A DNA stretch of 64,000 bases. Origin: an uncultured Tateyamaria sp. (lineage in GTDB: Bacteria > Pseudomonadota > Alphaproteobacteria > Rhodobacterales > Rhodobacteraceae). Both the position numbers and the translations under genes were made by a program. Below the pieces are notes generated by a model. The model was not told the DNA's origin. It ran no database searches and saw only the letters and a program-made list of their open reading frames with translations. Below are positions 1-64,000 of the stretch, in pieces (position 1 is the first letter of the stretch; the number at the start of each line of letters is the position of its first letter). The DNA lies in NCBI RefSeq assembly GCF_947488715.1, contig NZ_CANLAG010000002.1, positions 372,001 to 436,000 of the forward strand, in the 5' to 3' direction.

Positions 1-915
1 GTGCGTGTGCTGTGGCATGTGGCCAACACCTTGTAACACCGTGACATTCGCGCCTTCGATCTGTCCCGGCAGTTTCGCGGAATGCACGGACAGCGGCACA
101 ATTGTATCCGCGTCGCCGTGGACAACTTCGACTGGCACGTTGATGGACCCGTATTGCGCGGACATCTCGACCACATGTGGCCGCAACCAGTTCACCTGCC
201 GCGCATTGGCGCGCATCGACCCGCGCCGCAGGATCAAGGCAGGGCCCACATGGTCCACATATCCCTCGGGCGCCACCTGCGGGGCGAAAATGCTGGCCAC
301 AGCGCCATCCACGTAAGACTGCGGCACAAAGGCAGACAGCACCGGCACGACCAAAGCCCCGCCCCAGGCCGACCCATTCACCGTGTATGTCCAGCCCAGA
401 TCGCCCGGCCATGGGTTTGCCACACCAGCCACAGACACAACGCCCGCCAGATCGTCAAACTCCAGCGCCCAGGCCAGCGCAACAACGCCCCCAAACGAGT
501 GCCCCAGCACAATCGGTTGCACCACGCCCAGCTGATCCGTCGCTTGCTTGAGCAGCCTTGCCTGCGCGCGTGGATCGGCGTGGGCTGTGCTCCATGCCGC
601 TTTGTGGATGTCTGACATCTGTTCGGTCCACCCAAGGCCGGGCCGATCCAGTATCGTCACGCGGTATCGATCCGCCACGCTGTCGGCAAAAGCAAAGGTG
701 AAATCACGCGTGTTGCCCGATGCGCCATGGATCAGGACAAGGTCAGGTCCCGCACCCATCTGCACCGCATGCACATCCACACCGTTAACATCGATGATCT
801 GACCCGTTGGCGGAAAATTCCGCGTCGCCGCGCGTTCGCGTTTCAACGCAAACAACTGCACAACCGCAAATGCCAGAACCACAAGACCCAGCAAGAAAAA
901 CAATCCGGTTTTCAT
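1..915 (-). CDS. alpha/beta hydrolase, C-terminus cut by window edge
   Basis: The frame is open from the ATG at 915 to the left edge, 305 codons, so only the last residues and the stop are missing. The N-terminus (MKTGLFFLLGLVVLAFAVV) is a membrane anchor or signal segment. The alpha/beta-hydrolase fold follows: an oxyanion-loop HGASGN near residues 63-68, the nucleophile elbow GHSFGG with Ser140, and a late GVGHMP that supplies the catalytic His. The start lies 4 bases after the metA stop on the same strand, so co-transcription with metA is likely. The substrate cannot be told from sequence; the family includes esterases, lipases and dehalogenases. The hydrolase call is strong and any specific activity is open. 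Confidence 0.88.
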   Translation of the reverse strand, partial: MKTGLFFLLGLVVLAFAVVQLFALKRERAATRNFPPTGQIIDVNGVDVHAVQMGAGPDLVLIHGASGNTRDFTFAFADSVADRYRVTILDRPGLGWTEQMSDIHKAAWSTAHADPRAQARLLKQATDQLGVVQPIVLGHSFGGVVALAWALEFDDLAGVVSVAGVANPWPGDLGWTYTVNGSAWGGALVVPVLSAFVPQSYVDGAVASIFAPQVAPEGYVDHVGPALILRRGSMRANARQVNWLRPHVVEMSAQYGSINVPVEVVHGDADTIVPLSVHSAKLPGQIEGANVTVLQGVGHMPQHTH

Positions 916-919
916 AATG

Positions 920-1867
920 TCACCCCCGCAGGTCTGTGCGGTCCTGTCCGATACGTTCCATGTCATACGGGGTGGTCAGATAAATCTCGGACAGCCAGTT
1001 TCCATAAAGAAGATGCGCGTGGCTGCGCCAACGGTTCGCCGGGGTCTGGCTGGGATCATTTTCCGGGAAATACCCGACGGGCAGGGCAATTTCGGCCCCT
1101 TCGACCTGCACCGAGGCCAGATCGCGGTCATATTCCTGTTTCAGCGTGTCGCTGTCATATTCGAAATGGTTCAGAATATAGAGCGCGCGATGCTCGGGAT
1201 CTTCGATCAAGCATGGCCCGGTGACATTTGACCCAAGCAGAATGGGCAGGCCTGCGGCTTCCACCTCGGGGGCACGCACCTCAGTCCAGCGGCTGACGGG
1301 CACAACACAGTCATCCGAGAACCCGCGCAGATAGGGCGAGGCCGGGGCGAGGTTGCTGTGCCGGTACGTCCCGAACAGTTTCGATCCCAACAGGTGTTTC
1401 GGTACCTTGTGGAAGTGGTGCAACATCGCCATCCCACCCCAGCACACGCCAAACGTGGAATGCACATTGGTTTGGGTCCAGTCCATGACCTCTTCCAGCT
1501 CCGCCCAATAGTCGACGTCCTCGAACTCCAGATGTTCGATCGGGGCGCCAGTGATGATCAGCCCGTCGAATTTCTGGTCCTTCACGTCCTGGAAGGTGCG
1601 GTAAAAGCTCTCCATGTGTTCGGCCGCGGTGTTGCGCGTCTCGTGGTTGGACATGCGGATCAGGGTCAGTTCGATCTGCAGTGGGGTCGCGCCGATCAGA
1701 CGGGCAAACTGGGTTTCCGTCTGGATTTTCTTGGGCATCAGGTTCAGCAACCCGATCTTGAGCGGGCGGATATCCTGATGCGCCGCCAACTCTTCGTCCA
1801 TCACCATCACGCCCTCGTCCGTGAGGACGGAGTAGGCGGGCAGGGTGCTGGGCAGTTTGATGGGCAT
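920..1867 (-). CDS. metA: homoserine O-acyltransferase MetA, probably acetyl-CoA type
   Basis: This 315-residue protein matches the MetA family over its full length. It activates homoserine by O-acylation, the first committed step of methionine synthesis, in the cytoplasm. The acyl-enzyme cysteine is Cys142 in GVCWGG, and His234 and Glu236 in NHFEYD correspond to the His-Glu pair. Residue 111 (TGAPIE) is Glu. In characterised homologues Glu111 goes with acetyl-CoA use, while E. coli MetA has Gly there and uses succinyl-CoA. I therefore infer homoserine O-acetyltransferase activity despite the succinyltransferase name usually given. It follows the P-loop gene at 1901-2770 after 33 bases and precedes a hydrolase by 4 bases. 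No SAM riboswitch is visible in the short leader. Confidence 0.95.
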
Positions 1868-1900
1868 GGGATTGGTCCGATAATGATGTGAAGGCTGGAC

Positions 1901-2770
1901 TTATGCCAGCGACGCGCGGCGCTCAAGGGCTGTGGCGACAAGGTCGATGAAATCCGCTTCACCTTTGAGCGAGGCAACCTCGTCCGCAGTGACGGTTACA
2001 CCCCAGCGCGCCATGGCCTCGTAGCGCGGTTGGCGGTGCGCCAGCGCGCGCGCATAGGTCCAGCGCACAAAGGCATCCGGGTCCACGCGGCTGTCGGGCA
2101 GGCCGGTTTCGGCCAGATAAGCCTGCCAGCAGGTCAAGAGGAACTCGGGCTGATACGCCATGGGCTTGGGGGCCGCGTCAAAGCGGGCAATCAGGGCGGC
2201 GGTATGCGCATCGTCACCCCTGATCCAGATCGGCAGGCATGCAGTGCTGAGTGTGGTCATCAGAGGGTCTGACGGATCGTCCGGGTTCACCCATTCGCAG
2301 ATAGAGCCGCCGGTGTCGCAGATGAAATTCGGATAGCCGTAAAGGCTTTGCGCGCGTTCGGCGAAGTGCAGCGTGTCGTTCAATGCCGCCAGTTCGGATT
2401 GGCGAAACTGTTCCTGACGCCGCCGATATTCGTCGATTGGCAATCCGCCGCGGTCCGGATCACCGGGCTTGCCCAGATAGGTCGATACCGGGCTCAGATT
2501 GTGAAAGGTGATGTTGGACCCGATATAGATGCTGTCGCTCAACAACAGATCCCGCAGAAACGGCACCTTCATGGCCTCGGCTTTGGCGTTGTCCGCGATC
2601 AGTTCACCCATGTACCGCGTGCCAATGCGGTAATCTATCGAGTAGTGGAACCAGGTCCCCGACGCCCTGACGGTTGTCGACATATGGGTCTTGCCCAGAC
2701 CTGACATTCCATAGACCAGCACCCGCTTTTGTGGCGCCGCACGCCAATGATCAGCATCGCGATAGAGCAT
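1901..2770 (-). CDS. P-loop NTPase of unknown function
   Basis: A 289-residue soluble protein with a clear Walker A motif, GMSGLGKT, at residues 21-28 straight after a short N-terminal strand (RVLVYG). The rest is rich in Trp, Tyr and acidic residues (for example CDTGGSICEWVNPDDP near the middle) and matches no named enzyme I recognise. The layout resembles small nucleotide kinases or ATPases that bind one substrate. It sits immediately upstream of metA on the same strand, so it may share a transcript, but nothing ties it to methionine synthesis. I infer ATP or GTP binding only. Confidence 0.75.
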   Translation of the reverse strand: MLYRDADHWRAAPQKRVLVYGMSGLGKTHMSTTVRASGTWFHYSIDYRIGTRYMGELIADNAKAEAMKVPFLRDLLLSDSIYIGSNITFHNLSPVSTYLGKPGDPDRGGLPIDEYRRRQEQFRQSELAALNDTLHFAERAQSLYGYPNFICDTGGSICEWVNPDDPSDPLMTTLSTACLPIWIRGDDAHTAALIARFDAAPKPMAYQPEFLLTCWQAYLAETGLPDSRVDPDAFVRWTYARALAHRQPRYEAMARWGVTVTADEVASLKGEADFIDLVATALERRASLA

Positions 2771-2803
2771 TCCGGTTGTCCCCGTCCCCGTTTGCAGGCT
2801 GTC

Positions 2804-3739
2804 CTAGCTGCGGGGACGGGATGGGTCAACGGCACGGCGTCTGATGTGGCCCCACAGACGGCCATCCAATATGACCAACCCCAGCGCCAGCATGGCAAAC
2901 CCGGCAAAGGCGTTTGCCGAAAGCGCCTCATCGCGGACCAATGCGCCCAGCGTGATGGCAACCGGCGCGATCAGCAGTGTCACCAGCATCAGGTTGCCCG
3001 AACCGGCCATGGCCAGCACCCGGTAATAGAGTAGGTAAGCACCCGCCGTCGCGACAATCGCATAGTAGCCGATGGCGATGAGTGTGGCGGGTTGGAGATC
3101 AAACGAGATGGGGCCATCCACAATCCACGCCACCGGAACGGTGATCAATGTGCTGCCTGTCAGCATGCCTGCCGCCGCAACTTGCGGTGACAGGCCGCTC
3201 AGAAAGCTGCGCGCCCACACCCCCGCCAGCGCATAGCTCAACGTGCCGGCAATGATTGCAATCTGCGCGAGGCTGCGCAGGTCAAAGTTGCGGAAATTGT
3301 CCAGTCCAATGGCCGTCGCCACGCCAACAAACCCAAGAGCAACGCCTACACCCTTGCGCAGGGTGATCCGCTCGTCGGCAAAAAACAGGGCGGCCACCAG
3401 CACACCGAAAATCGCCGTCGCCGCGTTCAGGATGGAGGTGAGGCCGGTTTCGATGTGCAACTGCCCCCACGCCATCAAACCAAAGGGGATCACGTTGTTG
3501 AGCAGGCCCATGCCCAGAAACCCAATCCAGACCCGCGGATCACGTGGTATCGGCAAACGCATTGCCCAGACGACAAGCCACAGCGCGACCATGGCCCAAC
3601 CCGTGCGGTGTGCCACAGATGTAAGCGGTGAGATTTCATCCAGCGCGACCCTGATCGACAGGAACGACCCGCCCCAGATCACGGCCAACAGGATCAATTC
3701 GACCCAAGCGCGGCCGGTCAATGTCTTTTGCTGTGTCAT
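2804..3739 (-). CDS. EamA/DMT-family transporter
   Basis: A 311-residue inner-membrane protein made of about ten hydrophobic helices in two EamA repeats (roughly residues 10-145 and 155-290). The N-terminus WVELILLAVIWGGSFLSIRVAL is typical of the drug/metabolite transporter superfamily. Such proteins export amino acids, nucleosides or other metabolites; the substrate cannot be predicted. The ATG has a good Shine-Dalgarno (AAGGCGG) and the gene ends 33 bases before the P-loop gene. It is one of two EamA proteins in the window, and the two are too different to be a recent duplication. Confidence 0.9.
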   Translation of the reverse strand: MTQQKTLTGRAWVELILLAVIWGGSFLSIRVALDEISPLTSVAHRTGWAMVALWLVVWAMRLPIPRDPRVWIGFLGMGLLNNVIPFGLMAWGQLHIETGLTSILNAATAIFGVLVAALFFADERITLRKGVGVALGFVGVATAIGLDNFRNFDLRSLAQIAIIAGTLSYALAGVWARSFLSGLSPQVAAAGMLTGSTLITVPVAWIVDGPISFDLQPATLIAIGYYAIVATAGAYLLYYRVLAMAGSGNLMLVTLLIAPVAITLGALVRDEALSANAFAGFAMLALGLVILDGRLWGHIRRRAVDPSRPRS

Positions 3740-3795
3740 GCCGCCTTAGTGTCAGACGTGTCCACGCGCCGACACCCGTTTCTTGCGCATACGAA

Positions 3796-3829
3796 AAAAC
3801 CCCGCCTGAAACAGACGGGGTTTTGTTTG
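3796..3829 (-). terminator. Rho-independent terminator of the fadL-like gene
   Basis: Arms AAAACCCCG (3796-3804) and CGGGGTTTT (3816-3824) pair perfectly, with a few extra pairs possible in the loop. Read on the minus strand the stem ends in a run of six T. It lies about 20 bases after the stop of the 3849-4985 gene. The T runs on both sides could also stop plus-strand transcription. Confidence 0.8.
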
Positions 3830-3848
3830 ATTTGCCTCTTGGGGCAGA

Positions 3849-4985
3849 TCAGAATTTGTAGGCGAACTTCACACCGACCGAGATCGCGTCGTTGCCTGTG
3901 AAGTCGGCGACCGGATTGCCGCCGGGCGAAGAAACCGCGTCGCCGAGGCTGGTGTAGCGGATACCACCCGAGATCGCGAAGCTCTCATTGACGTCATATT
4001 TCGCACCCACCGCAATGTGGCGCGAGCCGTTGTTCGGGCCCAGAGGTGAGACGAAATTGTCGTCGCCCACGGTCGAGAAGCCAATTGCAACAGAGCCGGA
4101 CCATTTTTCGTTGAAACGACGGCCAATGCCGATTTCGAAATCATAGCCATCTTCGAGGTCGGTCAAGGGGTTGCCGGTCAAACCGGTAAATCCTGTAGGA
4201 GCAACCACAGTGTCGCTGTAACGGGCATACCGCAAGTTACCGAACACAAGCGTGTTGGCGGCGATACCGGTCTGAAAGTCCAGGTTCAGAGTTTCAGGTG
4301 TATCAACTTCGGTGATGCTCGTCGTGTTGAGAGACGGAACTGGCAGACCGGACTCACTTGTGGGGAGTTGGTGCGTCGTCGACGAATTGTAAGTTAGCGC
4401 AACGCGCAGCGCGATCGCCGGAATTTCATAGGCCGCACCAATAACGTAGCCTACGTCACCGTCAGAGCCGAAAGAGCTCGAGTATCCGTTCGTTGCACCG
4501 AATGCAGCACCACCCAATGTCACACCGGCAGACACTTCTTGGTAGCGCAGGCCGCCATGCACCGACCAGTTGTCGTTGAATTTATAGCGTCCAAGTGCGG
4601 TAACGGCGAAGCTGTCAACTGTCGCGCCAGTGCCACCAAGCAGACTTGCGGCCGGGTTGCCTGGGTAGAACACGTCGGACCCGTATGGTTCGTCCGTGAT
4701 CAACGCGAAGGACAGTTTCTCGCTGAAATCGTATTTCAGGCCTAGGTTCCAGATCAGGAAAGAGTCGCCAACGTTGTCGATGCTCTGACCGCCAAGGGGG
4801 CCAAATGCAGGGTTGGTCTGCGTCGTGCCTTCCAGCGTCGGGTCCGTATAGCCAAAGCTCAGCTCGACGCGGTTGCCTTCTTCGAACAGGATGCCGATGC
4901 GCTGACCCGAGCGGTCAAGTCCAACGGCGTGTGCAGATGCGGTGGACGCCAAAAGCGCCGCAACCGTCAAAAGACGGGTTTTCAT
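3849..4985 (-). CDS. FadL/OmpP1-family outer-membrane transporter
   Basis: The ATG at 4985 is chosen over an upstream in-frame start because GGGAGGAAT sits just before it and the protein then opens with a clean signal peptide (MKTRLLTVAALLASTASAHA). The mature part (about 358 residues) has alternating beta strands, repeated YxF/GxxY-type patterns and a C-terminal Phe (KFAYKF), as in outer-membrane beta barrels of the FadL/TodX/OmpP1 family, which take up fatty acids and other hydrophobic compounds. The 378-residue length is a little short for FadL. GC is lower than in neighbouring genes. Several palindromes lie upstream, so it is probably regulated. It is monocistronic, with its own terminator. 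Confidence 0.88.
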   Translation of the reverse strand: MKTRLLTVAALLASTASAHAVGLDRSGQRIGILFEEGNRVELSFGYTDPTLEGTTQTNPAFGPLGGQSIDNVGDSFLIWNLGLKYDFSEKLSFALITDEPYGSDVFYPGNPAASLLGGTGATVDSFAVTALGRYKFNDNWSVHGGLRYQEVSAGVTLGGAAFGATNGYSSSFGSDGDVGYVIGAAYEIPAIALRVALTYNSSTTHQLPTSESGLPVPSLNTTSITEVDTPETLNLDFQTGIAANTLVFGNLRYARYSDTVVAPTGFTGLTGNPLTDLEDGYDFEIGIGRRFNEKWSGSVAIGFSTVGDDNFVSPLGPNNGSRHIAVGAKYDVNESFAISGGIRYTSLGDAVSSPGGNPVADFTGNDAISVGVKFAYKF

Positions 4986-5067
4986 GTTATTCCTCCCAAA
5001 AGCGCGCGTAGGACTGTTTCGAGTGATTGCGCGATGGGCGGTAAGTTGCCCATTGCAAGAGGGGTGC

Positions 5068-5138
5068 GTCAATATTGACCCTAGGGAACAAAATGCCCAA
5101 GTGACGGAGCGTCATAAATTTGTGACTTTCCTGTCACA
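5068..5138 (-). promoter_or_regulatory. cluster of palindromes upstream of the fadL-like gene
   Basis: Four symmetrical elements lie within 71 bases: GTCAATATTGAC (5068-5079, perfect), CCCTAGGG (5079-5086), TGAC-N5-GTCA (5102-5114) and TGTGAC-N6-GTCACA (5121-5138, overlapping the stop of the upstream EamA gene). They lie 83-153 bases upstream of the ATG at 4985, where operators would be expected. The last resembles a CRP/FNR-type dyad, but its half-site spacing is 8 rather than 6 when counted from TGTGA. The regulator is unknown. Confidence 0.45.
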
Positions 5139-6003
5139 GCGGTTTGGATGCCCGTGTTTCAACCCAAATGTTGATATAATTGCCCGCAAAAATCACCGCG
5201 GCACCGACGAAAACCCATATGTCGATCACTTCGCCGTATACCAGCATGCCGATAATCGCGATGGTCGGCAGGCGGATGAAATCGATGGGCACCACCACCG
5301 TGGCAGGCGCGATGGCCAGCGCATTGGTCAGGCAATAGTGCGCCAAAAGGCCCGCACAGCCGATCAGGAACACCCAAGGGGCGGCTTGCATGTCCGGCAC
5401 CGCGATGTCCCCGTCATAGCCCGCCATGATCAGGCCCATGACCAGCTGCATCGCCGTCAGCCAAAAGAGGATGGATGCGATGCCCTCGTTGCGGGTCAGC
5501 TTCTTGGTCAGCATCATGGTCAGCGCGAAAAAGATCGCAGAGCTGGCAGCGGTGATAACGCCGGGCGTGATCCCCGCCATGTCGGGGCGCGCCACGATCA
5601 GGATACCGATGAACCCCATGATGGCCGCAAATGCACGCACTGCCGTCAGCCGTTCGCCCAGGATCAACGGGCTCAGCACGATCACCCAGATCGGTGAGGT
5701 GAACTCCAGTGCAAAGACCTGCGCCAGCGGGATTACGGTGACTGCGTAGAACCACAGGTTTTGTCCGGTGAAATGGGCCAGATTGCGCATCAGATGGGTG
5801 CCGATGCGCGCGGTCTGTACCTGGGCCCATGACCCCGTGACCGTGAGCAGCGCACAGACGACAATCACGCCGACAACGCTGCGGTACATCATGATCTCAA
5901 ATGTATCGAGCTGTGTCGCCACCTCGCGGCCCGCCACCGCCATGATCGAAAACGATCCGATCGATCCGCTCATCCACAGGGCGGCCTTGAGCACCGGGTT
6001 CAT
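5134..6003 (-). CDS. EamA/DMT-family transporter
   Basis: A 289-residue protein with about ten transmembrane helices in two EamA domains. Residues such as EFTSPIWVIVLSPLILGER in the first repeat and ALAIAPATVVVPIDFIRLP in the second are typical of RhaT/EamA members. The ATG overlaps the stop of the ABM-domain gene by 4 bases (ATGA), and that gene overlaps guaA, so all three are probably translated from one transcript. The substrate is unknown; placement after guaA makes a purine-related metabolite conceivable but this is only inference. Confidence 0.9.
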   Translation of the reverse strand: MNPVLKAALWMSGSIGSFSIMAVAGREVATQLDTFEIMMYRSVVGVIVVCALLTVTGSWAQVQTARIGTHLMRNLAHFTGQNLWFYAVTVIPLAQVFALEFTSPIWVIVLSPLILGERLTAVRAFAAIMGFIGILIVARPDMAGITPGVITAASSAIFFALTMMLTKKLTRNEGIASILFWLTAMQLVMGLIMAGYDGDIAVPDMQAAPWVFLIGCAGLLAHYCLTNALAIAPATVVVPIDFIRLPTIAIIGMLVYGEVIDIWVFVGAAVIFAGNYINIWVETRASKPL

Positions 6004-6278
6004 GGCATGCCTTTGACGACGTAATCCCGTTCGATGCCCGCCGTCTCGCGCGCCCAGTCCGAGGCCGCCGCCCGCGCCTGATGCGCGTCGAATGCGGCGG
6101 GGTCGGTGAACTCTTCGGCGACGGTCCAGATCATCGGATCATCCGTCGGCGTCACTTCAAAAGACACGCAGCCCGGCTCCGCCCGCGTCAGTGCCACATG
6201 CGCAGGCAAGGCCGCGCGCACGCGATCGGCTTCTTCAGCCGTCTTGCACCGCAGCGTTCCTGTCAGGGTCACTCCCAT
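6000..6278 (-). CDS. ABM-domain (antibiotic biosynthesis monooxygenase-like) protein
   Basis: A 92-residue protein with the ferredoxin-like dimeric alpha/beta-barrel pattern of the ABM family: strand, helix, then [15 protein letters not shown] and [17 protein letters not shown], which is the conserved W-x-x-x-E-x-W/F-x-D-x-x-A-x-x-x-H region. Members include heme-degrading and quinol monooxygenases, but many small ones have no known substrate. Its start lies within the 3' end of guaA (10-base overlap) and its stop overlaps the next gene by 4 bases, so it is translationally coupled on both sides. Confidence 0.82.
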
Positions 6279-7843
6279 TCGATAGTGCCCGGCGGTTTCG
6301 AGGTGATGTCATAGGTCACCCGGTTGATGCCCGGTACCTCGTTGATGATCCGCGTGGCCGTCTCGCCCAGGAAGTCATGGGTGAACGGATAGTAATCCGC
6401 CGTCATGCCGTCCACGGATGTCACGGCGCGTAGGGCGCAGGCATAGTCATAGGTCCGCCCATCGCCCATCACACCGACTGTGCGCACAGGCAGGATCGCG
6501 ACAAAGGCCTGCCAGATGTCGTCATAAAGCCCGTGTTTGCGAATCTGGTCGATGTAGACCGCATCCGCCTCGCGCAGGATTTCCAGCTTGGGGCGGGTGA
6601 TCTCTCCGGGGCAGCGGATGGCAAGGCCCGGACCGGGGAAGGGGTGGCGACCGATAAAGCTGGGCGGCAGGCCCAGCTCGCGCCCGAGCGCACGCACCTC
6701 GTCCTTGAACAGCTCGCGCAGCGGCTCGACCAGCTTGAGGCCCATCTTTTCCGGCAGACCGCCCACATTGTGATGCGACTTGATCGTGACGGACGGGCCA
6801 CCGGAGAAGCTGACGGATTCGATGACATCCGGATAAAGCGTGCCTTGGGCAAGGAACTCGGCCCCTTCGACCTGATCGGCGTATTTCTGGAAGACGTCGA
6901 TAAAGAGCTTGCCGATGATTTTGCGCTTGGTCTCGGGGTCGGACACGCCGTCCAACTCGCCCAGGAACAGATCGCTTTCATCCGCATGGATCAGTTTGAG
7001 GTTATAGTTGTCGCGGAACATGCCCACGACTTCTTCCGCCTCGTTCTTGCGCAACAACCCGTGGTCGACAAAGACGCAGGTGAGGTTGTCGCCAATCGCC
7101 TCGTGAATAAGGATCGCGGCCACCGAACTGTCGACGCCCCCCGACAGGGCACAGATCACCTTGCGGTCGCCCACCTGATCGCGGATCGCCTCGATCATCT
7201 TTTCGCGGTAGGCGCCCATCGTCCAGTCGCCCGCGAACCCGGCCAGCCGGACAAAATTTTCGTAGAGCTTGGCGCCCTTGGGCGTGTGGTGGACCTCCGG
7301 GTGGAACTGTACCGCATAGAAATTGCGCGTGGTGTCAGCCGTGATGGCGTATGGCGCGTTGGGCGAGGTGCCATAGACCTCAAAGCCGGGGGCCAGCTTC
7401 GACACGTGGTCGCCATGGCTCATCCAGACCTGCTCGTTGCCTGCCTCGAACCAACCGTCGAGGAGGGGCAGGGGGGTTGTTGGCGTGACAAAGGCCCGGC
7501 CAAACTCGGCAGTGCCGCCGCCGCCCGAAATCTTGCCACCTTCGACCAGACCACCGAGCTGCTGCATCATCACCTGTTGGCCATAGCAGATGCCCAGAAC
7601 CGGCAGTCCCATGTCAAACAAGGCATCCGGCGCGCGCGGAGAGCCGTCACGCGTGACGCTGTCGGGGCCACCGGACAGAATCACCGCGCGGGGGACCATG
7701 TCGCGGATGAAATCGGCGCTCACGCTTTGGTAGGGGTGGATTTCGCAATACACGTTCAGCTCGCGCAAGCGGCGCGCAATCAACTGCGTCACCTGGCTGC
7801 CGAAATCAATGATCAGGAGGCGGTCATGGGTCTGGTCGGTCAT
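6269..7843 (-). CDS. guaA: GMP synthase (glutamine-hydrolysing)
   Basis: GuaA converts XMP to GMP with ATP and glutamine in the cytoplasm. The start at 7843 ([17 protein letters not shown]) gives 524 residues, the usual length; an in-frame extension upstream to 8335 is not coding. The class I amidotransferase domain holds GICYGQQ with Cys86 and the HPEVHHT His-Glu pair. The ATP-pyrophosphatase domain carries SGGVDSSV, and the C-terminal dimerisation domain ends in the conserved [18 protein letters not shown]. The gene overlaps the following ABM gene by 10 bases. It is divergent from the mttB-like gene across a 193-base gap that holds an intergenic repeat. Confidence 0.97.
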
Positions 7844-7885
7844 GGTCTGTCCAATAGGCCCGTGAACGGATGGTGGCAAGCGTCG

Positions 7886-7928
7886 GACGGGGCTCTGCCC
7901 CGTACCCCGGAGTTTATTTGGCAAGATG
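7886..7928 (+). repeat. Rhodobacteraceae-type intergenic repeat with GC hairpin
   Basis: The hairpin ACGGGGC-TCT-GCCCCGT (7887-7903) is followed by ACCCCGGAGTTTATTTGGC and AAGATGA. The combination of a GGGGC/GCCCC hairpin with CCCCGGAGT(t)TATTTGGCAAGATGA closely resembles a short repeat I remember as common between genes in Roseobacter and Rhodobacter genomes. Only one copy was noticed in this window. It lies between the divergent guaA and mttB-like genes. Confidence 0.55.
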
Positions 7929-8036
7929 ACCGGGGGATGTCGCTTTTTTCCCTTGGGGGGCGCTAACCGCGCACCCGTCGCCGATTGCAAACGGTAGCAC
8001 CATCGCATCAAAGGATCATGGACAAGGGGACGAGCG

Positions 8037-9581
8037 ATGGCCGAGGCAGCAGCACGCAGACGGGGTCGTGGCGGTGGTGGCGCAGCGCGTCGGGCCGAAC
8101 GCAGCGCAGTGTCGTTCGAGACGGCCCGCTTTATCGAACGCAACATCCCCAACTTTGAGGTCCTGACCGAAGAGGCGCTAGAGATCATTGAGCACAACGC
8201 CGAAACGGTGCTCGAAGAGATCGGTGTCAACTTTCCCGACAATCCCCCCGCGCTGCAACGGTGGCGCGATGCCGGCGCGGACGTCGACGGAGAACGTGTG
8301 CGCATACCGCGCGGGCTGGCCCGCCAGCTTTGCAAGACGGCGCCTGCGTCCTACACCCAGCACGCGCGCAATCCCGAACGGTCGGTGGTTGTTGGTGGCA
8401 AAAACCTGGTCCTGGCCCCGGTCTATGGGCCACCCTTTGTGCATGATGCCGAAGGCGGTCGCCGCTATGCGACCATGGAGGATTTCCGCAACTTCGTGAA
8501 ACTGGGGTATATGTCCAAGTGGCTGCACCATTCCGGCGGCACCGTGTGCGAGCCGACAGATGTGGCGGTGAACAAGCGCCACCTCGATATGCTGCACGCC
8601 CATATGACGCTGAGCGACAAGCCGTTCATGGGGTCGGTCACGGAACCCAGCCGCGCGCGCGATTCCGTCGAGATGTGCGAAGTGCTTTTCGGTAAGGATT
8701 TCGTGGCCGAGAACACGGTGATGACATCGCTGATCAACATCAACTCCCCCATGACGTTTGACGATGTGATGATGGGTGCGCTCGAGGTTTATGCTCAGGC
8801 GGGCCAGGCCTGCATCGTATCGCCGTTCATCGTGGGGGGGGCCATGGCGCCTGTGTCCGTCGCCGGGACGCTGACGCAAGTGTTGGCCGAGGTTTTGGCA
8901 GGCATCGCCTATTCACAACTGTGCAAAGCAGGTGCGCCCGTGATCATGGGGGCCTTTGTGACCTCGATTGACATGAATTCTGGCGCGCCGACATTCGGAA
9001 CGCCCGAAGCAGCGCATATCACCTATGGCGCTGGGCAACTGGCGCGGCGGCTGGGGCTGCCCTTCCGGTCGGCGGGATCGTTCTGCGGGTCCAAACTGCC
9101 CGATGCGCAGGCGGCCTATGAGACATCCAATTCACTCAATATGGGGCTGCTGTCCGGCGTGAACTTTATGCTGCACTCTTGCGGCTGGATGGAAGGCGGG
9201 CTGGTCAGTTCCTATGAGAAATTCGTGATGGACGCGGATCAACTCGGCACGCTGCACCACCTGGCCGCGGGTGTCAGTGTGGATGACAATGCCCAAGCCA
9301 TGGACGCCATCCGCGAGGTGGGTCCGGGTGGTCACTATCTGGGCTGCGCGCACACACAGGCCAATTTCAAATCCGCGTTCTGGAAATCGGATTTGCTGGA
9401 CTACAAACCCTTTGAGACATGGGAAGACGAGGGCGCCCGCGACACGATGCAACTGGCCTCCCTACGGGTCAAAAAGATGCTGGGCGACTATCAGCAACCC
9501 GCCATGGACCCCGCAACGCGCGAGGCACTTGATGCCTATGTGGCTATGAAAAAAGAGGCGGAACCTGACAGTTTCATGTAG
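8037..9581 (+). CDS. MttB-family (trimethylamine/quaternary amine) corrinoid methyltransferase, non-pyrrolysine type
   Basis: A 514-residue member of the MttB superfamily. The first 25 residues are an Arg/Gly/Ala-rich tail, common in roseobacter members, followed by a TIM-barrel domain ([22 protein letters not shown] onwards). The frame is uninterrupted, with no in-frame UAG, so this is a non-pyrrolysine member. Characterised relatives of that type demethylate glycine betaine, proline betaine or carnitine by passing a methyl group to a corrinoid protein. No corrinoid protein, RamA or methyl-H4folate enzyme is nearby, so its partners must be elsewhere. The ATG follows GGGGACGAG. The substrate is unknown. 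Confidence 0.88.
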
Positions 9582-9611
9582 GATCTGCGCTGGTCCGACG
9601 GGCCCACAGGA

Positions 9612-9911
9612 TCAGAGCGCGGGCTCTGCCTGTGCGGCGCGCAGGATGCGTGCTTCGCCCACGATTGCGATCAAAACGTCGATGTGACGCAACAGGCTGT
9701 AGGACGAATCGTCGCCCAGACGCATCGTGTTCAGCTCTCCCTCGATCTCCATCAGGCGCATCAGCGCGGCCCCGTGGCGCGGCAGCTGACCATAGCCCAA
9801 AAGGCGGGGCAGGTGGGCGGACCGGCGGTAGTCTTCTGCACCGATTCGGGCGGCCCGCATCAGCAAACGTGGGCGGCGCAGCGCGTTCAGCATCGACAAA
9901 ATATCTTTCAT
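9612..9911 (-). CDS. small conserved Rhodobacterales protein (DUF6477-like)
   Basis: The start at 9911 (MKDILSMLNALRRPRLLMRAAR) is preferred because AGAGGAGC precedes it; the protein is 99 residues. It is basic at the N-terminus, with the conserved-looking segment RPRLLMRAARIGAEDYRRSAHLPRLLG, then a helical second half. It resembles the short proteins annotated as DUF6477 in Rhodobacterales; the family name is from memory and the function is unknown. It is divergent from the DUF6456-like regulator at 10177, sharing a 265-base promoter region. Confidence 0.7.
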   Translation of the reverse strand: MKDILSMLNALRRPRLLMRAARIGAEDYRRSAHLPRLLGYGQLPRHGAALMRLMEIEGELNTMRLGDDSSYSLLRHIDVLIAIVGEARILRAAQAEPAL

Positions 9912-10176
9912 TTCCAGTGCTCCTCTAGCAAGTCGTTTGACCGATCCCCATCGGTGTGACGTCTCGACCATGGCACAACCTGAACGGGTGTTGCGCAGGC
10001 TCCCGCGCCGCCGTTCGATGGTTTAGCAACTGTTTATCATTTAGAAACAATGCTTGGCATATCGACGAATGTTAACGAACGGGTAACCAATGCACTTTTA
10101 GGTTGTGTGGATAAACCTGTGGGCAACTGGGGCGCAACGACCTCGGACCAACACACGAAGAGGACGGACAAGACAC
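9912..10176. promoter_or_regulatory. shared divergent promoter region with DnaA box and CtrA-like site
   Basis: This 265-base gap is AT-richer than its surroundings. It contains a dyad ACCGAT-CCCC-ATCGGT (9940-9955), a near-consensus CtrA site TTAA-N7-GTAAC (10072-10087; consensus TTAA-N7-TTAAC), and a perfect DnaA box on the minus strand (TGTGGATAA at 10106-10114, i.e. TTATCCACA), followed by a looser TGTGGGCAA. The sites lie 63-105 bases upstream of the ATG at 10177. The motifs are visible; regulation of either gene by CtrA or DnaA is inference. Confidence 0.5.
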
Positions 10177-11313
10177 ATGCATCAGATCAATAGATCAGAC
10201 CCGGTGTTGGCGGATTTGCCGGCTTGGGTGCCGGATGCCGCGCTGCATTACCTTGCCCATACAGAGGCCGGCCTGCCGATCCGCGAACTTGCGCGGAAAT
10301 CGGGTTGCCATGCCTCGACTGTGCTGCGCCAGATCCGCCGTTTCGAAACCCGCCGCGATGATCCGTTGATCGACGCGGCGCTGCGAAAACTTGGTGCGCG
10401 TGTCGGTCACACACATTCGTCGGCTGCACGTGCGCAACAAAAGGATACCACTCCGATGCAAGCCGCCCTCAAAGATCAAGCTCCGGACACGCCGACACTC
10501 AACCGCGATGCGCGGCGCATTTTGCGTCGCCTGTGCGAAACGGGGGCTGTGCTGGCCGTGGCCGTGGATATGGAAAAGGCTGTCGTGGTGCGCGATGGCG
10601 TATCCGGTTCCAGCACACGCACCGCGGTGGTCGATCGCAAGGTCGCCGAAGCCATGGCGTTGCAGGACTGGATCAGCGCAGAGCGGGCGGGGCGCATCAC
10701 GCGCTACCGCATCACCCCCGCAGGCCGCGCCGCTCTCGAGGACATGATGGACGTCGAAGAGCGCACCGCGCCCGGTCTCTCTGAGGCGCCAGCCGATTTC
10801 GCCGACCAGCACCGGGTATGGGGTGAACGGACGGTGCAGGACACCGACACCGGCCAACCGCGCAAGCTGCGCTACAATCTCGCGGAATCGCCACTGACTG
10901 CGCTGGCCCGGCGCCGCGACAAGGACGGCAGCCCGTTTCTGAGCGATGATCTGGTCACAGCCGGAGAGCGCTTGCGCGAAGACTTCGAACTGGCCCAGAT
11001 GGGGCCGCGCGTCGCACAGAACTGGGATCGTTTCCTGACTGGGGGCGGACGCGGCGGCTTTGCCATGGACAGCGGGGTGGGCAATGGCCCCGAACAGGCG
11101 CGGGGCCGGGTGGCGCATGCGCTCAAGGACTTGGGGCCGGGCCTGTCGGACGTGGTGCTGCGCTGCTGCTGCTACCTCGAGGGCCTGGAAAGCACTGAAA
11201 AACGGCTGGGCTGGTCGGCGCGGTCCGGCAAGATTGTGCTGCGCATCGCGCTCATGCGGCTCAAGCAACACTATGACGAGACGACGGGACCGGGTGGCGG
11301 CCTGATCGGCTGA
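10177..11313 (+). CDS. helix-turn-helix DUF6456-like protein
   Basis: The ATG at 10177 (MHQINRSDPV) is preferred over one 72 bases earlier because GAAGAGGA lies upstream of it. The 378-residue protein starts with a helix-turn-helix segment (GLPIRELARKSGCHASTVLRQIRRFETRRDDP, about residues 35-66). A middle winged-helix-like part follows, with WISAERAGRITRYRITPAGRAALEDM. The C-terminal domain of about 140 residues (LTALARRRDKDGSPFLSDDLVTAGERLREDFELAQMG onward) fits the DUF6456 family. DNA binding is likely; the targets are unknown. Its upstream region carries DnaA- and CtrA-like sites, and a strong terminator follows. Confidence 0.78.
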   Translation: MHQINRSDPVLADLPAWVPDAALHYLAHTEAGLPIRELARKSGCHASTVLRQIRRFETRRDDPLIDAALRKLGARVGHTHSSAARAQQKDTTPMQAALKDQAPDTPTLNRDARRILRRLCETGAVLAVAVDMEKAVVVRDGVSGSSTRTAVVDRKVAEAMALQDWISAERAGRITRYRITPAGRAALEDMMDVEERTAPGLSEAPADFADQHRVWGERTVQDTDTGQPRKLRYNLAESPLTALARRRDKDGSPFLSDDLVTAGERLREDFELAQMGPRVAQNWDRFLTGGGRGGFAMDSGVGNGPEQARGRVAHALKDLGPGLSDVVLRCCCYLEGLESTEKRLGWSARSGKIVLRIALMRLKQHYDETTGPGGGLIG

Positions 11314-11331
11314 CACCACTCTGATCCTGAG

Positions 11332-11368
11332 AAAATGGCGCTGCGTCCCTCCCCGCAGCGCCATTTTT
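11332..11368 (+). terminator. strong Rho-independent terminator after the DUF6456-like gene
   Basis: A 14-bp perfect stem (11332-11345 with 11354-11367) containing ATGGCGCTGCG, an 8-base loop (TCCCTCCC) and a run of five T at 11364-11368. It begins 18 bases after the stop codon at 11313. Confidence 0.88.
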
Positions 11369-11453
11369 GCATGCCCCGCAGGCAATGTGATTTGGCAAAA
11401 CCCGCACGATTGGCTAGGCCGCGCGGTAACGCATCCGCCGGGGGGAACCAAAG

Positions 11454-11891
11454 ATGACACATCACGCGCGCGACGGGCTTGCGCTCTTGCTCATGCGGTT
11501 GGGGCTGGCTTGGTTCATCTTTCTGTGGGCGGCGCATAAAATCATCACACCCAAGCAGTATCAGGGGCTTGCGCGCCATTTTGACGGCGTCGATCTGGAT
11601 TTCACGACGATCTACGCGGTGGCCGGTGTTCAGATCCTCATCTGTATTCTCGTTGCGCTTGGGGCCATCCGCTGGGTCAGTTACCCCGCCCTGGCCCTCA
11701 TGCACCTTTTTACCGTCCTGCGCCGGTGGGAAGGGTTCTTGGACCCCTTTGCCCTCAATGCGCGCGGCTTTCCCATCCACCGCAATCAGGTGATTGACCT
11801 TGCTGTGCTGGCGGCGATGGTGGCGTTGATCCTGCTGATCCACCGCGATCACTATAGTCTTGGGGCTTGGGTCCGGCGCAAACACGCATAG
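11454..11891 (+). CDS. small membrane protein, DoxX-like topology
   Basis: A 145-residue protein with about four hydrophobic helices: [41 protein letters not shown], a shorter central one around [10 protein letters not shown], and [17 protein letters not shown]. The four-helix layout with an early GLAWFIF.WAAHK motif is reminiscent of DoxX-type membrane proteins, but the match is weak and no enzymatic residues stand out. It stands alone after a strong terminator and 82 bases before lipA on the same strand. Function unknown. Confidence 0.75.
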
Positions 11892-11973
11892 CGGCCATGC
11901 GCCGCGTGGTATTTTTTCGTACGCTTTCTATGTTAGAAACAAGTTTAACGTTGAACGACCTCCGGGGGACCCC

Positions 11974-12927
11974 ATGCGTGATCTGAAAATTCCCGAACAG
12001 CGCCACCCCGAAAAGGCGCGCCGCCCGGACAATCCGCAACCCAAGAAACCCAACTGGATTCGTGTAAAAGCCCCCGGCGGCGAAGGCTATGCCGAAACCG
12101 CCCGCATCATGCGCGAGAACAAGCTCGTCACCGTCTGCGAAGAGGCCGGTTGCCCCAACGTCGGCGAATGCTGGAGCCAGGGCCACGCCACCATGATGAT
12201 CATGGGCGAGGTCTGCACCCGCGCCTGCACCTTCTGCAACATCGCCACCGGCAAACCACCCGAAGATCTGGATGCGTTTGAACCGGGTCGTGTGGCCCAT
12301 GCCGTCGAGAAACTGGGTCTGAACCACGTGGTGATCACTTCCGTGGACCGCGACGATATCGAGGATGGCGGCGCTGATCACTTTGCCCAGACCATCCGCG
12401 CCATCCGCCACCGCAGCCCTGGCACCACGATCGAAATTCTGACGCCGGACTTCATCCGCTGTGATCCCTCCGTGCTCGAGGTCGTCGTCGAGGCGCGCCC
12501 CGACGTCTTCAACCACAACCTCGAAACCGTGCCGGGCCTCTATCCAGAGGTGCGCCCCGGCGCGCGCTATTTCCACTCTCTGCGCCTGCTGCAACGGGTC
12601 AAGGAACTGGACCCGTCCATGTTCACCAAATCGGGCATCATGGTTGGCCTGGGCGAAGATCGCCAATCCGTCATTCAGGTGATGGAGGACATGCGCGCCG
12701 CGGACATCGATTTTCTGACCATCGGCCAGTACCTGCAACCCACGCCCAAACACCACCGCGTGGACCGCTTTGTCAAGCCCGAGGAATTTGCGTCTTACGA
12801 AAAGGCCGCCTACGGCAAAGGGTTCCTGATGGTGTCGGCCACGCCGCTCACCCGGTCATCCTATCACGCAGGCGACGACTTTGCCCGCTTGCGGGACGCA
12901 CGTCAGGCCAAACTGGGCCGCGCCTAA
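11974..12927 (+). CDS. lipA: lipoyl synthase
   Basis: Radical-SAM enzyme that inserts two sulfurs into octanoyl groups on lipoate-dependent enzymes such as PDH and OGDH. The 317-residue protein has both cluster motifs: the auxiliary-cluster [12 protein letters not shown] and the radical-[12 protein letters not shown]. It ends with the conserved [10 protein letters not shown] region that holds the Ser ligand. The ATG at 11974 ([19 protein letters not shown]) is the standard family start; the frame is open further upstream but not needed. Its 3' end overlaps the convergent diheme cytochrome gene by 4 bases. Confidence 0.97.
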
Positions 12928-13817
12928 GGCGACGGGATCGGGGGCAGGGCGGCCACATAGGCTGCCAAAGCCGCCCGGTCAGCCTCGGGCAATTGGCTCA
13001 GGTTTTCAATGACTTCAACCATCTCGCCGCCCGCGCTGTCATAGTCAGGTGTAAAGCCGGACGTGAAATACTCGATCAGATCGCTCTCTGACCAGTCCAG
13101 CGCTGCGGGCGTGATGTTGGGCACGCGCCCCTTGCCCGACGGGTTGGGCGCGCCCGCCATCCACTGGTCGGTCAGTAATGCGCCGACAGCGTTGCGCGGC
13201 GTATGACATTCGGCACAATGCGCCAACCCCTCAGCCAGGTATCGCCCGCGCGCCAGCACCGGATCATCCGGGGCAGGGGTCACATAGCCATCTGGCATGA
13301 ACGCGACCTTCCACAGGCCCAGACCACGCCGTATGTTAAATGGGAACCCGACATCATGTGGTTGGTTCGGCTGCGCACTCGCGGGCAGGGTTTGCATATA
13401 GGCAAACAGGTCCGCAACATCCGCATCCGTCATGTTCTGATACGATGCATAGGGAAACGCGGGATAGTAGTGCGCGCCGTCCGGCGACACGCCTTTGGTG
13501 ACAGCGCGCGCAAATGTCGGCAAATCCCACGCACCGATCCCTGATGCGGGATCGGGCGAAATATTGGGGGCATAAAACGTCCCGAAATCACTGGCAAAGG
13601 CATGGCCACCGGCCAGCACCTGTGGGCCTTCGGATGCACCATCTGGTGCTGTATGGCACGAGGCACAGCCCGCTGCGGCAAAAACCAGCGCCCCGGCCTC
13701 GGTATCCGCCGTATGATCAGAGGCAAAGCCTGCATCAAGTGGCGCAGGGGCCGTGATGTACAGCCCCCCCGCAACTCCGAGACCCAGTGCAATCAGCAGG
13801 CCATGCCAGATGCGCAT
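12924..13817 (-). CDS. membrane-anchored diheme cytochrome c
   Basis: A 297-residue protein with an uncleaved-looking N-terminal anchor ([15 protein letters not shown]) and two cytochrome c domains. Heme motifs are CASCH at residues 51-55 and CAECH at 201-205, with nearby Met residues as possible sixth ligands. The layout resembles cytochrome subunits of membrane-bound alcohol, aldehyde or gluconate dehydrogenases, but no dehydrogenase gene is adjacent. It lies 9 bases downstream of the c-556-type gene, so the two probably form a periplasmic electron-transfer pair. The partner enzyme is unknown. Confidence 0.9.
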
Positions 13818-13826
13818 GGTATCGCT

Positions 13827-14297
13827 TCAGTTCTTGGGGCCGCGGTAGGCTTTGTGGCACGCGCCACAGCTGCCGCCCACATCCGCCATCGCCGCGCGCA
13901 ACGCATCCAGATCCGTACCGGCGGCGGTGATCATCGCGCTTGATGCGGCCTCAAGCGCCACGGCTTTTTCTTCGAACCCGGCGGCATCGCTCCAGATTTC
14001 GGCTTTGGCACGTGATCCGGCAACAGCACCCTGTTCCGTCCCCTCAATCCACAGAACGGCGCGTTTCATCGCCGCGGCCGAGGCCAGGTTTTCCGCCGCA
14101 GCCACCGCTGTCGCGGCGTCATAAGGCACATCGCCCTTGGCCATCCCGCCCAGCAAACCGGTGTGATAGGCGATCACGGACATCTGCGCGTTGCGCGCCT
14201 TGACGGCACCTTCCAACGCGGGATTGGCATGGCTGCCGGCAAAGGCGGCGGCGGCCAGGGCACAAGTGGCAAGGGACAGACCGAAAATACGCTTCAT
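13827..14297 (-). CDS. cytochrome c-556/c'-type protein
   Basis: The ATG at 14297 follows AGGAG and begins a signal peptide (MKRIFGLSLATCALAAAAFAGSHA); an upstream in-frame start would bury it. The 156-residue protein has the four-helix cytochrome c'/c-556 pattern: a C-terminal heme site CGACH at residues 144-148 followed by KAYRGPK, and an N-terminal ARNAQM that could give Met39 as the sixth ligand. It is exported to the periplasm and is the first gene of a two-gene unit with the diheme cytochrome. Confidence 0.9.
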   Translation of the reverse strand: MKRIFGLSLATCALAAAAFAGSHANPALEGAVKARNAQMSVIAYHTGLLGGMAKGDVPYDAATAVAAAENLASAAAMKRAVLWIEGTEQGAVAGSRAKAEIWSDAAGFEEKAVALEAASSAMITAAGTDLDALRAAMADVGGSCGACHKAYRGPKN

Positions 14298-14389
14298 GGG
14301 GAACTCCTGTGTGGCGATGTGACACAACCCTAGCGCGGTTGCGCCATTAACCAAAGTCACAACTTGTCGATGTGAGCCGTGGGGCGCTG

Positions 14390-14932
14390 TCAGGTGAACC
14401 GTACTTTGCCGATAAAGGGCAGGTTTCGATTGCGCTGGGCAAAGTCGATCCCGTAGCCCACGACAAATTCATCGGGGATTTCAAAGCCGGTCCAATCCGC
14501 CTTGACGTCGACTTCGCGGCGCGTGGGTTTGTCGAGCAGCGCAATGGTGCGCAAACGGGCCGGATTGCGCCCCTGCAACAGGCGGATGACGTGGTGCATC
14601 GTGTACCCTGTGTCGACGATATCCTCGACAACCAGCACGTCGCGCCCTTCAATGGCGCCGCGCAAGTCCTTGAGAATACGCACTTCACGGCTCGATTCCA
14701 TACCGTCGCCATAGGATGACGCCTCAAGGAAATCGACCTCGATCGGCAGGTCCAGCTCGCGCACCAGATCGGCGATGAACACAAAGGATCCGCGCAACAG
14801 ACCGACCACAATCAGCTTGTCGGTGCCTGCAAATTCGCTCTGAATCTCGCCGCACAAGGCTTCGATGCGGGCCGCAATCGCCTTGGCCGAGATCATCCGG
14901 TCTATGACATATGGCCGCTCTGACACACCCAT
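14390..14932 (-). CDS. hpt: hypoxanthine phosphoribosyltransferase
   Basis: Purine salvage enzyme making IMP or GMP from hypoxanthine or guanine and PRPP. The start at 14932 ([23 protein letters not shown]) follows AAGGGG and gives 180 residues, the family norm. The PRPP-binding motif [14 protein letters not shown] and the [16 protein letters not shown] region are present, and the purine pocket segment [23 protein letters not shown] is intact. It is divergent from the COQ10-like gene, 72 bases apart. Confidence 0.95.
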
Positions 14933-15004
14933 CCCCTTGAATTTACGCGCCGTTCGCGACACATGCCGAAGCAACCCGGTTGTTCCAAGGTCCCTACTTA
15001 CGCA

Positions 15005-15448
15005 ATGCCAACCCATTCCGAAACCCGCTTCCTGCCTTACACTGCGCAACAAATGTACGATCTGGTGGGCGATGTGGCCGCCTATCCCCAGTTTCTGCCG
15101 TGGTGTGCCGCGGCCCGCGTGCGGCAGGTGACGCCACACACGGATCATTCCGTGATGGAGGCCGACCTCGTCATCAGCTTCAAGGTTTTCCGCGAACGCT
15201 TCGGCAGCCGCGTCGTCCTTTGGCCCGATGCCCACAAGATCGACACCGAATATCTGGACGGCCCGTTCCGCTATATGAAATCAAACTGGGCCTTCACCGA
15301 CACAGAGGGGGGCTGCGACGTGTCCTTCTTTGTGGATTTCGAGTTCAAAAACGCGATCCTTCAGGGCATCATCGGCGTTGTGTTCAACGAGGCGATGCAG
15401 CGGATCGTGCGTGCCTTTGAAAGACGGGCGGCGGACCTCTACGGCTGA
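15005..15448 (+). CDS. COQ10/RatA-like START-domain protein
   Basis: A 147-residue SRPBCC/START-fold protein starting [34 protein letters not shown], the signature of the Coq10/RatA (polyketide-cyclase-like) family. Alphaproteobacterial members are thought to bind ubiquinone and help its delivery to the respiratory chain; the E. coli relative RatA was described as a toxin acting on ribosome assembly. An earlier in-frame start adds 14 residues not typical of the family. It is divergent from hpt. Confidence 0.9.
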
Positions 15449-15469
15449 TGCGCCCAAAAGGGGGATCAC

Positions 15470-16717
15470 GTGCAACCGGACAACGGTGACATCACCACGC
15501 TGCTGATAGACTATGCCAGCGCGACACCGCCCCAATCAGCGCGAGATGTCATGCGCCTTTCGGTGCTGGATTGGGCGGCATGCGGCATCGCTGGCGCGGC
15601 ACAGGGCGAATTCTCCAACTGGGCGCGCGGCCTTGGCACATCTGGCCCGTCAACAGGCTTTGACGGCATTGCACGCACCATGCCCGACGCGGCGCTGGTG
15701 AACGGCACACTGTCTCACGCGCTCGACTACGACGACACCCATTTCGACCACATCGGCCACCCCTCTGTGGTGGTCTGCTCGGCAGCGCTGGCCGTGGGCG
15801 AGGCGCAGGATGCAACGCTGGCTTCGGTGATTGACGCGGCGCTCGTCGGGGCAGAGGCGTCGATTGCCACGGGCCTCTGGCTGGGCCGCGCGCATTACCA
15901 GATCGGCTATCACCAGACCGCCACCGCCGGTGCCTTCGGTGCGACCATCGCCGCCGCCCGCCTGCTGAACCTGACGCCCGCGCAAACGCGGCACGCGATT
16001 GGTCTGTGTTCCACCATGGCCTCGGGGTTGAAATCCCAGTTCGGCACCATGGGCAAGCCGCTCAACGCCGGGCTTGCCGCCCGCACCGGGGTCGAGGCCG
16101 CGCTCTGGGCCCAAACTGGCATGACCGCTGCGCCCGACGGGTTGGCCGGGCCGCTGGGCTTTGGCGACACCCATCACGGGGCCGGGGACCCCGTCACGCT
16201 GGACTGGCGCATGCCCCGCGTCAGTCACAAGTTCCACGCCTGTTGCCATGGGCTGCATGCCTGCCTAGAGGCTGTGCGGGATATACCACTTGCCGATGCC
16301 CAACAGATCACCGTCCACACCCATCCCCGCTGGCTGACAGTGTGCAACCAACCCGCGCCCGAGACCGGTCTGGGGGCCAAGTTTTCCTATGCCCACGTGC
16401 TGGCCACGACGGCGGCGGGCCATGACACCGGGGACATTGCGGCCTTTTCGGATGCCTGCGCGCGCGATGCGGGCATGGGCCGGTTCCGACACCGTGTGCA
16501 GGTGCACGCAGATCCCCAACTGACGGAAATGCAGGCGCGCGTCGTTGTGGATGGCACCATCTATCTGCACGATCTCGATACGCCGCTGTCGCTGGATCAA
16601 CGCACCGCACGTCTGATGCAAAAAGCCCGCGCGCTGGTGGGCGCACGGGCGGATGGCATATGGGCGGCGATCACCAAGGGCGACCGCGCCGGACTGGTTC
16701 AGCTGCTTACGTCGTAG
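15470..16717 (+). CDS. MmgE/PrpD-family protein
   Basis: A 415-residue protein with a GTG start preceded by AAAAGGGGGA. It shows the MmgE/PrpD fold features: the N-terminal ARDVMRLSVLDWAACGIAGA, then VNGTLSHALDYDDTHFDHIGHPSVVV, and GLCSTMASGLKSQFGTMGKPLNAGLAARTGVEAA. Family members dehydrate 2-methylcitrate or act on related tricarboxylates such as cis-aconitate. No prpB or prpC is nearby, so a methylcitrate-cycle role is not supported here. It overlaps the 3' end of the convergent amtB gene by 19 bases. Confidence 0.88.
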   Translation: MQPDNGDITTLLIDYASATPPQSARDVMRLSVLDWAACGIAGAAQGEFSNWARGLGTSGPSTGFDGIARTMPDAALVNGTLSHALDYDDTHFDHIGHPSVVVCSAALAVGEAQDATLASVIDAALVGAEASIATGLWLGRAHYQIGYHQTATAGAFGATIAAARLLNLTPAQTRHAIGLCSTMASGLKSQFGTMGKPLNAGLAARTGVEAALWAQTGMTAAPDGLAGPLGFGDTHHGAGDPVTLDWRMPRVSHKFHACCHGLHACLEAVRDIPLADAQQITVHTHPRWLTVCNQPAPETGLGAKFSYAHVLATTAAGHDTGDIAAFSDACARDAGMGRFRHRVQVHADPQLTEMQARVVVDGTIYLHDLDTPLSLDQRTARLMQKARALVGARADGIWAAITKGDRAGLVQLLTS

Positions 16718-17880
16718 GCACGTTCACCGTGGACAATCAGGTCCAGACCCTGTTCTTCGGTCTCTTCATCGACCCGCAGCGGCGTCATGACACGCACAAC
16801 CAGCACCAGAACAACCGACACAACCACGGTGTAAACACCCACGATCACTAGCGATCCCAACTGCGCGGCCCATGCACCGGCACCGAACACCGCGATCATG
16901 ATCGTGCCAAAGATACCGCCAACACCATGCACCGCGAACACGTCCAGCGTGTCGTCGATCTTGAGCGTGTTGCGGATCAGGTTCACGGCCTCCTGGCACA
17001 GAATACCGGCCACTGCGCCGATGATCATCGCCTCGACCGGGCCGACAAAACCCGACGCAGGTGTGATCGACGCAAGACCCGCAATGGTGCCCGTGACCAT
17101 GCCAACCAGGCTCGCTTTGCCGAATTTGACCTTTTCCCACAGCGCCCAGGTCAGCGATGCCATCGCCGCCGAGATATGCGTGACAGTCAGCGCCATCGCA
17201 GCACCGCCATCAGCCGCCAGTTGCGAACCACCGTTAAAGCCGAACCAACCGACCCACAGCAGCGCCGCGCCCATCATCACCATGCCGGGATTGTGCGGTG
17301 GCGTTGTTTGGTTCTTGCGCGCGCCCAGGAACACGGCCAGCACGAGGGCTGCGATACCCGCAGTCTCGTGGACCACGATGCCGCCCGCGAAATCACGCAC
17401 GCCCGTCTCGCCAAAGATGCCGCCATCGGCCAGCATCCCGCCACCCCAGACCCAATGCACCACCGGCGCATAGCACAAGAGCATCCAGAGGCCCGAGAAC
17501 AGCAGGACAAAGCCAAAGCCGATCCGCTCGACATAGGCTCCGACGATCAGCGCAGGCGTGATGATCGCAAATGTCATCTGAAACGCGAAAAACAGCACTT
17601 CGGGCAGGGTGCCAGACAGGCTGTCAGCGTCCACACCGCTCAGCAGCAGTTTGTCCAAACCGCCCCAAAAGCCCGACGTGCCACCGCCAAATGCAATCGA
17701 ATAGCCTGCGACAAACCACAGAATGCTCATCAGGCATGCCACGGCGTAGCAGTGCATGAAAACGCTCAGCACATTCCGGGATCTGACCAGACCCCCATAA
17801 AAAAGTGCAAGACCTGGCAACGTCATCATCAGCACCAAGGCGGTCGCCACGATGATCCAGGCTGTATCGGCTCCGTTCAT
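16699..17880 (-). CDS. amtB: ammonium transporter
   Basis: Trimeric inner-membrane ammonium channel. The start at 17880 follows GGAGGGG and gives 393 residues with eleven hydrophobic helices (MNGADTAWIIVATALVLMMTLPGLALFYGG). The twin histidines lie in YAPVVHWVWGGG and VFAVHGVGG, and the ammonium-recruiting Trp/Phe region and the DFAGGIVVHETAG signature are present. No glnK is next to it, unlike the common glnK-amtB operon. The 176-base upstream gap has AT-rich runs and TATAAA near the start, but no clear sigma54 promoter. Confidence 0.96.
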   Translation of the reverse strand: MNGADTAWIIVATALVLMMTLPGLALFYGGLVRSRNVLSVFMHCYAVACLMSILWFVAGYSIAFGGGTSGFWGGLDKLLLSGVDADSLSGTLPEVLFFAFQMTFAIITPALIVGAYVERIGFGFVLLFSGLWMLLCYAPVVHWVWGGGMLADGGIFGETGVRDFAGGIVVHETAGIAALVLAVFLGARKNQTTPPHNPGMVMMGAALLWVGWFGFNGGSQLAADGGAAMALTVTHISAAMASLTWALWEKVKFGKASLVGMVTGTIAGLASITPASGFVGPVEAMIIGAVAGILCQEAVNLIRNTLKIDDTLDVFAVHGVGGIFGTIMIAVFGAGAWAAQLGSLVIVGVYTVVVSVVLVLVVRVMTPLRVDEETEEQGLDLIVHGERAYDVSS

Positions 17881-18056
17881 TGTCCCCTCCGGAATTTTAT
17901 ATGCGAGGGGCTTTGGCGCAGTGCCGGTGTAGAAAAAAGCGGCAAGCGGGCAAAACGACGCCCTAAAACAGTGCAAAACGCAAACAGGCTAAAAAATAGG
18001 CGTAAAATGCGGTTGAGTGACTTAAAAATCGGCAGAATGGAAAGGTGCGGTGCGGC

Positions 18057-18524
18057 TCAGCGCAGCGCGTCCAGCAACAGCCCAAGCGCGTGATCCCGCG
18101 CGGCTGTCCGCACTTCGATCCGGCCTAGCGCCCCGAATTCGACCGTTTCGGTGCGCACGGAATCGCCCTGCGCAATGCCAAAACACACGCGCCCTTCGGG
18201 TTTGAACTCCGACCCGCCGGGTCCCGCGATCCCGGTGATCGACACTGCCAGTTGAACATGTGCATGGCGCACCGCCCCTTGGGCCATTTCGGCCGCCACT
18301 TCTTCGCTGACGGCACCATGGGCGTCCAGCGTTGCGGGGGCCACGCCCAGCATCTCGGTCTTGGCCGCGTTGGTGTAGGTGACAAACCCGCGTTCCAACA
18401 CGCGCGATGCTCCGGCAATATCCGTCAGCGCGGCCGCGACCATTCCGCCGGTACAGCTTTCGGCGGTCGCGATCATCACGGACTTATATGTCGCATTTTC
18501 AATGATTTGCGGGGCCAGGTTCAT
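18057..18524 (-). CDS. pncC: nicotinamide-nucleotide amidase (CinA C-terminal domain protein)
   Basis: A 155-residue stand-alone CinA C-terminal domain. The family deamidates nicotinamide mononucleotide to nicotinate mononucleotide in NAD recycling. Characteristic segments are IATAESCTGGMVAAALTDIAGAS, FVTYTNAAKTEMLGV and VSITGIAGPGGSEFKPEGRVCFG. The start overlaps the pgpA stop by 4 bases and it is the last gene of the ispD-ispF-pgpA-cinA operon. Confidence 0.93.
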   Translation of the reverse strand: MNLAPQIIENATYKSVMIATAESCTGGMVAAALTDIAGASRVLERGFVTYTNAAKTEMLGVAPATLDAHGAVSEEVAAEMAQGAVRHAHVQLAVSITGIAGPGGSEFKPEGRVCFGIAQGDSVRTETVEFGALGRIEVRTAARDHALGLLLDALR

Positions 18525-19015
18525 CCCATCAACACCCCATGCGCCAGCGCCGCAAGGGCCAGAACGCCCACGGAGGCCATAGCGCCCGCAATCACGTCAT
18601 CCAGCATCACACCCAGTGCGTCACCACGCCGGTCTGCCGTTCCGACCCACAGCGGTTTCCAGATGTCGAACAGTCGAAACAGGACAAAGGCCGCGACCCA
18701 ACCCGGCCACATCGCCAGAATGTCGATCCCACGGTCCCACGCCGCATAGCTGAGTGGCGCCAGCGCGATCCACTGGCCTGCAACTTCGTCCACGACAATC
18801 TCTGATGGATCGTGGTCTTCTTGCCCGGCGGTCATGCGCGCCGTTGCCCACCAACCGGCGGCAAACACAAGGGCCGTGGCGACGACCAGCATGGGAAAGC
18901 CGCCGATCACATGCACCGCCCAGCCTAGGGGCAATGCCGCCGCCGACCCCCAAGTGCCGGGGGCAGGGCGCAGATGCCCCACGCCGCACACCGTGCCTAT
19001 CATTTGGGCGATCAT
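18521..19015 (-). CDS. pgpA: phosphatidylglycerophosphatase A
   Basis: A 164-residue integral membrane phosphatase that makes phosphatidylglycerol from its phosphate. PgpA features are [35 protein letters not shown] and the C-terminal [31 protein letters not shown], with the conserved acidic residues in place. Both ends overlap their neighbours by 4 bases (ispF upstream, cinA downstream), so translation is coupled. Confidence 0.95.
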
Positions 19016-19491
19016 GGTTTCACCAGCGTGGCCGTGGCGATACAGGCGATACCTTCACCACGCCCGGTGAACCCCAGCCGTTCCGAAGTCGTGGCCTTGA
19101 CCGACACCCGGTCCAGCGTCATTCCCATGATCTCGGCCATCGCCGCGCGCATCGCGGGCGCATGCGGCCCGATCTTGGGCCACTCGCAGATCAGCGTGCA
19201 ATCCACATTGGACAGGGTAAATCCCATCTCACCGGCCTGGTTCACCGCGTGGCGCAGGAAAATCTCGCTCGCGGCACCCTTCCATTGCGGGTCCGACGGG
19301 GGAAAGTGCTGGCCGATGTCACCCATCGCCAACGCGCCATAGATCGCGTCGGTGACCGTGTGCATCCCCACATCCGCGTCCGAGTGGCCAACCAGCCCCG
19401 CCTCATGCGGCACCTGCACACCACACAGCGTGACATGATCCCCCGGCCCAAAGGCATGCACGTCAAACCCATTGCCAAGCCTAATGTCCAT
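19012..19491 (-). CDS. ispF: 2-C-methyl-D-erythritol 2,4-cyclodiphosphate synthase
   Basis: Fifth enzyme of the MEP isoprenoid pathway. The 159-residue protein opens with [14 protein letters not shown], where Asp and His bind zinc, followed by [34 protein letters not shown]. It closes with [28 protein letters not shown]. It overlaps ispD by 11 bases and pgpA by 4. Many alphaproteobacteria have a fused IspDF; here the two are separate but overlapping. Confidence 0.97.
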
Positions 19492-20167
19492 CGCGTCCTC
19501 GCAAAATACGTGCCGCCCGCGCGAAATCGCCGGGTAGCGTGATCTTCAGATTGTCTTCGTCGCCCGCTACGATCGCCACGTCCAGCCCATAGGCCCGCGC
19601 CACTTCGACATCGTCCGCCGCGCCGCCGGGATGGGCATCATGCGCCGCCCGAATAGCGTCCAGACGGAACCCCTGTGGTGTCTGCGCGCGATACAGGCCG
19701 GACCGATCCTGCGTCCCCGTCACCAGCGCATCACGCCCCGTCCACAGCGCATCTGTGACGGCAAGGGCCGGGGCCGCGCCTGCATGATGTTCCAACACCG
19801 CCAAAACCGCCGAAATGCACGCCGCCGACACCAGCGGGCGGGCCACATCATGGATCAGCACAAAATCACTGTCGCGCACGGCGGCCAACCCGGCCCGCAC
19901 CGACGCCGCACGGTCCGCACCGCCATCTGCCAGCACCATGCCGGGCACCAGGAACGGCGCAGCGCGGTCGCGGTCATCCGGGTGCAACACCAACACAATC
20001 TCACCCACCGCATCATGCGCGGCAAAGGCGGCCAAGGTGTGCGCCAACACCGGCTGCGCCCCCAGCATTTGCCACTGCTTTGGCACATCGCCACCTGCGC
20101 GCTGCCCGCGTCCTGCGGCAACGATCACGGCGGCGGCGCGACGGCCCTCTGCATGCTCTTCAGTCAT
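19481..20167 (-). CDS. ispD: 2-C-methyl-D-erythritol 4-phosphate cytidylyltransferase
   Basis: Third enzyme of the MEP pathway, transferring CMP to methylerythritol phosphate. The start at 20167 ([23 protein letters not shown]) gives 228 residues; a much longer upstream extension of the frame is antisense to dusB and not coding. The nucleotide-binding loop [16 protein letters not shown] and the [11 protein letters not shown] and DALW-TGRD segments are present. It is first in the operon and divergent from dusB. Confidence 0.95.
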
Positions 20168-20268
20168 GCTCAAAGCTCTAGGCGGTTGCGTCTGCGCTGT
20201 CCATGCCACGTGGCTTTTGCACAAAAAACAGGCAAATGGTCTAACCCGTGGCAGTGAATGCCTTTGCT

Positions 20269-20299
20269 TTGATTGAGAAACACGGAATCGTGGTATAGT
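20269..20299 (+). promoter_or_regulatory. candidate promoter of the dusB-ntrBC operon
   Basis: TTGATT (20269-20274) and TATAGT (20294-20299) are possible -35 and -10 hexamers with a long 19-base spacer, 35 bases before the dusB ATG. The -10 is convincing, the -35 less so. A short dyad CACG-GAAT-CGTG lies between them. Confidence 0.35.
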
Positions 20300-20333
20300 T
20301 CGGAACAAACGCACAAGGATTAGGCACCCGCCC

Positions 20334-21314
20334 ATGGCCTCTGGCCCGCTCGATATGATCGCACCGGTGATGTTGGCCCCGATGGCCGGAATCACAGACC
20401 TGCCGTTCCGCACCCTCGTGGCGCGGTTCGGGGCGGGTATGGTCGTGTCTGAAATGGTCGCCAGCCACGACATGCTGAACGCCCGTCCCGGCAGCCGGGA
20501 AAAGGCGGAACTGGGGCTGGGCGCTGCTGGCACCGCCGTGCAGCTTGCCGGTCGCGAGGCCGCGCCGATGGCCGAAGCCGCGCGCATGGTTGCCGGGCAG
20601 GGTGCTCAGGTCATCGACATCAACATGGGGTGTCCCGCGAAAAAGGTGACACAGGGCTATTCCGGCTCTGCGCTGATGCGTGACCCCGACCACGCGCTGA
20701 CCCTGATCGAGGCGGTGGTGAACGCGGTGGACATTCCTGTCACTCTGAAAACCCGGCTGGGCTGGGACGACGCGATGATGAACGCCCCCGAGATCGCGCG
20801 CAGGGCCGAGGCCGCAGGTATCCGCCAGATCGTGATCCACGGGCGCACCCGTTGCCAATTCTACAAGGGACAGGCCGATTGGGCGGCGATTGCCCAGGTC
20901 AAGGACGCAGTGGGCATTCCCGTCATCGCCAACGGCGACATCACCGACACGGTGACTGCGCGCACGGCACTGGCGCTGTCGGGCGCGGATGGCGTGATGA
21001 TCGGACGTGGCGCACAGGGGCGGCCCTGGGCCTTGGCCCAGATTGCCCATGACCTCTACGGCATGCCCGCACCCCTGGTGCCCAAGGGCGCCGATTTGCT
21101 CGAACTGGTGGCCGAGCATTATCAGGACATGTGCGCCTTCTACGGGACCACACTGGGCCTGCGCGTCGCGCGCAAGCACCTGGGTTGGTTCATGGACACA
21201 GCGCACACGCCAACGGACCTGCGCCGCGCCGTACTGACCGCTGCGACGCCAGATGCCACGCTTGATCTGTTGCCCCGCGCCTTTGCGGGTGAACACGCGC
21301 AGGCCGCCGCATGA
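20334..21314 (+). CDS. dusB: tRNA-dihydrouridine synthase B (NifR3)
   Basis: Flavoenzyme that reduces uridine in tRNA D-loops. The 326-residue protein shows the Dus pattern: [45 protein letters not shown] with the catalytic Cys, and [14 protein letters not shown]. It is the first gene of the nifR3-ntrB-ntrC operon known from Rhodobacter capsulatus. Its stop overlaps the ntrB start by 4 bases. Confidence 0.96.
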
Positions 21315-22399
21315 CCGGCGCTGGCGACCTCTGGGCCTCACTGCCCGTGCCGACGATTGTAATCGGCCCGAATGACGACATCGTCGATATCAACTCCGCC
21401 GCCGAGGGGTTCTTTAACGCGTCGGCCAAGACGATGCGCGGCATGCCCCTCTGGGATCAACTGGCCGTCGACGCCCCCCTCGAAGACAGCCTGGCCCGCG
21501 CCCGCAAAAACGGCACGCCCCTGTTTGTGAACGATGTGGATGTGGGTAATGGCCAACGCGCGCCGTTGCAATGCGCGCTCCAGATTGCGCCGCTGGTGGG
21601 CGCGCCGGATCACATGGTGCTGATGGTGTCGCCCCGCGAACTGGCGGGACGGATGACCCAGAACCATTCGGTCAAATCGGCGGCCAAGTCCGCGATTGGC
21701 ATGGCCGAGATGCTGGCCCATGAAATCAAGAATCCGCTGGCGGGCATCACTGGCGCGGCCCAGCTTTTGTCGATGAACCTAAATCAGGATGATCTCGAAC
21801 TGACGGACCTGATCGTCGCCGAAAGCCGCCGCATCGTGAAATTGCTGGAACAGGTCGAACAGTTCGGCAACCTGTCGCCACCCGATCTGAAACCTGTGAA
21901 CATCCACGATGTTCTGGACCGCGCAAGGCGCTCTGCGCTGCTTGGGTTTGGGGCGCAGATGACCATCGTCGAAGACTACGACCCATCGCTGCCGCTGGCC
22001 TACGGCGATGCCGATCAGCTTTTGCAGGTGGTGCTGAACCTGTTGAAAAACGCCTCCGAAGCGGCGGGCAATGCCGGCGGTACGATCCACCTGCACAGCT
22101 ATTTCGAACACTCGTTCCGACTGCGCCGCGCCGATGGTTCCGGCCAGTCGCTGCCCCTGCAGGTCGAGATCATCGACGACGGCCCCGGTCTGCCCGACGG
22201 CATCGCCGCCGACATCTTTGACCCGTTTGTGTCGGGCAAGGAAAACGGCACCGGCCTGGGCCTCGCGCTGGTGTCCAAGATCATCTCCGATCACGACGGC
22301 TGGATCTCGGTCACTTCCGTGCCGGGCCGGACGGTGTTTCGCCTGTCTCTGCCGCGCGCGCCCAAATCTGCTCACCCCGACCTGACCAAAGAGGACTAA
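21311..22399 (+). CDS. ntrB: nitrogen regulation sensor histidine kinase NtrB
   Basis: Cytoplasmic two-component kinase that phosphorylates NtrC when nitrogen is limiting, controlled by PII proteins. In the 362 residues there is an N-terminal PAS domain (about 8-110), the phospho-acceptor H-box AHEIKNPLAGITGAAQLLS with His137, an N-box around LNLLKNASEAA, and G-boxes DDGPGLPDG and ENGTGLGLALV. There are no transmembrane segments, as expected for NtrB. The start overlaps dusB (ATGA), and ntrC follows after 3 bases. Confidence 0.96.
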   Translation: MTGAGDLWASLPVPTIVIGPNDDIVDINSAAEGFFNASAKTMRGMPLWDQLAVDAPLEDSLARARKNGTPLFVNDVDVGNGQRAPLQCALQIAPLVGAPDHMVLMVSPRELAGRMTQNHSVKSAAKSAIGMAEMLAHEIKNPLAGITGAAQLLSMNLNQDDLELTDLIVAESRRIVKLLEQVEQFGNLSPPDLKPVNIHDVLDRARRSALLGFGAQMTIVEDYDPSLPLAYGDADQLLQVVLNLLKNASEAAGNAGGTIHLHSYFEHSFRLRRADGSGQSLPLQVEIIDDGPGLPDGIAADIFDPFVSGKENGTGLGLALVSKIISDHDGWISVTSVPGRTVFRLSLPRAPKSAHPDLTKED

Positions 22400-22402
22400 T
22401 TC

Positions 22403-23764
22403 ATGGATGGCACCGTTCTTGTCGCGGATGATGACCGCACGATCCGCACGGTTCTGACCCAGGCGCTCACACGGGCCGGGTGCAAGGTCCACGCAACCTC
22501 GTCCCTGACGACGCTGATGCGCTGGGTGGGCGAGGGCAAGGGCGACGTCGTGATCTCGGATGTGATGATGCCTGACGGCAATGGGCTCGAGATGTTGCCC
22601 AAGATCAATCAGGACCGGCCGGGCCTGCCGGTGATCGTGATTTCTGCGCAGAACACCATTATGACGGCGATCCAGGCCGCCGAGGCCGAGGCCTATGACT
22701 ACCTGCCCAAGCCCTTCGATCTGCCCGATCTGATGAAACGCACCGCCAAGGCGCTCGAGCAAAAGGCCCACGCGCCCGCCCGCGAGGAAGAAACCGACCG
22801 CCCCGACGAATTGCCGCTGGTGGGGCGCACCGCGATCATGCAGGCGCTCTACCGCGTTGTGGCACGGGTCATGAACACCGATCTGCCCGTGCTGATCTGG
22901 GGCGAAAGCGGCACAGGCAAATCACTCATCGCCCGCGCCATCCACGACTTTTCCGACCGGCGCACGCTGCCATTTGTGACCGTCACCGCCGCCGAGCTGC
23001 AAAACCTCGAAGGCCCGGCCCGCGTGCTGGCCAAGGTCAAGGGCGGCACGCTCCTGATCGACGAGATCGGCGACATCCCCGAAGAGCTTCAGGCCCGCAT
23101 CGTGCGGATGATGGACACGCCCGGCGAATACGTCCCGCGCTTTCTCGCTACGTCGCAAAACGATCTGACGATGGCGATGGAGGCGGGGCAGGTGCGCAAG
23201 GACCTCTACTACCGCCTCTCAGGTGCCACCCTCAACGTGCCTGCACTGCGCGAACGGGTCGACGATATCCCACTGCTGGCCGACCACTTCCTGCTGCGCG
23301 GTGAGAAATCCGGTCAACCCCGCCGCGTCCTGTCCGAAGACGCCGCCGAAATCTTCCGCACATACTCCTGGCCCGGCAACGTCCGCCAACTGGAAAACGC
23401 CGTGCGCCGCTTGGGGCTGACCAGCCGTGCCGTCGAAATCTCCGCCTCCGAGGTCGAACAAGTGCTGGGCAGCCAGCCCGAACTTGAACCCATCCGCAGC
23501 GCAGGCGACACCGAGAAACTGGGTGCCTCCGTCGCGCGCCACCTCAAACGCTACTTCGACCTGCACGGCAACATGCTTCCGCCCCCCGGTCTCTACCAAC
23601 GCATCCTGCGCGAAGTCGAAGCCCCCCTGATCGAGATTGCCCTCGACGCCACCGGCGGCAACCAGGCCAAATGCGCCGACCTGCTCGGCATCAACCGCAA
23701 TACCCTGCGCAAGAAAATCACCGATCTGGATATAGAGGTGACACGCCGCCGCAAATTGATGTAA
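22403..23764 (+). CDS. ntrC: nitrogen response regulator NtrC, lacking the sigma54-contact motif
   Basis: A 453-residue response regulator: receiver domain (phospho-acceptor Asp53 in [10 protein letters not shown]), AAA+ domain with Walker A GESGTGKS (167-174) and Walker B LLIDEIGD, and a C-terminal Fis-type helix-turn-helix ([23 protein letters not shown]). Between the ATPase strand FVTVTAAEL and Walker B the usual L1 loop with GAFTGA is deleted (residues about 196-214). Rhodobacter capsulatus NtrC has the same loss and activates sigma70 RNA polymerase. I infer the same here: nitrogen-control promoters of this organism need not be RpoN-dependent. Confidence 0.96.
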
Positions 23765-23828
23765 TACTGCCACACAACCCGTGGCATCCGCGCCGCAGCG
23801 CGCGGTAGACCACTGGATATGGCGGTAA

Positions 23829-23844
23829 TGGCGCACATGCGCCA
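23829..23844 (+). other. palindrome between ntrC and ntrY
   Basis: TGGCGCA-CA-TGCGCCA is a perfect 7-bp dyad with a 2-base centre in the 100-base gap between ntrC and ntrY, 20 bases before the ntrY start. It could be an operator for ntrYX or an mRNA hairpin. No T run follows, so it is not a terminator. Confidence 0.35.
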
Positions 23845-23864
23845 CATCATCGAGGACAAGCCTG

Positions 23865-26102
23865 GTGGCATCCGGAACACACACCAGCTGGTGGTTGACG
23901 CTTGGGCGCTTGCGGCGCCGCAGGCGCGTGCGCAACGCCGCAACGCTGGGCCTTGTGGTGCTGGGGCCTGTTCTGGCGCTGACGACGTTCCTTGTCCTCG
24001 GCCCGCTTGACCAGGGTGCAAGCGCGCCCGCCTTGCGCCTCGTCCTGCTCGCGGACCTTGTCTATGTGCTTGTGGTCGCGGCCCTCGTCATGTCGCAAAT
24101 TGCCCGCCTTGTGGCGGCACGGCGTGCCAAATCCGCAGGCTCACGCCTCCACCTCAGGCTCACCGGCGTCTTTGCCCTCTTGGCCCTGATCCCGACTGTG
24201 ACCGTGGCTGTCTTTGCCGGCCTCACCGTGAACATCGGCCTTGAGGGCTGGTTTTCCGACCGGGTCAGCCGCGTGGTGGGCGCGTCGCTCGCCGCCGCCG
24301 AGGCCTACGAGACCGAACAGCGCACCGACCTGATCACCGACGCCCGCGCGCTTGCCCGCTACATCGACACGGTGCGTGGCGCGCAAACCATCGCCGACCG
24401 CGAGGTCCTGTCCGACGGCCAACTGCAGGTCCAGCGCGGCCTGCGAGAAGCCTACCTGATCGACGGCACCGGCGATCTGCGCGCGCGCGGCGACCGGTCC
24501 TATCTCTTTGATTTTGAACGCCCCAACCTCGACCAACTGGACCAGGCACTGGAAACCGGCGGGCTGGTGATCCAGGACTGGGCGAACAACGAATTTCGTG
24601 CGCTGGTCCCGCTTGCGTCCTACGTCGACCGGTTCCTCTATGTCAGCCGCGATGTGGACGGTGAAATCCTGTCCCTGCTTGATGAGACGCAGGAAACCGT
24701 GCGGCTCTACCAACAGCTCGAAAGCGAACGGGGACGGCTGCTCTATCAGTTCGGGCTGCTTTACTTGGGCTTTGCCGTCATCCTGATCCTTGCTGCGATC
24801 TGGCTGGGCCTGTGGTTTGCCGAACGCCTGTCTGGTCCGGTTGGGCGGCTCACCGGGGCGGCACAACGCGTCGGCGCGGGTGACCTAGACGTGCAGGTCC
24901 GCGAAGAAGAGGGCGACGACGAAATCGCCATGCTCAGCCGCTACTTCAACCAGATGACCAAACAGCTCAAGGGCCAGCGCCAGACCTTGCTCGCCAACAC
25001 CGAACAGATCGAGCGCCGCCGCCGCCTGTTCGATTCCGTGCTCAGTTCGGTAACCTCGGGCGTTGTGGGCGTGGACCCCAATGGCAAGGTCACCTTTGTG
25101 AACCGCTCTGCCGCGCGTCTTCTGGACTGGCAAGAAGACCGCGAATCCGTGCCGCTCGCGGTGGCAGTGCCAGAATTTGCCGCTCTCTTTGCCCTGTTGC
25201 GCGCCGGTCCGCAGGAGATTGCCCAGGACGAGGTCAAGGTTACGCGGGCAGGGCGTTTGGAAAACCTGCTGGTGCGCATCGCCACCCGCCGCAACGTCGA
25301 GGGCGACCTCGAAGGCTACGTGTTGGCCTTTGAGGACGTGACCGATCTGGTCAGCGCCCAACGGATGGCCGCTTGGGGCGACGTGGCCCGGCGCATCGCC
25401 CACGAGATCAAGAACCCGCTCACGCCGATCCAGCTCAGCGCTGAACGGATCAAGCGCAAGTTCGCGCCCAAGCTGGGCGATGACAGCGACAGCCTTGAGC
25501 AGATGACTGATGTGATCGTGCGCCAGACGGGCGACCTGCGCCGGATCGTCGATGAGTTCTCGAAATTTGCCCGGATGCCCGAACCGGACCGCAAGACCCA
25601 CGACCTTGTGTCCATCGTGCGCGACGCCGTTGTGCTGCAACGCGCGGGCCAGCCCGAGGTCGACTTGGTGGATGAATTGCCAGACGGCTCTGTTGCCGCC
25701 GAAGTGGACGCGACAATGATTTCACAGGCCCTGACAAACTTGATCAAGAACGCGGGCGAAGCGATTGAAACATTGCGTAAAAAAGGGGATGTGCCCGAGG
25801 GTCATACGCCCCGTATCGAAGTTCGGATGAAGACCACCGCCATGGGTGCGCGGATCACGATTTCGGACAACGGCGTGGGCTTGCCCGAAGATCGCGCGCG
25901 TCTTTTTGAGCCTTACGTGACCACCCGCGACGAGGGCACCGGCCTTGGCCTGCCTATCGTCAAAAAGATCATTGAAGAGCACGGGGGCACCTTGACCCTC
26001 GACAACGCGGCCCCCTTTGCGGGTCAAACCCATTTCGGCGCCATGGCAGTGATCACACTGCCCGCGGGCGCCGCACATGTTGAGCAGGAGCAAACGGTAT
26101 GA
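23865..26102 (+). CDS. ntrY: membrane sensor histidine kinase NtrY
   Basis: A 745-residue inner-membrane kinase with a GTG start and AGGA nearby. Three hydrophobic segments come in the first 125 residues, then a periplasmic sensor region of about 160 residues, then a fourth helix (GLLYLGFAVILILAAIWLGLWFA). A HAMP linker, a PAS domain (RRRRLFDSVLSSVTSGVVGVDPNG onward), the H-box AHEIKNPLTPIQLS with His513, and the ATPase G-boxes SDNGVGLPED and EGTGLGLPIV follow. NtrYX has been linked to nitrogen, redox and envelope signals in alphaproteobacteria. It overlaps ntrX by 4 bases. Confidence 0.95.
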   Translation: MASGTHTSWWLTLGRLRRRRRVRNAATLGLVVLGPVLALTTFLVLGPLDQGASAPALRLVLLADLVYVLVVAALVMSQIARLVAARRAKSAGSRLHLRLTGVFALLALIPTVTVAVFAGLTVNIGLEGWFSDRVSRVVGASLAAAEAYETEQRTDLITDARALARYIDTVRGAQTIADREVLSDGQLQVQRGLREAYLIDGTGDLRARGDRSYLFDFERPNLDQLDQALETGGLVIQDWANNEFRALVPLASYVDRFLYVSRDVDGEILSLLDETQETVRLYQQLESERGRLLYQFGLLYLGFAVILILAAIWLGLWFAERLSGPVGRLTGAAQRVGAGDLDVQVREEEGDDEIAMLSRYFNQMTKQLKGQRQTLLANTEQIERRRRLFDSVLSSVTSGVVGVDPNGKVTFVNRSAARLLDWQEDRESVPLAVAVPEFAALFALLRAGPQEIAQDEVKVTRAGRLENLLVRIATRRNVEGDLEGYVLAFEDVTDLVSAQRMAAWGDVARRIAHEIKNPLTPIQLSAERIKRKFAPKLGDDSDSLEQMTDVIVRQTGDLRRIVDEFSKFARMPEPDRKTHDLVSIVRDAVVLQRAGQPEVDLVDELPDGSVAAEVDATMISQALTNLIKNAGEAIETLRKKGDVPEGHTPRIEVRMKTTAMGARITISDNGVGLPEDRARLFEPYVTTRDEGTGLGLPIVKKIIEEHGGTLTLDNAAPFAGQTHFGAMAVITLPAGAAHVEQEQTV

Positions 26103-27511
26103 GCGATATCTTGATCGTAGACGACGAACGGGACATCCGGGAGCTGATCTCGGACATCCTCGAAGACGAGGGATACGCCACCCGCCTTGCCGGGAACTCG
26201 GACGATGCGATGGGGGCGATCAACACGGCGGAACCGGCGCTGATCATCCTCGACATCTGGCTCAAGGACAGCCGCATGGACGGCATCGACATCCTCAAGG
26301 CGGTCAAGCGGGACAATCCGGGCGTGCCGGTGGTGATCATCTCGGGGCACGGCAACATCGAGATTGCCGTCGCCGCGATCAAGCAGGGGGCGTATGACTT
26401 TATCGAAAAGCCCTTTAATATCGACCAGTTGCTGGTGGTGATCCGCCGCGCGATGGAGACGTCGCGCCTGCGCCGCGAAAACCAGAGCCTGCGTCGTCCA
26501 GAGGCTGCACAGTCCAAAATGATCGGCTCCTCTGCCAGCTTCCGCGGTCTGATTTCGCAGCTCGACAAGGTGACCAAGTCCAATGGTCGCGTGATGCTGA
26601 CGGGTCCTGCGGGCTGCGGCAAAGAGGTGGCGGCGCGCTACATCCACGCCAAGTCGAACCGGGCCGATGGGCCATTTGTGACGGTGAACTGCGCCGGCGT
26701 CGCCCCTGAAAACATGGAAGAAGTTCTGTTTGGCCGCGAAACGCCCGAGCGCGGGATCGAGCCGGGTCTGCTGGAGCAGGCGCATGGGGGCGTCATCTAT
26801 TTTGACGAGGTTGCCGATATGCCCATCGGCACGCAATCCAAGATCCTCCGCGTGCTGGTTGATCAACAGTTTCAGCGGGTTGGCGGGACCGACAATGTGC
26901 GTGTCGACCTGCGGGTAATCTCGTCTACGAACCGTGATTTGCAAGAGGCCATCGCGGCCGAAACCTTCCGTCAAGAGTTGTACCACCGCCTGAACGTCGT
27001 GCCGATCCCGGTGCCGAGTCTCGAAGAGCGGCGCGAGGACATTCCGGTTCTGGCTGGGCATTTCATCGAAGAGTTCAACGCCGCTCAGGGTCTGCCCAAA
27101 CGCGAGTTGAGCGAGGACGCGTCGGCGTTGTTGCAGACGATGGTGTGGCCAGGCAACGTGCGGCAGCTCAAGAACATGGTGGAGCGCATCCTGATCCTGG
27201 GCGACGGCACAGGCCCGATCGACGCGCGCGAGTTGCCGGGGTCGGACGAACCGGCGGGCGAGGAGGGGCGTGTGGTTCTCTCTGGGGCGCTGGCGACCTT
27301 GCCGCTGCGCGAGGCGCGAGAGGCGTTTGAACGCGAGTACCTGCTGACCCAGATCAACCGCTTTGGTGGCAACATCAGTCGCACCGCCAACTTTGTCGGG
27401 ATGGAGCGGTCGGCGCTGCACCGCAAGCTGAAGTCACTGGGCGTCGTCACGTCGTCCAAGGCCGGTACGCGGGTGGCGCATCTGGATGATGAGGAAGCGC
27501 AGGCGTCTTGA
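26099..27511 (+). CDS. ntrX: response regulator NtrX, lacking GAFTGA
   Basis: Partner of NtrY, 470 residues: a receiver with Asp52 (LIILDIWLKDSRMDG), AAA+ domain with Walker A GPAGCGKE (169-176) and FDEVAD, and a C-terminal helix-turn-helix (GNISRTANFVGMERSALHRKLKSLG). Where sigma54 activators carry GAFTGA the sequence is FGRETPERGIEPGLLEQAHGG, so the contact motif is missing, as in other alphaproteobacterial NtrX proteins. It probably regulates without RpoN. The last residues (VAHLDDEEAQAS) are acidic. Confidence 0.95.
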   Translation: MSDILIVDDERDIRELISDILEDEGYATRLAGNSDDAMGAINTAEPALIILDIWLKDSRMDGIDILKAVKRDNPGVPVVIISGHGNIEIAVAAIKQGAYDFIEKPFNIDQLLVVIRRAMETSRLRRENQSLRRPEAAQSKMIGSSASFRGLISQLDKVTKSNGRVMLTGPAGCGKEVAARYIHAKSNRADGPFVTVNCAGVAPENMEEVLFGRETPERGIEPGLLEQAHGGVIYFDEVADMPIGTQSKILRVLVDQQFQRVGGTDNVRVDLRVISSTNRDLQEAIAAETFRQELYHRLNVVPIPVPSLEERREDIPVLAGHFIEEFNAAQGLPKRELSEDASALLQTMVWPGNVRQLKNMVERILILGDGTGPIDARELPGSDEPAGEEGRVVLSGALATLPLREAREAFEREYLLTQINRFGGNISRTANFVGMERSALHRKLKSLGVVTSSKAGTRVAHLDDEEAQAS

Positions 27512-27512
27512 T

Positions 27513-27578
27513 CTGTCCCCGCGGGGACAGAATTTAAGTGTTCAAAAACAGTCACCTAACCCTTAATTTTGGGTTAAC
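27513..27578. terminator. two hairpins between convergent ntrX and SnoaL-like gene
   Basis: CTGTCCCCG/CGGGGACAG (27513-27530) is a perfect 18-base palindrome directly after the ntrX stop, followed by AATTT. Then TAACCC (27557-27562) pairs with GGGTTA (27571-27576) around TTAATTTT. Neither has a classical T run, but lying between convergent genes they probably act as transcription stops or RNA 3' ends. Confidence 0.45.
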
Positions 27579-28584
27579 GCGCCCGCACATCCAGCTGTGC
27601 CAGCACATCGAGACCCTGCATGTTCAGGAAATGCAGGATGTCGATGAACACCCAGTTCTCGGCCAGCTTGTCGCCGTCGCGCCGGTAGAAATCGACCACC
27701 CGCATGTCGGCCTTGGCCCCCGAAGGCGGCAGGCCCATGTAGGGGCCGGTGCATTCCATGGTCAGGTTCGGCCAGCCAAAGAAACCGCCATAGTTCCCCT
27801 CGGCCATGCGGCAGATGTGACCGTTGAAGGTGCGCGCGCCCAGTTGGGTGCGGAACGGGCGCTGGTGCTGTTCGATGTAGCGGTCAATTGTGTAGGTCGC
27901 GCCGATGCCTGTGGGCCCCCACCAGATCATGTCGTCGTGCCAGTCGCGCGCCAGCTCGTCCTCGGGTGCGGGGGGCGTGGGCAGGGCGTTGGCCGCCGTG
28001 ATGGCGTCCATCATCGCGTGGATACGATCCAGCGTTTTGGTCCCCACCGCCGGATCCTGATCGTCAAAGAGGAGGCCGTCATGGGTCATTGGCCCCGGCT
28101 GGACCAGTTGCGCACCGGTCATGCCGGGCAGGGGGTATTGACCCGCCTGCGCCATCAAGTGCAGCAGATCGACAAAGAGCGCCTGTTCGACAATGCGGTC
28201 GCCCTCGACGCGCGAAAATTCGGCATAGCGGACCATGACGATCTTGCGCGTCGGCTGAATGCCCAGAAACGGCGCATCAAAGAGCGCCATCAGATGCCCC
28301 ATGGAGGCCACCCATATGCCACCACCCTCATCGAGGTGGTTGTGCCCGGCAAAGAAGATGTCCTGCCGCCGCTGCACCCGCGACATGGCTGTCAGGAAGG
28401 GCGCCCAGAACGTCGTGGCGATGGCGTCCGGCCCGGTCTGGACGTGGAAGGGGTGCATCCCGCGCCAGAGCGTGTCAGGTGTCATGTGCGTGGCCAGCGC
28501 GTTCGCAACGGTATCGGGGTTGGCACGCGCAAGGGCGGCGTGGTGGGCCTGCACGCAGGCCTTGGCACGGGAAAGATCGGTCAT
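27574..28584 (-). CDS. tandem SnoaL-like (NTF2-fold) protein, predicted ester cyclase type
   Basis: A 336-residue protein with two SnoaL-like alpha+beta-barrel units. The first covers about residues 5-165, with TLWRGMHPFHVQTGPDAIATTFWAPFLTAM. The second covers about 185-330, with DDMIWWGPTGIGATYTIDRYIEQHQRPFR and DFYRRDGDKLAENWVFIDILHFLNMQG. The final motif, in which RRDGDKLAENW precedes a hydrophobic strand, is the usual C-terminal signature of polyketide-cyclase-like SnoaL proteins. There is no signal peptide. Substrate unknown. It and the next lipoprotein gene sit inverted between ntrX and trkA. Confidence 0.82.
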   Translation of the reverse strand: MTDLSRAKACVQAHHAALARANPDTVANALATHMTPDTLWRGMHPFHVQTGPDAIATTFWAPFLTAMSRVQRRQDIFFAGHNHLDEGGGIWVASMGHLMALFDAPFLGIQPTRKIVMVRYAEFSRVEGDRIVEQALFVDLLHLMAQAGQYPLPGMTGAQLVQPGPMTHDGLLFDDQDPAVGTKTLDRIHAMMDAITAANALPTPPAPEDELARDWHDDMIWWGPTGIGATYTIDRYIEQHQRPFRTQLGARTFNGHICRMAEGNYGGFFGWPNLTMECTGPYMGLPPSGAKADMRVVDFYRRDGDKLAENWVFIDILHFLNMQGLDVLAQLDVRAR

Positions 28585-28586
28585 GG

Positions 28587-29042
28587 TTATCCTTGGGTGA
28601 CGATCCGCAATCCGCCATCTGTGCGGATGGCACAGCTTTGGGCGTTGAGGCGGGGTAAGACGGGGGATGGGCCGGGGGGTGCGGCCTGGGCCACGGCGGG
28701 TGGGCAGGCGGGCAATTCGACGGGGGAATAGCCGCGATCACCCATGCACTGCGCCTTGACCCGTTTGCGCAAGTCGGCGTTCACGTCGACGGAATAGATG
28801 TCGCCCGGCACCCAGACGCCGCCGTTGGTGTGGCAGTGACCGGCGGCGTTGCACACCCGGTGCGGCACATAGCGCGGGGCGTGTTGCCGGGTCTGGTGTG
28901 CAACTGGCGCGTCGCGCAGGGCGGCCACGTCACAACGGGTGTTGTCGCGGTCAAGTTCGGCAAAGCTGACGCCCTCGGCATAGTAGGTCGACACCGGCAG
29001 GCATCCGCAGAGAACAAGGGGAAGAAGGGCAAGCGCGCGCAT
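28587..29042 (-). CDS. putative small lipoprotein
   Basis: A 151-residue protein whose first residues MRALALLPLVLCGC fit a short signal with a loose lipobox (LCGC). The rest has several Cys and His residues (RVCNAAGHCHTNGG, RVKAQCMGDRGYSPVELPACPP) that may form disulfides or bind metal; RGYSPVELPACPP resembles the C-terminal motif of other small roseobacter lipoproteins. It ends two bases before the start of the SnoaL-like gene, so the two are probably one unit. Function unknown. Confidence 0.7.
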   Translation of the reverse strand: MRALALLPLVLCGCLPVSTYYAEGVSFAELDRDNTRCDVAALRDAPVAHQTRQHAPRYVPHRVCNAAGHCHTNGGVWVPGDIYSVDVNADLRKRVKAQCMGDRGYSPVELPACPPAVAQAAPPGPSPVLPRLNAQSCAIRTDGGLRIVTQG

Positions 29043-29194
29043 AGGTGCAGAGTGGCGAAGGACGTGTGATTTGGCAATCGTGGTTGCGACGTTTCAGAGT
29101 GACTTTGCGCAAGCGTTGACCGTCTGGCCCGTGTCTGTCATGGCTGGATGCTGAGACGGGCGACGCGCAGGTGCGCCGTAACGCGGAGACAGGG

Positions 29195-30571
29195 ATGAAG
29201 GTCATCATCTGCGGGGCAGGCCAGGTGGGGTGGCAGATTGCCCGCCATCTGTCGGGCGAGCGCAACGACGTGACGGTGGTCGACAATGACCCCGATCTGG
29301 TGCGCCGGGCCACGGATACGCTGGATGTTCAGGGGGTTGCGGGCTTTGCCAGCTATCCTGACATTCTGGACCGGGCGGGTGCGCGTGACGCAGACATGAT
29401 CATTGCCGCGACCCATTCGGACGAGGTGAACATGGTCACCTGTCAGGTGGCGCATTCGGTATTTGGCATCAATCGCAAGATCGCGCGGCTGCGCAGTCAG
29501 TCCTATCTGACGGCAATCTATTCGGACCTGTATCGCCGCGATCACATGCCCATCGACGTGGTGATTTCGCCCGAGCGGGAGGTGGCGGCGGCGGCTTTGC
29601 AGCGGCTGAGCGCGCCTGCGGCGTTTGACACGGAGTTGTTCATTGACGGGCAGGCGCAGCTCTTGGGCATTGCGCTGGACGAGGATTGTCCGGTGTTGAA
29701 CACGCCGTTGCGGCAGTTGACCGACCTGTTTTCCACCCTGCGGGTTGTGGTTGTTGGCGTGCGCCGGGAGGGGACGCTGTTTGCGCCCGAGGCGTCGGAT
29801 CAGCTTTTTGCCGGAGACGAGGCCTATGTCTTTGCGCATGTGGATGATGTGCCGCGTGCGATGGAGGTGTTTGGCAAGACGATGGCCAAGCAGGAGCGTG
29901 TTGTGCTGGTGGGTGGCGGCAATGTCGGCCTGGCTGTGGCGCGCGCGCTGGAAAAGCGCACGACGCGGGTGCGGGCCAAGGTGATCGAGCGCAACCGCAA
30001 GTGCGCCGAGCTGGCCGCCGAGGCGTTGGAGCGGACCATTGTGCTGAACGGTGATGGCTTGGATGTGGCGCTGCTCGCCGAGGCGGGCGTGGCGCGGGCG
30101 GACGCGATGCTGGCGGTTACGGATGATGACAAGACCAACATGCTGGCTGCGGTGCGCGCCAAGTCCGAGGGCTGTCCCTATGCGATTGCGTTGATCAATG
30201 ATCCGACGCTGGTGCCGATGATGGGGCCCTTGGGCATTGACGCCTATATCAACCCGCGTGCCACGACAGTGAGTTCGATCCTGCGCCATATCCGGCATGG
30301 GCGGGTGCGGTCGGTCTATTCCATCGGCGATGCGGATGCCGAGGTGATCGAGGCCGAAGTGCTGTCGACCTCGCCCATGGCGGGGCGTCGCATCAACGAG
30401 ATTGATTTTCCCGAAGGCGTTTTGGTCGGTGCCGTGCGCAAGGGTGACACGGTGATGCGCCCGGTCGGCAAGACGCGCATCGATGAGGGTGATGTCATTG
30501 CGCTCTTTGCGCTGACCAAGGATGTGCCGGAGGTGGAGCGCCTGATGCAGGTGTCCATCGACTTTTTCTGA
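29195..30571 (+). CDS. trkA: Trk potassium uptake regulatory protein TrkA
   Basis: Peripheral cytoplasmic NAD-binding subunit of the Trk potassium transporter. The ATG at 29195 (MKVIICGAGQVGWQIARHLSGE) follows GGAGACAGGG and gives 458 residues; eight extra upstream residues are possible but not typical. Two RCK/KTN units are clear from the Rossmann motifs GAGQVGWQIA near the start and GGGNVGLAVA near residue 240, each followed by a TrkA-C domain. It overlaps trkH by one base (TGATG). Confidence 0.96.
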   Translation: MKVIICGAGQVGWQIARHLSGERNDVTVVDNDPDLVRRATDTLDVQGVAGFASYPDILDRAGARDADMIIAATHSDEVNMVTCQVAHSVFGINRKIARLRSQSYLTAIYSDLYRRDHMPIDVVISPEREVAAAALQRLSAPAAFDTELFIDGQAQLLGIALDEDCPVLNTPLRQLTDLFSTLRVVVVGVRREGTLFAPEASDQLFAGDEAYVFAHVDDVPRAMEVFGKTMAKQERVVLVGGGNVGLAVARALEKRTTRVRAKVIERNRKCAELAAEALERTIVLNGDGLDVALLAEAGVARADAMLAVTDDDKTNMLAAVRAKSEGCPYAIALINDPTLVPMMGPLGIDAYINPRATTVSSILRHIRHGRVRSVYSIGDADAEVIEAEVLSTSPMAGRRINEIDFPEGVLVGAVRKGDTVMRPVGKTRIDEGDVIALFALTKDVPEVERLMQVSIDFF

Positions 30572-32118
30572 TGGCTGCGCGCGGGGCGGTGCGGCCGGGC
30601 TTTGGTGCGACGCTGTTGGCGTTGCCGCTGTTCCTGCTTTTGGTTGGTGTGTTTGCGGTGTCTATGCTGGTGCCTGCGGTCTATGGCGGTGTGGTGCGCG
30701 AATTGGCGACGGCGCGGGCGTTTTTGTACAGTGGTGTGCTGGGGGTCGTGATCTTTGCGCTGATTGGGCTGGCCCATGCAGGGCGTGATCCGCGGCATGG
30801 GGCGCTTGGGCCGCTGGTTTCGCTCTTTTCGGCCTTTGTGATCCTGCCGGCGTTGCTGGCGATCCCGTTCTACGAGGCGGTGCGCACGACGACCTTTCTG
30901 AATGCCTATGTCGAGATGGTGAGTGCGATCACCACGACAGGGGCCACCATGTTCGACGATCCGGGCCGGTTGAACGGGCCGCTGCATCTGTGGCGCGCGC
31001 AGGTGGCGTGGATGGGGGGGCTGATGATGTGGATTGCCGCCTCTGCGATCCTCGCGCCGCTCAACCTGGGCGGGTTCGAAGTGACGGCGCGGGCCGAGCC
31101 GGGGCGTAGTGCCCGCCGCGAGACGGGCATGACAGCCCCCGAGGTGCGGGTGCGGATTGCCAAGGTCAGCGCGGTTTTGATCCCGATCTACGTGGCGCTG
31201 ACGCTGTTGTTGTGGATCCTGCTGGCGGTGGGGGGCGACAGTGCGTTGGTGGCGATCTGTCACGCGATGTCGATCATGGCGACCTCTGGCATCTCGCCTG
31301 TGGGCGGTTTGACCGGGACGGGCGCGGGCATGGCCGGAGAGGCGGTCATGTTGCTCTTTATGCTCTTTGCGCTGTCGCGGCTGACCTTTTCCACCGACAC
31401 GGTTACGGCGGAGGCCGGGGGGCTCAAGCGTGACCCGGAATTCCGCATCGGCCTGGCACTGATGATTGTCGTGCCGCTGGTGTTGTTTGTCCGGCATTTC
31501 CTCGGCGCCTTTGATGTCTCTGCCGAAAGCGAGCTGGAGGACGCAGCCCGCGCGCTTTGGGGCAGTGCGTTTACGGTCCTGTCCTTTCTGACCACAACCG
31601 GCTTTGCCTCGGCTTTCTGGGGCGATGCGCAGGCGTGGTCGGGCCTTGAGACACCGGGCCTGCTGCTGATGGGGTTGGCGCTGGTGGGCGGCGGTGTGGC
31701 GACCACAGCGGGGGGCGTCAAATTGCTGAGGGTCTTTGCGCTCTACCTGAACGGCCTGCGCGAGATGGAGCGGCTGGTGCATCCCTCATCTGTCAGCGGC
31801 GCGGGTCCTATGGGGCGCCGATTGCAAAAGGACGGGGCGTTTATTGCATGGATCTTTTTCATGCTCTTTGCCCTCAGCCTCGCACTGATCAGCATCCTGT
31901 TGTCCGCGGCAGGCACCGATTTTGACACCGCATTGGTCATCGCCATTGCGGGCCTGTCCACAACGGGACCGCTGTTGGATCACGCCAGCAGCGACCCCAT
32001 TGCGCTGATCGAACTGGGGGGGGCGGCCAAGGCGATTTTTGTGGCCGCGATGATCCTTGGACGGCTTGAGACATTGGCGATCATCGCGCTTTTCACACCG
32101 GATTTGTGGCGCGCTTAG
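30571..32118 (+). CDS. trkH: Trk potassium uptake channel TrkH
   Basis: A 515-residue inner-membrane potassium channel subunit with four M1-P-M2-like repeats. Selectivity-filter-type segments follow the pattern T-T/S-G: SAITTTGATMF, SIMATSGISPVGG, SFLTTTGFASAF and AGLSTTGPLLDH. It is translated with trkA (one-base overlap). A weak terminator follows before hfq. Confidence 0.95.
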   Translation: MAARGAVRPGFGATLLALPLFLLLVGVFAVSMLVPAVYGGVVRELATARAFLYSGVLGVVIFALIGLAHAGRDPRHGALGPLVSLFSAFVILPALLAIPFYEAVRTTTFLNAYVEMVSAITTTGATMFDDPGRLNGPLHLWRAQVAWMGGLMMWIAASAILAPLNLGGFEVTARAEPGRSARRETGMTAPEVRVRIAKVSAVLIPIYVALTLLLWILLAVGGDSALVAICHAMSIMATSGISPVGGLTGTGAGMAGEAVMLLFMLFALSRLTFSTDTVTAEAGGLKRDPEFRIGLALMIVVPLVLFVRHFLGAFDVSAESELEDAARALWGSAFTVLSFLTTTGFASAFWGDAQAWSGLETPGLLLMGLALVGGGVATTAGGVKLLRVFALYLNGLREMERLVHPSSVSGAGPMGRRLQKDGAFIAWIFFMLFALSLALISILLSAAGTDFDTALVIAIAGLSTTGPLLDHASSDPIALIELGGAAKAIFVAAMILGRLETLAIIALFTPDLWRA

Positions 32119-32135
32119 GCGGGGTGTCGCGGTAG

Positions 32136-32156
32136 GTCCGTAACGGACTGTTTTTT
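32136..32156 (+). terminator. probable terminator after trkH
   Basis: GTCCG (32136-32140) pairs with CGGAC (32144-32148) around TAA, followed by TG and six T. The stem is short but the T run is good and it starts 18 bases after the trkH stop. hfq would then need its own promoter in the following 90 bases. Confidence 0.5.
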
Positions 32157-32247
32157 GGGCTGGAATCTTCCCAGTCCCCGCGACATACTCACGCCGGAGG
32201 GACGGTCTGATCCGCAGGCCTAAGCAAGAAAAAAAGGGTTAACCGAC

Positions 32248-32487
32248 ATGGCTTCGGACCGACAGAATTTGCAGGATGCATTCCTGAATCACGTGCGCAA
32301 AACCAAAGTGCCCGTGACCATTTTTTTGATTAATGGCGTTAAATTGCAGGGTGTTATCACGTGGTTCGACAACTTTTGTGTGTTGTTGCGCCGGGATGGC
32401 CAAAGCCAGCTGGTGTACAAGCACGCGATCTCGACGATCATGCCTAGCCAGCCCATCAGCCTTTATGAGGGCGAAGACGCGTCCTGA
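32248..32487 (+). CDS. hfq: RNA chaperone Hfq
   Basis: A 79-residue Sm-fold hexamer that pairs small RNAs with mRNAs. The Sm1 motif ([42 protein letters not shown]) and Sm2 motif ([12 protein letters not shown]) are complete, and the short C-terminal tail is typical of alphaproteobacteria. The stop overlaps the hflX start by one base. Confidence 0.98.
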
Positions 32488-33758
32488 TGGGTGAGTTGCC
32501 GGAGACAACCCGCGCCTGGGTGCTCCATCCTGATATAAAATCCGATCCTGACCGGCGCGAAGCCAAATTCGCGCTGGCCGAAGCCGTGTCTTTGGCCCAT
32601 GCGATGCCCGAACTTGAGGTCGTGGGCAGCGAGATTGTGCCGCTGCCGCGCGTGCGGGCCGGATTGCTGTTCGGGTCGGGCAAGATCGAGGAACTGGCGC
32701 AGCGGCTGAAAGAGGCCGAGGTTGAGCTGGTGTTGATCGATGGCCCCGTCACCCCGGTGCAGCAGCGCAACCTTGAAAAGGCGTGGAAGGTCAAATTGCT
32801 GGACCGGACGGGCCTGATCCTCGAGATTTTCAGCGACCGGGCCGCCACGCGCGAAGGCGTGTTGCAGGTCGAGATGGCCGCGCTGTCCTACCAGCGGACG
32901 CGGCTGGTGCGGGCCTGGACCCACCTTGAGCGCCAGCGCGGCGGTCTGGGGTTTGTGGGTGGTCCCGGCGAGACGCAGATCGAGGCGGACCGGCGTGCCA
33001 TCGACACGCAACTGGTGCGCCTGCGGCGGCAGTTAGACAAGGTGGTCAAGACGCGCACGTTGCACCGTGCGGCGCGAGCCAAGGTGCCGTATCCGATTGT
33101 GGCGCTGGTGGGCTACACCAACGCGGGCAAGTCGACACTGTTCAACCGTCTCACTGGCGCTGATGTGATGGCCAAGGACATGCTCTTTGCCACGCTGGAC
33201 CCGACGATGCGGCGGGTCGAATTGGAGGACGGGCCGGAGGTGATCCTGTCGGACACCGTTGGGTTCATTTCCGATTTGCCGACCGAATTGGTCGCGGCGT
33301 TCCGCGCGACGCTCGAAGAGGTGCTGGCGGCGGATGTGATCTTGCATGTGCGCGACATCTCGCACCCCGAGACCGAGGCGCAGGCCGAGGATGTGATGAC
33401 CATCCTTGGCGATCTGGGCGTGGGCGAGGGGCGCACGATGTTCGAGGTCTGGAACAAGGTGGACCTGCTGGACGACGACGCGGCAGAGGCCGTCCGCGCC
33501 CGTGCAGCGCGCGAGGACGGTGTGTTTGCGATGTCGGCCATCACAGGCGAGGGGATACCCGCGCTCTTGGGGCAGGTGGCCGAGACTTTGCAGGGTGCGG
33601 TGACCCAGGAGATGCTGGTGTTGCCCTATGCCGACGGGCGCAAACGCGCGTGGCTGTTCGAGCAGGACGTGGTGCAGGGCGAGCGGCAGGGCGAGGACGG
33701 GTTCGAGTTCGACGTGCGCTGGACCGCGATCCAGAAGGCGCGGTTCGAGGGGCTTTAG
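32487..33758 (+). CDS. hflX: ribosome-associated GTPase HflX
   Basis: A 423-residue GTPase that binds and can split stalled or heat-damaged ribosomes. The N-terminal HflX domain (GLLFGSGKIEELAQRLKEAEVELVLIDGPVTPVQQRNLEKAW) is followed by a helical linker (GGPGETQIEADRR) and the G domain: G1 GYTNAGKST, G3 DTVGFISDLP, G4 NKVD. It follows hfq with one base of overlap, as in many proteobacteria. Confidence 0.97.
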   Translation: MGELPETTRAWVLHPDIKSDPDRREAKFALAEAVSLAHAMPELEVVGSEIVPLPRVRAGLLFGSGKIEELAQRLKEAEVELVLIDGPVTPVQQRNLEKAWKVKLLDRTGLILEIFSDRAATREGVLQVEMAALSYQRTRLVRAWTHLERQRGGLGFVGGPGETQIEADRRAIDTQLVRLRRQLDKVVKTRTLHRAARAKVPYPIVALVGYTNAGKSTLFNRLTGADVMAKDMLFATLDPTMRRVELEDGPEVILSDTVGFISDLPTELVAAFRATLEEVLAADVILHVRDISHPETEAQAEDVMTILGDLGVGEGRTMFEVWNKVDLLDDDAAEAVRARAAREDGVFAMSAITGEGIPALLGQVAETLQGAVTQEMLVLPYADGRKRAWLFEQDVVQGERQGEDGFEFDVRWTAIQKARFEGL

Positions 33759-33900
33759 CCGTGGTTCAACTTGGTCGTCTTCGTTGAAATAAACTGTGTA
33801 ACCAGACCGCTGCGGTGAGTGAAAATCCGGCGTAGCCTCGTCGAGGCGGTTGTGTTGTTCGGACTGTTTGAACGGCAGTTGATGATCGTTCGGGCCGTTG

Positions 33901-34716
33901 TCAGGTGTCGGCGCGTTTCATCTGTTGGTGTTCGTCCTCGACCAGACCGATTTTCCAATAGCCTGATATATAGATGTCTTCGCGTGCCAGCTGTTTTTCT
34001 TGTGTCAGAAAGGCCCGTAGTGATCTGATAACACTGGATTCTCCGGCGATGCAGGTTTGTACCCGACCTGTTGGCCACTCAAGAGACCGGATAAGAGTTT
34101 CCTGCGCCGTAGAGGCGGTGTGCGGATCAGGATGGATCAGCCAATGGACGTCAATGCCTTGGGGCATGTCGATGGTCTGGCGGTCCTGCTCCGATGTGAT
34201 TTCAAAGATCGCAACACCTTTTGCGTCGCGCGGCATGGCTTCGAGGGTTGCGGCGGCGACGGGAATGGCGGACGGGTCAGCGGCGATCAGATACCAGTCG
34301 GCATCAAAATGCGTGACCTTGGGACCACTTGGCCCCGCAAACCCCAGAAAGCTGCCCGCTTTGGCATGTGATGCCCAGCGTGACGCTTGCCCTTCATCGC
34401 CGTGTGCCACGAAATCGATGCTGAGTTCGCGCGTTTCCGCGTCAAAATTGCGGACTGTAAACGTGCGCCGAACCGGGGTTGGTCCATTGAGCAGACGGGC
34501 GGCGAAACTGTCTTTGGCCTCGTCCATCTCGGGAAACATAAGCTTGCAGTTTCCGCCGTTCCTGCCTTCAGGGAATGCGTCCAGCTCTGGTCCTGCAAAG
34601 ACGACACGGATCATGTTGGGCGTCAAATACCATGCTTTCGTGACTGTCAGCAGCCGAACGGATGAGCGGCCTGTGGTCTTGCGCATTGCTTGTTTTATCC
34701 TTTTTATCAACGCCAT
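33901..34716 (-). CDS. siderophore-interacting FAD-dependent ferric reductase-like protein
   Basis: A 271-residue protein of the SIP/ViuB family, which releases iron from ferric siderophores in the cytoplasm using FAD and NAD(P)H. Visible features are the flavin-binding VRRTFTVRNF (R-x-F/Y-T-V-R), GSFLGFAGPSGP at the phosphate loop, a SIP C-terminal domain with WYLIAADPSAIPVAAATLEAMP, and the family-typical ending GYWKIGLVEDEHQQMKR. No siderophore receptor or ABC importer is nearby; instead it is last in a unit with three SnoaL-fold proteins, 15 bases after the previous gene. Lower GC than neighbours. Confidence 0.88.
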   Translation of the reverse strand: MALIKRIKQAMRKTTGRSSVRLLTVTKAWYLTPNMIRVVFAGPELDAFPEGRNGGNCKLMFPEMDEAKDSFAARLLNGPTPVRRTFTVRNFDAETRELSIDFVAHGDEGQASRWASHAKAGSFLGFAGPSGPKVTHFDADWYLIAADPSAIPVAAATLEAMPRDAKGVAIFEITSEQDRQTIDMPQGIDVHWLIHPDPHTASTAQETLIRSLEWPTGRVQTCIAGESSVIRSLRAFLTQEKQLAREDIYISGYWKIGLVEDEHQQMKRADT

Positions 34717-34731
34717 ACGGGTATGCCCTTG

Positions 34732-35499
34732 TCAGAACTTGCCGGAGTTTCCCCAGGCCTCGCGGGGGCTGATTTCCTCTTCGTTCATCCAGTGCTCAAC
34801 AATCTTGCCATCGGCAATGCGGTAGAGGTCGAACACAGCGATGTCCTTGCCGCCTGCGTGTCGCTTGCCATAGGTCGTAACGAAATCGCCCTGGCCGATG
34901 AGTTGGAACATCATTTCGTATGACCCTGCCGCGTCCGAGTTCAACCACTCTGCCATGCCGGCTTGTCCGGCTCCGATCGTGGCCGCGTGTTGAACCAGAT
35001 CGTCGGCTATAAAGTTCGCGATCTTGTCGGTGCCCTGCTCCTGCAACACTTGTTTGGTAAATTCGAGAACCAGCGATTTGCTGGCGGCTGTGTTGGCGCT
35101 CGTGTCAACCATGCGGCTTCCTGACACCATGCCAGCGCCCGAGACTGTTTCCTCGACAAAAGGCGCAATCGTGTCCCAGTGTTCCAGGATCAGACCGTCC
35201 GGGTCCGTATAGAACATGTCCATCGTGACCCATTTTGCGGCGCCATCGTTCAGGGATTGGTAGGCGCTGCAAAACACCCAAGGCCCGTCTTCGAAAATGC
35301 GGACAATCTCTATCTCTCGTTTTGGATTGCGCTGAACGAACGGTTCAAAGAACGCGAGGAACCCTTCGACACCGTCGGCGACACCTGTCGAATGCTGCGT
35401 GTAGCGGTGGCCGGTGTTTTTCGTGACGGCCTCACGAATGTTTCCGCCAGCGATACCGTCCAAGTAGATACCGCGCACGTTGTCCAAACCTTTTCCCAT
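34732..35499 (-). CDS. tandem SnoaL-like (NTF2-fold) protein
   Basis: The start at 35499 follows AGGTGAGGA and gives 255 residues; a longer frame upstream is not supported. Two NTF2-fold units are visible. The first, about residues 7-125, has GHRYTQHSTGVADGVEGFLAFF and MFYTDPDGLILEHWDTI. The second, about 135-250, has DDLVQHAATIGAGQAGMAEWL and FDLYRIADGKIVEHWMNEEE. Both halves end in the D/x-D-G-x-I-x-E-H-W signature of SnoaL-like proteins, so it arose by internal duplication. There is no signal peptide, unlike its two upstream partners. Function unknown. Confidence 0.85.
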   Translation of the reverse strand: MGKGLDNVRGIYLDGIAGGNIREAVTKNTGHRYTQHSTGVADGVEGFLAFFEPFVQRNPKREIEIVRIFEDGPWVFCSAYQSLNDGAAKWVTMDMFYTDPDGLILEHWDTIAPFVEETVSGAGMVSGSRMVDTSANTAASKSLVLEFTKQVLQEQGTDKIANFIADDLVQHAATIGAGQAGMAEWLNSDAAGSYEMMFQLIGQGDFVTTYGKRHAGGKDIAVFDLYRIADGKIVEHWMNEEEISPREAWGNSGKF

Positions 35500-35560
35500 G
35501 ACGTCCTCACCTTTTACGGTCGGCAGGCTGGCACCGCTGGTGCCGCCCGCCGATATCAAT

Positions 35561-36052
35561 TCAACCGTGATAGGCTTTGCTGACGGCATAGCTGTCTTCG
35601 AACCAGTTCCAAAGAACCACCTCGCCGTCGCGTACTTTGGCGCGCAGGGCGAAGGTGAATTCGCCAATCTCCTTGCCGGATTTCGTGGTGATCCCGTTCA
35701 TGTTACCGAACACGGCAACCGTGTCACCGGAGGCAAGAACATCCGTGTTCTCCCATTTGGTCGTTTGGAAGTTTTCGCCAAAGATGGGGAGGAAGGCAAA
35801 GATCTCGTCCTTGCCGTTCCACGGTCCGATCCAGGGCAGTGTCGCGTCGCCTTCGTTGTGCCACACCATGTCGTCCGCCATCAGGTTGGACATTGCATCA
35901 GTGTCGCCCGCGCCCATGGCTGCCATCAGTGCCATGACGACGTCGAGGGTTGCCTGACTGGTTTCGTCCACGCCTTGCGCACCTGCCTTGCTTGCGATTG
36001 CAAGCGCGAGTGCTGCGCCGATGGATGTTTTGAGAACTGTTCTTCGCTGCAT
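35561..36052 (-). CDS. Tat-exported SnoaL-like protein
   Basis: A 163-residue protein with a twin-arginine signal (QRRTVLKTSIGAALALAIASKAGAQG), suggesting folded export to the periplasm. The mature part is one SnoaL-like domain: TLDVVMALMAAMGAGDTDAMSNLMADDMVWHNEGD, then WNGKDEIFAFLPIFGENF, and VRDGEVVLWNWFEDSYAVSKAY. Tat export of an NTF2-fold protein suggests a bound cofactor or folding in the cytoplasm, but none is evident. Spacing to its neighbours is about 60 bases on each side, in the same orientation. Confidence 0.83.
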   Translation of the reverse strand: MQRRTVLKTSIGAALALAIASKAGAQGVDETSQATLDVVMALMAAMGAGDTDAMSNLMADDMVWHNEGDATLPWIGPWNGKDEIFAFLPIFGENFQTTKWENTDVLASGDTVAVFGNMNGITTKSGKEIGEFTFALRAKVRDGEVVLWNWFEDSYAVSKAYHG

Positions 36053-36111
36053 TTCGTGGTCCTTTGGGATGTGGCGGACCGTTGTTCGGCCCCCCTGTTT
36101 GCGTGAGAGGG

Positions 36112-36588
36112 CTATTTGCCGGAAAGTTGCTGAAGCGCGGTGGCCCAGTCTTCGACGTGATAGGTGCGGATGATTTTGCCGGCTTCCAGCTCGTGGATAT
36201 CGATGGTCAGGATGTCAAAGCTGCGCCCTTGGCCGTCGACGCCAAAGAAGGGGCCAACGGGTGTGCCGGTCGCACGGCTGCGTACGATGACTGTGTCGCC
36301 ATCCTGGTGCATGTCCTGAATGGCCCATTCGATGTCGGGCATGAGTTGCGCAAAGCCGCCCATTTGACCCAGAAAGGCCGCACGGCTTTTGGCTTTGCCC
36401 GAGTAGTCGCCGATGCTTTCCCAGCCTTCTGATGTGGCACCCTGAAACGCTTCGACGTGTTCGGCGTTGCCGGGATCGCTGAGCAGATCATAGAAAACCG
36501 TCACGGTTGCTTTGTTGTCTGCAAAAACGCTTGTGGCGCAGGCTGCAAAAGCGACCGTTGCCGCGCCAAGAAGGTGTTTGATGTGCAT
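36112..36588 (-). CDS. exported SnoaL-like protein
   Basis: The ATG at 36588 is chosen because it begins a signal peptide (MHIKHLLGAATVAFAACATSVFA); a longer in-frame start would overlap the divergent LysR gene. The 158-residue protein has one SnoaL-like domain: TVTVFYDLLSDPGNAEHVEAFQGATSEGWESIG, a middle MPDIEWAIQDMHQDGDTVIVRSRATGTPVGPFFG and the ending DIHELEAGKIIRTYHVEDW. That ending is the usual ester-cyclase-like signature. It is the promoter-proximal gene of the SnoaL/SIP unit, 123 bases from the divergent LysR gene. Confidence 0.85.
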   Translation of the reverse strand: MHIKHLLGAATVAFAACATSVFADNKATVTVFYDLLSDPGNAEHVEAFQGATSEGWESIGDYSGKAKSRAAFLGQMGGFAQLMPDIEWAIQDMHQDGDTVIVRSRATGTPVGPFFGVDGQGRSFDILTIDIHELEAGKIIRTYHVEDWATALQQLSGK

Positions 36589-36647
36589 GAGAAAAGACCT
36601 CTGAATGTTCCGTTGCGTCGTCAGATTTCGCTTGTGGGGAACGAGGT

Positions 36648-36687
36648 ATAGCCGTTCTATGATCCGAAAAATGGGTTGTTTCCGGAT
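36648..36687. promoter_or_regulatory. inverted repeats between LysR gene and SnoaL cluster
   Basis: ATAG-N5-CTAT (36648-36660) lies within a T-N11-A frame typical of LysR-type binding sites. A second dyad, ATCCG (36662-36666) with CGGAT (36683-36687), follows. Both fall in the 123-base gap between divergent genes, the usual place for LysR autoregulation and target control. Confidence 0.5.
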
Positions 36688-36711
36688 GGGACTGTTCGGC
36701 TGAGGTGAATA

Positions 36712-37599
36712 ATGATTGATAAGCTTCGCAGCATTGCGGTCTTTGCGGCTGTCGTTGATCAAGGGTCTTTTCGGGCCGCGGCGTTGACCCTTGGGCTTGC
36801 GCCCTCGCGCGTCAGCGAAGTCGTTTCGCAGTTGGAAAAGGACCTTGGGGTGACGTTGCTCTATCGCTCAACCCGTCAGCTATCGCTGACGAATGAAGGG
36901 CGCCGTTTGAAGGTTGCCGCTGATGATATGCTGGGCGCTGTTGAAACGGGGCTGGATGCCATCAGCCCGTTGTCGGGCGAGCCGTCCGGTGCCTTGAAAG
37001 TCACTGTGCCTGCCTTTGTGACGCAAACGGAATTGATGGACGATTTTGCGCGCTTCGCCAGCACCTATCCGAAGGTTGAGCTGGATTTCCATTTTTCTGA
37101 TCGACCGTCGGATGTGATACGGGATGGGTTTGACGTCGCGATCAGGGCGGGGTGGCTGGATGACAGCGATCTGATGGTGCGCACGATTGGCCACGTAGAC
37201 AGGTTTCTGGTGGCCAGTCCACAGTATTACGACGCCATGCCTACGCCAACGGATCCGAGCGACCTTGAGGACTGGCAATGGATCAGATTTGTCATGCGTA
37301 CGGATCAAACCGAGATGACGTCGAAGGATGGACAAGTGGTCAAAGTGCTTGGGAAATCGAGCGTTTCCGTCAACTCAGCCAGTGCGCTGTACGAGTTTTC
37401 TGTCCGTGGGCTTGGACTGACGGCCATTCCGGAACATCTGGCTTGCCGTGGGTTTGATCGGGGCGAACTGATCCACGTTTTGCCGGAATGGACGATGAGC
37501 CCGTTGGGGCTGCACGCGATTTGGCCAAACCAGTCGCGCCGGGAAAACCTCACCACACTCTTTGTGCGGTTTCTTGCAGGCAAGGCTCAGAATTCTTGA
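36712..37599 (+). CDS. LysR-family transcriptional regulator
   Basis: A 295-residue LysR regulator. The N-terminal winged helix-turn-helix is MIDKLRSIAVFAAVVDQGSFRAAALTLGLAPSRVSEVVSQLEKDLGVTLLYRSTRQLSLTNEG. The effector domain covers about residues 90-290 (ALKVTVPAFVTQTELMDDFARF...). The Arg-Ser-Thr-Arg segment and spacing are standard. GAGGTG lies before the ATG. It is divergent from the SnoaL/SIP unit, which it most likely controls; the effector is unknown. Confidence 0.93.
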   Translation: MIDKLRSIAVFAAVVDQGSFRAAALTLGLAPSRVSEVVSQLEKDLGVTLLYRSTRQLSLTNEGRRLKVAADDMLGAVETGLDAISPLSGEPSGALKVTVPAFVTQTELMDDFARFASTYPKVELDFHFSDRPSDVIRDGFDVAIRAGWLDDSDLMVRTIGHVDRFLVASPQYYDAMPTPTDPSDLEDWQWIRFVMRTDQTEMTSKDGQVVKVLGKSSVSVNSASALYEFSVRGLGLTAIPEHLACRGFDRGELIHVLPEWTMSPLGLHAIWPNQSRRENLTTLFVRFLAGKAQNS

Positions 37600-37687
37600 G
37601 ACATTCCGCGTTGTTGGGGCGTGCGTGGCGTCGAAGGTTTGCGCCCTGCGCACCGCCAATTCCGTCTGAGGCGATGAGAGGGTGATC

Positions 37688-38251
37688 CTAAACCGTGCGC
37701 CATTGGCCGGGTGCCAGATCGCCGAGGGACCAGTCGCCGATGGACATGCGGATCAGCCGTAACGTGGGAAAGCCGACATGTGCTGTCATGCGGCGGACCT
37801 GACGGTTGCGGCCTTCGGCTATGGTCAGTTCGAGCCAACTGTCGGGGACGGATTTGCGCACGCGGATTGGCGGGTCGCGGTCCCAGAGCGTTGGCGGGTT
37901 TACGGCGCGGGCCTTGGCCGGGCGGGTGGGGCCGTCGCGCAGGATGACGCCAGCGCGCAGGCGGTCGAGCGCGTCTTGGGTCACTGTACCTTCGACCTGG
38001 GCGAGGTAGGTTTTGGGGGCTTTGTATTTCGGGTCGGCGATGCGGGCCTGAAGTTTGCCGTCGCTGGTCAGGATCATCAGCCCTTCGCTGTCGCGGTCGA
38101 GCCGGCCTGCGGGGTAGACGCCGGGCAGATCGATATAGGCCGACAGCGTCGGACGGGTGGACCCTTGGGTGCCTTTGTCGGTGAACTGCGACAGCACGCC
38201 GAAGGGTTTGTTGAACAGGATCGTGGTCAAGGTTTCAGACCGGGTTTGCAT
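37688..38251 (-). CDS. 23S rRNA pseudouridine synthase, RluE-like
   Basis: A 187-residue RsuA/RluE-family pseudouridine synthase without the N-terminal S4 domain, as in RluE (23S U2457). The catalytic Asp lies in [19 protein letters not shown]; other motifs are [29 protein letters not shown] and [23 protein letters not shown]. It is 25 bases downstream of the penicillin-acylase-family gene on the same strand. RluE is the best match, but related specificities cannot be excluded. Confidence 0.88.
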
Positions 38252-38276
38252 ATTTGTGGAACAATGAAGGGTGGGG

Positions 38277-40742
38277 TCATTGCAGGGGTTCGAGCCGGGT
38301 GACGCCCACGGCGGCGGCGCGGGCGAGCCCTTCGTCGAGCGACATGGGGATGTATTCGCCGCGGCGCCAAAGCTGTGCGAGGTCGTCGTAGTGGCGCGAC
38401 AGGAAGTGGCCGGATTGTCCGGTGGAGATCACAAAGACCGAGCTGTTGGGGTCGGCAAAGTCGTAGACGCCCCGGTAACCCGCGCCGTGCACGTTTTCGA
38501 AAGGTGCGTCACCGGTGCCGCGTGTGAGGCCGCGTTGCAGGGTGTTGTCGCCGCCGGATGTGGATTGCCGGATGTTGACGAAGAAGCGCAGGACGGGGAC
38601 CTGGCCCAGCACGGGGTGATCGTGGGTCGCCTGATGCGCGTCGCCCCAGCGCAGCGATTCCAGTTGGGTGCCCCAGGTTTCACCGATCCAGATCAGCGCG
38701 TCGTCCAACGCCAGCCGGGCCATGTCGGCGCAGGTTTCGACCGGGGCGGACTGGCGCACGTCGCACCAGATCGCCGCCCCGTCCACGTTGCGGAAGGCGC
38801 GTTCGATAAAGAGCGGCTCCACGTGGGTGAGTGCGTCGGTCATTGGACCCAGTTCGTCGCGCGCCATGCGGTCCTGCAGGCTGCGCAGCCACGCGGCGTA
38901 GATCAGTGGTTCGGGCCAGTGTTCGTTCATTTCGCCGTTCCACTCGGCCAGCAGCGCCAGCGCGCGCTGGCGTTGGCGTTCGGCGGTGCCTGCGGGGGCG
39001 GCCTCGCCGGTGAACCACAGCTCGGACCCGATCAGGGGCAGGAGCGAGCGGGCGGTGAAGGAGACGGTGTCGAGCTGCGCCTCGATGAAGCTGTCGCGGG
39101 TGTGGACCTCGCGGGTTTGCATCAGGCGACGCCAGCGTTGGACCCTTTGCGTGTCGCCCCAGTGAAAACTGACATGGTTGGGAAAGGGGCGGTCGACCGT
39201 CTTGTTGTTGGTGTTGCCGAGGATGCCGCCCACGGGCGAGACAAAGCCGGGGTTGGAGGCATAGGGCAAACGGCCCTGCCAACGGTTTTCGGGGCGCCAT
39301 CCGAGCGCGGGCATGCGCCCCTGGCTTTGGTGTGCGGCGTCGCGGCGTGGGATCGCGCCGATGGTCTTCATGGCGATGCTGCCACGGTCGACCAGTGTGA
39401 GGTTCTGGGCGGGGGCGATGTATCCCTTAGATGCAGTGATCGCCTCGGCCACTGTTTGCGCGTGCATGACCCCCATACCGGCCGTCAACGAGGTGTCATT
39501 CGGGCTGAGCACGGTCCAGCTGAGGGCGGCCACGTGGCCGGGGGGCGTGATGGTTTCGAGGTTGCGGAAGCTGCCGGGCATGACGGGGCCATTGTCGGTC
39601 CAGCGCAGGGTGAGGGTGACGGGATCCTGACCGTCGATTTCGACGATGGAGGCGCGTGTTTCAAACTCTTTCCAGCCGTCGGGCGTGCGGTATTGGCTTG
39701 GGTTTTCGGGGTTCAGCTCTTCGATCAGTACGTCCTGGTCGTCGACATAGGCGCTGGTCAGGCCCCAGCCCAGACGCTGTGACCGGCCTGTCAGCACCAG
39801 TGGCACGCCGGGGATGGAGCCGCCGATCACGCCGCCAGTGCGCAATTCGAGGCGGGCCAGATACCATATGGCGGGGGCAGAAAAGCCCAAGTGTGGGTCA
39901 TTGGCAAGCAACGTCCCACCGGATGCCGAGCGCGAGGCCGCGGCGGCCCATGCGTTGGATGCCCCGGCCAAGCCACGTGGCTGGAAGGGGGACAAAGGGT
40001 GCGCGGTGGTTGCCGCCTGTGCAAACCGTGGTTCGGTGTTGGGCACAAGTGCGGCGTATTCCGGCAGGCTGGCGATCCCGTCGCCCGGCACGTCGGGCAG
40101 GATGTCGGCCAGCCGATCCGGATCGTCGAGCACAAGCGACATGCGGGCGCGCAGCACCTCTTCGGTCATGTGGCCGGACAGTTGCAGGGCCATGAGTTTG
40201 GCAATCGCGATGCTGTCGGCGGGGCGCCATGGGGCCAGCGGCGCGTTGAAGAGGAACATTTCCGGTGCGCCGCGTCCCAGCGCCTCGGCGTTGATCTGAT
40301 CGAGGCGGGCATTGACCCCCGCGGCATAGGCATCCAGTGCAGCGCGGGTGCGGGCATCCTGGGCCTCAACCGACTGGACGGAGAGGCGGTAGATGTCGAG
40401 CCTGCGCACAAAGCTGTCGACATCCAGTGTGGCGGTGCCGAACACCTCGCTCAGGCGGCCCTGCGCGGTGCGGCGCAGCATCATCATTTGCCACAGGCGA
40501 TCCTGTGCGTGGGCAAAGCCCAGGCCGTGGAACACATCCGTGTCGGTGTCCCCGAAGATATGCGGCACGTTGGCATTGTCGCGCACGATCTCGACCGGGG
40601 CGGTGATGTTGGGCACACGGACAACGGCGTCGTAGTTGGGCAGGGACCGGGAGGCGAGGTAATAGACCATCGCAACGCCCAGCACGGCCAGCACGATCAG
40701 CGCCGCTGTGATCCGGACCAACCATTGAAAGACGACTGCCAT
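38277..40742 (-). CDS. penicillin acylase (Ntn-hydrolase) family protein
   Basis: An 821-residue precursor starting at 40742, after AAGAGG, with an N-terminal membrane segment ([22 protein letters not shown]). It shows the penicillin-amidase plan: alpha-chain motif [37 protein letters not shown], then the autocleavage site GAS-NAWA with Ser262 as the new N-terminal nucleophile of the beta chain, and [21 protein letters not shown]. Relatives hydrolyse beta-lactam side chains or acyl-homoserine lactones (PvdQ/QuiP type). In a roseobacter, quorum-signal degradation or turnover is plausible but unproven. The open frame extends well upstream (to 41435), antisense to the next gene, and is not coding there. 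Confidence 0.92.
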
Positions 40743-40862
40743 ATGTGCCTCTTGCTTGTTGCCCGGTGGCGTTGACCCTTGGCTCATGACTGTTAGGTAG
40801 GCAGGCAGGGAAGCGCAAGCCGTCAGCTTGTGCAAATTGCGATGACCACGTGAGGGAAAGAC

Positions 40863-41735
40863 ATGGCGAAACTGGCGTTTCTGGGACTGGGTGTGATGGG
40901 TGCGCCCATGGCGGGGCATTTGCAGAAGGCGGGCCATGACGTCACGGTGTACAACCGTACCGCGTCGCGCGCGCAGGATTGGGTCGACACCTACGGTGGT
41001 GCCATGGCGACCACGCCACGTGCAGCGGCTGAGGGGGCGGAGTTTGTTCTGGCCTGTGTCGGCAATGACGATGATTTGCGGTCGGTCTGTGTGGGGGATG
41101 ACGGGGCCTTTGCCGGGATGGCGAGTGGCACGGTGTTTGTCGATCACACGACGGTTTCTGCCAAGGTCACGGCCGAGCTGTATGCGCAGGCGGATACGGC
41201 GCATATCAGTTTCGTGGATGCGCCGATTTCCGGTGGGCAAGCGGGGGCCGAGAATGCGGCGCTGTCGATCATGTGCGGCGGTGACGAGGGCGCCTATGCG
41301 CGGGCCGAGCCGATCCTTGCGGCCTATGCCAAGCTGTGCCGCCGCATCGGCGAGAGCGGGGCCGGTCAGATGACCAAGATGTGCAACCAGATCGCCATCG
41401 CGGGCCTGGTGCAGGGGCTGAGCGAGGCGCTGCATTTCGCGGAAAAGGCAGGTTTGGACGGGCGTGCAGTGGTTGAAGTGATCAGCCAGGGGGCCGCTGG
41501 ATCATGGCAGATGGCCAACCGGTACGAGACCATGCTGGACGACGCGTTTGAGCACGGGTTTGCGGTGGACTGGATGCGCAAGGATCTGGGCATTTGCCTG
41601 GATACGGCAGATGAGAACGGCGCGAGCCTGCCGGTCACGGCGCTGGTCGATCAATTCTATAAGGACGTGCAAAAGATGGGCGGCGGGCGTTGGGATACGT
41701 CGAGCCTGTTCAAGCGGTTGCGCGCCATGGGATGA
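40863..41735 (+). CDS. 3-hydroxyisobutyrate-dehydrogenase-family oxidoreductase
   Basis: A 290-residue NAD(P)-dependent beta-hydroxyacid dehydrogenase. The Rossmann motif GLGVMGAPMAGHLQKAGHDVTVYNRT, the substrate-binding signature FVDAPISGGQAGAENAALSIMCGG and the catalytic-Lys region GAGQMTKMCNQIAIAG are intact. Family members act on 3-hydroxyisobutyrate, tartronate semialdehyde or glyoxylate-type substrates; which one is not decided by sequence. It is divergent from the penicillin-acylase gene and 54 bases before the PAS gene. Confidence 0.9.
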   Translation: MAKLAFLGLGVMGAPMAGHLQKAGHDVTVYNRTASRAQDWVDTYGGAMATTPRAAAEGAEFVLACVGNDDDLRSVCVGDDGAFAGMASGTVFVDHTTVSAKVTAELYAQADTAHISFVDAPISGGQAGAENAALSIMCGGDEGAYARAEPILAAYAKLCRRIGESGAGQMTKMCNQIAIAGLVQGLSEALHFAEKAGLDGRAVVEVISQGAAGSWQMANRYETMLDDAFEHGFAVDWMRKDLGICLDTADENGASLPVTALVDQFYKDVQKMGGGRWDTSSLFKRLRAMG

Positions 41736-41789
41736 GGCTGCGCGTTTAGCTGTTGGCAACACAATCGGTGCATAGTGAGGCCGTGGCGC

Positions 41790-43064
41790 ATGTCGCGCCG
41801 GGTGCCTCTTGCCATGCTTCACGCCCTGTCGACTGCTCGTGAAACCGCGGAGTTCGCGATGGCGGACCTGTTCTTTTCGCGCACGGATCGGCGGGGTGTC
41901 ATCCAGTCTGGCAATGACACGTTTCAGCGGATTTCCGGCTTTGAGTGGCAGGACCTGCTGGGCGCGCCGCACCGCGTGGTGCGCCATCCGGGCATGCCCA
42001 AGGGCGTGTTCTTTATGCTGTGGGCCGCTCTGAAACAGGAACGCCCCATTGGGGCCTATGTGGTAAACCAGACGCAGGATGGGCAGGCGTACACAGTGTT
42101 CGCAGTGATCATGCCGGTCGAGGACGGGTATCTGTCGGTCCGGTTCAAGCCAAGCACCGATCACGCGGTCCGGGTCAAGGCGCTCTATGATGCGGTGACG
42201 GCCTGCGAGAAGGACGGTTCCATATCCGCCGAAGAGAGTGCCGCGCGTTTGATGGAGGGTATCCGCGACATGGGGTTTCCCGACTATGACGCGTTCATGT
42301 CGGGTGTGTTGGTGGACGAAATGACAGCCCGCAACACCCATCTGTCGCGTCACAAGCTGGTGCGGCTGCAGTCCCTGTCACGTGTGGAACAGGGTCTGGC
42401 CTGTTTGCAGGTCGAGGCGCAAAGCGTACGCGCGCTGTTTGCCGCATCCTCGCAAATTCCGCACAACCTGAGGCTTCAGGCGGCGCGATTGGAAGGGCGC
42501 GAGGGGCCGATCAGCGTCATTTCCAGCAACCACCAGCGCACGTCAGACGCGTTCGAGGCATCGCTTGGCGCCTTTCTCGAAGCCTCGACGCTGGGCGCGG
42601 CCCCGCTTCGCGAGGCGTCGTTCCTGATGGCCACGGCAAAGCTGATGACCGAAGTGGTCGAAACGCTGGACCCGCCGGGGCCGCAATCGCATGCGCGTCA
42701 GACAGAGGACCGGAGCCATCTTGTGTCGCTGGCCGCGCAATATGTCGACCGGGCCACGCGTGCGGTGTCGGATGTGCGCAGGCAGACGGATTTCTTTGAG
42801 CGGGCGTTGCAGGATATGCAGCGGATGGTGTTCGGCCTCGAGCTGACCCGCACCATGTGTTCCATCGAACAGTCACGCGCGACCGGGGACACGTCCGGTC
42901 TGGACGAGATTGTCGACAAGCTAAAGCAGGCGGAAATGCAGTTAAGCGCCATCATGACACGGATCAGTCACGCGGTGTCAGACATGATGGATGGCGCAGA
43001 GCGGCTGAGCCGGTCCGCGCCTCTGTGTGTCGTATCAGGGCAGGCGACGGAAACCGCCGCCTGA
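41790..43064 (+). CDS. soluble Aer-like PAS-domain protein
   Basis: The ATG at 41790 has GAGG upstream; a GTG at 41775 is possible. The 424-residue protein has an N-terminal PAS domain (about residues 30-115) very like that of the E. coli aerotaxis sensor Aer: FFSRTDRRGVIQSGNDTFQRISGFEWQDLLGAPHRVVRHPGMPKGVFFMLW. The rest is helical and soluble, with no membrane segment, no HAMP and no recognisable MCP signalling hairpin. The C-terminal half has long amphipathic helices. It may sense redox or oxygen through FAD and signal to an unknown partner. Confidence 0.85.
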   Translation: MSRRVPLAMLHALSTARETAEFAMADLFFSRTDRRGVIQSGNDTFQRISGFEWQDLLGAPHRVVRHPGMPKGVFFMLWAALKQERPIGAYVVNQTQDGQAYTVFAVIMPVEDGYLSVRFKPSTDHAVRVKALYDAVTACEKDGSISAEESAARLMEGIRDMGFPDYDAFMSGVLVDEMTARNTHLSRHKLVRLQSLSRVEQGLACLQVEAQSVRALFAASSQIPHNLRLQAARLEGREGPISVISSNHQRTSDAFEASLGAFLEASTLGAAPLREASFLMATAKLMTEVVETLDPPGPQSHARQTEDRSHLVSLAAQYVDRATRAVSDVRRQTDFFERALQDMQRMVFGLELTRTMCSIEQSRATGDTSGLDEIVDKLKQAEMQLSAIMTRISHAVSDMMDGAERLSRSAPLCVVSGQATETAA

Positions 43065-43073
43065 TCCCGAGCA

Positions 43074-43640
43074 TCAGGGAATGATGCGGGTGTATTTGGT
43101 GCCTTCGAGCGTGGCACCGATCCGCAGGCCCGCGCGGGCAAAGACCGCCGCCAGCACCGGGGACAGGGCCGTGGTGGTGTCAGCCGCCACGCTGTCGCCC
43201 TGATCGGACACCACATATTCGAGGTCCGCACCAGCCGCCCAGCCAGGGGAACGGCGGAAATCGGTGAGCGCGTCCTGGGTCATAAAGAACAACACGTGGG
43301 CAAATTGCTGTGCGCCGATTTGCAGGCCACCTGACCCTTTGAACACCGAATAATAGTCCACGGTCACGTCATTGACGAGAAGTGCGCCACGGCCATATGC
43401 GCCGCCCAGGCCCAGACCGGCCTCGGTCACTAGTGGCATGACAAGCATGCCGTTGGCCTTTTGCGCCAGCGACACCGTGTTGGGATAGCTGCGATACATC
43501 TCTTCCAGCGTTGCGTTGACCCGCGCGTCGATCAGGGTGGACCCCCGGCTGCCGACACCGTTTCCGCATGCGGCAAGCACGCCCGTGCTGGCCAGCGCCC
43601 CTGCGGCGAACGCGCGCCGCGAGATACCATTCGTTTTCAT
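43074..43640 (-). CDS. SYLF/YSC84-domain lipoprotein
   Basis: The start at 43640 gives a 188-residue protein with both a twin-arginine motif (SRRAFAAGAL) and a lipobox (STGVLAAC), so it is probably a Tat-exported lipoprotein. The mature domain matches the SYLF/YSC84 (lipid-binding) family: LEEMYRSYPNTVSLAQKANGMLVMPLVTEAGLGLGGAYGRGALLV, YSVFKGSGGLQIGAQQFAHVLFFMTQDAL and RAGLRIGATLEGTKYTRI. Bacterial members are common but poorly understood. It converges with the PAS gene, 9 bases apart. Confidence 0.88.
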   Translation of the reverse strand: MKTNGISRRAFAAGALASTGVLAACGNGVGSRGSTLIDARVNATLEEMYRSYPNTVSLAQKANGMLVMPLVTEAGLGLGGAYGRGALLVNDVTVDYYSVFKGSGGLQIGAQQFAHVLFFMTQDALTDFRRSPGWAAGADLEYVVSDQGDSVAADTTTALSPVLAAVFARAGLRIGATLEGTKYTRIIP

Positions 43641-43757
43641 GTTGAACCGCCTGTACTGCTCAATGTGGTGCGCGGTTTGCCCGCGCTTGTGGGCAGGTAT
43701 ACGCCGATTGCGCGCACCTGTCACCACTTTGCAGCGCTTTGGCAGGTTTCTGCCGGA

Positions 43758-45427
<1,670 letters not shown>

Positions 45428-45482
45428 CAGGGCGCGGGATTGCCCCAATTGAAGGCGCCTGTTTCACGAAGGCCCGTTGCGC

Positions 45483-48400
45483 ATGAATCCGTCCGATCAC
45501 ATCACAGTCTCAGGCGCGCCCGAGGGGTTTGACGCCAAGCTGATCTTGGGCGAGGTCGCGGCCCGCGGCCCGGTTGTACATGTGGCGCGCGATGACAAGC
45601 GGCTGGCGGCGATGCAGGCCGCGTTGCGGTTCTTTGCCCCCGACATGCCGGTTCTGGTGTTTCCGGGCTGGGATTGCCTGCCTTATGACCGGGTGTCGCC
45701 CAATGCCGATATCTCGGCCCAGCGGATGGCGACGCTGGCGGCGCTGGCGCATGGGATGCCAGAGCGGTTTATCCTGCTGACCACGTTGAATGCCGCGACC
45801 CAGCGGGTGCCTGCGCGCGGGCTGTTGAAAGAGGCGGCATTCACTGCGCGCGTGGGCAGCCGCGTGGACGAGGCCGGCCTGCGGCAGTTCCTTGTGCGCA
45901 TGGGGTTCGTGCAAAGCCCCACGGTGATGGAACCCGGGGATTATGCCATTCGCGGCGGTATCATCGATATCTATCCGCCCGGCGATCTGGGGCCTGTGCG
46001 GCTGGATCTGTTTGGCGATGTTCTGGACGGGGCGCGCCGGTTTGATCCAGTGACGCAGCGCACCACGGAAAAGCTGGATGTGATCGAGCTGGCCCCGGTG
46101 TCCGAGGTCATTCTGGACGAGGCGGCAGTGACGCGGTTTCGCCAGTCCTACCGGCTGGAATTTGGTGCGGCTGGCACGGATGATCCCCTGTACGAGGCGA
46201 TCAGCGCGGGGCGCAAGCATCAGGGGGCGGAGCATTGGCTGGCCTTTTTCCACGACGAGATGGACACGCTTTTTGACTATGTGCCGGGGGCGGTGATCAC
46301 ACTGGACGATCAGGTGACGCCCAGCCGGTTGGCGCGCTGGGAGAGCATCGAGGACCAGTACGAGACGCGGCGGTTGGCGATGGCGAACCGGTCCAAGATG
46401 GACAGTGTCTACAAGCCTGCGCCACCGGGTGGGCTTTATCTGGATGATGCGGCGTGGGAGACGGCGGTGGCCGGGTTCCGGGTCCTGCAGTTTGCGGCAC
46501 TGGCGCAGGCGACGGGACCTGGTGTCACAGATGCGGGCGGGCGGATCGGGCGCAATTTCGCGCCGGAGCGTCAACAGGAATCCATCAGCCTTTTCGGGTC
46601 TTTGGCGGCGCATATTAAGGCAAAGCTTGATGTGGGGCCGGTGGTTGTCGCCAGCTATTCTGAGGGTGCGCGCGAGCGGTTGACCGGGCTGATCGAGGAC
46701 GAGGGGCTGGCGGAGGTCATCCCCATCACCGACGCCACGCGGATCGGCAAACGGGGGCTGCACCTGACCGTCTGGGCGCTGGAACACGGGTTCGAGGCGC
46801 CGGGCCTCACGGTGATTTCCGAGCAGGATGTGCTGGGCGATCGGCTGATCCGTGCGCCCAAGCGCAAGCGGCGGGCGGAGAATTTCCTGACCGAGACGCA
46901 GTCGCTGTCGCCCGGCGATCTGGTGGTGCATGTGGATCACGGGATTGGCCGCTATACAGGCATGGAGGTGGTGACGGCTGCCGGGGCTGCGCATGAATGT
47001 CTGCTGCTGGAATATGCAGAGCGGTCCAAGCTGTATCTGCCCGTTGAGAACATCGAACTACTGTCGAAATACGGCCACGAAGAGGGGCTGCTGGACAAGC
47101 TTGGCGGCGGCGCGTGGCAGGCCAAGAAGGCCAAGCTGAAAGAGCGCATCCGCGAAATGGCGGATCGTTTGATCCGCATTGCTGCCGAACGGGCTTTGCG
47201 TAAGGCCCCGATCCTTGAGCCACCCCCCGGCATGTGGGACGCGTTTTCGGCGCGCTTCCCTTATCAGGAGACGGACGATCAGTTGACGGCGATTGCCGCT
47301 GTGATTGACGATCTGACCAGCGGCTCGCCGATGGATCGGTTGATCTGTGGGGATGTCGGTTTTGGCAAGACCGAGGTGGCGATGCGCGCGGCCTTTGTCG
47401 CGGCCATGACGGGCGTGCAGGTGGCGGTGATTGCACCCACGACGCTGCTGGCGCGGCAACACTACAAGTCTTTTGCCGAGCGGTTCAGGGGCTTTCCCAT
47501 CGAAGTGCGGCAGCTCAGCCGCTTTGTCAGTGCGAAGGACGCCAACGACACCCGCGCGGGCATGTCCAAGGGTACGGCGGATATTGTGGTGGGCACGCAT
47601 GCGCTGCTGGCCAAGGGCGTGCGGTTCCAGAACCTGGGCCTGTTGGTCATTGATGAGGAACAGAAGTTCGGCGTGACCCACAAGGAGCGGCTGAAACAGT
47701 TGCGCAGTGACGTGCATGTGCTGACCCTGACGGCGACGCCCATTCCGCGAACGCTGCAACTGAGCCTGACGGGCGTGCGCGATCTGTCGATCATTGGCAC
47801 GCCGCCGGTCGACCGGCTGGCGATCCGGACCTATGTTTCCGAGTTCGATGCAGTCACGATCCGCGAGGCGCTTTTGCGTGAACACTATCGCGGCGGGCAG
47901 TCGTTCTATGTTGTGCCGCGCATCTCGGATCTGCGCGAGATCGAGGAGTTCCTGAAAGAGCAGTTGCCCGAGCTGACCTATGTGGTGGCGCATGGGCAGA
48001 TGGCCGCCGGAGAGCTCGATGACCGGATGAACGCGTTTTACGACGGCAAGTACGATGTGCTGCTGGCGACGACGATTGTGGAATCGGGCCTCGATATCCC
48101 CACCGCGAACACGATGGTGGTGCACCGGGCGGATATGTTCGGTCTGGCGCAGCTTTACCAGATCCGGGGGCGTGTAGGCCGGTCCAAGACGCGGGCCTAT
48201 GCCTATCTGACCACCAAGCCGCGCGCTAAGCTGACCGCCACCGCGGAGAAACGGCTGCGCGTGCTAGGCAGCCTCGACACCTTGGGGGCGGGGTTCACGC
48301 TGGCGTCGCAAGACCTGGATATTCGCGGGGCGGGCAACCTCTTGGGCGAGGAACAGTCGGGCCAGATGCGCGATGTGGGCTTTGAGTTATACCAATCAAT

Positions 48401-48938
48401 GCTCGAAGAGGCGATTGCCAAGATCAAATCCGGCCAGATGGAAGGGTTGATGGAGGATGACGGACAGTGGGCGCCGCAGATCAATCTGGGCGTGCCGGTG
48501 CTGATCCCCGAAGACTACGTGCCCGATCTGGATGTGCGGCTGGGCCTCTATCGCCGCCTGTCGGGCCTGTCGACGAAGGTCGAGTTGGAAGGGTTCGCGG
48601 CCGAATTGATCGACCGGTTTGGCAAGTTGCCGCGCGAGGTGAACACGCTGATGCTGGTGGTGCGGATCAAGGCCATGTGCAAGCGGGCCGGGATTGCCAA
48701 GCTGGACGGCGGGCCAAAAGGCGCGGTGATCCAGTTCCACAACGACAAATTCGCCTCGCCTCAAGGTCTGGTCGAGTTCATTCAGGATCAGCGCGGGCTG
48801 GCCAAGGTCAAGGACAACAAGATCGTGGTGCGGCGCGATTGGGTCAAAGACGCGGACAAGATCAAGGGTGCCTTTGCTATCGCACGCGATCTGGCTGAAA
48901 AGGTGATTGCCCAGAAGAAGAAAGCCAAGGCGGGCTAG
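45483..48938 (+). CDS. mfd: transcription-repair coupling factor Mfd
   Basis: Removes RNA polymerase stalled at DNA lesions and recruits UvrA. The ATG at 45483 is preferred to a TTG two codons earlier; 1151 residues. The N-terminal UvrB-like part (RMATLAALAHGMPERFILLTTLNAATQRVP) is followed by the RNA-polymerase-interaction domain (LSPGDLVVHVDHGIGRYTGMEV). The helicase domains show GDVGFGKTEVAMRAAF, VIDEEQKFGVTHKERLK and GRVGRSKTRAYAYL, and a C-terminal TRCF domain completes it. It overlaps the convergent MFS gene by 4 bases. Confidence 0.97.
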   Translation: MNPSDHITVSGAPEGFDAKLILGEVAARGPVVHVARDDKRLAAMQAALRFFAPDMPVLVFPGWDCLPYDRVSPNADISAQRMATLAALAHGMPERFILLTTLNAATQRVPARGLLKEAAFTARVGSRVDEAGLRQFLVRMGFVQSPTVMEPGDYAIRGGIIDIYPPGDLGPVRLDLFGDVLDGARRFDPVTQRTTEKLDVIELAPVSEVILDEAAVTRFRQSYRLEFGAAGTDDPLYEAISAGRKHQGAEHWLAFFHDEMDTLFDYVPGAVITLDDQVTPSRLARWESIEDQYETRRLAMANRSKMDSVYKPAPPGGLYLDDAAWETAVAGFRVLQFAALAQATGPGVTDAGGRIGRNFAPERQQESISLFGSLAAHIKAKLDVGPVVVASYSEGARERLTGLIEDEGLAEVIPITDATRIGKRGLHLTVWALEHGFEAPGLTVISEQDVLGDRLIRAPKRKRRAENFLTETQSLSPGDLVVHVDHGIGRYTGMEVVTAAGAAHECLLLEYAERSKLYLPVENIELLSKYGHEEGLLDKLGGGAWQAKKAKLKERIREMADRLIRIAAERALRKAPILEPPPGMWDAFSARFPYQETDDQLTAIAAVIDDLTSGSPMDRLICGDVGFGKTEVAMRAAFVAAMTGVQVAVIAPTTLLARQHYKSFAERFRGFPIEVRQLSRFVSAKDANDTRAGMSKGTADIVVGTHALLAKGVRFQNLGLLVIDEEQKFGVTHKERLKQLRSDVHVLTLTATPIPRTLQLSLTGVRDLSIIGTPPVDRLAIRTYVSEFDAVTIREALLREHYRGGQSFYVVPRISDLREIEEFLKEQLPELTYVVAHGQMAAGELDDRMNAFYDGKYDVLLATTIVESGLDIPTANTMVVHRADMFGLAQLYQIRGRVGRSKTRAYAYLTTKPRAKLTATAEKRLRVLGSLDTLGAGFTLASQDLDIRGAGNLLGEEQSGQMRDVGFELYQSMLEEAIAKIKSGQMEGLMEDDGQWAPQINLGVPVLIPEDYVPDLDVRLGLYRRLSGLSTKVELEGFAAELIDRFGKLPREVNTLMLVVRIKAMCKRAGIAKLDGGPKGAVIQFHNDKFASPQGLVEFIQDQRGLAKVKDNKIVVRRDWVKDADKIKGAFAIARDLAEKVIAQKKKAKAG

Positions 48939-50146
48939 GCCGCAGCGACCTCGGCCCGGCGCATCATCTGCATCATCACCGACGCGAGCAAGCAGGCGAT
49001 AAGCACGGTTGCGACCAGTGGCATGGGTGTGCCGTCAAAGAGCGTGGCGATGGGCGATGCGAGGGCTGCGCCCAACACGGTTGAAACTGCCCCGATCACC
49101 GACGCGGCCATGCCCGCGATGTGTCCCATCGGCTCCATCGCGATGGCGTTGAGGTTGGCGACAGTCAGCCCACCCTGAAACATCACGCCCCACTGCCAGA
49201 AGATGTAAAAAGCAAAGAGCCCCGGCAGGTCTGCCATCATCCACAGCACAAAGGTCGTTGAGACGACCAACTGCGCCAGCAGCGCCCACGTCACCAGCCG
49301 CCGCATCCCGAACCGGCCCACAATGGCGGCATTGAGCAGGCTAGACACGCCCGAAGCCAGCGCGATGGCCCCGAACCAAAGTGGAAAGCTCTCTGCGCGA
49401 TCAAAGGATACCTCGAAAATCGGTTGCACCATGGTGAGGATCGAAAAGAGGATCATCAGCATCAGCGTCTGCACCATGATCGACAGGCGGACCGTTGGAT
49501 GCGCAAACATCTGGCGCACCGCGTCGGCCATCAAGCCAACCCGCAGCGGTCGACGGTCGGCGAGGGCAAGGGTTTCGGACATGCGGGTGCCGAACCAGAC
49601 AAAGATCATCGCGCCAAAGATCAAAAAGGCCGGAAAGATCGCCCGCCACCCAAAGGCATCCGTGATTAGCGCCCCGATGAGCGGGGCAATCGCGGGCACA
49701 AGCAAAAAGACCATCATCGTGAGCGACAGAATGCTTGCCATGGCCCGGCCGACATAGAGATCGCGGATGATCGCCGCAGACACCACACGCGGACCCGCAG
49801 CGCCAAGCCCTTGAAGAACGCGCGCGGCCAGCACCAACTCGAGGCTGGGTGCCACCCATGCGAGGACTGCGCCAACAGCATAGACGGCCAGGCCGACATA
49901 GACCACGGGCTTGCGCCCATAGGCGTCCGAGATCGGCCCGGTAAAGAACGTGCCCACCCCCATGCCAATCAGAAACGCCGTCATGATCCACGCGGCTTGA
50001 TCCACACCGCCCGGCGCAATGTCCGCCGCAATCGCGGGCAGGGCAGCCAGCATCGCGTCGATGGAAAACGCGATTGTCGCGAACATCATCGCCATCAGGG
50101 CGATAAATTCCGGCTTGCTGACGTGTTGCCCCTTGGCTTGGGTCAC
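48935..50146 (-). CDS. Bcr/CflA-type MFS multidrug exporter
   Basis: A 403-residue inner-membrane transporter with twelve predicted helices. Signatures of the Bcr/CflA drug-resistance group include FSIDAMLAALPAIAADI, GTFFTGPISDAYGRKPVVYVGL (motif A) and RVLQGLGAAGPRVVSAAIIRDLYVGRAMASILS (motif C-like). Substrates in relatives include bicyclomycin and sulfonamides; here unknown. The upstream 125-base gap has no clear operator. Confidence 0.92.
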   Translation of the reverse strand: MTQAKGQHVSKPEFIALMAMMFATIAFSIDAMLAALPAIAADIAPGGVDQAAWIMTAFLIGMGVGTFFTGPISDAYGRKPVVYVGLAVYAVGAVLAWVAPSLELVLAARVLQGLGAAGPRVVSAAIIRDLYVGRAMASILSLTMMVFLLVPAIAPLIGALITDAFGWRAIFPAFLIFGAMIFVWFGTRMSETLALADRRPLRVGLMADAVRQMFAHPTVRLSIMVQTLMLMILFSILTMVQPIFEVSFDRAESFPLWFGAIALASGVSSLLNAAIVGRFGMRRLVTWALLAQLVVSTTFVLWMMADLPGLFAFYIFWQWGVMFQGGLTVANLNAIAMEPMGHIAGMAASVIGAVSTVLGAALASPIATLFDGTPMPLVATVLIACLLASVMMQMMRRAEVAAA

Positions 50147-50271
50147 GGGTGGGTCCTTGGATCGATCTGACGCTTTTCAACGTCACATTGGCGGTGCTTT
50201 CCGCGAATGACAACGACCCTCGGTTGAAAAAGTGACCACCTGCTTAAAAATGTGATCGCGCGGGCGCGGTA

Positions 50272-50916
50272 TCAGGCAGCGCCTTGGCCCAGCTCATCGA
50301 TGACACGCGCCCAAAGCTCGGGCGGCTGTGCGCCGGGGACGGCATGTTTGCCCGCGACGATGAACGTTGGAACCGAATTGACACCCATCTGGCGGCTGTG
50401 GGCATCCCGTGCGGCGATGTCATCGCGGTCGGCATCGCTGGACAGCAACTTGCGCACCACGGCGGCGTCCATTTCGATACCGTCTGCGATATCCGCCAGA
50501 ACATCGTGATCGCCAATGTCGCGGGTTTCGACAAAATAGGCTTTGAACAGCGAGGACACGGCGGCGGTCTGCTTGCCTTCGATACCGGCCCAGTGGATCA
50601 GACGGTGGGCGTCGAGCGTGTTGGGGGTGCGTTTCATCCCTTCGAAGTCGATCTTGAGCCCGGCCTGTTCCGCGTGTTCGACCGCGGGCGCATAGGCGCG
50701 CACGGCACCTTCCTTGCCGCCGAACTTACCTTCGAGATAGGCGCGGCGGTCCATGCCGCCTGCGGGCATGTCGGGGTTCAGCTGGAACGGGTGCCATTCG
50801 ATCACGAAGGGGTGGTCGGGGTGGGCGGCCAGCGCGCGGTCAAGGTGCGCCTTGCCAATATAGCACCAAGGGCAGATCGGATCGGACATGATGTCGAGTT
50901 TGATGGGGTCGGTCAT
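50272..50916 (-). CDS. DsbA-family (FrnE-like) oxidoreductase
   Basis: A 214-residue cytoplasmic DsbA-fold protein: no signal peptide, active site CPWC at residues 15-18 (SDPICPWCYIGK), a helical insert and a C-terminal thioredoxin half with the cis-Pro region GVNSVPTFIVAGKHAVPGAQ. It matches the FrnE/2-hydroxychromene-2-carboxylate isomerase-like branch, which acts in disulfide or polyketide chemistry. It follows the acyl-CoA ligase gene by 18 bases and is probably co-transcribed with it. Confidence 0.92.
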   Translation of the reverse strand: MTDPIKLDIMSDPICPWCYIGKAHLDRALAAHPDHPFVIEWHPFQLNPDMPAGGMDRRAYLEGKFGGKEGAVRAYAPAVEHAEQAGLKIDFEGMKRTPNTLDAHRLIHWAGIEGKQTAAVSSLFKAYFVETRDIGDHDVLADIADGIEMDAAVVRKLLSSDADRDDIAARDAHSRQMGVNSVPTFIVAGKHAVPGAQPPELWARVIDELGQGAA

Positions 50917-50934
50917 TTGCCTGTGCTTTCTTTT

Positions 50935-52458
50935 TCAGTGTGGCCGCGTCGCGGGCCAGAATTGCGGCAAGCGCCGACGCAGCAATTTTCCGTTTGCGCC
51001 CAGCGGCATCTGCGGAATGTGGACGTAGGCGCGGGGCTGTTTGTAGCGTGCCAGTTGTGGTTCGACATAAGCCTGCAGAGTTGCATCGTCCAGTGGGGCG
51101 GGTCCGGTATAAAAGGCGGCGATGATGCGGGTGCCGGGTTTGACCTCGATCTGGGTGACGCCGGCCTGGTGTATGCCCGGCGCGCCGGCCAGTGCCGCTT
51201 CGACCTCGAGGGGGGAGACGCGGTAGCCGCCCGCGTTCATCATGTCGTCGTTGCGGCCCAGGTATGTGATCTGGCCCGTGGCGTCCATGGCGCCGATGTC
51301 GCCGGTCATGAACCAGTCGCCCCGGAACCGTTCGGCTGTGGCGTCAGGCTGGTGCAGATAACCGCGCATGAGGCCGGGATCGGCGCGGTCGATGGCGATC
51401 ACGCCGGGGGTGTCGTGCGGCACCGGACCATCATCGCCGATGATGGCCACCTTGCGCCCCGGTTGGGGGCGGCCCAGCGTGTTCGGGTCACAAGGCGCGG
51501 AGGGGCTGGCCGAAATGAAGGTCGAACATTCCGACATCCCGTAGGCCTCGAACACTGGCGTATCGGTGGCCGCCATCCAATCGGTTTGGGTGTCGCGCGA
51601 CAGCTTTTCGCCCGCACTCAGCCCATGGCGCAGATGGGGCAGGGGCGGCAGTGTGCTGCGGGCCAGCATCTGGCGGTACACACCGGGGGCCGCGGCAAAG
51701 ATCGTGGCGCGATGTGTCTGTAGCAGCGCGCCCAACTGGCTTGGGTCTGTGCCGGGTGTGGGGATCAATGCGGTGGCCCCAAGCGTCCACGGATCCATCA
51801 ACCCGGTGCCCATCGTGTAGGTCCAATTGAACGCACCGGCGTGCAAAAGCCGGTCCTGTGACGTCAGCCCGTACCAACCATCATGCATCATCTGGCGCGC
51901 CCAGATCGCACGATGCCCATGCGCCACAGCGCGCGGCGTGCCGGAGGTGCCGGATGTGTAGATGATGTATCCCAACTGGTCGGCGTCCCCCATGTGCCAG
52001 TCTGCGGGGGGTGTCGCACGCATGGCGCGCAAGGTGGCCAGCCCAATCTCCGGCGCGCCGGGGGCAGAGGGGACATCTGCATCGCGCAGGATCAAACGGG
52101 GCGACAGTTCGGTCACGATCCGCTGCACTTCGGGTGTGGTCAGGGCGGCGGAGGTCGGCACAGGCACCAGACCCACACCAATGGCCGCCAGATAAGCGAT
52201 GGGAAAGTCGATGGTATTGCCCAGCCGCATGAGGATGATGTCGCCGGGCACGCACCCGGCCTGCAACAGGGCGGCGCCGGTGCCACGTACGGCGCGGATC
52301 AGCGCGTCATAGGTCCAGTCTTCGGATGCGCTGCCCGGCCCAATGATCGACACGGCCACCTTGGACGGATTGGCCTGTCCGGCGGCCAGCACATGTGCGG
52401 CCATGTTGAACGGATCAGGGCAGGGGGCGGCAGGTCCTGTGTCGTGAATGCTGAACAT
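50935..52458 (-). CDS. AMP-forming acyl-CoA synthetase/ligase
   Basis: A 507-residue adenylating enzyme. Core motifs are A3 YIIYTSGTSGTPRAVAHGHR, A5 EAYGMSECS, A7 DWFMTGDIG, A8 YLGRNDDMMNAGGYRVSPLEVEAAL, and the catalytic Lys of A10 in LPLGANGKLLRR. Near-relatives activate benzoate-type or short and medium acyl acids; the specific acid is not evident. It is divergent, 65 bases apart, from the XRE-cupin regulator, which probably controls it, and followed by the FrnE-like gene. Confidence 0.9.
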   Translation of the reverse strand: MFSIHDTGPAAPCPDPFNMAAHVLAAGQANPSKVAVSIIGPGSASEDWTYDALIRAVRGTGAALLQAGCVPGDIILMRLGNTIDFPIAYLAAIGVGLVPVPTSAALTTPEVQRIVTELSPRLILRDADVPSAPGAPEIGLATLRAMRATPPADWHMGDADQLGYIIYTSGTSGTPRAVAHGHRAIWARQMMHDGWYGLTSQDRLLHAGAFNWTYTMGTGLMDPWTLGATALIPTPGTDPSQLGALLQTHRATIFAAAPGVYRQMLARSTLPPLPHLRHGLSAGEKLSRDTQTDWMAATDTPVFEAYGMSECSTFISASPSAPCDPNTLGRPQPGRKVAIIGDDGPVPHDTPGVIAIDRADPGLMRGYLHQPDATAERFRGDWFMTGDIGAMDATGQITYLGRNDDMMNAGGYRVSPLEVEAALAGAPGIHQAGVTQIEVKPGTRIIAAFYTGPAPLDDATLQAYVEPQLARYKQPRAYVHIPQMPLGANGKLLRRRLPQFWPATRPH

Positions 52459-52523
52459 ATAGGGTGGCTATGCCGCATGTCGCGGCGTTGCAAGCGGGAC
52501 GGCGCGGAATTATACAGGTCGTC

Positions 52524-53147
52524 ATGCAAGGCAAAGACCCCAAATCCCTCATCGAGATCGCCCGTGCCACTGGCAATGCGGATACCGCAGAGCCGCTGGA
52601 TCTGGGCGCGCGGGTGCGCGAGCTGCGCAAGGCGCGCGACTGGACACTAGAGCAAGCGGCGGGACAGGCAGGGCTGGCCCGGTCGACCCTGTCCAAGATC
52701 GAGAACGGGCAGATGTCGCCGACCTATGAAGCGCTCAAGAAGCTGGCGGTGGGTCTCGAAATCTCGGTGCCGCAGTTGTTCACGCCACCGGAAAAGGGCC
52801 AGATCAACGGCCGTATGGTGGTGACGAAGTCGGGTGAGGGCAACGCGCAGGCCACCGTGACCTATGAGCACGAGTTGCTGGCCGAGGCGCTGACCAAAAA
52901 GACGATGTTGCCCTACCGTGCGCGCGTGCGGGCGCGGTCCATGGACGAATTCGACGGCTGGGTCCGCCATGACGGCGAAGAGTTTCTGTACGTGCTGACG
53001 GGTGTTGTTCGGCTGTTCACCGAGTTTTACGAACCCATTGAGATGCGGCGCGGCGACAGCGCCTATTACGACGCGACCATGGGCCACAACGTCGTGTCGG
53101 TCAGTGACGAAGACGCGCTGATCCTGTGGGTGACGTCGCTGGCCTGA
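52524..53147 (+). CDS. XRE-family regulator with C-terminal cupin
   Basis: A 207-residue regulator (start at 52524, MQGKDPKSLIEIAR). The helix-turn-helix covers about residues 27-80 (LGARVRELRKARDWTLEQAAGQAGLARSTLSKIENGQMSPTYEALKKLAVGLEISVPQLF). The C-terminal cupin sensor domain has HDGEEFLYVLTGVVRLFTEFYEPIEMRRGDSAYYDATMGHNVVS. Such proteins usually sense a small carboxylate or amine and repress adjacent genes. The divergent acyl-CoA ligase is the natural target. Confidence 0.92.
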   Translation: MQGKDPKSLIEIARATGNADTAEPLDLGARVRELRKARDWTLEQAAGQAGLARSTLSKIENGQMSPTYEALKKLAVGLEISVPQLFTPPEKGQINGRMVVTKSGEGNAQATVTYEHELLAEALTKKTMLPYRARVRARSMDEFDGWVRHDGEEFLYVLTGVVRLFTEFYEPIEMRRGDSAYYDATMGHNVVSVSDEDALILWVTSLA

Positions 53148-53151
53148 TCTC

Positions 53152-53370
53152 TCAGGCGGGGTTCAGCACCTTTGACATCGAACTGAGGTAGGCGTCGAAC
53201 GCCTCTTGCGCTTCTTTCAACGTCATTTCGTGGGTTGCAGCCAGATAGCTTTCAAAGCGGTCTTGATCCGCTTTGAGAAACGGCATGGCGCTGGGTTCGA
53301 GGCGCGGAAATTCTTGGCACAAGGCGCGATAGCTCGCTGCCCAGTTCTGGGTCAGGTCGTTCCAGGTCAT
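53152..53370 (-). CDS. small hypothetical protein
   Basis: A 72-residue protein; the start at 53370 (MTWNDLTQNWAASYRALCQEFPRL) has GGGGGA six bases upstream, while a start four codons earlier would overlap that site. It is helical and acidic (KADQDRFESYLAATHEMTLKEAQEAFDAYLSSM). It converges on the XRE gene, 4 bases apart. No family is recognised, but codon use and the ribosome site look real. Confidence 0.65.
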   Translation of the reverse strand: MTWNDLTQNWAASYRALCQEFPRLEPSAMPFLKADQDRFESYLAATHEMTLKEAQEAFDAYLSSMSKVLNPA

Positions 53371-53491
53371 GTCGTCCCCCATCAGGTTTATACGCCCCGG
53401 TCAGGGCAATCTGGACGTCGCCATTCCACTGCGCACGTCGGACATCCACCACGCGGCAGACAATATTACAAACCGGTGACAGATCAACAGT

Positions 53492-54139
53492 TTATCTGAA
53501 AAGTTTCTGCAATGCGGCGTGAGCGATAACTGTTGCGCCGAGTTGGCACAGGATAAACGCCGCGATGTGACCGGGGTAAATGCCTGCAAACGTGTCAGAA
53601 AATCCCCGTGCGATGGTAACGGCGGGGTTGGCGAAACTGGTGGAGGATGTGAACCAATAGGCACCGGTGATGTAGAGGGCCACGAGTGTCGGCACAACCT
53701 CTGGTCGAGATTTGAGGCCGCCAAAGATCACAAAGAGCAGTCCAAAGGTCGCCACGACCTCGGACCACCACTGGGCAAGGCCGGTGCGGTGTAGGGTGGC
53801 AGAGGTTTGCAGGATCGGTTGATCAAACATGGCATGGGTGGCCCAGACCCCCAAGATACCCCCTGCAATCTGCACGCAGACATAGGCCAGCGCCATGCGA
53901 GGAGCTATGTCCCCCCGCAGCCAGAACGCCAGTGTCACCGCCGGGTTAAAATGCGCGCCCGAGATCGGCCCCAGCACGGTGATGATGACGTAGAGCATAC
54001 AGCCCGTCGCAATGGCGTTGGCCAACAGCGCTATGGCCACATTTCCATCTGCGAGGGTCTCGCCCATGATGCCAGAGCCGATCACGCCAATTAGCAACAG
54101 CGCGGTTCCCAGCCCTTCGGCTGCCAGTTTCTGCAACAT
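53492..54139 (-). CDS. aquaporin (MIP family), AqpS-like
   Basis: A 215-residue channel with six helices and two NPA half-helices: GAHFNPAVTLAFWL and SFANPAVTIARGFSDTFAGI. The second has NPAVT rather than the NPAR/S of AqpZ, so the aromatic/arginine filter Arg is displaced. Such members often conduct uncharged solutes like arsenite or glycerol, as AqpS in rhizobial ars operons. No ars genes are adjacent in the window. It follows the YejA-like gene by 21 bases on the same strand. Confidence 0.9.
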   Translation of the reverse strand: MLQKLAAEGLGTALLLIGVIGSGIMGETLADGNVAIALLANAIATGCMLYVIITVLGPISGAHFNPAVTLAFWLRGDIAPRMALAYVCVQIAGGILGVWATHAMFDQPILQTSATLHRTGLAQWWSEVVATFGLLFVIFGGLKSRPEVVPTLVALYITGAYWFTSSTSFANPAVTIARGFSDTFAGIYPGHIAAFILCQLGATVIAHAALQKLFR

Positions 54140-54160
54140 GATACGTGCGTTCCGTTGAGG

Positions 54161-55990
54161 TTACTGCTGGTACCACCAGAATTGCGGCATCCAGTCCGGC
54201 CCATCACCGTAGATCGGAATCACCTCCGGGTGCTTCATTTCCGAGATGTGCGCCACGCGGCCCGTGGTGAATTGCCAGAACGGAACGACATAGCGACCCG
54301 CGGTCAACAGACGGTCCAGCGCGCGCGTGGCGGCGATGCTGCCCTCGCGCGTGGTTGCCGTGAGCATCGCGGTGATCATCGCATCAATCGCTGGTTCCTG
54401 AACGCCCATGAGGTTGGCGGTGCCGTCTTGCGTGGCGGCGTTGGAGCCCCAGTAGAACCATTGTTCATTTCCGGGGCTGAGGGACAGGGCGCGACGGTGA
54501 TAGGTCATGTCGAAATCATAGGTGTTTTCGCGCGCGGTGAACTGGGCGCCATCCACCAGATCAATAGTGACGTCAATGCCAAGCTGTTCCAGCGCCTGCA
54601 TATACAGGTTGGCAATCGCGCGGTCTTCGGTCCGTTGTTGTTCGAGCAGGATGGTAAAGGTGAGCGCCTTGCCATCTGCGTCACGCATCTTGCCGTCCTG
54701 AGTGGTCCAGCCTGCCTCTTCCAAAAGGCCAATCGCCCGTCGCAGGCCCGAACGGTTGCGCAGGGTGCCGTCGCTTTGCGGCAGGGCGTAGCCGTCGATC
54801 ACGCCGGGCAGGAGGGTGTCAGCAAACGGTGCCAGCAGGTCGGCAACTGCACCCGTGGCTGGGCCGGGCTGCATCGCAAGCGGCGAGTTGGAGAAATAGG
54901 ATGTGATCCGCGGCTGCGCACCTCCGGTCAGTGTGTCGTTGATATATTCAAAGTTGAAGGCCGTGATCAGCGCCTCGCGCACGCGCCAGTCGTCAAAGGG
55001 CGCGCGCCGGGTGTTCATCACAAAGCCGGTGATGCCCGATGGTTTCTGGTGGGCGATCTCGGTTTTGACGATCGCGCCGGATTGCACACGTGGAAAGCTG
55101 TACTGGTTGGCCCATATGTCGGCATTGAACTCGCGGATGGCTGAAACCTCGCCCGCCTTGAACGCCTCGAACACCACATCCTGATCGCCGTAAAAATCGA
55201 TGGTGATCTGGTCAAAGTTGAACGTGCCACGCATGAAATTCAGGTCCGCACCCCAATAGTCGGGGTTGCGGGTCAGAACGACACTGCGTGAGGCCTCAAA
55301 GTCGGAAACCACGTAGGCACCCGAACCGATAGGCACATCGTTGATGGTGGCGGCGGCGAAATCCTGACCTTCCCATTGGGCTTTTTGCAGGATGGGGCGC
55401 ATGCCGGCCAACAGGGCCAGTTCGCGATTTTCAGTGTTGAAGGTGAACTTGATGCTGCGCGGGCCGGTCTGTTCCAACGTCTCGATCTGCGACCACAGGC
55501 TGCGGTAGCGCCCGTGACCCTGGGTGCCCAGCGTCTCATAGGACCAAATGACGTCTTCGACCGTGACGGGGCTGCCGTCAGAGAATCGGGCCTCGGGGCG
55601 GAGGGTGAATTCGACCCAGGATCGGTCCTCGGGGACATCAATCGATTCGGCCAGCAGCCCATATAGCGCGAAAGGCTCGCTGCGATTGCGGCCCATCAGA
55701 CTTTCATGGGTCAGAAATCTGAGCTGCCAGGGCACGTTCCCTTTCTGGATGTAGGGATTGAGCGAATCAAAGCTGCCGGTATTGGCCAAAGTGATGGCGC
55801 CGCCCTTGGGTGCGTCGGGATTCGCGTGTGGAAGAGACACAAAATCCGGTGGCAGTTGAGGCGCGCCGTACATAGCTATGCCATGCATTGGCTCTGCTTG
55901 TGGTTGTACGGGTGCTGCAAAAACCGTACCAAGAATCACGCTCGCGGCGGCAAATTTTGCCCATCGAGTACGGAAATAATCCTGCGCCAT
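54161..55990 (-). CDS. YejA-like oligopeptide-type ABC substrate-binding protein
   Basis: A 609-residue periplasmic solute-binding protein (SBP family 5). The start at 55990 gives an N-terminal export segment (RTRWAKFAAASVILGTVFAAPVQPQA). Features of the YejA/oligopeptide group are GGAITLANTGSFDSLNPYI, FTLRPEARFSDGSPVTVEDVIWSYETL and NPDYWGADLNFMRGTFNFDQITIDFYGDQ. No permease or ATPase genes (yejBEF) are on either side, so it is orphaned or they lie elsewhere. The next gene, 21 bases on, is an aquaporin. Confidence 0.92.
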   Translation of the reverse strand: MAQDYFRTRWAKFAAASVILGTVFAAPVQPQAEPMHGIAMYGAPQLPPDFVSLPHANPDAPKGGAITLANTGSFDSLNPYIQKGNVPWQLRFLTHESLMGRNRSEPFALYGLLAESIDVPEDRSWVEFTLRPEARFSDGSPVTVEDVIWSYETLGTQGHGRYRSLWSQIETLEQTGPRSIKFTFNTENRELALLAGMRPILQKAQWEGQDFAAATINDVPIGSGAYVVSDFEASRSVVLTRNPDYWGADLNFMRGTFNFDQITIDFYGDQDVVFEAFKAGEVSAIREFNADIWANQYSFPRVQSGAIVKTEIAHQKPSGITGFVMNTRRAPFDDWRVREALITAFNFEYINDTLTGGAQPRITSYFSNSPLAMQPGPATGAVADLLAPFADTLLPGVIDGYALPQSDGTLRNRSGLRRAIGLLEEAGWTTQDGKMRDADGKALTFTILLEQQRTEDRAIANLYMQALEQLGIDVTIDLVDGAQFTARENTYDFDMTYHRRALSLSPGNEQWFYWGSNAATQDGTANLMGVQEPAIDAMITAMLTATTREGSIAATRALDRLLTAGRYVVPFWQFTTGRVAHISEMKHPEVIPIYGDGPDWMPQFWWYQQ

Positions 55991-56069
55991 TTCGTAAACA
56001 ATCCCTGTTTGCCCTTGTTTTGTTAACAATAGCGGGACGCAGACCTTTACGCATTATCAAACTTTTAGC

Positions 56070-56099
56070 TTGGACTCTGCGCGCGGCTTTGCGTATAAC
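56070..56099 (+). promoter_or_regulatory. promoter of the candidate small RNA
   Basis: TTGGAC (56070-56075) and TATAAC (56094-56099) are separated by 18 bases. Both are close to the sigma70 consensus (4/6 and 5/6). A transcript would start near 56106. Confidence 0.6.
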
Positions 56100-56105
56100 G
56101 TCCGT

Positions 56106-56182
56106 ACTGCTCGATAGGTTTCTTGCCTGTATGAAACCTGCCTCAATAACTTAACGCCAGCTTCGTGCTGGCGTTTTTTTTT
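56106..56182 (+). ncRNA. candidate Hfq-dependent small RNA
   Basis: No plus-strand reading frame ends here, yet a strong plus-strand terminator does. Downstream of a sigma70-like promoter come a 7-bp hairpin AGGTTTC/GAAACCT (56116-56122 with 56133-56139, loop TTGCCTGTAT), a single-stranded stretch GCCTCAATAACTTA, and the terminator hairpin ending in nine T. Promoter, structured 5' part, linker and U-rich terminator make a transcript of about 77 nt, the layout of Hfq-binding trans-acting sRNAs. It may alternatively be an attenuated leader of the RTX gene 75 bases downstream. Sequence family unknown. Confidence 0.6.
56153..56182 (+). terminator. Rho-independent terminator of the candidate sRNA
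   Basis: AACGCCAGC (56153-56161) pairs perfectly with GCTGGCGTT (56167-56175) around TTCGT, followed by an uninterrupted T run to 56182. The minus-strand side has no T run, so it works on the plus strand only. Confidence 0.88.
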
Positions 56183-56257
56183 GGTCTTTCCCCTTGAAGG
56201 TGCAGTCCCGAACGGCGCTGAATAGTGTTCGTTGAACGGTTAGGAACGGGTGCCAGT

Positions 56258-57355
56258 ATGACGTCAATCACACCAATCGAAGACGGGTTTCTGCTTGTGC
56301 AGGACTCATTGACCGAAGGCTACAACACGTTCAGCCTTGCCGTGACAGGTGTTGGGTTAACCCTGTCCCCGGCAGGTGGTTTCGGCGGTGGGCTTGTTAC
56401 CGGTTACACGTTTTCCATCGACTGGTCCCCCGAGGCGGAGGCGCTGGGTCTTGAGGACGAGACCCTTATCACTGCGACGTCCATATCCAGCCCGGCCGAG
56501 GGGTTTGCCGCAACTGCCGAAGACTTAGACACGCTGTTCACGTCGATGACCCTCGTTTACGTCTTTGCTCTGGGCGAAGTCGCCGGCCCCTACGACAGTT
56601 TTGGCGGTCTGGTGATCGACGGCGCGGACAAGGCGGATATCGTCGGATCAGGGCTGAATGACATCGTGCAGGTTCTGGGCGATGGCGCGGTGGTCCGCAC
56701 CGGCAACGGCAATGATGTAGCACTCGCCGCGGAGGGTGCAGGCAGCGTGACCTTTGTCATGGGTGCCGGTGATGACCGGGCCGAAGGCAGTGCAGCACGT
56801 GACGGCATCGCGGGGGGTACGGGCAATGATACCCTGTCTGGTTTTGGTGGCAACGACCGGCTGAATGGCGGTGGTGGTGACGACCATGTCTTTGGCGGCG
56901 CGGGGGCAGACATTCTGCTAGGCGGCGCAGGCGACGATGTGCTGCTGGGCGGTGCGAGCCATGACCGTCTGGATGGTGGCGACGGGGACGACGTGTTGCG
57001 CGGGGATGCGGGCCTTGCACGGCTGACAGGCGGGGCCGGTCAGGATGCGTTTGTGTTTGTGCTGAACGAGGCCATGGCCACGCCTGACACAGCGACGCGC
57101 GCGGTCATCCTCGACTTCGAACAGGACACCGACATGCTTTGGTTTGGTCCAACCGACAATGCCACCTACACGGCCCAAGAGGCGTTTGATCTGTTTTCGG
57201 AACATGCGACGCAGCGGGGCGCGCATGTTGTTGTAGATGCCGAGGGCTTGCGCCTTGTGATCGCCAACGCCGATCTGGACGCCTTTGACGTGACTGATTT
57301 TGTGGATGGCACGGCGGGTGTCAGCATTTTTGCATGGGCTGATACGCTGGCGTGA
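56258..57355 (+). CDS. RTX (hemolysin-type calcium-binding repeat) protein
   Basis: The ATG at 56258 (MTSITPIEDGF) has AGGAAC upstream; 365 residues, very acidic. Residues about 185-255 hold glycine-rich nonapeptide repeats (GGTGNDTLSG, GGNDRLNG, GGDDHVFGG, GGAGADILLG, GGAGDDVLLG, GGDGDDVLRG) that form calcium-binding beta rolls. The C-terminal 100 residues (AVILDFEQDTDMLWFG...) are the usual type I secretion signal region. No enzyme domain is evident in the first 150 residues. It is probably secreted by a type I system encoded elsewhere. Confidence 0.88.
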   Translation: MTSITPIEDGFLLVQDSLTEGYNTFSLAVTGVGLTLSPAGGFGGGLVTGYTFSIDWSPEAEALGLEDETLITATSISSPAEGFAATAEDLDTLFTSMTLVYVFALGEVAGPYDSFGGLVIDGADKADIVGSGLNDIVQVLGDGAVVRTGNGNDVALAAEGAGSVTFVMGAGDDRAEGSAARDGIAGGTGNDTLSGFGGNDRLNGGGGDDHVFGGAGADILLGGAGDDVLLGGASHDRLDGGDGDDVLRGDAGLARLTGGAGQDAFVFVLNEAMATPDTATRAVILDFEQDTDMLWFGPTDNATYTAQEAFDLFSEHATQRGAHVVVDAEGLRLVIANADLDAFDVTDFVDGTAGVSIFAWADTLA

Positions 57356-57416
57356 TGGCCCTTTCGCAGGTGCAGCATTTTGCGTAGATTGCGACCAACG
57401 CAAGAGGAGACGCATC

Positions 57417-58202
57417 ATGGCCCTGACAATCGACCTTTCTGGCAAGACTGCCATCATCACCGGTTCCAACTCTGGCATTGGGTTGGGCATGGCGTGGGAA
57501 CTGGCGCGGGCCGGGGCGGACATCGTCCTGAACTCCTTTTCCGACCGGGACGAAGATCACGCGCTGGCCAAAGAGATCGCCGACGCAACGGGCACGGCCA
57601 CACGGTACATTCAGGCAGACATGTCCAAAGGTGATCAGTGCCGCGCGCTGATCGAGACGGCGGGGAAATGTGATATCCTGATCAACAATGCCGGCATTCA
57701 GCACGTGGCGGGCATCCCAGAATTTCCGGTCGAAAAATGGGATGCGATCATCGCGATCAACCTGAGTTCCGCCTTTCACACCACGGCGGCGGCATTGCCG
57801 ATGATGCGGGCCGCAGGCTGGGGCCGTGTAATCAACGTGTCATCGGCGCATGGCTTGACGGCCTCGCCCTATAAATCGGCCTATATCGCGGCCAAGCATG
57901 GGGTTGTCGGTCTGACCAAGACCACCGCGCTGGAAACCGCCGAAGAGCCGATCACCGCCAATGCAATCTGCCCCGGCTACGTGTTGACCCCGCTGGTCGA
58001 AAGCCAGATCCCCGACACCATGAAGGAATACGACATGGGCCGCGAAGAGGTGATCAAGAACGTCATGCTCAAGCGGCAACCGTCCAAGGAATTTGCCACA
58101 ACCGAGCAGATGGGCGGCACGGCCGCGTTCCTGTGTTCCCCGGCAGCGGATCAGATCACCGGCACGACAATCAGCGTGGATGGCGGCTGGACCGCACTTT
58201 GA
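57417..58202 (+). CDS. bdhA: 3-hydroxybutyrate dehydrogenase (SDR family)
   Basis: A 261-residue short-chain dehydrogenase oxidising D-3-hydroxybutyrate to acetoacetate with NAD. The glycine motif TGSNSGIG, NNAG (91-93), catalytic Ser142 region INVSSAHG, Tyr156 and Lys160 (SAYIAAKHG) are in place. The long QIPDTMKEYDMGREEVIKNVMLKRQPSKEF lid is typical of D-beta-hydroxybutyrate dehydrogenases, as is the ending GTTISVDGGWTA. AGAGGAG precedes the ATG. The patatin gene follows after 40 bases. Confidence 0.92.
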   Translation: MALTIDLSGKTAIITGSNSGIGLGMAWELARAGADIVLNSFSDRDEDHALAKEIADATGTATRYIQADMSKGDQCRALIETAGKCDILINNAGIQHVAGIPEFPVEKWDAIIAINLSSAFHTTAAALPMMRAAGWGRVINVSSAHGLTASPYKSAYIAAKHGVVGLTKTTALETAEEPITANAICPGYVLTPLVESQIPDTMKEYDMGREEVIKNVMLKRQPSKEFATTEQMGGTAAFLCSPAADQITGTTISVDGGWTAL

Positions 58203-58242
58203 TGCGGTTCGTGATTTTGCCCGCGACAAGGATGTTCCTGCG

Positions 58243-59274
58243 ATGACGGTCAAAAAGATCAACCTGGCCCTTCAGGGTGGCGGTGCGCATGGCGCGTTCA
58301 CATGGGGTGTGCTGGATGTTCTGTTGCAGGACACGCGCATCGAAATCGCGGGCATTTCGGGCACGTCTGCGGGTGCGCTGAACGGGGCGGCGGTCAAGGC
58401 GGGGTTGGCCACATCCGGCAGGGACGCCGCGCGCGAGAACCTTGATTGGTTGTGGGAGCAAGTGGCCGGGGTACAGGATCCGCGGTTTCATCAGTGGATG
58501 GCCCAGTTCGGACCCGCACAGGTGTCGCAGGCGCTGGAATATTCGCTGCCCTATGCGCTGGGGGATGCGTTCACACGGATGGTGTCGCCCTATGCCTACG
58601 GGCCGTTTTACCGCAATCCGTTGACGGACATTGTGGCGCGGTTCGATATGGACAAGGTGTGCTGCGATACTGGGCCACAGCTCTTTATCAACGCCACACG
58701 GGTGCGCAACGGTAAGCTGCGCGTGTTCCGTCAGGACGAAGTGACGCCGGATGTCATCATGGCGTCGGCCTGTTTGCCAACTCTGTTTCAGGCGGTCACG
58801 GTCCATGACCGCGAGACCGGACAGGACGAAGAGTTTTGGGATGGTGGATACACAGGCAACCCGGCCCTGTTTCCGATGTTTGATCGGTCGCTGCCGGACG
58901 ACATTGTGGTGATCAACATCAACCCGCTTGAGCGTGAAACACTGCCGCGCACGCCGCAGCAGATCCAGAATCGTATCAACGAGATCAGTTTCAACTCGTC
59001 ACTGCTGCGCGAAATGCGGGCCATCGACTTTGTCCAGCGGCTGTTGGATGACGGGACCTTGCCCGAGGGGCGGATGGCGCGTGTGTTGATCCATATGATC
59101 GCCGATGATGACTTGATGAACGACCTGAGTGTCGCGACCAAAACGGTGCCAAACGGCTATGTCATCGCCAAGTTGAAGGACGCCGGGATGCAGGCCGCGC
59201 GCGCGTTTCTGGACGCGCATTTCGACGACATCGGTGCGCGCAGCACGCTGGACCTGCGCGGGATGTTCGCCTAA
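58243..59274 (+). CDS. patatin-like phospholipase
   Basis: A 343-residue patatin-domain lipase/acyl hydrolase. The oxyanion loop QGGGAHGAFTWGVLD, nucleophile GTSAG with Ser42, and the Asp of the dyad in FWDGGYTGNPALFP (Asp200) are all present, so it should be active. There is no signal peptide. It follows bdhA directly; similar bdhA-patatin pairs occur in other alphaproteobacteria. A role in releasing hydroxybutyrate or other acyl chains is possible but not shown. Confidence 0.92.
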   Translation: MTVKKINLALQGGGAHGAFTWGVLDVLLQDTRIEIAGISGTSAGALNGAAVKAGLATSGRDAARENLDWLWEQVAGVQDPRFHQWMAQFGPAQVSQALEYSLPYALGDAFTRMVSPYAYGPFYRNPLTDIVARFDMDKVCCDTGPQLFINATRVRNGKLRVFRQDEVTPDVIMASACLPTLFQAVTVHDRETGQDEEFWDGGYTGNPALFPMFDRSLPDDIVVININPLERETLPRTPQQIQNRINEISFNSSLLREMRAIDFVQRLLDDGTLPEGRMARVLIHMIADDDLMNDLSVATKTVPNGYVIAKLKDAGMQAARAFLDAHFDDIGARSTLDLRGMFA

Positions 59275-59279
59275 CGCGC

Positions 59280-60029
59280 CTACTCGGGCGGCGTCGTTGG
59301 GTCCTTGCCGTTGGGATAGACGAGGCCCGCCGAGATCACCAGTTTGGCCGCGTCCTCGACACTCATGTCGAGTTCGATCACGTCTTCGGCAGGGAAGAAC
59401 AGCAGAAAACCGGACGTCGGGTTGGGTGTTGTGGGCACAAAGATGCTGAGTAGGGTGCCGGTATTGCCCGCGCGCTTGGACACTTCGCCCTTTGCGATGG
59501 TCGAGATGAACCCGATGGCCCAGATGCCTTTGCGTGGGTATTCGATCAGGCAGGCCTTTTCAAAGGACCGCTCGGACTGGGCAAAGACGGTTTCGGAGAT
59601 CTGTTTGATCCCGGAATAGATCGAGCGCACAACCGGCGTCCGTTCCACCAGGCTTTCTGCATAGCGGATGAGCGAGCGGCCAATGAACCCTTTGGCGACC
59701 CAGCCGATAAAGATCGTGAACAGCAAAAAGACGATAACGCCAACGCCGCGGACGTTCACATTGACCCAGTCGGGGTTTTCGACGCGCAGCCCTGCATCAT
59801 TGAGGACGCTGCGCGGGTTGCCCAGCCAGTAGTTGACGATGGAATCGGGCTGCCAGACGGTTGGCACCAGTGGCCAGACAAACCCGTCAACCCAGCCAAT
59901 CACCGTCCAAATGAGCCAGATGGTCAGACCAACCGGCGCAATCACCACGATCCCGGTCAGAAAGGACGCGCGCAGGCGCGAAAACAGACCGGGCCTGCGG
60001 GGCTCTTGCGGATCAAATGGGGTGTTCAT
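59280..60029 (-). CDS. DUF502-family membrane protein
   Basis: A 249-residue protein with two N-terminal helices (FLTGIVVIAPVGLTIWLIWTVIGWVD and VGVIVFLLFTIFIGWVAKGFIG) and a soluble C-terminal domain. That domain includes VERTPVVRSIYSGIKQISETVF, LIEYPRKGIWAIGFIS and VFVPTTPNPTSGFLLFFPAEDVIELDMSVEDAAKLVISAG, the signature of the DUF502 family. The C-terminal PNGKDPTTPPE is disordered. Function unknown. It converges with the patatin gene, 5 bases apart. Confidence 0.9.
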   Translation of the reverse strand: MNTPFDPQEPRRPGLFSRLRASFLTGIVVIAPVGLTIWLIWTVIGWVDGFVWPLVPTVWQPDSIVNYWLGNPRSVLNDAGLRVENPDWVNVNVRGVGVIVFLLFTIFIGWVAKGFIGRSLIRYAESLVERTPVVRSIYSGIKQISETVFAQSERSFEKACLIEYPRKGIWAIGFISTIAKGEVSKRAGNTGTLLSIFVPTTPNPTSGFLLFFPAEDVIELDMSVEDAAKLVISAGLVYPNGKDPTTPPE

Positions 60030-60052
60030 AAATCGTCGGGCGCCTTCTCTAA

Positions 60053-60066
60053 CGCCTAGTTAGGCG
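60053..60066 (-). promoter_or_regulatory. palindrome in the DUF502 promoter region
   Basis: CGCCTA-GT-TAGGCG is a perfect dyad 24-37 bases upstream of the DUF502 start. On the minus strand TTGTAA-N17-TAACTA places a possible -10 inside it. GTTAGGCG recurs at 60102-60109. An operator is possible. Confidence 0.35.
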
Positions 60067-60102
60067 AGACCATATGGCGTTACAATGGTTTACACCCGGT
60101 TG

Positions 60103-61023
60103 TTAGGCGTGGGGGACAAGTTTGCCCATTTCGGTGGCTATTTCTGCGGCCAGTCGGGCATTGTTGCGCACCAGCGCGATATTTGCCGTCAGCGACCGTC
60201 CGTCTGTCAGTTCGAAAATCCGCTGTAGCAGATATGGCGTCACACCCTTGCCGGTGATGCCGTAGGTGTCGGCGTCTGCGGTGGCCTGAGCGATGATGGG
60301 GGCGAGGGTGGCGCGGTCAATCTCTGCCTCTGTCGGGATCGGGTTTACCACCAGTTGCCCACCGGGCAGGCCCATTGCCGTGCGCATCTCCTGCGCGGCG
60401 GCGATGTCAGCGGCGCGGTCCATGCGCAGAGGCGCGGGCAGGCCCGCGCTGCGCGACCAGAAGGCGGGCATGTCGTCCTGACCGTAGGCGATGACGGGGA
60501 CGCCTTGGGTTTCCAGCACTTCGAGCGTTTTGGGGATATCGAGGATGGCCTTGGCGCCAGCGGCCACAACTGTCACCGGGGTCTGGGCCAGTTCCATCAG
60601 GTCAGCAGAGATGTCGAACGTGCCTTCGGCGCCTTTGTGCACGCCGCCGATGCCGCCGGTGGCAAAAACGCCGATGCCTGCGATGCGCGCGGCGATCATG
60701 GTGGCGGCCACGGTTGTGGCTCCGGTGCCGCCCGTCGCCATGCAGGCCGCCATGTCCGCGCGGCTCAGTTTTGCCACGCCTTTGGCCTGCGCCAGCGCCT
60801 CGAGCTGTGTGTCAGTCAGGCCGCAATGCAGCGTGCCGTCGATCACCGCCATGGTGGCGGGTTCGGCCCCGCCTGCTCGCACGTCCGCCTCGACCTGTCG
60901 AGCGACCTCGAGGTTTTGCGGATAGGGCATGCCATGGGTGATAATCGTGCTTTCCAGCGCGACGACAGGCGTGCCGTTGTTCAGTGCAGCCGCGACAGCG
61001 GGCGAGGGGGTGTGAAGGGTCAT
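60103..61023 (-). CDS. psuG: pseudouridine-5'-phosphate glycosidase
   Basis: A 306-residue enzyme splitting pseudouridine 5'-phosphate into uracil and ribose 5-phosphate. Family motifs: [19 protein letters not shown] with the catalytic Glu, GVAKLSRAD with the Schiff-base Lys, [35 protein letters not shown] and [11 protein letters not shown]. The start overlaps the stop of the kinase gene by 4 bases, so the pair works on successive steps. Confidence 0.95.
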
Positions 61024-61913
61024 GTGGGCGTCTTTCCTGAAACATAGATCGCGGCCGCATCGAGCGCGCGGTCAAGCGCCTGCTCGCGGTCCGCGCCGCG
61101 CAATTCGGCGGCAATATGGGCGGCCATGAACGTATCGCCTGCGCCAGTGATGCGGGTGACAAGGACTTGTGGCGGTGTCTGGCTGATCAGCCCGTCTGCC
61201 GAGCCTTCGGTCGCCACATCGCCACCATCTGTGACCAGCACCCGCGCCGCGCCACGGTCCAGCAGCCCCTTGGCCGCATCTTGCGAGTTATCAAAGCCGC
61301 GCTGGCACAAAAGGCCCGCCTCTTCGAGGTTTACATAAAGCGTGCCGCGCGTTCGGGTCAGAAAGGGTGATAGGCGTTCGGCCTTGCCCGGAGACGCAGG
61401 GGCCACGCGCAGGTCGGCCTGCGCCAGCACCGGGCTGGTGGCAATCTCGTTCAACAGGTCCAGCGTCAAATTTCCGTCGAGGGCCGCGAGGCCGGAGTAG
61501 GGGGCGGCATCGGATGCGATGGTGCCGTCGGTCAAGGGGCGCAGGATCTTGGCACCCGCTTTTTCCAGCGAATGGGCGTCGGCAATCGCCGCGATCAGGC
61601 CGTTTGCGCCTTCGACGGCCATGTATTGATCGGTGGGCAGGTCCTCGGACCTGTAGACGGTGTTCGTGATCATTCCGCGCGCTGTGCAGGCGGCGATCAA
61701 CTCGTCCCCTTCGGCATCGCGGCCAATGGCGGTGAGCAGCGCGGGTGTGAGGCCAAAACGCGCCAGCGTCATTGCAATGTTCATGGCAACGCCGCCGGGC
61801 AGGCGGGTGATGCGCCCCGGCACATCCGATCCCTGGCGCATCGCCAATGCGGCGCGCCCAATCACGTCCCACAGGACGGAACCGATGCACAAAATGTCAG
61901 GCTGTTGGGTCAT
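61020..61913 (-). CDS. psuK: PfkB-family kinase, probably pseudouridine kinase
   Basis: A 297-residue ribokinase-like kinase (start at 61913, MTQQPDILCIGSVLWDVIGRAA). PfkB signatures are GGVAMNIAMTLARFG near the N-terminus and VTRITGAGDTFMAAHIAAEL with the catalytic Asp near the C-terminus. The coupled psuG gene makes pseudouridine the most likely substrate: the kinase makes the 5'-phosphate that PsuG cleaves. No dedicated pseudouridine transporter is adjacent. Confidence 0.88.
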   Translation of the reverse strand: MTQQPDILCIGSVLWDVIGRAALAMRQGSDVPGRITRLPGGVAMNIAMTLARFGLTPALLTAIGRDAEGDELIAACTARGMITNTVYRSEDLPTDQYMAVEGANGLIAAIADAHSLEKAGAKILRPLTDGTIASDAAPYSGLAALDGNLTLDLLNEIATSPVLAQADLRVAPASPGKAERLSPFLTRTRGTLYVNLEEAGLLCQRGFDNSQDAAKGLLDRGAARVLVTDGGDVATEGSADGLISQTPPQVLVTRITGAGDTFMAAHIAAELRGADREQALDRALDAAAIYVSGKTPT

Positions 61914-61955
61914 GCCCGTCTTGTGCCGCCCGGCGCACGGCAAGGCAAGAGGCAG

Positions 61956-62777
61956 TCAGCGTGCAGGCACCGCAAAAGTCAGCGCGGCCCAGAACGTGTC
62001 CCACACGGCTTCTGATGTTTCGCCTGTGATGGGTGCCAGGGTCACAGCGTCAAACAGGTAGGTGTGGCCCGGCGTGACAGGGACCTGTGCGATACCATCC
62101 GCATCCGTGCGGTGGAGCGTGATCGTCACCGCGTCACTCGGGTCGCGGTCAAACACTTCGACTTGGGCATCGCTGCGCGGGGCGCCGTCCAGCAGGACCT
62201 GTACCGCCATCATGCCATCGAAATCCGGCGTATAGGGATTGGTCAGGGCAACAAATTCGGTCTTCAGACCCAGCGCCTTGTCATTGCCCGCGGCGTCGCC
62301 CACACCGATCAGCGCCTTGGCGTGGCGGGTGTAGCGTTCCTTGAACGGCACTTCGGGAAAGCCGTTGGCCGCATGGCGCGCGGCGATATCGGGGAAATCC
62401 TTGTGGTCGGCAAATTTCTGGAACTTGGGCCATTCGGAATACGTGACAAAGGAGGGCGTGGTTTCGTGCACGACCCGGACCAACCCACCCACGGGTGCGG
62501 GCACGTCCAGCGCTGGGTTGTCGCCCATGCGTCCTTCGACGGGCCGAACAGTGTCACCGACCACCACGTCAAAGCGCGTGAAGCGCCCCTCGAAATAGGA
62601 GAGTGTTGTGCCTTTGAATTCCTGCCCGTTTTTCAAGCGTGCGGCCAAATTGCCGGACGGCGCGACTTGATAGCTGTCCGCCTCGATCCAGAACTCATGT
62701 GCGGTTGCAACCCCGGCGCAAATGGCGCACCAAAGCGACAGGACAAATCGGATCAAGATGGGGCGGGACAGAGCCAT
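61956..62777 (-). CDS. DUF4198-family periplasmic protein
   Basis: The start at 62777 gives a 273-residue protein with a signal peptide (MALSRPILIRFVLSLWCAICAGVATA) and a mature N-terminus HEFWIEAD. It matches DUF4198 (nickel/cobalt-uptake-associated) proteins: early HEFW motif, PVEGRMGDNPALDVPAP, and a C-terminal beta domain with VQVLLDGAPRSDAQVEVFDRDPSD and TDADGIAQVPVTPGHTYLFDAV. Cleavage after ATA would leave His1 free, as in metal-binding N-termini. It is divergent from the HupE/UreJ-like gene with overlapping start codons. Confidence 0.85.
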   Translation of the reverse strand: MALSRPILIRFVLSLWCAICAGVATAHEFWIEADSYQVAPSGNLAARLKNGQEFKGTTLSYFEGRFTRFDVVVGDTVRPVEGRMGDNPALDVPAPVGGLVRVVHETTPSFVTYSEWPKFQKFADHKDFPDIAARHAANGFPEVPFKERYTRHAKALIGVGDAAGNDKALGLKTEFVALTNPYTPDFDGMMAVQVLLDGAPRSDAQVEVFDRDPSDAVTITLHRTDADGIAQVPVTPGHTYLFDAVTLAPITGETSEAVWDTFWAALTFAVPAR

Positions 62778-63924
62778 GGTTGAAACCTTTCTGGGAACGA
62801 ATGGAAAGCTGCGGTTTTGGGCCGTGATGTCAACCCTTTGGCTGGGTTTCTGGGCTGGAATGGCCACGGCTCACGAGGTTGTGCCCACCATCGCCGATCT
62901 GACCGTGGCGGATGGTGCCGCGCGGATCGAGATGCGGGTGAACCTTGAGGCGCAGCTGTCTGGCATCGATCTGGATGCAGTGGAAGACACTGATGCGGCC
63001 GAGAACGCCGCCGACTATGATGCCTTGCGTGCGCTGACCGCGGCGGATGTGGCCGCGCGGGTGGATGCGCTGATCGCAAGTTGGAACACCGAGCCGCTCT
63101 TGTCCGTGAGCGGCACGCCTGTTGCGCTGTCGGTTGAGGCGGTGACGGTACCGGACGTGACGGACATCGAGCTGCCGCGGATTTCAGACCTTGTTCTGAC
63201 CGGGGCGGTGCCTGCGGATGCGGCGACCGTTACGGTGGCCTGGCCTGCGGGTGCGGGTGATCTGGTCCTGCGTCAGCAAGGTGTCGAGGCGCCCTACACC
63301 GGGTTGATCGGGGGCGGAGAGACCAGCGGCGCGATCGCGCTGGCCGGTGGCGATGCGGCAACCGGTTGGCAGACCTTTGTGGACTACATTCCCGTCGGCT
63401 TTGACCACATCCTGCCCAAGGGGCTGGATCACATCCTGTTTGTGTTGGGCCTGTTTTTCCTTTCCACGCGGCTGGGTCCGCTCTTGTGGCAGATCAGCGC
63501 GTTCACGCTGGCGCATACGGTGACGCTGGCGCTGGGGGCGCTGGGGCTGGTCAATGTGCCCGGCAGCATCGTGGAGCCGTTGATTGCGGCGTCGATTGTC
63601 TATGTCGCGGTGGAAAACATCTTTGCCAAAGGTGGCTTGAGCAAGTGGCGACCTCTGGTGATCTTTGGCTTTGGTCTGTTGCACGGGTTGGGGTTTGCGT
63701 CGGTGCTGGGCGAGTTCGGCCTGCCGCAGGGGCAGTTTATCCCGGCGCTGATCGGGTTCAACATTGGGGTCGAGTTGGGGCAGTTGACGGTGATCGCGCT
63801 GGCGTTCCTGGCCGTGGGCTGGTTTGCGTCCAAGGCGTGGTACCGCACAGCGATTGCGGTGCCCGCATCGGTCGTGATTGCCGCGATTGGGGCCTATTGG
63901 GTGGTGGAACGGGTGTTCCTGTAA
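62776..63924 (+). CDS. HupE/UreJ-family membrane protein
   Basis: A 382-residue protein. The ATG at 62776 is chosen because its N-terminus (MVETFLGTNGKLRFWAVMSTLWLGFWAGMATA) has basic residues before the hydrophobic stretch; an ATG at 62827 is an alternative. After cleavage the mature protein begins HEVVPTIADL. A periplasmic beta domain runs to about residue 205, followed by six helices with GFDHILPKGLDHILFVLGLFFLST and GLLHGLGFASVLGEFG, the HupE/UreJ signature of nickel/cobalt-type permeases. The substrate metal is inferred, not proven. Confidence 0.85.
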   Translation: MVETFLGTNGKLRFWAVMSTLWLGFWAGMATAHEVVPTIADLTVADGAARIEMRVNLEAQLSGIDLDAVEDTDAAENAADYDALRALTAADVAARVDALIASWNTEPLLSVSGTPVALSVEAVTVPDVTDIELPRISDLVLTGAVPADAATVTVAWPAGAGDLVLRQQGVEAPYTGLIGGGETSGAIALAGGDAATGWQTFVDYIPVGFDHILPKGLDHILFVLGLFFLSTRLGPLLWQISAFTLAHTVTLALGALGLVNVPGSIVEPLIAASIVYVAVENIFAKGGLSKWRPLVIFGFGLLHGLGFASVLGEFGLPQGQFIPALIGFNIGVELGQLTVIALAFLAVGWFASKAWYRTAIAVPASVVIAAIGAYWVVERVFL

Positions 63925-63928
63925 CCCG

Positions 63929-64000
63929 CTAGCGGCGCAGCGCGGTCGTCAGATCAGCCAACGCCTGCGCTGGTGCGTCCGCGTTCCAGATTTCTTCGCC
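63929..64000 (-). CDS. C-terminal end of an unidentified protein, cut by window edge
   Basis: A minus-strand frame enters at the right edge and reads GEEIWNADAPAQALADLTTA, then LRR, before a TAG stop at 63929-63931. Twenty-three codons are too few to name the protein. Codon use is normal for the window and the stop lies 4 bases after the convergent HupE/UreJ-like gene, which is the tight spacing seen throughout. Confidence 0.5.
   Translation of the reverse strand, partial: GEEIWNADAPAQALADLTTALRR

Follow-up and report, generated by a model that had tools for sequence, protein, structure and literature searches.

Known chemistry of the NTF2 fold comprises isomerisation, hydration or dehydration, and ring opening or closure. 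The haem protein MsrQ is part of an envelope repair system and takes electrons from a flavin reductase. In PMC11264596 the term "ester cyclase" refers to admL, which belongs to a polyketide cluster. No description of a regulated module with an exported NTF2 core was found in the open-access literature searched. The window studied here, that is, the whole stretch of 64,000 nucleotides from an uncultured Tateyamaria sp., contains a block that, judging from its comparison with related loci, represents one form of a recurrent modular operon that is mobile and presumably under LysR control.

All five genes of the block were confirmed in the order first described, with four genes on the minus strand and a divergent regulator. 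Gene 1 (36112..36588) encodes a secreted SnoaL protein with a Sec-type signal recognised by eye, gene 2 (35561..36052) a Tat-signal SnoaL_2/NTF2 protein that forms the core of the module, gene 3 (34732..35499) a cytoplasmic tandem SnoaL/NTF2 protein with no signal, and gene 4 (33901..34716) a SIP/ViuB-type FAD reductase. The LysR-type regulator is encoded on the plus strand (36712..37599), and 123 bases (36589..36711) separate it from the first SnoaL gene. Within the four-gene unit the preliminary description gave gaps of about 60, 60 and 15 bases, which measured 59, 61 and 15. No Rfam RNA was detected at the gathering score between positions 28000 and 44000, and sampling of the wider neighbourhood gave genes of housekeeping type, namely hflX, rluE, penicillin amidase, mfd and trkH.

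The three SnoaL proteins carry Pfam-A domains above cut-off, SnoaL in gene 1 (7e-19), SnoaL_2 in gene 2 (8.8e-17), and SnoaL (1e-13) and SnoaL_2 (1.6e-13) in gene 3, each over two stretches. AlphaFold2 predicted an NTF2 fold for gene 2 (pLDDT 86.9) and two NTF2-like halves for gene 3 (pLDDT 94.9), with QH and EHW near-invariant in both halves. Among solved structures, these predicted folds resemble those of TerC, of ketosteroid isomerases and of polyketide cyclases; a common fold by itself shows no function. The pairwise identity of the three proteins is around 20%, so that calling them "paralogous-looking" was an overstatement. Neither the SnoaL proteins nor the SIP protein received a curated NCBIfam name above cut-off, and an identification of the Tat-SnoaL protein as an iota-carbonic anhydrase, raised by a weak TIGR02246 match, was dropped after its motif was judged by eye. 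Gene 2 starts with MQRRTVLKTS and matches TAT_signal below cut-off (0.016). The motif was counted in 72 entries (the window, 69 of the 80 related loci described below, and two plasmid entries), and 65 of the 71 full-length Tat-SnoaL sequences have RR within their first 16 residues, supporting the earlier proposal that the products are distributed between two compartments, as predicted from their signals. The fourth protein has the SIP (1.8e-32) and FAD_binding_9 (4.6e-29) domains and the R-x-[YF]-T-x-R motif, as in the SIP/ViuB family, and its best PDB match is 7xlz (2.9e-44).

To the insertion site we compared the closest relative, G300, whose HflX is 98% identical. The window aligns with it up to position 33759 and resumes at 37697, with around 16 bases in between; hflX and rluE are thus adjacent in this relative, and the block (33760..37696) therefore looks inserted. 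The hflX region was further compared in 12 congeners. In six of them (L139, L140, L143, L144, L147, L148) rluE lies within around 120 bases of hflX with no block gene, two (L146, L150) have one other small ORF between hflX and rluE, and in the remaining four (L141, L142, L145, L149) other genes occupy the 1.5 kb after hflX. Given such variable contents, the hflX-rluE interval looks like an integration spot. Positions 33761-37600 have a GC content of 56.5%. Segments of 3.7 kb along this stretch average 62.2% (s.d. 1.9 points), and those with the lowest values fall at the block. The GC3 of the block genes is 0.60-0.70, against 0.84 in hflX and 0.80 in rluE. Both the GC difference from hflX and rluE, previously judged by eye, and the acquisition deduced from it are borne out by these values and by the empty site of G300, and the low GC favours a gain of the block here over a loss in the relatives. 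Low GC was ruled out as a hallmark of the module: in 53 related loci the mean difference between module and flanks is -0.3 points, so it marks only this arrival. Elsewhere in its genome G300 holds a different version, with Tat-SnoaL, metallo-hydrolase, tandem SnoaL and LysR genes all on one strand.

A Tat-SnoaL profile search of GTDB genomes found 192 relatives, and the best 80 loci were taken for neighbourhood counts, in such a way that Tat-SnoaL is present in 80/80 by construction; their flanks extend up to 8 kb, and many reach only 1.5 kb per side. According to record titles, 58 of these 80 belong to Alphaproteobacteria and 22 to Gammaproteobacteria, and the Tat-SnoaL tree contains at least four changes between the two classes on well-supported branches, which suggests transfer between the classes, misbinning of MAG contigs apart. 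A divergent LysR gene lies within 450 bp in 61 of these best 80 of 192 loci, with a median gap of 122 (by a crude test, 72 loci have enough upstream DNA). In strict chains with Tat-SnoaL, the same best 80 of 192 contain a secreted single SnoaL (44/80), DUF2218 (33/80), a luciferase-domain protein (26/80), an NmrA-type (NmrA/QOR2-like) reductase (24/80), an MsrQ-like haem protein (21/80), a secreted tandem SnoaL (16/80), a cytoplasmic tandem SnoaL (7/80) and SIP (3/80, or 7/80 anywhere in the locus). The secreted single and secreted tandem SnoaL were never found in the same chain (0/80 of the best 192), as if they filled one slot.

The SnoaL, Tat-SnoaL and tandem SnoaL genes appear in the window's order in 3 of the best 80 of 192 loci. 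Only the window showed the full four-gene set (0/80 of the best 192, and no other examined locus, many of them covering just 1.5 kb on either side), and the swapping of parts among these loci rules out a fixed four-family system. Of the combination in the preliminary description, genes 1 and 2 are paired in 44 of the best 80 of 192 loci, and its tandem SnoaL and SIP genes are swappable. A tandem SnoaL gene adjoining SIP was also found in L063/G001 (the same region, counted as one case), L064, G063, where the tandem SnoaL gene is truncated, G180, where it has an internal stop, and G297. After the SIP gene, G001 has an MsrQ-like gene and G297 an MsrQ-like match of 41 residues. Plasmid copies occur in Sulfitobacter, Dinoroseobacter, Roseobacter and Loktanella. 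In a family-level sample of 295 genomes, the own one included, 17 have Tat-SnoaL profile matches at E<=1e-12, two of them weak, and within the genus the protein is present in 6 of 20 genomes, again with the own one included.

The regulator has the LysR_substrate (6.5e-33) and HTH_1 (1.8e-18) domains. In the LysR tree, all 72 module-labelled entries, among them the window, group in one clade (100/99) with five LysRs that had been labelled "far" before the tree was built, and outside of it are 20 of 21 LysRs from the own genome and 6 of 7 neighbouring LysRs. The exception from the own genome, L184_own, has a branch of 6.5 inside the clade, where it is probably misplaced. The exception among the neighbouring LysRs, L062, had been labelled "other" because a Tat hydrolase gene separates its LysR from Tat-SnoaL. 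The own-genome LysRs comprise 43 matches, 30 with loci (one the window's own) and 28 with an ORF; 21 entered the tree, seven being left out because BLAST did not match them to the LysR of the window. The operon-like layout under a divergent LysR that was first proposed is reinforced by this module-specific clade. A module-LysR profile search in the 295 genomes gave 35 places, 30 of them with loci. At E<=1e-105, 22 of 23 loci lie next to module genes, the window among them. In L226 the neighbour is just a remnant of DUF2218, for L218 the module genes appear in the larger region L249, and L237 has no module genes; the weaker loci gave 0/7 by seeds, and one of them, L242, has a SnoaL-looking ORF around 800 bp from its LysR gene that the seeds do not score.

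The intergenic region of the window contains two motifs beside the lysR start. The first, CCGAACAGT, was found in 19 of 63 lysR-operon intergenic regions, window included, each time at an offset of 12 from the lysR start, against a mean of 0.03 in shuffled sequences, and the second, TTC-N9-GAA, is present at the lysR end in 17 of 63, where 0.18 would be expected; both sets of shuffles preserve nothing but base composition and take no account of relatedness, and the sequences are related. The conserved element overlaps the ribosome-binding site of lysR, which may account for some of the conservation. With HTH_1, LysR_substrate, a divergent neighbour and a predicted dyad of the T-N11-A type, the gene has the attributes of a LysR-type regulator with a divergent target. 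As judged from the recurrence, the clade-specific LysR and the common intergenic element, the joint occurrence of these genes is beyond chance.

The partners in related modules bear on function. The best solved sequence matches of the NmrA partner are triphenylmethane reductase and YtfG, and other relatives have an intradiol-dioxygenase-like protein with a twin-Arg start or a metallo-hydrolase; partners of this kind suggest that organic molecules are reduced and cleaved, and for this reason we favour a reading in which an aromatic, quinone- or polyketide-like compound is biotransformed or detoxified. We tentatively propose, with a probability of roughly 0.4, that the block encodes an inducible periplasm-plus-cytosol system for transforming or detoxifying such a putative compound. 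The LysR protein would respond to this compound, a small organic molecule, and would induce the set, presumably transcribed jointly, from the common lysR-operon promoter region; the exported NTF2 proteins would bind the compound and transform it in the periplasm by chemistry typical of their fold, and the cytosolic tandem SnoaL and SIP would finish or reduce whatever enters. SIP would act as an NAD(P)H-flavin reductase, whose place is taken in other versions by an MsrQ-like haem protein or a QOR2-like reductase, and on balance the compound would be detoxified or used. The recurrence and clade of the LysR, the common element, the partner families, the one-slot pattern and the folds argue for this proposal; against it, the NmrA, MsrQ-like and dioxygenase-like partners are absent from the window operon, and a search of the own genome for a close NmrA reductase gave a sole match (31% over 135 residues, E 2.7e-6).

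Iron-chelate processing, in which SIP (in relatives, ferric-reductase-like or b561-like membrane proteins) would free the iron and the SnoaL proteins would bind or open the ligand, is in our view unlikely. It agrees with the function of the SIP family, with the Ferric_reduct and cytochrome b561 domains found in relatives and with a Sulfitobacter dubius plasmid, on which genes for a TonB receptor and an iron ABC transporter neighbour a SIP gene from this clade (68%). However, the window unit has no adjacent TonB receptor or iron-chelate ABC transporter, as the preliminary description had noted when setting aside classical siderophore use. Among the best 80 of 192 loci, moreover, a TonB receptor was found in none (one TonB seed, flanks up to 8 kb), iron-permease-like genes only in L067, several kb away (two permease seeds), and SIP in only seven.

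A defence of the envelope against oxidants such as hypohalous acid, with the exported proteins and their MsrQ-like partners repairing or protecting periplasmic targets, appears rather improbable. The presence of an MsrQ-like protein in 21 of the best 80 of 192 chains and the known membership of MsrQ in an envelope repair system speak for it, but the match does not reach the cut-off for MsrQ, the modules showed no evident MsrP-type molybdoenzyme gene, the window operon lacks an MsrQ-like gene, and NTF2 enzymes are not known to act in repair. Elsewhere in the own genome there is an MsrQ-like gene with an MsrP-looking neighbour. We regard as quite doubtful a scheme of a new trans-envelope system for processing small molecules, in which a SIP-type flavin reductase would feed reducing power from the cytosol through an MsrQ-like haem protein to LysR-induced, Tat-exported NTF2 enzymes in the periplasm, these replacing the molybdoenzyme of MsrPQ; for the window SIP, the MsrQ-like partner would come from another place in the genome.

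The SnoaL family name and PDB matches such as IdmH would fit a biosynthetic cluster for a polyketide or another specialised metabolite, with the SnoaL proteins as cyclases; this is highly improbable against the sampled housekeeping neighbours, and exported cyclases would be unusual. That unrelated genes were brought together with no joint function is barely credible, even if the exact four-gene set was found only in the window, as secreted SnoaL and Tat-SnoaL co-occur in 44 of the best 80 of 192 loci and with tandem SnoaL in three, tandem SnoaL adjoins SIP in the further loci named above, and one LysR clade accompanies the recurring sub-sets.

Marine Roseobacter-type and Granulosicoccus-type bacteria thus have in common a mobile, apparently self-regulated set of exported NTF2 proteins. 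If aromatic, quinone- or polyketide-like compounds are handled, it would offer a new entry into how surface-living marine bacteria meet the chemistry of algae and neighbours, and the module LysR would provide a direct route to the inducer.

Compared with described systems, the block shares its Pfam families and, as predicted for genes 2 and 3, its fold with NTF2-fold enzymes (IdmH, SnoL, TerC, ketosteroid isomerase, limonene epoxide hydrolase), whereas two of its three NTF2 proteins carry predicted export signals and identity to the solved relatives is around 14-26%. Its SIP has both domains and the FAD motif of the SIP/ViuB ferric-siderophore reductases, yet its gene sits among SnoaL genes in an operon that lacks genes for siderophore import. 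Relatives of the module resemble the MsrPQ system in having a Tat-exported partner and an MsrQ-like membrane protein, but no molybdoenzyme was noticed in the module and the window operon contains neither MsrP nor an MsrQ-like gene. Of the NCBIfam models, YafC (157.6 bits) and AaeR (132.2 bits) match the regulator best, far below the respective cut-offs of 470 and 425. The likeness to LysR-regulated catabolic and stress operons lies in a divergent LysR beside small-molecule enzymes, from which the module differs by its own LysR clade and by exported NTF2 proteins as its core. Every single family is already known, and the module around exported NTF2 proteins is a variant of LysR-controlled small-molecule operons.

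In relatives carrying the module, two kinds of twin-arginine protein occupy slots beside the Tat-exported SnoaL gene. One has a Dioxygenase_C (intradiol dioxygenase) domain and lies inside the module, flanked by Tat-SnoaL and the tandem SnoaL gene (locus L063, 9576-10343; L249 covers the same region). The other, a protein of metallo-beta-lactamase fold (Pfam Lactamase_B), fills the slot adjoining Tat-SnoaL in two congeners (L247, 3785-4666, and L248, 3272-4183) and in L062 (5199-6098). In some versions of the module (L054, L249 and L254), two secreted-looking genes, of about 410 and 350 residues, separate LysR from the module, lying between LysR and DUF2218, and the second of them shows Big_5/bMG1 matches in L054.

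The neighbors of the regulators were also inspected by eye. Kynureninase-looking ORFs were found near the module LysR in L110 (9605-10807) and in L237 (2531-3874), the latter holding the only LysR of the module clade without module genes, and this proximity is a possible hint at aromatic inducers. In L240, L243 and L245, LysRs scoring slightly under the module level are divergent from LysE-like exporter genes, pairs that possibly represent a sister system.

As for the location, the cargo between hflX and rluE differs between the window (at 33759-37697) and its congeners, in such a way that among the 12 congener regions (L139-L150) the interval is empty, holds one small ORF, or contains large membrane-protein-like ORFs. 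This variability suggests that the interval may be an integration hotspot.

The window's own genome carries two MsrQ-like genes elsewhere, outside the window operon. By eye, the one on contig C6 (L136) has an MsrP-looking neighbor, and that on contig C3 (L137) adjoins an FtsH-like gene.
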